A DNA stretch of 21,571 nt from a virus, in IMG/VR virus record IMGVR_UViG_3300043446_000285, positions 1 to 21,571 of that record; one strand, written 5' to 3'. The first letter of the stretch is position 1. Each line of letters opens with the position of its first letter. The notes beneath the pieces are model-generated. The model was not told where the DNA came from and did not search any database. It saw only the letters and a list, made by a program, of their open reading frames with translations. The position numbers were made by a program, and so were the translations under genes. Positions 1-21,571 of this stretch are shown in pieces.

Positions 1-66
1 CGCGTTTTGCAGCATCCGCTTTCTGACCGCCTTGTAGTGCGCTTGCAGTTCTTCCTTGTAACTCAT
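1..66 (-). CDS. Start of an unknown phage protein, truncated by window edge
   Basis: An ATG at 64-66 on the minus strand opens a frame that stays open to the window edge (22 codons visible, beginning MSYKEELQAHYKAV). An AGAGGA Shine-Dalgarno lies 4 bases upstream, the same type of signal used by other genes in this window. The start lies inside the RusA frame in a different phase, the kind of overlap usual in compact phage operons. The visible residues are charged and look helical. Function cannot be told from this fragment. Confidence 0.55.
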   Translation of the reverse strand, partial: MSYKEELQAHYKAVRKRMLQNA

Positions 67-415
67 GGTGTCCTCTGGTTGGGGTTATTTTGACAGAAGT
101 GTCTGGTCCGTAGTTGACCCATTTACAAATTATCATTTCACACATGCAGTCATCTTCAACTATGCCCGTTTTCTGGAGCATATCGTTGACCGCCTTACCT
201 CCAATATTGTCTATGTCCCTCCGTCTGTTATCTGGCCTTCTCGCCCGTATCAGCAGCTTGTAGGAGCCGCGCACAGGGGCGATTTGAGCCGCCCTAATTA
301 CCTGCTCACACTCATCCAGCCATGCCATGTATTCGGCTGACCGGAACATTCTTCCCCTGCCTATGCGCCAGAGGCGATTGATAGACGGTGGCCTTGGGAT
401 GACGATTTCCACCAC
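1..415 (-). CDS. rusA: RusA-family Holliday junction resolvase (3' end beyond window)
   Basis: RusA enzymes are small dimeric endonucleases that cut Holliday junctions and other branched DNA during phage recombination and replication. The translated minus strand shows the family hallmarks. Near the N-terminus is IPRPPSINRLWR (residues 6-17); then comes the active-site block RRRDIDN (64-70) with Asp67 and Asp69, Lys74, and an acidic pair Asp88-Asp89. This corresponds in order and spacing to E. coli Asp70, Asp72, Lys76 and Asp91, except that Lys74 is one residue further from the Asp pair than in E. coli. The start is probably GTG at 413-415 (or the next GTG at 410-412); a stop at 440-442 rules out anything much longer, and no strong Shine-Dalgarno is visible. 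The frame stays open to base 1, giving at least 138 residues against about 120 in E. coli, so the tail may be extended. It is transcribed away from the ERF cluster but fits the same recombination role. Confidence 0.87.
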   Translation of the reverse strand, partial: MVEIVIPRPPSINRLWRIGRGRMFRSAEYMAWLDECEQVIRAAQIAPVRGSYKLLIRARRPDNRRRDIDNIGGKAVNDMLQKTGIVEDDCMCEMIICKWVNYGPDTSVKITPTRGHHELQGRTASALQGGQKADAAKR

Positions 416-492
416 TTTGTAAGCGCCAGCCGTTTCAATCTATGCCGGTTACTGTACATTAACAAAGCCATTTTGGCAACAGGGAGATAGGT
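416..492. promoter_or_regulatory. Divergent control region between rusA and the early cluster
   Basis: This 77-base gap is the only place where transcription diverges in the window. For leftward transcription, TTGCCA (minus strand, 474-479), a 17-base spacer and TACAGT (451-456) make a reasonable sigma70-type match. For rightward transcription a weaker pair, TTTCAA (433-438) and TACATT (455-460) with a 16-base spacer, can be drawn. The two -10 candidates overlap, so the promoters would interfere. The region also holds the short palindromes TGTACA and GCCATTTTGGC, possible protein-binding sites. All of this is pattern matching by eye. Confidence 0.4.
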
Positions 493-990
493 ATGTCAAA
501 TCCGACACTAGCCGCCGAAGATGTAATAAAACAAATCAACATCTTACTTGCAGATTATCCGCAGCTTGCAACTGATGAGGAACTGCTGAAGGACACGCTG
601 GAGGGGAATACCCGCTTCAATGAACTGATGGAGCGGTTCCTTGGCGAAATGAGGGAGAACGAAACCCTCGCAGAAGCCGTTTCAGAGCGCATAGGACGGC
701 TTCGGGAGCGTCAGACGCGCCTTACCCACCGCGCCCAGTTTTTCCGCGCCCTGATGCACCGCCTGATGGATTTTGCCGGTATCAAATCCATATCACTGCC
801 AGAGGCCAAGATTTCTGTGGTAAACTCGCCCGACAAGGTGATTATTACAAACGAAACTGCTATACCTGATGAATTCATGCGCGTGACCAAAGAGCCGAAT
901 AAGACGGCTATCAGGAACGCCTTGAAGAATGGAAGTAACGTAACAGGTGCCACTCTATCCAACGGCGGCACCACAATTCAAGTGAGGTAA
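493..990 (+). CDS. Gp157-family phage protein
   Basis: The 165-residue protein matches the siphovirus Gp157 pattern. A helical, strongly charged first half (about residues 25-95, with heptad-like spacing and RLRERQTRLTHRAQFF) is followed by a short beta-rich tail that reads roughly: iP-x-F-M-R-V (126-131), K-x-A-I-R-N-A-L-K-x-G (136-146), then G-A-T-L and a final I-Q-V-R. The family is named from a Streptococcus phage protein tied to phage resistance; its biochemical role is not settled, but it commonly sits next to ERF or SSB genes, as here. GGGAG precedes the ATG by about 7 bases. It is the first gene of the rightward early cluster and is followed after 2 bases by the ERF gene, so the two are very likely co-transcribed. 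Confidence 0.8.
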   Translation: MSNPTLAAEDVIKQINILLADYPQLATDEELLKDTLEGNTRFNELMERFLGEMRENETLAEAVSERIGRLRERQTRLTHRAQFFRALMHRLMDFAGIKSISLPEAKISVVNSPDKVIITNETAIPDEFMRVTKEPNKTAIRNALKNGSNVTGATLSNGGTTIQVR

Positions 991-992
991 AT

Positions 993-1679
993 ATGGCTAA
1001 GACACCCCCAACCGAAATAACCGAAACGCTAACTCCAGAAGCAGTTATTCTCCGCGCCGTTAACGCAGTGATGCAGGAGGCTGCTTATGTCCAAAAGACT
1101 GGCGAAAACACTTTCCACGGTTATCGCTATGCCAGCGAGGCTGATGTTCTGGAGCGGCTGCGCCCTGCTATGGTTAAGCACGGGCTTATCCTGATCCCGA
1201 GCGTCCAACAGGTGAGTAGTGTTGATCCTCACGGCAACACTACGGTTAGCGTCCACTATACGCTGGCGCACATAAGCGGAGCCGTGTGGCCGCAGCCAAT
1301 CATTGCCGCCGGTTGTGGCGGTGATCGCAACAAGAACGGCGTTGGCGACAAGGGACTGTACAAGGCCCTGACTGGTGCCAACAAGTATATGCTGTTCAAG
1401 TTGTTCCAGATTGAGACCGGAAATGACCCGGAAGAATCTCAGGGCGACCGCGACCGCGAGGCCGCAGACAAGAACGCCCGCCAGTTCTATCTGGAAGGCG
1501 GCAGGATCGCCATCAGCAGGGCAGAAACATCCGCCGACTTGAAGGATTGGTGGAAGTCAGAAGAAGAAAACCGCAAGGCCGCAACAGTTGTCAAAGGTTC
1601 TGATGAATACACGGAACTGTACAACGTGTTCCTTGCGCGCGGGAAAGAACTTGTAGCCAAGGAGAACAAGAATGTCTGA
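993..1679 (+). CDS. erf: ERF-family single-strand annealing recombinase
   Basis: ERF proteins (P22 Erf and relatives) bind single-stranded DNA as rings and anneal complementary strands during phage recombination and genome circularisation. The 228-residue protein shows the conserved ERF core over about residues 20-150: A-V-N-A-V-M-Q-E, the Tyr-rich F-H-G-Y-R-Y-A-S-E-A-D-V, then L-R-P-A-M-V-K-H-G-L, and the later G-L-Y-K-A-L-T-G-A-N-K-Y followed by F-Q-I-E-T-G-N-D-P-E. The C-terminal ~75 residues are charged and variable. A GAGG lies 6 bases before the ATG. The 3' end overlaps the next gene by 8 bases, suggesting translational coupling with the SSB-tip protein. Partners by context are Gp157 upstream, the SSB-like protein downstream and RusA on the divergent arm. 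Confidence 0.9.
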   Translation: MAKTPPTEITETLTPEAVILRAVNAVMQEAAYVQKTGENTFHGYRYASEADVLERLRPAMVKHGLILIPSVQQVSSVDPHGNTTVSVHYTLAHISGAVWPQPIIAAGCGGDRNKNGVGDKGLYKALTGANKYMLFKLFQIETGNDPEESQGDRDREAADKNARQFYLEGGRIAISRAETSADLKDWWKSEEENRKAATVVKGSDEYTELYNVFLARGKELVAKENKNV

Positions 1680-2004
1680 GTACGATAACACCAATAGCGG
1701 CGCTTTGTTTGAGAACGACAAGCGCCAGAAAGAGAGTCACCCGCATCTTCGGGGGGCTTGCACCATCAAGACACCTGATGGTGAACTGGTGGAATACTGG
1801 GTCAGTGCTTGGCAGAAAACCAGTAAGAAGGGCGAGGATTTCTTTTCACTGGCTTTCCAGTTGAAGGAAGATTCGGCGGGCAAGAAGACTGACAAGCCTG
1901 ACAAGCCAGCGAGTCAGGGAGGATTGTTCAAGAAGCGCGAAGGCGTGGCCCAGACCGCCAGCAAAACCATTCATGAAGAACTGAATGACGATGTGCCTTT
2001 TTGA
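1672..2004 (+). CDS. Small protein with SSB-like acidic C-terminal tip
   Basis: This 110-residue protein is not a recognisable classical SSB, but it has the right layout for a phage single-strand DNA-binding protein. A compact beta-looking body (about residues 8-68, with G-A-L-F-E-N-D-K, H-P-H-L-R-G-A-C and Y-W-V-S-A-W-Q-K-T-S-K-K-G) is followed by a Lys/Asp-rich low-complexity linker (69-100) and an acidic tip ending D-D-V-P-F. Bacterial SSBs end in a very similar D-D-I-P-F peptide that recruits repair and replication proteins. AAGGAG sits 8 bases before the ATG, inside the end of erf, and the two genes overlap by 8 bases. The position beside ERF supports a role in handling single-stranded DNA; that function is inferred. 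Confidence 0.6.
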   Translation: MSEYDNTNSGALFENDKRQKESHPHLRGACTIKTPDGELVEYWVSAWQKTSKKGEDFFSLAFQLKEDSAGKKTDKPDKPASQGGLFKKREGVAQTASKTIHEELNDDVPF

Positions 2005-2016
2005 GAGGAACCCACA

Positions 2017-2259
2017 GTGACTTTTGATGATTCTGCGCCGACAGAGAACACCGAAACCGCATCGCGTGACAATGACATCTGGGATGTCATGCACTACAAG
2101 ACTGACCGCAAGGGCCGCACCAATTGGCTCAAGATCGGGCGGGCTTGGGCTAGGCCGGAAGGTGATAACATCACCCTCAAGCTGTTTGCGTTGCCCCTCC
2201 CCAATTACGAGGGCGAGGTTATCCTGAACCTTGTGTATAACGAGGGACGCAAGGGATAA
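2017..2259 (+). CDS. Small conserved-looking phage protein, unknown function
   Basis: This 80-residue frame starts with GTG, preceded by AGAGGA at a normal distance, 12 bases after the SSB-tip gene. The body (residues 20-80) has the pattern W-x-V-M-H-Y-K-T-D-R-K-G-R, then W-L-K-I-G-R-A-W-A-R-P-E-G-D-N, then L-K-L-F-A-L-P-L-P, which suggests a small antiparallel beta fold. The Lys/Arg-Gly turn followed by an aromatic strand loosely recalls the upstream protein, so a distant relationship is possible but not shown. Its stop codon shares one base with the next start (TAATG), so it is coupled to its neighbour. An overlapping +2-frame ORF is a shadow. No function assigned. Confidence 0.7.
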   Translation: MTFDDSAPTENTETASRDNDIWDVMHYKTDRKGRTNWLKIGRAWARPEGDNITLKLFALPLPNYEGEVILNLVYNEGRKG

Positions 2260-2597
2260 TGACCCGTCTGGTAACAGACGAAATGATGGAGGAGGCGCTG
2301 AACTATTTGGCGACCTCCTCCGACATAATCGCATCCGCCAGAGCGCGGAGGCTGCGGGCCGAGTTCAAGCGCAAGCGCATCAGGGCCAAGCTAATTCTGG
2401 AAAGCAACCAGCCGTCAGCCATAGCCCGCGAGGCATGGGCGGAGGCTCACCCTTTGTACCACGAAGCCTGCGAAGAAGAAGTAGCCGCCGTTGAAGCGGA
2501 CGAACACGCGCGGGCGGATCGCAACAAGGCGGACACCATCATTGAAACGTATCGTACAGAGGAAGCCACGCGCCGCGCTGGTCAGAACTTTAGATGA
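2259..2597 (+). CDS. Helical phage protein of the early cluster, unknown function
   Basis: The 112 residues are almost entirely Ala, Glu, Arg and Lys with no Pro-Gly breaks outside a short turn (P-S-A at 52-54), so the protein should be a long helical hairpin or coiled coil. The C-terminal pattern I-I-E-T-Y-R-T-E-E-A-T-R-R-A-G resembles a small helical protein family often seen beside ERF/SSB genes in phages; that likeness is from memory and is not a functional assignment. It begins in the TAATG overlap with the preceding stop and ends in an ATGA overlap with the next gene, so it lies in a translationally coupled chain. Confidence 0.7.
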   Translation: MTRLVTDEMMEEALNYLATSSDIIASARARRLRAEFKRKRIRAKLILESNQPSAIAREAWAEAHPLYHEACEEEVAAVEADEHARADRNKADTIIETYRTEEATRRAGQNFR

Positions 2598-3082
2598 TAG
2601 TAACATTGTCGTGGGCCGAAATGCAGGTTGCCCATTTAATTGGCGGCCAAAGAACAATTATGAATATGAAAAAGAAATTACCCGGAAGATATGGAGCGCC
2701 TGAAAAGGAAGGAAGTGAAGAACTTAACTTGATAGGTACTCGCGGAGAAATGGCTGTTGCAAAAGCACTAAACCTTTACTGGAGCGGAGCCGTGGGAGAT
2801 TATGGCGCTGCTGATGTAGGCGGATGTGTTGAGGTAAGGACAATAACAAAAAGCTTCCACTCTCTTATCTTGCACCCACAAGACAAAGATGATTTTCCAT
2901 TTGTTTTGGCTGATTTAAGTGACCAGCCCAAAGTAAGGCTGGTTGGTTGGATATATGGGAAAGACGGGAAACAAGAAAAATTCTGGTCAGACCCAAGTGG
3001 TAAAAACAGATCGGCATTTTTCATAGATCAAATAAATCTTAGAAAAATGGAAGAACTGGTAGAATTGTTAAAAAATGACTGA
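2594..3082 (+). CDS. Putative PD-(D/E)XK-like nuclease, AT-rich gene
   Basis: The 162-residue protein has an N-terminal helix (V-T-L-S-W-A-E-M-Q-V-A), then a nuclease-like core. Residues G-T-R-G-E-M-A-V-A-K-A-L (48-59) look like the first helix with its conserved Glu; D-V-G-G-C-V-E-V-R-T (74-83) looks like the D-Xn-(E)-X-K strands with Arg in place of Lys. F-P-F-V-L-A-D-L and R-L-V-G-W-I-Y-G follow as core strands. This is the order of motifs in restriction-endonuclease-like folds, but the Lys-to-Arg change makes catalysis uncertain. The first ATG overlaps the upstream stop (ATGA) and fits the N-terminal pattern, so I keep it. Hand counts give about 42% G+C over 2641-3060, against 58% in sampled lines of erf and the HNH gene, suggesting separate acquisition. 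The gene overlaps the HNH gene by 8 bases. Confidence 0.55.
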   Translation: MIVTLSWAEMQVAHLIGGQRTIMNMKKKLPGRYGAPEKEGSEELNLIGTRGEMAVAKALNLYWSGAVGDYGAADVGGCVEVRTITKSFHSLILHPQDKDDFPFVLADLSDQPKVRLVGWIYGKDGKQEKFWSDPSGKNRSAFFIDQINLRKMEELVELLKND

Positions 3083-3446
3083 AGATGTAGGCACCACCAA
3101 GAGGAAGAAGCTGACGCCCCGCCTTCGCCTCAAGGTCTGGGAAGACCACAAGGGCGTTTGCGCCTTGTGCAATGGCAAGATTGATGGCGTCCGTGAAAGG
3201 TGGATTGTAGAGCATCTAAGGGCGCTGGAACTGGGCGGCGAAGACACAGAGGCCAATATGGCCCCAGTCCATGAAGTTTGCGCCATGATTAAGACCAGCG
3301 GCTCTACAGGAGATCATGCACGGGCGGCAAAGGCAAAGCGCGCCAAGGCAAAGCATCTGGGCATCAAGAAAAGCAAGAACCCCCTGCCGGGAAGCAAGGG
3401 GTCCAAGTGGAAGCGTAAAATGGATGGAAGTATTGTACCTCGTTAG
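3075..3446 (+). CDS. HNH endonuclease
   Basis: A 123-residue HNH family nuclease. It has a basic N-terminus (K-R-K-K-L-T-P-R-L-R), a first zinc knuckle C-A-L-C (28-31), the metal-binding V-E-H-L-R-A-L-E-L-G-G (43-53) containing the catalytic His, the N-M-A-P-V-H-E-V-C segment with Asn59 and His64, and then the typical A-A-K-A-K-R-A-K-A-K-H-L-G basic helix. The tail ends K-M-D-G-S-I-V-P-R, as in many stand-alone phage HNH proteins. Such enzymes nick DNA and often help terminase or recombination; here the gene closes the recombination cluster. The ATG overlaps the end of the putative nuclease by 8 bases. Its TAG stop overlaps the TAA stop of the convergent tail gene, leaving no room for an intergenic terminator. 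Confidence 0.85.
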   Translation: MTEDVGTTKRKKLTPRLRLKVWEDHKGVCALCNGKIDGVRERWIVEHLRALELGGEDTEANMAPVHEVCAMIKTSGSTGDHARAAKAKRAKAKHLGIKKSKNPLPGSKGSKWKRKMDGSIVPR

Positions 3447-4780
3447 TACAGGATAACCAGCCTTCCATCTCCGCCATCATTGGCCGAATCTCCACCAGCA
3501 CCACCCTTTGCAGCATTGTCGCCGTAATTAGGGTCTGTATTCTCAGGCGCGGTTGTTGATCCAGTTTGTCCACTTGTAACATTGTCGGTAAGAGAGTTTA
3601 TAAATGTGCTATTGACATAACTGGTGCCACCGCCGCCACCGCCAGCGCCCTGACCGCCGCTTCCAGTGCCAGAGCCTCCAGAGCCGCCGCCATACCAGCC
3701 AGCACCACCACCGCCACCAAAAGCTTTGCCTGAGCCGCTAGATGTCTCACCGCCGTTGCCTACATCTTCTCCTGTTTCAGTAGCAAAACCATTTGTGCCG
3801 CCGCCGGAGCCAGACGGCGGATTTCCATTGCCGCCGCTCCATTTTGATCCGACAAGGCCAACCGTTGCAGAACTCGTTCCTGCTGAACCACCAGCCTTGA
3901 ATGTGGCCCCACCACCACCTCCACCGGCCCCGGAACCAGAACCAGCATCACCATTGTATGCTACGGTAATACCGCCGCCGCCGCCGCCAGCGCCGCCAGC
4001 AGTGTTAAGAGCGCCACCGCCACCACCACCGGCACCAGCAACAAAGAACGGCGCACCAAGGTCAAAATCAATGTCAGTTGTGCCTACAGTCACATTAGAC
4101 TGTGTAGTACAGTAGAAGTAATCAGTCGCATTGGTGTCACCTTCAACAACGTATGTAGATGACCCGTAATCAATTTCTGCGTTTGAATCAAAATCAGTCG
4201 TTCTTGTGATGACCCAGTTTACCGTTGTATTCCCTACAGTCGTAACTTTATAGATGCCATTACGAGCCTTGTTGGTCTGGTTTTTTACAAGAATCCTGTC
4301 ATTCAAAACGAGTGTCACGCCATCAATTTTTATGGCAGCTTTTGTTGAATTATTTGTAAGTGTAGCGCCTACGCCAGAAGAACCGTTGTCATAAGTCGCA
4401 GAAAGATTTGCAGTTGTCGCCACCCTGCAAGATGCCTTCATGGCGGAAAGATCGCCGGGGAAAACGCCTGTCCAAGTTCCACCGCCGCCGCCATTGTCGC
4501 CAGTTGACGCAGCAGAACCACCGCTACCGACAAAAAATGTCACAGGGATATTATTGTCAGGATCAACGGTGTAGAACCCAGAGACAAACCCACCGGCACC
4601 GCCAGTGCCGCCGTCCGGCGATGAACCGCGCCCACCTCCACCACCGCCAGCCCACGCCTTGAACTGGTAATAGTTGATACCATTACCAAGAGACAAAAGC
4701 TGCCCATCAGTTGTCTTCCCAGAAACTTGAAGGACGCTATTTACTTGAGCAGGAACCACGCAACCCGGTACAGCAGGCAT
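3443..4780 (-). CDS. Glycine-rich tail/receptor-binding protein with inserted fibre module
   Basis: The 445-residue protein is the last late gene. After a short N-terminus (K-A-W-A-G-G-G-G-G-G-R-G) it is dominated by a Gly-rich domain, residues ~30-118 and ~244-445, with runs of four to six glycines and aromatic strands (V-T-F-F-V-G-S-G-G, F-F-V-A-G-A-G-G-G-G-G-G, R-L-V-I-L-Y at the end). Similar Gly-rich domains occur in phage adhesins and in ALK-type receptors. A ~125-residue module (residues ~119-243) is inserted between two strands of it and is shared with the nozzle-like protein. I place the start at ATG 4778-4780, with GAGG 6 bases upstream and 7 bases after the previous stop; a TTG at 4795 is less likely. 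Probable role: distal tail tip or fibre, host recognition. The opposite strand gives Pro-rich shadow frames. Confidence 0.75.
   Translation of the reverse strand: MPAVPGCVVPAQVNSVLQVSGKTTDGQLLSLGNGINYYQFKAWAGGGGGGRGSSPDGGTGGAGGFVSGFYTVDPDNNIPVTFFVGSGGSAASTGDNGGGGGTWTGVFPGDLSAMKASCRVATTANLSATYDNGSSGVGATLTNNSTKAAIKIDGVTLVLNDRILVKNQTNKARNGIYKVTTVGNTTVNWVITRTTDFDSNAEIDYGSSTYVVEGDTNATDYFYCTTQSNVTVGTTDIDFDLGAPFFVAGAGGGGGGALNTAGGAGGGGGGITVAYNGDAGSGSGAGGGGGGATFKAGGSAGTSSATVGLVGSKWSGGNGNPPSGSGGGTNGFATETGEDVGNGGETSSGSGKAFGGGGGAGWYGGGSGGSGTGSGGQGAGGGGGGTSYVNSTFINSLTDNVTSGQTGSTTAPENTDPNYGDNAAKGGAGGDSANDGGDGRLVILY
4050..4424 (-). repeat. Shared fibre module, copy 1 (inside Gly-rich tail protein)
   Basis: This stretch encodes about 125 residues starting VATTANLSATYDNGSSGVGA and ending near F-D-L-G-A-P. 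By eye roughly half the residues match copy 2 at 15030-15404, including S-S-G-V-G-A-T-L-T-N, the I-D-G-V, the R-(I/V)-L-V-K-N-Q-T, N-G-I-Y-x-V-T-T-V-G and T-R-x-T-D-F-D. Similar modules occur in many phage fibre proteins (I recall the I-D-G-V...D-R-V-L-V-K-x-Q-T...N-G-I-Y pattern). It is a protein-level repeat; DNA similarity is patchy. Confidence 0.8.
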
Positions 4781-4787
4781 TTCAACC

Positions 4788-5567
4788 TCACGCAATCAAA
4801 TCGCCAGCAAGAACCCAGCTATTGTTTGTTCTCTTGATGATGGCAGCCTGAGAATAGCGGCCAGTCAGTTTTGTCTTGTTTCCATAACTGTAAATCGTTA
4901 CGCCACTCGCTGCGGCAATTGTTGTCTGACCAACACCAAGAGAAACGATGTTGACAACAGTCCCAATTGGGAACGCAACACTTCCATTCTCAGGAACAGT
5001 CAAGGTATTTGCAGCACTATTGTCCATGCTGACGAGTTTTCCAGAGTCGCCTATAACAAGAGTATACGACGTTCCTGTTTGAGAATTGATACCGGCAACA
5101 TTTGCTCCAATGGGAACACCGTTTGGACCCAAAAATGAACCTACATTTGCTGTAATGTTCCCTTCATTGTCAATTGTAAGCACATTCCTCGGTACTCCGG
5201 CTAGTGTACCAGATTCTCTGGGAGGGGATGTTTGGAACCTGATTGCGCCAGAACCGCCAGTTCCCGTTCCATTGCTGGCCTGAATAACTAAATTAGGGCC
5301 TGTTACATTTGTGCCTGTCTTGGCCGTACCCCTGATAGCAGTAGCTGCGGATGCGGAAGCTGTGCCATCATTGTCACCAAAAATAAGTGTGCCGCTCATT
5401 ACAAGCGTTTTTCCGTTTCCAACCTGAACCCCTACAGAAGTACCAGTTCCGTTGGCGGCAAAAAGATTGTCAATCAGGTAAAAGTCTTGGTTAAGCGTGT
5501 TACCCCAGTCAGTATCAATGTTTGGAGTAGGAAGCGTAAGTCCAAGATTTGTTGTGGTTGTAGGCAT
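4788..5567 (-). CDS. Tail fibre-type protein
   Basis: A 259-residue fibre-like protein. The N-terminus (T-N-L-G-L-T-L-P-T-P-N-I-D-T-D-W-G-N-T-L-N, then F-Y-L-I-D) resembles a pattern common at the start of phage tail fibre proteins. The middle is Gly/Thr/Ser/Asn-rich and beta-structured, with N-V-L-T-I-D-N-E-G-N-I-T typical of repeat-built fibre shafts. The C-terminal ~100 residues (Y-T-L-V-I-G-D-S-G-K-L-V, T-L-T-V-P-E-N, F-P-I-G-T-V-V-N-I, G-V-T-I-Y-S, then W-V-L-A-G-D-L) match a beta domain that often caps phage fibre proteins. AGAGGA lies 7 bases before the ATG, and the upstream stop is 2 bases before the start. It is immediately followed by the Gly-rich tail protein, suggesting the two form the host-recognition end of the virion. 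Receptor unknown. Confidence 0.75.
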   Translation of the reverse strand: MPTTTTNLGLTLPTPNIDTDWGNTLNQDFYLIDNLFAANGTGTSVGVQVGNGKTLVMSGTLIFGDNDGTASASAATAIRGTAKTGTNVTGPNLVIQASNGTGTGGSGAIRFQTSPPRESGTLAGVPRNVLTIDNEGNITANVGSFLGPNGVPIGANVAGINSQTGTSYTLVIGDSGKLVSMDNSAANTLTVPENGSVAFPIGTVVNIVSLGVGQTTIAAASGVTIYSYGNKTKLTGRYSQAAIIKRTNNSWVLAGDLIA

Positions 5568-5569
5568 TG

Positions 5570-7843
5570 TTATGTCCTCTTTGCGAGATGCAGGGCAGTT
5601 GCGATTGCGTCATCAGGGACAGATAGCATGGAAGCTGTCTTCTCTGATAGTAGGGCGCGCACACGCTTGACTTCGGCGCTGATGGCGTTGCCAGTGGTCC
5701 TGCCGCCAGACTTGCGGGCTACGCGGCCACCAGATGATTGCTGTGTCGCTTCTTGCTCATCTTTTCCGTATAAAGAATTATAAATATTACTAGCGGCCTC
5801 TTTTGAAATGCCCCAAGTTCTTGCATAATCATCAGCAGAAGCACTCTTTCCAATTTCTATTGGAAACTGACGTATTGATTGAGCCAAAGCAGCCTGAGCG
5901 CCGCGAGATGCCGGATTATCACGAACCGCTTTTAAGGCTCTGGCAAGATTTCCTATTCTTTTTACAGACGTTGGGCTTGCCATAAATCCTGTAAATGTAC
6001 GCCCACCCATAATGCTCCCAATAGTAGCAATTGGGTTGGCAAGATATGACAATCCAACTTTAATTTCTCCGGCCTGCTCTTCCGAACCAGAGGGAGGAGA
6101 AATTGAACCCATTCTACTTTTTCCAGACGTTACCTTAAATGGACTTGACAATGTATATAGATCATCTAGCGCGCTAGATAAATCATTACCAAAAACTTCT
6201 TGCTTTGCCTTTTTTGATAACGAACCATACTCTTTCATAAAAGATTGCGGATCAAAAACAGAAACATTTGGACTTTCAGGAGACAACTTTGATCCCAAAT
6301 TTGAAATTATATATTTGCGCAATGAATCACGACCCTCTGGGGTCAATACATTCATCATTGTGCGCACTTTGTCGTAAGAACCCCCCTTACCCTCCTTCAT
6401 CGCATCTCTTATTTTTCCAACAAGCTGTTCTGGAGTGCTGGAAAAAACGTAATTAGAGCCGCGCTTTTCAAAGCCGCCAAAAAATGATTGGAAATCATCA
6501 ATTGCGTTAATGTTGTCAAAATACTCGCGGTCTATCCGTTTGTATTCATTATAATTTGATGCACCAGAAAGTTTGGCGGCCTCCTCCATATCATCAGATA
6601 ATGCCTTATAAATAGTCCTGTATTCCGATTCTGAAATGTTGTTGGCGGGATTGCCATACAATTCCCTGAGGTAAGTTCTCAGATTTTTTATTTCGCTGAA
6701 AGATTTACCACGACCTTCTTCCATTGCCCTTAGAATTGGCTTAACTACACCAGATGTTGCATCTCTAACATCTTGCACCCTATTCAGATCAAAAACTCCG
6801 GGGCCAATTGCTGCCCTTTTTTGCACAATATCCGAAATTGCGTTTCCAGAATTTGCCAAAGGAACGCGCTGTGTATCATCAATTACTGAAGATACATTTA
6901 TATCGTATTGATTGTTAAAATATTGTTTTTGAGATTCAACCCAACTTCCAATATCATTTTGAAGTTTTTTGCCAGCATCATATATTGATTGATCTGGCAT
7001 AGTGGGATTTACAAAATCAGAAATTCCACTCCTTGTCTCTTCAAGGCCAGTTCTATATTTTTCTGGAATACCGTGCAAAGGTTCACCAGCCAAAGGTGTT
7101 TTGGCTAATTTCTCTGTAATCCATTTTGCCACGGAACTATCTGTAGTCAAATAACGGGGGATTTCTGGAATGGGAACACCAGAAATTTTCAAACGTCTTG
7201 CCGCTTCTAAAAGATTGGCTCCAGTTTCAGGAATTGTCTTTGCCGCTGGGGATATAACTTTGTCAGCTAATACACCCCCCAAATTACCCAAAAACGCCCC
7301 CTCAACCGCCTTCATTGCTATATCGGAGGCAGTATCTTCCTTTTCAAAAGGCTTTTTGGGTTCATTATAAAACATCATTTGAGCAGCGGCTGGTATTCCG
7401 CGCGCGGCGATATTGTATAGAGTTTGACCCGCTTTTACTTCGGGGGCAATCCAAGTAGCAGGATTTGCAACAGTTCCGGCCAATTCCCAGCCAAAGCTTG
7501 TCATTGGATATTGCTCTTTGCCAGCAATTACCCTTGAACGCTCTTCTTCAAGAAATTGTTTGTATTCTGGTGACTCAAGCACTGATTGATAAGCTGGAAA
7601 CCGCCTTTTGTCCAAAGGCGTTTGGCCTTTTGGAAGCTTTGATTTTAGTTCCTCGTAAGCGCGCTGATAGGCTTGCGCTTCCGGGTAATAGCCCATAGTA
7701 AAGCCCTGCTTTGCAGCAGAAATAGCGGCTTCTGGCAGTGAAACTTCAGGAATTTTAAGTATGTTTGGTTCAGCAGACTCTTCATCCTTTTCATCAAAGG
7801 AAAGTTCAGTGTTGGGATCGTAAGGCTGAATTTCATTTTCCAT
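5570..7843 (-). CDS. Large virion protein, putative internal/ejection protein
   Basis: 757 residues, mostly helical and charged. An acidic N-terminus (1-35) is followed by a segment with A-K-Q-G-F-T-M-G-Y-Y-P-E-A, weakly hydrophobic Ala/Gly/Pro-rich patches (~115-195), a long Lys/Glu/Asp/Asn-rich helical middle (~240-560) and a C-terminal region with S-S-G-G-R-V-A-R-K-S-G-G-R and a short helical tail. There is no enzyme motif I recognise. Its size, its position after the nozzle-like protein and next to the lysozyme-domain protein, and its composition fit the internal virion or ejection proteins of podoviruses, which enter the cell with the DNA. That is inference from context. Its ATG overlaps the upstream stop by one base (TAATG), so the two large proteins are translationally coupled and probably made in similar amounts. 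The middle of the gene looks more AT-rich than its neighbours. Confidence 0.6.
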   Translation of the reverse strand: MENEIQPYDPNTELSFDEKDEESAEPNILKIPEVSLPEAAISAAKQGFTMGYYPEAQAYQRAYEELKSKLPKGQTPLDKRRFPAYQSVLESPEYKQFLEEERSRVIAGKEQYPMTSFGWELAGTVANPATWIAPEVKAGQTLYNIAARGIPAAAQMMFYNEPKKPFEKEDTASDIAMKAVEGAFLGNLGGVLADKVISPAAKTIPETGANLLEAARRLKISGVPIPEIPRYLTTDSSVAKWITEKLAKTPLAGEPLHGIPEKYRTGLEETRSGISDFVNPTMPDQSIYDAGKKLQNDIGSWVESQKQYFNNQYDINVSSVIDDTQRVPLANSGNAISDIVQKRAAIGPGVFDLNRVQDVRDATSGVVKPILRAMEEGRGKSFSEIKNLRTYLRELYGNPANNISESEYRTIYKALSDDMEEAAKLSGASNYNEYKRIDREYFDNINAIDDFQSFFGGFEKRGSNYVFSSTPEQLVGKIRDAMKEGKGGSYDKVRTMMNVLTPEGRDSLRKYIISNLGSKLSPESPNVSVFDPQSFMKEYGSLSKKAKQEVFGNDLSSALDDLYTLSSPFKVTSGKSRMGSISPPSGSEEQAGEIKVGLSYLANPIATIGSIMGGRTFTGFMASPTSVKRIGNLARALKAVRDNPASRGAQAALAQSIRQFPIEIGKSASADDYARTWGISKEAASNIYNSLYGKDEQEATQQSSGGRVARKSGGRTTGNAISAEVKRVRALLSEKTASMLSVPDDAIATALHLAKRT

Positions 7844-10800
7844 TATGGTGTCACCACATCAACATTAGCCGGAACTAGCTTTGACCCGTCAAAGACCCAA
7901 GGACTGTATTCTCCAGTCTTCTTGTTCTGAAGAACATATCTTTTTCCAACAATCAATTTGTTAGCGTTGATACTTCCATCTGAAGTTCTTGGAACATCCA
8001 TCCCTATATAAGCAATGTCCTTAGCCGCCCTCTTTTGGAATTCCAAAGGAGAGTTATTGGGATCAGCGTAGAATTCAGTCAAGAACTCTCCAATATTACT
8101 GGCGTTTGGATTCTGCGCAATCCATTCATTAAATGCTTCCTGACGCGCCAAATCGTGATTTGCGGCACCAATCAACTGCGCCAAAATTGAAGCATTTGCT
8201 TCTGGCTCAAGGCTTGGATTTGGATTGGCCTTAATCATGTTTGACATTTCAAGGTTTGTAAATCTACTCCCAATAGACTTAATTTGATTGAACACAGCGG
8301 TATATTGACCCTTGATAAATTTTTCCATATCTTCAGGACTTGATGATGCATCAAGTCCGCTTGTGTCAATCCCCAAAGCCCTAGCCGCCTTAATCGCCGC
8401 GCCTACCTCTTGCTGCCCCATACCAGTGCGATAATGCTCCATCAAACGGGCAAGCTGAATAAGTTGATTGCGATAAGTTTGAAGCTGCGGCAAAATCTCC
8501 GCTCCTTCAGCCTGTTGTTTTGAAAGAGTCTCTATCCCCTTCACTTGAAGCGGAGAGAGTTCACTTATGTTTGGATTTTTAATAGCCTCAGAACGCGGAA
8601 TCTTGACTTTCTGATTTGTTGCCGGATTAACAACATCAACAAGATCGTATCCAGCTTTAGCTTTTTCCGAGGCTGCTGTTTTAAGACCTTCTTGCTGGGC
8701 AATCAACTCCTGCCAACCAGCATAAACATGCGGCTTTCCGTCTCTGCCTATATAAATGCCGTTGTTATCGGCAAGTTTTTCATTGGCAGACTCAAGTTTT
8801 GCTTTTGCCGCCATCCTTGTAGCGTAAGGAAGATTTGAGTTATTTACTATTCCTGACAAATATGCGGGGTCACTTAACAAATCTGCAAACGGTACATTTT
8901 GTTCGCCTGTATTTGCGGTACTGGCTACACCACCCCCTTCGATGGGCGGAGTAATTGACTCAACGCCAGCGGATTCCGTCCTCTTAGCGGTAGGAGCGGG
9001 AGGGGCGGCAGTAACGGGCGCAGTTGTAGACGAAGATGAAACTTCACCGAGGCTTGGCGGAGCGATGGGTTTTGAAACAGAACTAATGTAAGCTTCAGCG
9101 AATGGCCCCATTTTCTCAACAAGATGCCTCATATTTTCAGGAAGAATACCATTGTTTCTCAGCATAGCATCTTGAAGAATTGGTCCATAGAACTCAGCAT
9201 TTGCCTTTTGAATTTCAAACTGACGCAACTGAGATTCAGTCAATGTTTTCTGAATTTCAGCTTGCTTGCCAGCCATATTCGCCCTTTGGGCCAAAGCATT
9301 GTAGTATGTCTGAGTGCCAACCTTACCCGCCTCACCAAGATTGGTGAAGAAGAACGGAGAGCGACCCGCCATAAGAGCGAAGCTTGCATTCATGACGGCA
9401 GAGCGGGCTTCCGGCGAAAGACGGCGGCCCATGATCTTTTCAATCAAGCTTGGGTTTTCTTCGCTGGCAAATATCTTGCTTAGATCAAGCTTGGAGCGTG
9501 GCTTTTCACCCTTAATTACCAAACCACTTGTTTCAGTTTCAGGAGCGGGAACAGCCGCCAACCCTTCCGCATCGGATGTCACTGGTGCAACTGTTGCACC
9601 AACCCCAGACCGGGTTCCAGAATAGTCTCCAATTGGCCGTGCATTTGCAAGACCGGCTTTTTCATCAAGACCGATTGCTTTTGCCCCATGCCAAGGCCCC
9701 CAGCCACCAGTCGCCGCCTGATCCAAGGCAAATCCCACACTTGGCTTCCAATTACGGGGGTCTTCTGGTGAAAGACCAGTTTTGCCAACCATTTCATTTC
9801 CAAGGCCACCCTCCATGTAAAGTTGGTAGGGTCCATAGCTGCGTTCGCGCTCACCGCGCTTGTTAATGACTTTTGACTGCCACGCTTCACGCGGGTCGCC
9901 AGAAGCCCCCTCAGACCGCCAAACACGTACAGCGACTTCAGGGTCAATGTTGCGCCTTGCAGCTTCCTGCGCGATGTACGCTTCAACTTCTTCATTTGTA
10001 GGATATTTGAACTCTGGCTCTGCGGCTGTTGTCGGCGCTGGAACAGACGCAAGACCTTCATTTGTCGGCACATCTTCCATGCCGCCATCCTGATAATGTT
10101 TGCGCCCCACAACACCGCCAGATGCAGCTTGGGACGGGAAAAATTTTTCCCTGACCGCCAAAACCCCAGCACGCAAAGGATTGTCACTTGTGTTTTCTTC
10201 GTCGTATTTTTCTGCCTCTTTGCTCTTGGGCAAATCAAGTCCAACATCTTTAGCAAGAGCGCGAAGTCCACTCGCCTGACTGCTGGAAATCGGAGAAATA
10301 TCTTTCCAGTCTTCAGATAGACCACTATCTGTCTGAGGTTTTGGCGCTCTGTAGCCAATAGTATCCTGACGGCCCTCAATTTTTCCTTCAGGCACATATG
10401 ATTCTGCATCGCCATACGGATAGTAAGAAACTCCACCGCCAGCTAAACCCTGCCGGTTCATGGCAGGACCGACAACGCCGCCCATGCTGGACATCTTGGC
10501 GGCATCATCTGTTGCGCCCTTGTAGTCTACCATCTTCAGGCCCTTGACCTGAGTCACGGCATTGGGCTTCTGTTCCTCAACTTCCTGAGCCAGAAGACCG
10601 ATTTGCGTCTTAGGATCGCCCTTAAAGTTATAGCGATAGACGGTCTGACCATCATTCAGAGTACCGACTGCCTCAATGTTTTCCTTCATGCGCTTGTCGG
10701 AGTAAATGCTTCCGATAGCGCCGATGCCGCCGAAAATTTGCGACCAGATATTTGGAGCCGGGGCAGTCGTGCTTGAGGTTCCACCAGCACCAGCGCCAAG

Positions 10801-11535
10801 ACCCTGCGCGATATTCGCAAAGAACTGGGCGTTCTGATACGGGTAAGCCTGTTTCTGCATCCACTGCTGATATGCCGCTTGCAGTTCGGCCTGTTTGGTA
10901 GCCTGCTCCTGAGCGCCAGCGGCCATCTGGGCCTGAGCGCCCTGTAGAACAGACCCCTGCGCGCCTGCACCCAATGCGGCCATCTGCTGGCCCATAGCGC
11001 CAAGATTAGCCACTTGCTGCCCAGCAAGCCCCATAGCTTGACCGTAGCCCTGATTGTAAATGTTGGACATGGCCATAGCGTTGCCAAGCTGCTGCTGGCG
11101 GGCCATTTCTGCCTGTGCCACGCCTCCACGGTCGCCACCAAAGGCACCGGCCTGAATGGCCCCAGACTTCAAGCCAGACTGCTGCTGCGCCTGACTTTCC
11201 ATGAGGTTGGAAAATGTCGTATTGGCAACGTCTTTGACGTAGGGGGAGTAGAAACGGTTGTAGAGGCCGGGGGTGATGCCCTTGGCAGCCTGCTCCGTAT
11301 AACCCATACCCTTCTGGATTGCGGGGAGAGCCATGCCTTGGGCGGCATTGATGTTTGCAATACCCTGCTGCTGCGTGGGGGTAAGGCCAGCGACAAGATC
11401 ACCTTTGTATTGCTCATATGGCCTGTTAACAGCATCTCTGGCCATATCCAGAGATTCTTGATAAGCCTTCATAAAGGCTTCTGGTGGCTTGAAACTTGAT
11501 GTAGTTGTATTGCCGCCCTTACCGCCGCCGCCCAC
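7843..11535 (-). CDS. 1230-residue virion protein with mid-chain S74 and lysozyme-like domains
   Basis: Probable multidomain internal/tail virion protein. Residues 1-255 are Gln/Ala/Gly-rich and helical, with a G-A-F-G-G-D-R motif seen in many phage virion proteins. Residues 279-340 are an S74 (endosialidase-type) intramolecular chaperone: S-D-K-R-M-K-E-N-I with Ser279 and Lys284 at the same spacing as the endosialidase Ser911/Lys916 pair, followed by Y-R-Y-N-F-K-G and I-G-L-L-A-Q-E-V-E. Residues ~515-625 resemble a lysozyme/transglycosylase: A-A-R-R-N-I-D-P-E-V-A-V-R-V-W-R-S-E-G (candidate Glu542), S-Y-G-P-Y-Q-L (566-572), then G-G-W-G-P-W-H-G-A. The rest is helical with Pro/Ala linkers, including two near-identical G-L-A-(S/A)-V-P-A-P segments. 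Start: GTG at 11533-11535, 7 bases after AAGGAG; a nearer ATG gives only a few codons. Possible job: local cell-wall opening during DNA entry. Confidence 0.72.
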   Translation of the reverse strand: MGGGGKGGNTTTSSFKPPEAFMKAYQESLDMARDAVNRPYEQYKGDLVAGLTPTQQQGIANINAAQGMALPAIQKGMGYTEQAAKGITPGLYNRFYSPYVKDVANTTFSNLMESQAQQQSGLKSGAIQAGAFGGDRGGVAQAEMARQQQLGNAMAMSNIYNQGYGQAMGLAGQQVANLGAMGQQMAALGAGAQGSVLQGAQAQMAAGAQEQATKQAELQAAYQQWMQKQAYPYQNAQFFANIAQGLGAGAGGTSSTTAPAPNIWSQIFGGIGAIGSIYSDKRMKENIEAVGTLNDGQTVYRYNFKGDPKTQIGLLAQEVEEQKPNAVTQVKGLKMVDYKGATDDAAKMSSMGGVVGPAMNRQGLAGGGVSYYPYGDAESYVPEGKIEGRQDTIGYRAPKPQTDSGLSEDWKDISPISSSQASGLRALAKDVGLDLPKSKEAEKYDEENTSDNPLRAGVLAVREKFFPSQAASGGVVGRKHYQDGGMEDVPTNEGLASVPAPTTAAEPEFKYPTNEEVEAYIAQEAARRNIDPEVAVRVWRSEGASGDPREAWQSKVINKRGERERSYGPYQLYMEGGLGNEMVGKTGLSPEDPRNWKPSVGFALDQAATGGWGPWHGAKAIGLDEKAGLANARPIGDYSGTRSGVGATVAPVTSDAEGLAAVPAPETETSGLVIKGEKPRSKLDLSKIFASEENPSLIEKIMGRRLSPEARSAVMNASFALMAGRSPFFFTNLGEAGKVGTQTYYNALAQRANMAGKQAEIQKTLTESQLRQFEIQKANAEFYGPILQDAMLRNNGILPENMRHLVEKMGPFAEAYISSVSKPIAPPSLGEVSSSSTTAPVTAAPPAPTAKRTESAGVESITPPIEGGGVASTANTGEQNVPFADLLSDPAYLSGIVNNSNLPYATRMAAKAKLESANEKLADNNGIYIGRDGKPHVYAGWQELIAQQEGLKTAASEKAKAGYDLVDVVNPATNQKVKIPRSEAIKNPNISELSPLQVKGIETLSKQQAEGAEILPQLQTYRNQLIQLARLMEHYRTGMGQQEVGAAIKAARALGIDTSGLDASSSPEDMEKFIKGQYTAVFNQIKSIGSRFTNLEMSNMIKANPNPSLEPEANASILAQLIGAANHDLARQEAFNEWIAQNPNASNIGEFLTEFYADPNNSPLEFQKRAAKDIAYIGMDVPRTSDGSINANKLIVGKRYVLQNKKTGEYSPWVFDGSKLVPANVDVVTP

Positions 11536-11546
11536 CGTGCATCTCC

Positions 11547-12047
11547 TTAGTTAATCATTTCCTGTTGGCCCAACATTCCAGTCTTCATGCCATACAGGAA
11601 AAATGCCCCAGCCGGATTGCCAAACTGCCGCTCGTAAAGCCGCGTCTTGGCGTCGGTGCGCGAATTGCTGAGAACACCAATCATGAGGGGCATTTCCAAT
11701 TTCTCGCTTACCTTCTTGGCAAACTCAACCAATTTACGCGCCCTACCCCCCTTGGCCGCGCGGTAGTCAGGATGCACGAAAACGCACATTTCTTCAAGGA
11801 AAGATGCGTCCGAGTACCAATTTTGCGAAATACGCAATATGATCCCGCCTTCCATCCCGTCTCCAGACCCAATAACGCCAACAATCCCGCCATGTAAATA
11901 CAAAAGCGGGCGCAACAAATTGCGGACCTTTTCCTCGTTCATCTGGAAAAGACCATTCTCAACGCCAACCAAGTGCGCCAGCTTGATTATGCTGTCCTCA
12001 TCCTCTGGCGTTGCCGTCCTGACATGGATTTCGTGTGCCTTCTTCAT
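11547..12047 (-). CDS. GNAT-family N-acetyltransferase
   Basis: A 166-residue GNAT fold protein, predicted to move an acetyl group from acetyl-CoA to an amine. It begins with the usual I-H-V-R-T-A-T-P-E-D-E-D-S-I-I-K-L-A first strand and helix, has a central strand pair (G-G-I-V-G-V-I-G, G-G-I-I-L-R-I), then motif A: L-E-E-M-C-V-F-V-H-P-D-Y-R-A-A-K-G-G-R-A-R-K-L-V, which carries the acetyl-CoA pyrophosphate loop, and ends with a Y-E-R-Q-F-G-N-P-A-G-A-F-F-L-Y strand typical of the C-terminal half. GGGGAG lies 6 bases before the ATG. It sits between virion genes with 11-14 base gaps, and its TAA is part of the TAAGGAG signal of the next gene. Substrate unknown; a virion protein or host factor is equally possible. 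Confidence 0.82.
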   Translation of the reverse strand: MKKAHEIHVRTATPEDEDSIIKLAHLVGVENGLFQMNEEKVRNLLRPLLYLHGGIVGVIGSGDGMEGGIILRISQNWYSDASFLEEMCVFVHPDYRAAKGGRARKLVEFAKKVSEKLEMPLMIGVLSNSRTDAKTRLYERQFGNPAGAFFLYGMKTGMLGQQEMIN

Positions 12048-12061
12048 TGCTTTCTCCCCGG

Positions 12062-12544
12062 TTAATCTTTCTTTGGCGGGGGAAGTTTCTGGAGCGTCTT
12101 GATCGTATTGGCGCGCTCAAACTTGACCCACTCATCCAAAGCCTTGTGTCCAGCGTCCATATCCCCGCCACCGAAGCCAATAACAGCCTCCGGGGGAATT
12201 ACATATTCGCCACCCGCAGCCACAATAGCCACAGGGTCTCCACTGCCCATCTCGTTAACATCGCCGCCAGAAGCCATGCGCTGCTTTACCATATAATCAA
12301 CAATATCAAAACCATGTGCTGTATTGCCCTCGCCAATGGCGGAAACGATGTCAGCCGGAATGACATAGGAACCTGATGGAACGTGCATCGGTAGGTGATC
12401 CGTGCGACCCGCAACCGGAGCCTTGATGGCACCCGTATGAAGCTTTGTAGCCTCTCCAATAGGCGTGACAGGTTCTGGCGCGGTTATCTTTTTTGCGAGA
12501 TTGACCGCCTTGTTAATGGCTTTTGAGGGAGATTTGCTCATCAT
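12062..12544 (-). CDS. Small virion-operon protein with duplicated YVIP motif
   Basis: 160 residues of unknown function. Two ~32-residue repeats are visible: residues 56-87 (P-S-G-S-Y-V-I-P-A-D-I-V to D-Y-M-V-K) and 110-141 (A-G-G-E-Y-V-I-P-P-E-A-V to D-E-W-V-K). Each starts with a Gly-x-Tyr-Val-Ile-Pro strand, passes through a Gly-rich turn and ends in an Asp/Val-Lys helix. Similar G-E-Y-V-(I/V)-P phrases occur in tail tape-measure and other virion proteins. The basic N-terminus (K-A-I-N-K-A-V-N-L-A-K-K) and Lys-rich tail flank them. AGAGGA precedes the paired ATGs, and the start overlaps the preceding stop. Position among structural genes suggests a virion component or assembly factor. Confidence 0.65.
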   Translation of the reverse strand: MMSKSPSKAINKAVNLAKKITAPEPVTPIGEATKLHTGAIKAPVAGRTDHLPMHVPSGSYVIPADIVSAIGEGNTAHGFDIVDYMVKQRMASGGDVNEMGSGDPVAIVAAGGEYVIPPEAVIGFGGGDMDAGHKALDEWVKFERANTIKTLQKLPPPKKD

Positions 12545-12915
12545 GCGTCCTCTGAATAGGATATGCTGACAACAGATGATGACGCTGGCTTCACCACAAG
12601 GCCATTTGTGAATGGGAAGTTAACGGCAACAGCCCCGGTTGAATTTGGAATTGTGTATATGGCGTTGTCATCAGATGCACCAGACACAGTGGCCGAATCA
12701 TAAATTTTGCCGCCAGCCGCAGCCGTAATCACGGACACTGTTACCAAGCGTCCAGATGAAGCAACAATTGCCGTGTCTCCAGTTATGCCGGTGGTTGACG
12801 AAGTGCCGACAAAATTGGAATAAGCGGTTTTGAAATTGATAAGTTCCTGAACAAGAGAATTTACGGCTGTAACACCATTCTTTTGAACTGTTACAAGATC
12901 ATCAACGCCAGCCAT
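12541..12915 (-). CDS. Small beta-structured virion-associated protein
   Basis: 124 residues. A short N-terminal helix (D-D-L-V-T-V-Q-K-N-G-V-T-A-V-N-S-L-V-Q) leads into a beta-sandwich-like domain: S-S-G-R-L-V-T-V-S-V-I-T-A, then G-K-I-Y-D-S-A-T, Y-T-I-P-N-S-T-G, F-P-F-T-N-G-L-V-V-K-P and V-V-S-I-S-Y-S. This R-L-V-x-V-S-V / I-Y-D / I-P-N / N-G-(L/I)-V-V / V-x-Y-S order recurs in small phage structural proteins of unknown role; I recall the pattern but cannot name a family. GAGG precedes the ATG by about 7 bases, within the end of the nozzle-like gene region. The stop overlaps the next start. Confidence 0.65.
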   Translation of the reverse strand: MAGVDDLVTVQKNGVTAVNSLVQELINFKTAYSNFVGTSSTTGITGDTAIVASSGRLVTVSVITAAAGGKIYDSATVSGASDDNAIYTIPNSTGAVAVNFPFTNGLVVKPASSSVVSISYSEDA

Positions 12916-12923
12916 GAGCCACC

Positions 12924-15785
12924 TCAGTATTTGCCATCTTCTTGGAACCTGTATCTCATAGCGCCAATGCGCCAGAAACTATTTGTGTCATTGCTTGACA
13001 TGCTGATTGCAATCAAACGCCCGCGCATACGAACACTCAAATATTCTGTGCTGCGAGTCACGTTATACGGGCCATACTGGACAGGCGTATCGCCGGGATA
13101 ATTGGCGACATAAAAAGTAATATCTACGTCAGCATTTTTAGCTTGGTCAACCTGACCCCATTTCATATCAGGCCAAACCTGATCTATGAATGTCATCTTG
13201 TCGCCTTCAGCAATTGAGGCGTAACCAGTTGTGAAACCCGAAGGCAATGCGTAACCATTAGCATTGTTGCTGGTTTCATGCTGATAGACAACAGATGTTG
13301 TGTTTGCTGAGTCAACAGAAGAAAGGGCAGCAGCGCCTATTGGCGGACCCAAAACAGATTGGTCAATCCAAGCAGTACGACCGACAAGAACATTTGAGTT
13401 TTCAGGGTCTTGATAGCCATAATCCCATTGGTTCAATGCGATATTATACTTCACATAGGCATTGATTTCACCAGTTCCCAAGGTTTGATTGGGAAGCGCA
13501 ATGCCAGTCGCCGGGTCAATCTCGTTCAGGTAATGAGCGGGGAAATACCAAGTCACTTCATTGAACTGGGTGTTTGTGGCGCACCTTATGCGGTCTGTGT
13601 ATGGATTGTCATTTTCGTCAACTCCGGGGTACAGATTTTGGAAAATCTGGTCCCACACAGGACAAGGTATTACCTCAACCCCGTTGCCAGAGAATTTGAA
13701 GAACTGTTTCTGTCCCATCCAATACACAACACCGCCCATTTGACCGGCGGCTTTTTGCGAAATAAGGCCAGCATTTGCACCGACTTTGTTAAAACTATAA
13801 ACGTAAGGCTGTCCAATATATGTCATGGACCAGACATCAAGATCAGTCCAAATAAAAGCCTGCTGTGAAGCTTGAATACCGCCAACAATCCTTGACCCTG
13901 TTGGGATGCGATAACTGCCAGCCTGATTGTTTGCCTGAGCATTCCACACCGTGAAATCTTCAAGGTCGCACCATCTCACAAGCAAAGGGTCTTGGATTGT
14001 TCCAAAAGATGAACCATAGGCAATGACTTGCCTCTGAGGCATCGCAACAAATGCTCCCAAGTTGTAGACTGGAGCATTGGGCATATACCCAAGATTTTGA
14101 ACCGCACTTCCAACCGGCTGCCAGTAGTAAATGGCATCGTTTTTCGGGCATCCAATTAGAACTGAACCCCAATTATCAAATGTCCAGTCATCTGCTGTTA
14201 TGGGATCACCGACAACATTGGCCGGTACATATCCGTTTCCATAGCGGCCCTCATTATAAATTCCGCCGCCATAATAATAGTTTGCACCCTGACTTTGCGG
14301 AACAAGGCTTACAAAATACTTTGCGTATATATTACCGTTGTTTTCCCACTGGCTTGCCGCAGAAGTAGCATTCCTGTTGGCGGTTATTTCAAAAGTGCTA
14401 GAGTAATTGCCAATAGCAGGACTATTGACCTTTGTTACAGTGTAAAGACCGCTAAGTGTTATCCCACCAACTGAAGTTGATACTGGAATGTTGAATGTGT
14501 CACCAACAGAAAAACCGTGGTTTACAAGCGTTACCTGAACAACTGGTGATCCGATTGTTGTGTTAAATTTGGGAGGTTCACCACCGAAATTTACGCGAGC
14601 GTTTACTGTACCTCCATTTGAAGATGTTGCAGTAGAAACGCCAGTTTGCGTATATTTTATGGTGTAAGTTGTAACATCACCAGCCACTGTGCCGATGGTA
14701 AAAGAGCCGTTGAATGTTGAATCCGTTACATTGGCAACATAAATGTTTTGCCCGCTATAAAAACTGTGAGGCGTACTGAATTGAACAGTTACTGTTCTGC
14801 TTGATGCGGTAAGGGTTACTGCGCTTATCTTCGCTATTGTTGTCAGTACGCTCGGAACAGCAAACGTAAAAAATCCATCACCCGTAGTCAGGATGTCATA
14901 AGGCCCCTGAAGATTGATGTTCCCAACATTAACTATGGTTGGGAAAAATGCGTATGAAGCGGAAGAAGGCACATCCGTTGTGTAGAATGTGATTGACTCT
15001 GTACCATTTGCCGTAGTGAAGCCGCCACCACGAATAAATCCAATTCCAGTTGTACCAATCGTAACTGCGGTAGCATTGCTACAGTAATAATATCTGTTTT
15101 TGTTTACAGTTCCACTGCTGACAAAAAATGAAGCGCCGCGTTGAATTTCTGCTGTGGTGTCAAAATCCGTTGCTCTGGTAAGAACCCAAGCAGTTGAAAC
15201 TGTTCCTACAGTTGTTACCTCATATATACCGTTTTGCGCCGTAAGACCTGTCTGGTTTTTTACAAGAACTCTGTCATATTGCGCCAAATTCACGCCATCT
15301 ATTGATAGCGGTGCAAAGGTTCCGGTATTGGTCAGCGTGGCACCTACGCCGCTTGAACCGTTGTTATATGATGCCGTCAAAAGTGCTGTGGTAGCTACAA
15401 CAACTGGGTCGTAAATTGTAATGCTTGGAAGCGCAACACCCGTATTTGTGTAGCTTGATTCCTCACTCTGGACAAAATAGTAAGGGGTAACATTAGCTGT
15501 TTCTCCACCTGTCGCATTATAAACAGTTGCGCCATCTGTAGACTCGCTGCCAATGGCTAGATACTTTGTGTATTCAAGATCGCTCCACGCTTTCAATTCA
15601 CGGATTGGATAATCAAATCCGCTAACGATGTAGGATTCCCATCCGCCAAGTTTTTGTACAAGACCAAGGCCGCTTCTGTCGGGGAAAAACCTGACAAGAT
15701 TGCTGTAAGAAACCGCCATCTCATTAAGGGTCGGCGTCTTGGTAGTATCAACGCCCGGAATAAGCTTGAGCGTAGCGTGAGGCAT
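12924..15785 (-). CDS. Nozzle-like tail protein with inserted fibre modules
   Basis: A 953-residue protein placed straight after the tail adaptor. The N-terminal ~105 residues (L-V-R-F-F-P-D-R-S-G-L, K-L-G-G-W-E, A-W-S-D-L-E-Y-T-K-Y-L-A-I-G) and residues ~510-800 (W-T-F-D-N-W-G-S-V-L-I-G, A-P-V-Y-N-L-G, L-V-R-W-C-D-L-E-D-F-T-V-W, F-I-W-T-D-L-D-V-W-S-M, V-Y-W-M-G-Q-K-Q-F-F) have the repeated W/G strand pattern of the P22 gp10 / T7 gp12 type nozzle that closes the short tail. Between them, residues ~127-251 carry the shared fibre module, and ~300-430 hold further beta domains with H-S-F-Y-S-G-Q and H-G-F-S-V-G-D turns. The insertions make it long for a nozzle. Start ATG with GGGGA upstream, 3 bases after the adaptor stop. 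The family name is by pattern only. Confidence 0.65.
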   Translation of the reverse strand: MPHATLKLIPGVDTTKTPTLNEMAVSYSNLVRFFPDRSGLGLVQKLGGWESYIVSGFDYPIRELKAWSDLEYTKYLAIGSESTDGATVYNATGGETANVTPYYFVQSEESSYTNTGVALPSITIYDPVVVATTALLTASYNNGSSGVGATLTNTGTFAPLSIDGVNLAQYDRVLVKNQTGLTAQNGIYEVTTVGTVSTAWVLTRATDFDTTAEIQRGASFFVSSGTVNKNRYYYCSNATAVTIGTTGIGFIRGGGFTTANGTESITFYTTDVPSSASYAFFPTIVNVGNINLQGPYDILTTGDGFFTFAVPSVLTTIAKISAVTLTASSRTVTVQFSTPHSFYSGQNIYVANVTDSTFNGSFTIGTVAGDVTTYTIKYTQTGVSTATSSNGGTVNARVNFGGEPPKFNTTIGSPVVQVTLVNHGFSVGDTFNIPVSTSVGGITLSGLYTVTKVNSPAIGNYSSTFEITANRNATSAASQWENNGNIYAKYFVSLVPQSQGANYYYGGGIYNEGRYGNGYVPANVVGDPITADDWTFDNWGSVLIGCPKNDAIYYWQPVGSAVQNLGYMPNAPVYNLGAFVAMPQRQVIAYGSSFGTIQDPLLVRWCDLEDFTVWNAQANNQAGSYRIPTGSRIVGGIQASQQAFIWTDLDVWSMTYIGQPYVYSFNKVGANAGLISQKAAGQMGGVVYWMGQKQFFKFSGNGVEVIPCPVWDQIFQNLYPGVDENDNPYTDRIRCATNTQFNEVTWYFPAHYLNEIDPATGIALPNQTLGTGEINAYVKYNIALNQWDYGYQDPENSNVLVGRTAWIDQSVLGPPIGAAALSSVDSANTTSVVYQHETSNNANGYALPSGFTTGYASIAEGDKMTFIDQVWPDMKWGQVDQAKNADVDITFYVANYPGDTPVQYGPYNVTRSTEYLSVRMRGRLIAISMSSNDTNSFWRIGAMRYRFQEDGKY
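15030..15404 (-). repeat. Shared fibre module, copy 2 (inside nozzle-like protein)
   Basis: Encodes about residues 127-251 of the nozzle-like protein, starting VATTALLTASYNNGSSGVGA and ending near F-I-R-G-G-G. It aligns end to end with copy 1 (4050-4424) with about half the residues identical and one extra residue after the N-Q-T. It differs mainly in the surface-like stretches (A-L-Y-Q-Y versus L-V-L-N type positions), as expected of a diverged, modular domain. Confidence 0.8.
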
Positions 15786-15788
15786 TTA

Positions 15789-16505
15789 CTATCCCCTGCC
15801 AGAAGTTGCCACGGGGGACGGAGAAATTGAAGTCCAGCCAGAGGCGGAAAACTTCTTGCGATATTCCTCAACAGTCGCGCCGCGAAGAAGCGCCTGATAC
15901 TGGCTTTCATAAGATTGAGCCATTGCAGGGTCATCACTCTGGCGTCCAAAGTTTCTCTGGTAGCCGCTGACGAAGATCATTGATGCCATCAGGAACAAAT
16001 CAGGCAACCACTGTGAAATGAATGTTGTGGTATTTGTCTCGGAAAGCGTTTCCGGCCTATACGTCCCTGTAATCTCAAGCATGTAATCGTCATCCGGCCA
16101 AGGCCCAAAGGCAACCGTATTCTGGTCAAGCATGGCGAAATACTTGGGAATGCCGGAGCCGGTTGAACTTGGATAGGCATACTGAATGAAACTCAGGTTG
16201 ACCGGCAAAAGCGGCGTTCTCGTTCCCTGATTGGGGTTGGTAATGCCAATTGGCGTTGCGACATTGATTGATTGCACAGTCACAAAGTCTTCAATAGGGA
16301 AGGCATTTGTAAACATTCCGCCGCCATTACAATTGTAATTGTAGCTGCGCGTGACGGTCTGCAACAGGTCAAGGTCACGGTAAATGCGAAGTTCAGCGTA
16401 TTCAATAGTGTCTGGAAGAATAGCCAGCCAATTCGGATCGCTTTCCGGCACGACTGAAAGCGTAGCCAAAGCAGTCTTGTAAGTCGCGTAAGTCAATCCT
16501 GCCAT
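15789..16505 (-). CDS. Head-to-tail adaptor protein
   Basis: 238 residues resembling podovirus adaptor (head completion) proteins that form a ring between portal and nozzle. Visible family-like features are the N-terminal Y-A-T-Y-K-T-A-L-A-T-L helix, the L-P-D-T-I-E-Y-A-E-L-R-I-Y-R-D-L-D-L-L helix (30-48), a beta middle (F-A-M-L-D-Q-N-T-V-A-F-G-P-W-P-D-D-D-Y, then L-E-I-T-G-T-Y-R-P), and a C-terminal helical part (L-P-D-L-F-L-M-A-S-M-I-F-V, then Y-E-S-Q-Y-Q-A-L-L-R-G-A). This order matches adaptors of the kind described in phage SU10 and in many environmental podoviruses, from memory. GAGG lies 6 bases before the ATG. The next gene, the nozzle-like protein, starts 3 bases after its stop, in keeping with assembly order. 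Confidence 0.75.
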   Translation of the reverse strand: MAGLTYATYKTALATLSVVPESDPNWLAILPDTIEYAELRIYRDLDLLQTVTRSYNYNCNGGGMFTNAFPIEDFVTVQSINVATPIGITNPNQGTRTPLLPVNLSFIQYAYPSSTGSGIPKYFAMLDQNTVAFGPWPDDDYMLEITGTYRPETLSETNTTTFISQWLPDLFLMASMIFVSGYQRNFGRQSDDPAMAQSYESQYQALLRGATVEEYRKKFSASGWTSISPSPVATSGRG

Positions 16506-16531
16506 TTTACGCCTCGTTAACCTCTTTGCGC

Positions 16532-16550
16532 CGGGTTTTTACCATACCCG
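16532..16550. other. Short hairpin between Rz1 and adaptor genes
   Basis: CGGGT (16532-16536) and ACCCG (16546-16550) can pair around a 9-base loop in the 61-base gap between the Rz1 stop and the adaptor start. No U-run follows on the minus strand, so it is not a standard terminator. It could be an RNA processing or mRNA-stability element between the lysis genes and the tail genes, or chance. The rest of the gap holds only the adaptor Shine-Dalgarno. Confidence 0.3.
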
Positions 16551-16566
16551 AAAATTGTTGTTGAAT

Positions 16567-16842
16567 CTAGTTCTTAGCATAGTCCTTGCGGACGAAGGAA
16601 TACCATTCTCTTGAGCAAGAGAGCCTACCATTGGCATCCTTCAGGGCCGCCCTGTGACGGGCAAGAGCAAGGCGGGCATCCATCCCCGGCTCAATCGTCG
16701 GGACCGCTATAGGGGCCATACAGGCTGGCGGAGCGGGCAATTCAACAGGCTGGGGCTTAACGCCCCCGAGTGTTGAGCAGCCTGTTAACATCACCGGGAG
16801 TAAGATCGCACCTGTCAGGGCGGCTACGCAGTTCTTCCGCAT
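16567..16842 (-). CDS. Outer-membrane spanin lipoprotein (Rz1-like), overlapping Rz
   Basis: A 91-residue lipoprotein. A basic start (M-R-K-N) leads into a hydrophobic signal and a lipobox L-T-G-C with the lipidated Cys at residue 22, followed by a Pro-rich stretch (V-E-L-P-A-P-P-A-C, A-V-P-T-I-E-P), the usual composition of o-spanins. Its first 86 bases lie out of frame inside the 3' part of the Rz-like gene, the classic Rz/Rz1 arrangement. I chose ATG 16840-16842, with AGGAG 10 bases upstream; an ATG at 16858-16860 would add six residues before the signal peptide and has a weaker signal. The C-terminal ~40 residues (helical, with C-S-R-E-W-Y) are longer than in lambda Rz1. With Rz it fuses inner and outer membranes in the last step of lysis. 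Confidence 0.85.
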   Translation of the reverse strand: MRKNCVAALTGAILLPVMLTGCSTLGGVKPQPVELPAPPACMAPIAVPTIEPGMDARLALARHRAALKDANGRLSCSREWYSFVRKDYAKN

Positions 16843-17113
16843 ACTTGGCAATCTCCTCATCGTCTTTCTTCGCCTGTTCTTCCAGACGCTTGATTAGGTC
16901 TTTGGCCTTGCGATCCGCCTCCAAGGCAATCTGTCTGTCGCGCTCCATAGAAGCGATTACAGCGGCAAGTTCCCTCTCACGGCAGTTGGCGGCACTATCC
17001 ATCCGCCCCTTGATGTAAGCCCCGCCAAGGGCAGCAGCGATTGCCCCAGAAATGAGCAAAGGGGCTACCCAAGAAGGCAGCCCCACCCATGCCAGAACTC
17101 GCAGGAGCCACAT
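16757..17113 (-). CDS. Inner-membrane spanin (Rz-like)
   Basis: 118 residues with one N-terminal transmembrane segment (about residues 14-32, W-V-A-P-L-L-I-S-G-A-I-A-A-A-L-G-G-A-Y) and a long periplasmic helix rich in Glu, Lys, Arg and Ala (about 45-95), ending in C-D-L-T-P-G-D-V-N-R-L-L-N. That is the i-spanin plan: membrane anchor plus coiled-coil rod, with a tail that meets Rz1. The ATG at 17111-17113 overlaps the endolysin stop by one base (TGATG); a GTG one codon earlier is possible. No good Shine-Dalgarno is close by, so translation probably depends on coupling to the endolysin. The Rz1-like gene starts within it in another frame. Confidence 0.85.
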   Translation of the reverse strand: MWLLRVLAWVGLPSWVAPLLISGAIAAALGGAYIKGRMDSAANCRERELAAVIASMERDRQIALEADRKAKDLIKRLEEQAKKDDEEIAKYAEELRSRPDRCDLTPGDVNRLLNTRGR

Positions 17114-17844
17114 CACTTGCTGAACAACCCCTGCCTGATTTCCTTGCGGTAAATGAACCAGAAAAACAGAACGAACAGCCCCAAGGCACCAACCAGAACC
17201 AGAAGCGTCCGATAATCAAACCCAGAAAAGGCACCAAATGTAGCCACGCCGCCACCGCCCAGCCAACCCATCATGGAGGCCCATACGCGCCTGCTGGCAT
17301 ACACTGGCTTAGGCTCTGAGATGATGACCTCCGAATCAGCCTTCGGCGTGACAGTGGCCGGTTCCGCCTTGGCTGGCATGATTGGCTTGCTGGTCCCAAT
17401 CAAGAACAATTCGCGTTCATCAGACCGCCTGTTAATGAGGCCCTGCATAACCTTGCCGTTGGCCTTTACGAACAGCATGAAAGCTTCTGCCGCACCAGCA
17501 AAGTCGCCTTCATTGAACTTGCGGAGAACAGTAGATTTTTTGAAATTCCCAAGGCCGATATTGTAGGCCAAGCTGACCATCGCATCAAACTGGGCCTGAG
17601 TCGGCGTTTTCTTGAGCAGGCTGTAAACACCATCCTCAAACAGCTTCAAATCGTCCTTCAGGATAGACAGAGCCTCTGCGCTGCTAATCCTCATGCCCAG
17701 AGTTACCTTGGGCGGGCCAGCCCTGTAGGTATGGCCATATCCAATTGTATAGGGTTCACCGCCAGTAGCGGGATCGGGGTAGGCAGTGAGACGCAAGCCT
17801 TCCCACTTCTTGATGATATTCAAACCCGCGTCAGAGGTTTTCAT
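17113..17844 (-). CDS. GH24 lysozyme (endolysin) with C-terminal membrane tail
   Basis: A 243-residue endolysin that cleaves the glycan strands of peptidoglycan. The T4-lysozyme-type core (residues 1-150) shows K-K-W-E-G-L-R-L-T-A-Y-P-D and Y-T-I-G-Y-G-H-T, giving the catalytic triad Glu15, Asp24 and Thr33. Further conserved parts are F-D-A-M-V-S-L-A-Y-N-I-G and L-I-N-R-R-S-D-E-R-E-L-F. A linker (~155-183, rich in Pro, Ala, Lys, Glu) joins it to a C-terminal domain with two likely transmembrane segments (~189-207 and ~212-232), ending K-E-I-R-Q-G-L-F-S-K. There is no N-terminal signal-anchor, so export probably needs a holin, or the C-terminal membrane part itself plays that role. The ATG overlaps the upstream stop (ATGA), with AAGG 9 bases ahead. 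Confidence 0.9.
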   Translation of the reverse strand: MKTSDAGLNIIKKWEGLRLTAYPDPATGGEPYTIGYGHTYRAGPPKVTLGMRISSAEALSILKDDLKLFEDGVYSLLKKTPTQAQFDAMVSLAYNIGLGNFKKSTVLRKFNEGDFAGAAEAFMLFVKANGKVMQGLINRRSDERELFLIGTSKPIMPAKAEPATVTPKADSEVIISEPKPVYASRRVWASMMGWLGGGGVATFGAFSGFDYRTLLVLVGALGLFVLFFWFIYRKEIRQGLFSK

Positions 17845-18080
17845 TTGTCTGCCTTGTTGTCCAGTTTGTCGCTGATCTTGTTCAGCATCTCTTTGATTTC
17901 TTTCATACTTTCCGAAAACTCATCCCTGCGTATGTAATTGATTGGCATTTCTTTTTCAATCGTATGCAAGTCTTTGCGAAGTTCTTTGACGGCTTCCCAA
18001 AGTTGCCGAAAGAACCATCCGCCAGTCATGAAAACAGCAGAAATGCCGACATTGAACAGGATTTGGAAGTCAAGGCTCAT
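17841..18080 (-). CDS. Holin candidate: small membrane protein with coiled coil
   Basis: 79 residues from ATG 18078-18080, which has GGAG 6 bases upstream; an in-frame TTG 4 codons earlier overlaps that signal and is unlikely. One hydrophobic segment (residues ~4-21, F-Q-I-L-F-N-V-G-I-S-A-V-F-M-T-G-G-W) is followed by an amphipathic, Lys/Glu-rich helix with heptad-like spacing to the end (L-R-K-D-L-H-T-I-E-K-E through I-S-D-K-L-D-N-K). It is the first gene of the lysis cassette and overlaps the endolysin by 4 bases. A single-span holin or holin-associated membrane protein is the simplest reading from size and position; no holin family was identified from sequence, and the membrane tail of the endolysin is a competing source of that function. 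Confidence 0.55.
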   Translation of the reverse strand: MSLDFQILFNVGISAVFMTGGWFFRQLWEAVKELRKDLHTIEKEMPINYIRRDEFSESMKEIKEMLNKISDKLDNKADK

Positions 18081-18123
18081 CGCAATCTCCAAGCACTTTC
18101 TCCCCTGTCAATTACTACCTTGG

Positions 18124-18138
18124 TTCTTTGACAAAGAA
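18124..18138. repeat. 7-bp perfect inverted repeat ahead of the lysis cassette
   Basis: TTCTTTG and CAAAGAA flank a single base (18131). The element lies between the terminator and the holin candidate and partly coincides with the U-run of the terminator. With a 1-base centre it is better suited to binding a protein dimer as DNA than to forming an RNA hairpin. Operator role is a guess. Confidence 0.35.
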
Positions 18139-18157
18139 AAGGGGGCAGTTAGCCCCC
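18133..18157 (-). terminator. Intrinsic terminator after the glycosyltransferase gene
   Basis: Read on the minus strand, GGGGGC, a 5-base loop (TAACT) and GCCCCC form a perfect 6-bp G+C stem (18141-18157), followed at once by TTTTCTTT (18133-18140). This is a textbook Rho-independent terminator for leftward transcription. The TAA stop of the glycosyltransferase (18149-18151) lies in the loop, so the last codons form the stem. It separates the fibre/glycosyltransferase genes from the lysis and tail genes. Confidence 0.88.
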
Positions 18158-19225
18158 AAATTCCCTACCCTCGTACCAGCCATTGCCCCATAAATGCAGG
18201 AGGCGGGTGAAATAATCTTCGTATCTCTTGCCTATGGCATCCAGACTGTATGTCTCCACCGCCCGCTGGCGAATCACATGCGGGTCCAGACTCTCAACAT
18301 TAACAGCCGCCCGCTTAAACTCCCCAAACGTCCTGCACCTGAAGCCTGTGACGCCATCAATCACAGTCTCGGTGAAGGCACCCCAATCCGTTGTGATAAC
18401 CGGAGTACCGCAAGCCTGTGCCTCGGTGTTAACATTGCCGAATGGTTCAATGTATATCGTCGGGACAAATACCGCCTTGGCCCGCGCCATAAGCCGCCCG
18501 CGTTCCTCTGGCCCGACAACGCCGACATATTCGCAGCCCAGTGGCGGCTCTCCCTGACCGGCAACAACAAGCTTCTTTCCCAGATCAAAGCAGACATCCG
18601 CCGCGATCCTGTAGCCCTTGCGATCTATCAAGCGGCCAATGAACAGATAGTAATCGTCCTTTTCCTCGCTGAACGGGAACTGATTCGGGTCCAGATAGCC
18701 GGGGATCACGACATCCCACCAGTTGCCGTCCACGCCATGAGGATCGCCACCACGGGCAGCGCCGTAGCACAGGTGCATCCAAGCGTAGCTTTCAAAAACC
18801 TTGTACTTGCTGAATGAGCCGCCATAGCCGACACCAAACTCAACCGACATCATCTCTGGAAGTTCATCAGCTATCTGCTTCTGGGCGTACCCAGCAATGA
18901 TACAGATGAAGTCTGTTTTGTCCTTCCTGTTCTCTTTTATGGCCTTGGCTACTTTGTCGTTGAAGTTCCGCCAAAAAGGCAGATTGTAGTCAAAGCTGGC
19001 GGATGTGAAATGCTTATCGCCAACATGGGCGGCGCGTTCTGATTCACTTACGCAGACAATGTGCTTGTCACACGGCGCTTCGTTTTGTTCGCCGCCGTAC
19101 AAATACACTTCATGGCCGCGATCTTTCATCATGCGGCAGAAGTTGATTACTTTGGCGGTGTATGCACAACTGATGTAGTCTACAGTTGTGTGAGTGTGCG
19201 GCAATGCCGCCACATGGAATATCAT
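18149..19225 (-). CDS. GT4-type glycosyltransferase
   Basis: A 358-residue GT-B fold retaining glycosyltransferase. The N-terminal half has an M-I-F-H-V-A-A-L-P-H start and an R-G-H-E-V-Y-L-Y-G-G strand typical of the acceptor domain. The C-terminal donor domain begins at Y-L-F-I-G-R-L-I-D-R-K-G-Y (residues ~192-204) and contains the EX7E motif in I-E-P-F-G-N-V-N-T-E-A-Q-A-C-G-T-P-V-I (~257-275) and D-G-V-T-G-F. These are standard GT4 features; the sugar and acceptor cannot be told. GGGGAGGA lies 3 bases before the ATG, one of the strongest signals in the window. The gene follows the collagen-like fibre and a 52-codon gene, and ends in the terminator, so it is probably co-expressed with the fibre. 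Targets could be the fibre or host envelope glycans. Confidence 0.88.
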   Translation of the reverse strand: MIFHVAALPHTHTTVDYISCAYTAKVINFCRMMKDRGHEVYLYGGEQNEAPCDKHIVCVSESERAAHVGDKHFTSASFDYNLPFWRNFNDKVAKAIKENRKDKTDFICIIAGYAQKQIADELPEMMSVEFGVGYGGSFSKYKVFESYAWMHLCYGAARGGDPHGVDGNWWDVVIPGYLDPNQFPFSEEKDDYYLFIGRLIDRKGYRIAADVCFDLGKKLVVAGQGEPPLGCEYVGVVGPEERGRLMARAKAVFVPTIYIEPFGNVNTEAQACGTPVITTDWGAFTETVIDGVTGFRCRTFGEFKRAAVNVESLDPHVIRQRAVETYSLDAIGKRYEDYFTRLLHLWGNGWYEGREFGG

Positions 19226-19247
19226 GAGTCCTCCCCAGACTTATGTT

Positions 19248-19406
19248 CTAGGCTTCAGAAGTTTTTGCGCTTTCGGCTTCTGCCTGTTGAATCTTCTGCA
19301 TCATGGCTATTGCCGCTGGTGCGACCTGAAGGCCAGCAGATTTCACGGCAATGTCAATCAACATAAGAAGCGAATTTGCTTCTTGAACTGTAAGTTCAAT
19401 TTTCAT
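19248..19406 (-). CDS. 52-residue protein of unknown function
   Basis: An ATG at 19404-19406 opens a 53-codon frame ending TAG at 19248-19250, filling the gap between the fibre and the glycosyltransferase with 11 and 22 bases to spare. The product starts M-K-I-E-L-T-V-Q-E-A-N-S-L-L-M-L-I-D and ends in an Ala/Glu/Gln helix. The K-(I/L)-x-L-T-V-x-E-x-N start recalls very small proteins found in tail-fibre regions of other phages, which have no known role. AGG lies about 11 bases upstream, a weak signal; coupling to the fibre gene is likely. Confidence 0.6.
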   Translation of the reverse strand: MKIELTVQEANSLLMLIDIAVKSAGLQVAPAAIAMMQKIQQAEAESAKTSEA

Positions 19407-19417
19407 GTTATGCCAAC

Positions 19418-21571
<2,154 letters not shown>

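Follow-up and report, generated by a model that had tools for sequence, protein, structure and literature searches.

A short S74 domain in the middle of a probable fused DNA-ejection protein of uncultured phages

A 1230 aa open reading frame carrying an S74/ICA domain in mid-chain is found in the window (the whole 21,571 nt stretch of viral DNA analyzed here, IMG/VR record IMGVR_UViG_3300043446_000285). By sequence comparison, the chain joins what are two to three neighboring virion genes in cultured relatives. Its parts are a helical DNA-ejection protein ending in a short S74, then a murein hydrolase, and lastly another ejection domain. The product is probably an ejection (internal virion) protein and not a fibre. 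The best explanation is that the source virus is a short-tailed (podovirus-like) phage and that the gene product is a fused ejection protein; that the short ICA module matures this protein through a cut on the N-terminal side of Ser279, with assembly perhaps acting as the gate, has about an even chance of being correct. Support for this explanation comes from a PHROG family match, synteny, the virion proteins of phiM5, a single fusion event, conservation of the Ser-Lys dyad and a nearby Arg, alignment with MYRF and 3gud, the hydrophobic residue before Ser279, and a lysozyme fold.

Gene and domain layout

The reading frame starts with GTG and reads from 11535 down to 7843, with an AAGGAG ribosome-binding site at 11543–11548, 7 nt upstream of the start codon. 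Its gene place matches that of the ejection proteins of phiGT1, phiOH and phiM5. There is an in-frame ATG at ~10080 that might be an internal start restoring two genes, but a brief look at the DNA near it showed no good ribosome-binding site. The segments of the chain are listed in Table 1. The residues after the S74 core number 892, close to the ~890 given in an earlier sequence-only reading of this DNA.

Table 1. Features of the 1230 aa open reading frame and the control S74 in the window
Feature	Residues	Position	Strand	Basis
Fused ejection (internal virion) protein, probable	1–1230	7843..11535	minus	ORF including stop codon, RBS, gene place
N-terminal helical ejection domain	1–263	10747..11535	minus	PHROG 4287 match (jointly with S74), AF2
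Hydrophobic Gly-rich segment, NIWSQIFGGIGAIGSIY	262–278	10702..10752	minus	hydropathy; ends at putative cut site Tyr278/Ser279
Short S74/ICA domain	279–338	10522..10701	minus	Pfam PF13884, AF2, PDB profile matches, dyad conservation
Gly-rich linker with GGVV...GG motifs	339–510	10006..10521	minus	without alpha4 coiled coil
Lysozyme-superfamily murein hydrolase domain (predicted)	511–642	9610..10005	minus	conservation, AF2, fold alignment
Conserved block after hydrolase	661–750	9286..9555	minus	identity to L003
C-terminal ejection domain	1016–1176	8008..8490	minus	iterative HMM, homologous to phiM5 gp29
Control: second S74 of window, C-terminus of collagen-like tail fibre		19607..19786	minus	fibre gene 19418–21364

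Fusion of genes that are separate in cultured relatives

Residues 1–339 match PHROG 4287, annotated as a DNA ejection protein, with an E-value = 3.5e-32 over profile positions 1–384 of 392. The match covers the whole length of the PHROG 4287 protein, whose own C-terminus is an S74. The family match and the gene order both place the 1230 aa protein with the podovirus ejection proteins. A fibre or spike identity was rejected, as no fibre features are found upstream and the ejection family and synteny are found instead. The region ahead of the S74 is Gln/Ala-rich, as had been described, and the N-terminal domain is all helical in an AF2 model of low confidence (pLDDT 40–87, pTM 0.36).

In phiM5, gp27, gp28 and gp29 are separate adjacent genes and each matches a part of the 1230 aa protein; the C-terminal domain matches gp29 with an E-value = 2.1e-18 (iterative HMM). 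Annotation notes for all three phiM5 proteins read "detected in phage particle proteome". The gene order acetyltransferase, S74 protein, hydrolase, injection protein is found in phiGT1, NYA-2014a, phiOH, RHph_N2, EBPR2, and others, and in gene orders of this type the S74 is situated at the extreme C-terminus of its protein. The domain is C-terminal in the cultured relatives with separate genes, and the mid-protein position of the S74 is the result of gene fusion.

The fused layout is common to ~90 distinct uncultured phage relatives, and the fused/split state changes only once on the tree, indicating a single fusion. Fifty complete fused open reading frames at <85% identity rule out an assembly artefact. 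In the phage record collection, only the uncultured assembly MW202675 was found to carry the fused gene. The sequence-only reading had set this S74 apart from those at fibre C-termini. The position is borne out, but the architecture is not unique: it is widespread in uncultured phages, and MYRF is a published precedent for a mid-protein S74/ICA.

The S74 domain and its Ser-Lys dyad

Pfam PF13884 matches residues 279–327 over profile positions 1–57 of 58 (E-value = 4.1e-7, 30.6 bits vs. a cut-off of 22). Ser279 (codon 10699–10701) and Lys284 (codon 10684–10686) lie in an S-D-x-x-x-K motif, the residues being those first pointed out in the sequence-only reading. A profile of the short S74 class finds, by sequence, 6f45, 7dc3, and 3gud, which represent the known self-cleaving S16 gp37, MYRF, and GA-1 appendage, respectively, and in its alignment Ser279 corresponds to position 587 of MYRF and to the residue at which the GA-1 appendage chain 3gud begins. 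Catalytic dyads of known ICA domains are S587/K592 in MYRF and S911/K916 in endoNF. Because of the Pfam match and the profile matches to known S74 structures, the motif is not a chance occurrence, and sequence and dyad together place the domain in the self-cleaving ICA family.

The dyad is kept in 106/106 non-redundant S74 copies, recurrent second copies included, and 103 of the 106 also have Arg at Ser+3, giving the SD.R.K pattern seen in MYRF. Since Asp280 does not vary either, the invariance of the dyad may be partly structural; several Gly residues are as invariant as the dyad.

AF2 gives the S74 core a pLDDT of 91–95. BFVD yields matches of about S74 length, e.g. the "Endosialidase chaperone" A0A8S5TG63 (2.2 Å over 78 columns). 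Searches with the 350-residue model by Foldseek and VIA-align were uninformative on the S74 part, as long helices filled the PDB structure-match list and for this reason no solved S74 fold was listed. No paper on S74 in ejection proteins was found in the open-access literature; the phiGT1 paper barely discusses internal virion proteins (PMC10386132).

A short S74 class without the alpha4 helix

The longest Gly/Pro-free run after the S74 core is 11 residues. With an alpha4-type helix scored as a Gly/Pro-free run of at least 28 residues after the core, 29 of 41 fibre-type S74s show such a run vs. 0 of 61 fused S74s, and the helix is also absent from every second-copy S74 (15) and split ejection-type S74 (23) examined. 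The collagen-like tail fibre in the same window displays the usual alpha4 coiled-coil tail after its S74. Upstream of the mid-protein S74, a triple beta-helix was looked for and not found; predicted helices are present there, followed by the Gly-rich hydrophobic segment. The S74 of the fused protein belongs to a short class that lacks the tail helix responsible for trimerisation.

The hydrophobic segment has a hydropathy of 1.30 vs. a background 95th percentile of 1.01, and all second copies have a comparable segment, as do 95% of the other ejection-type S74 proteins of the split kind. The residue before Ser is usually hydrophobic (Phe in 57/88 first copies), while in fibres it is mixed.

In MYRF the alpha4 helix drives the trimer, and cleavage depends on it (PMC8326128). 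A short S74 that lacks this helix would therefore have no trimer of its own, which argues for a folded, non-cutting assembly/chaperone domain that stays in the chain and caps the hydrophobic segment or binds a head partner. The invariance of Asp280 and Gly residues alongside the dyad is consistent with such a domain, as is its optional presence in fused proteins. However, a domain serving purely as a scaffold should lose the nucleophile-lysine pair now and then, and the pair is intact in every copy, mostly with Arg at +3; cleavage does occur in known ICA domains that share the motif (PMC8326128). A non-cutting S74 is a tentative possibility.

The hydrolase domain and the question of release

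A lysozyme-like domain with Glu542 and S-Y-G-P-Y-Q-L had also been proposed, and both the residues and the fold are corroborated. Glu542 (codon 9910–9912) and, within SYGPYQL (residues 566–572, 9820–9840), Ser566 and Gln571 are invariant among 54 sequences, and the domain is conserved in many phages, with homologs in phiGT1 gp18, phiOH gp39, and phiM5 gp28. Pfam and NCBIfam give no match for this domain or the C-terminal domain, and Foldseek alone is weak on the hydrolase model (MltE, E-value = 0.7). The AF2 model (pLDDT 87) can be aligned over its full length with C-type lysozymes, hen lysozyme being best (Z = 7.7 over 102 residues), and gives Z = 6.2 with MltF. In the model alignment, residues 511–642 display a lysozyme fold with the candidate catalytic Glu ending the second helix; Glu542 follows model helix 28–37. 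The domain is predicted to be a murein hydrolase of the lysozyme/lytic transglycosylase superfamily. RecA matches in the searches were repeated chance matches. The conserved block after the hydrolase is 53–90% identical to L003, though the hydrolases left of the block are unrelated.

Hydrolases follow the S74 in many relatives and belong to six or more Pfam kinds (SLT, Phage_lysozyme, Phage_lysozyme2, GH108, Hydrolase_2, VanY) plus the Pfam-unmatched type of the 1230 aa protein. This arrangement is what would be expected if the S74 cut were a timer that set the lysozyme part free at a particular point during infection, as the sequence-only reading had suggested. A true S74 with an intact dyad does lie ahead of a lysozyme-fold domain, but the proposed purpose is weakened. 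Seven distinct relatives keep the fused layout without any S74, and thus hydrolase release is no general requirement and the cut appears dispensable in some lineages. The hydrolase is unattached to the S74 in relatives with separate genes, and T7 gp16-type ejection proteins with a built-in murein hydrolase function without such release. The missing alpha4 helix, together with the S74-less fused relatives, speaks against a simple timed release. Known ICA domains, moreover, cleave upon folding or trimerisation, i.e. in assembly and not on an infection signal (PMC8326128, PMC3742443). A timer is improbable.

Presence or absence of the S74 changes at least six times on the tree, as might be seen if a former C-terminal tag had been left by the fusion as a harmless insert. 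But no decay is seen in any copy, and second copies arise repeatedly, with at least ten changes in copy number; a mid-protein relic is very improbable.

Proposed maturation of the ejection protein

If the short ICA module does cut, the helical part would oligomerise in head assembly, after which Ser279 and Lys284 would cleave the Tyr278-Ser279 bond. One product would be a 278-residue N-terminal protein ending in the hydrophobic Gly-rich segment, and the other a 952-residue chain with the S74 at its start and carrying the lysozyme domain. Each product would be packaged into the particle and then ejected, with the hydrolase, like T7 gp16, opening a way through the murein for the DNA channel. The cut would then serve maturation of the ejection protein, with release of the hydrolase a by-product of fusion and not its general purpose.

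A more specific form of this proposal is a self-cleaving ejection polyprotein, in which a minimal ICA borrows the oligomer of the helical domain and cuts only once the ejection complex is correctly assembled. The cut would free an exchangeable murein hydrolase and expose the hydrophobic Gly-rich C-terminus, which could then insert into a membrane. This form is rather unlikely. If true, the DNA-ejection machine would have a checkpoint on its assembly, and the ICA would be of a form whose oligomerisation is supplied externally. Should the S74 cut at all, S74/ICA self-processing would extend from fibres and MYRF to ejected DNA-channel proteins, a large group of uncultured phages would make ejection proteins as self-cleaving fusions, and an ICA would be able to work without a coiled coil.

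Comparison with known systems

The closest described proteins are those of PHROG 4287, i.e. phiGT1 gp17, phiOH gp40, and phiM5 gp27, which share the helical N-terminus, hydrophobic segment, short S74, and gene position. These three end 4–24 residues past the S74, with the hydrolase encoded by the gene that follows, whereas the 1230 aa protein is one chain. A0A6J5LD05 (uncultured Caudovirales, 1487 aa) is likewise a long chain and matches residues 1–350 in structure and sequence (E-value = 5e-27, 43% identity); its name, "Intramolecular chaperone auto-processing domain containing protein", is an automatic annotation with no function described.

The ICA domains of fibres and spikes (endoNF, S16 gp37, T5 LTF, GA-1 gp12) share the S-D-x-R-x-K motif and the S74 core, with sequence matches to 6f45 and 3gud. 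The 1230 aa protein differs from these in having no alpha4 coiled coil, a shortened alpha1 region, a helical instead of beta-helical upstream partner, and an S74 that is not C-terminal. MYRF, a membrane transcription factor, has a mid-protein ICA with the dyad at equivalent positions and a long functional part after it, but of the two only MYRF possesses a beta-helical stalk and the alpha4 helix for trimer formation, and it carries no hydrolase. T7 gp16 is also a large internal protein that is ejected and that includes a murein hydrolase (lytic transglycosylase) domain; there, however, the hydrolase is at the N-terminus and the S74 domain is absent.

S74 domain of the ejection protein

The ejection protein begins at a GTG codon with AAGGAG seven bases upstream. 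The sequence-only reading placed an S74 self-cleaving chaperone domain in the middle of this protein, and Ser279 and Lys284 are found at the positions it gave. Pfam shows a match to PF13884 (Peptidase_S74) at residues 279–327, E-value = 4.1e-7, above the family cut-off. A profile built from the ejection-type S74 class (A6), run against the PDB by sequence alone, finds 6f45, a long tail fibre subunit (E-value = 4e-4), MYRF 7dc3 (E-value = 0.002) and 3gud, the GA-1 neck appendage (E-value = 0.012). The A6 alignment puts Ser279 at MYRF position 587, an alanine in entry 7dc3, and at residue 1 of 3gud, whose chain starts at the corresponding serine. Thus the S74 domain is bona fide and its Ser/Lys dyad is intact.

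Coordinates of the ejection gene and other features of the window
Feature	Position	Strand	Length
Fused ejection open reading frame	GTG 11535 to stop 7843	minus	1230 aa
GNAT-like acetyltransferase gene	11547-12047	minus	
Next ejection-type protein	5570-7843	minus	
Structural protein with common module	3443-4795	minus	
Structural protein with common module	12924-15785	minus	

Ser and Lys are present in 106/106 non-redundant S74 copies, counting first and second copies within one protein, and Arg at Ser+3 in 103 of them. In an alignment whose columns average 41% identity, Ser279, Asp280 and Lys284 never vary. Asp280 is non-catalytic in the published mechanism, so invariance by itself is no proof of catalysis. 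The tail fibre of the window has Ile at the Asp280 position (S-I-K-Y-K-K).

The MYRF trimer is formed by C-terminal alpha4 helices and is required for cleavage (PMC8326128). The longest Gly/Pro-free stretch within 60 residues after the S74 core was taken as a proxy for alpha4. A stretch of at least 28 residues is found in 29/41 fibre-type S74 proteins from bacterial genomes, but in 0/61 fused, 0/15 second-copy and 0/23 split (separate-gene) ejection-type S74s, which thus make up a short class that does not carry the trimer helix. By the same 60-residue measure the alpha4-type helix is absent after the S74 core of the ejection protein (KGATDDAAKMSSMGGVV...); one is present after the S74 of the window's tail fibre.

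A hydrophobic Gly-rich segment often lies immediately before the serine of ejection-type S74s. Its hydropathy lies above the background 90th percentile for 95% of the other split proteins and for each of the second copies; among fused first copies the share is only 33%, as it is among fibres. The window segment scores 1.30 against a background 95th percentile of 1.01. Phe directly precedes Ser in 57/88 first copies.

Fusion of ejection genes

Residues 1–339 match PHROG 4287 "DNA ejection protein" (profile positions 1–384 of 392, E-value = 3.5e-32): together, the helical part and S74 are a known protein, with S74 at its C-terminal end. In the cultured phages phiGT1, NYA-2014a, phiOH, RHph_N2, phiM5, ppBeUSDA76-2 and PAE2 and in EBPR podovirus 2, the next virion gene starts right behind that of the S74 protein, often overlapping it by 1–4 bases; this next gene encodes a hydrolase/injection protein in phiGT1, NYA-2014a, phiOH, phiM5 and EBPR2. 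The lysozyme-like domain shares 42–58% identity with domains in phiGT1 gp18, phiOH gp39 and phiM5 gp28, and residues 1016–1176 are homologous to phiM5 gp29 (E-value = 2e-18 after iteration). Therefore the window protein is a fusion of neighbouring ejection genes. GenBank notes describe phiM5 gp27, gp28 and gp29 as each detected in the phage particle.

The GNAT-like gene directly upstream is kept in phiGT1, where it is annotated as a head assembly protein, and in phiOH, RHph_N2, ct7L0027 and the uncultured locus L003.

An IMG/VR scan with six relatives as queries gave 80 loci, with S74 inside a long open reading frame in all except at contig ends; 61 differ from one another by >15%, and 50 of these are complete (942–2185 aa). 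A further scan, for which the N-terminal domain was the sole query and which carries no bias toward S74, gave 80 open reading frames; S74 is present in 61 and missing from 19, a few of which are truncated at the locus end. Where S74 is missing (L291, L246, L253, L303, L312 among the fused proteins), the N-terminal domain continues directly into a similar Gly-rich linker. Some relatives, e.g. L019 and L024, carry two internal copies. In a tree built from 96 N-terminal domains by a quick method, with many weakly supported forks, the split/fused state changes once, S74 presence at least 6 times and copy number at least 10 times. S74 is thus optional within fused ejection proteins.

The second S74 of L019, L024, L029, L037, L056, L083, L089 and others has an intact dyad and directly follows a hydrophobic Gly/Ala-rich segment.

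Lysozyme-like domain and other modules

The lysozyme-like domain proposed around Glu542 holds up, with no Pfam match. Glu542, Ser566 and Gln571 are kept in 54 relatives. An AF2 model (pLDDT 87) aligns over its residues 6–124 to C-type lysozymes, with Z up to 7.7, and to MltF, with Z 6.2, and all 50 matches listed are lysozymes or lytic transglycosylases; Foldseek alone puts MltE on top with a weak E-value of 0.7. Compared with L003, the nearest relative, residues 1–510 are mostly 60–97% identical, residues 511–660 only 17–27%, representing another domain, and residues 691–750 again 87–90%. An SLT-type transglycosylase is present in ct7L0027, and across 47 relatives Pfam detects murein-cleaving domains of six kinds. 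This part of the protein is an exchangeable hydrolase cassette, which has a lysozyme fold in the window.

The next ejection-type protein has a C-terminal 50 residues 46/50 identical to L003:11655-11804 and no significant similarity to its L003 counterpart outside them; this end may mark a border of recombination or serve as a targeting tail. Linker residues 339–510, this next protein and relatives contain short recurrent motifs of the GGVVGRKHYQDGG / ARKSGGRT type (e.g. RHGYATDG). The module common to the two structural proteins (...YNNGSSGVGATLTN...DRVLVKNQT...NGIYEVTTVG...), in the tail-tube-B-like one of the two, matches PHROG head-decoration and tail-fibre families; the YNNGSSGVGATLTN module looks like an inserted mobile decoration domain.

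Predicted cleavage

Many phages have an apparently self-cleaving module in their DNA-ejection machinery, and the cultured ones make it testable; no mention of S74 in such machinery was found in the open-access literature searched. The S74 would cut before Ser279, at its own N-terminal edge, during assembly, giving a 278-aa helical ejection protein with the hydrophobic segment at its end and a 952-aa product of S74, hydrolase and C-terminal domain. The same cut in split relatives would do no more than take off a tail of some 65 residues. With no trimer helix of its own, this S74 would have to cut within an oligomer supplied, as a guess, by the helical part or by head assembly.

The sequence-only reading proposed that the cut, if it occurs, would be a timed release of the cell-wall hydrolase; its observation is confirmed, and this interpretation is supported in part. 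The intact S74 does lie ahead of a lysozyme-fold domain; however, some fused relatives carry no S74 at all, and in T7 gp16 a hydrolase within the ejected chain functions without such a cut (PMC8954989), so a timer is unlikely to be its main purpose.
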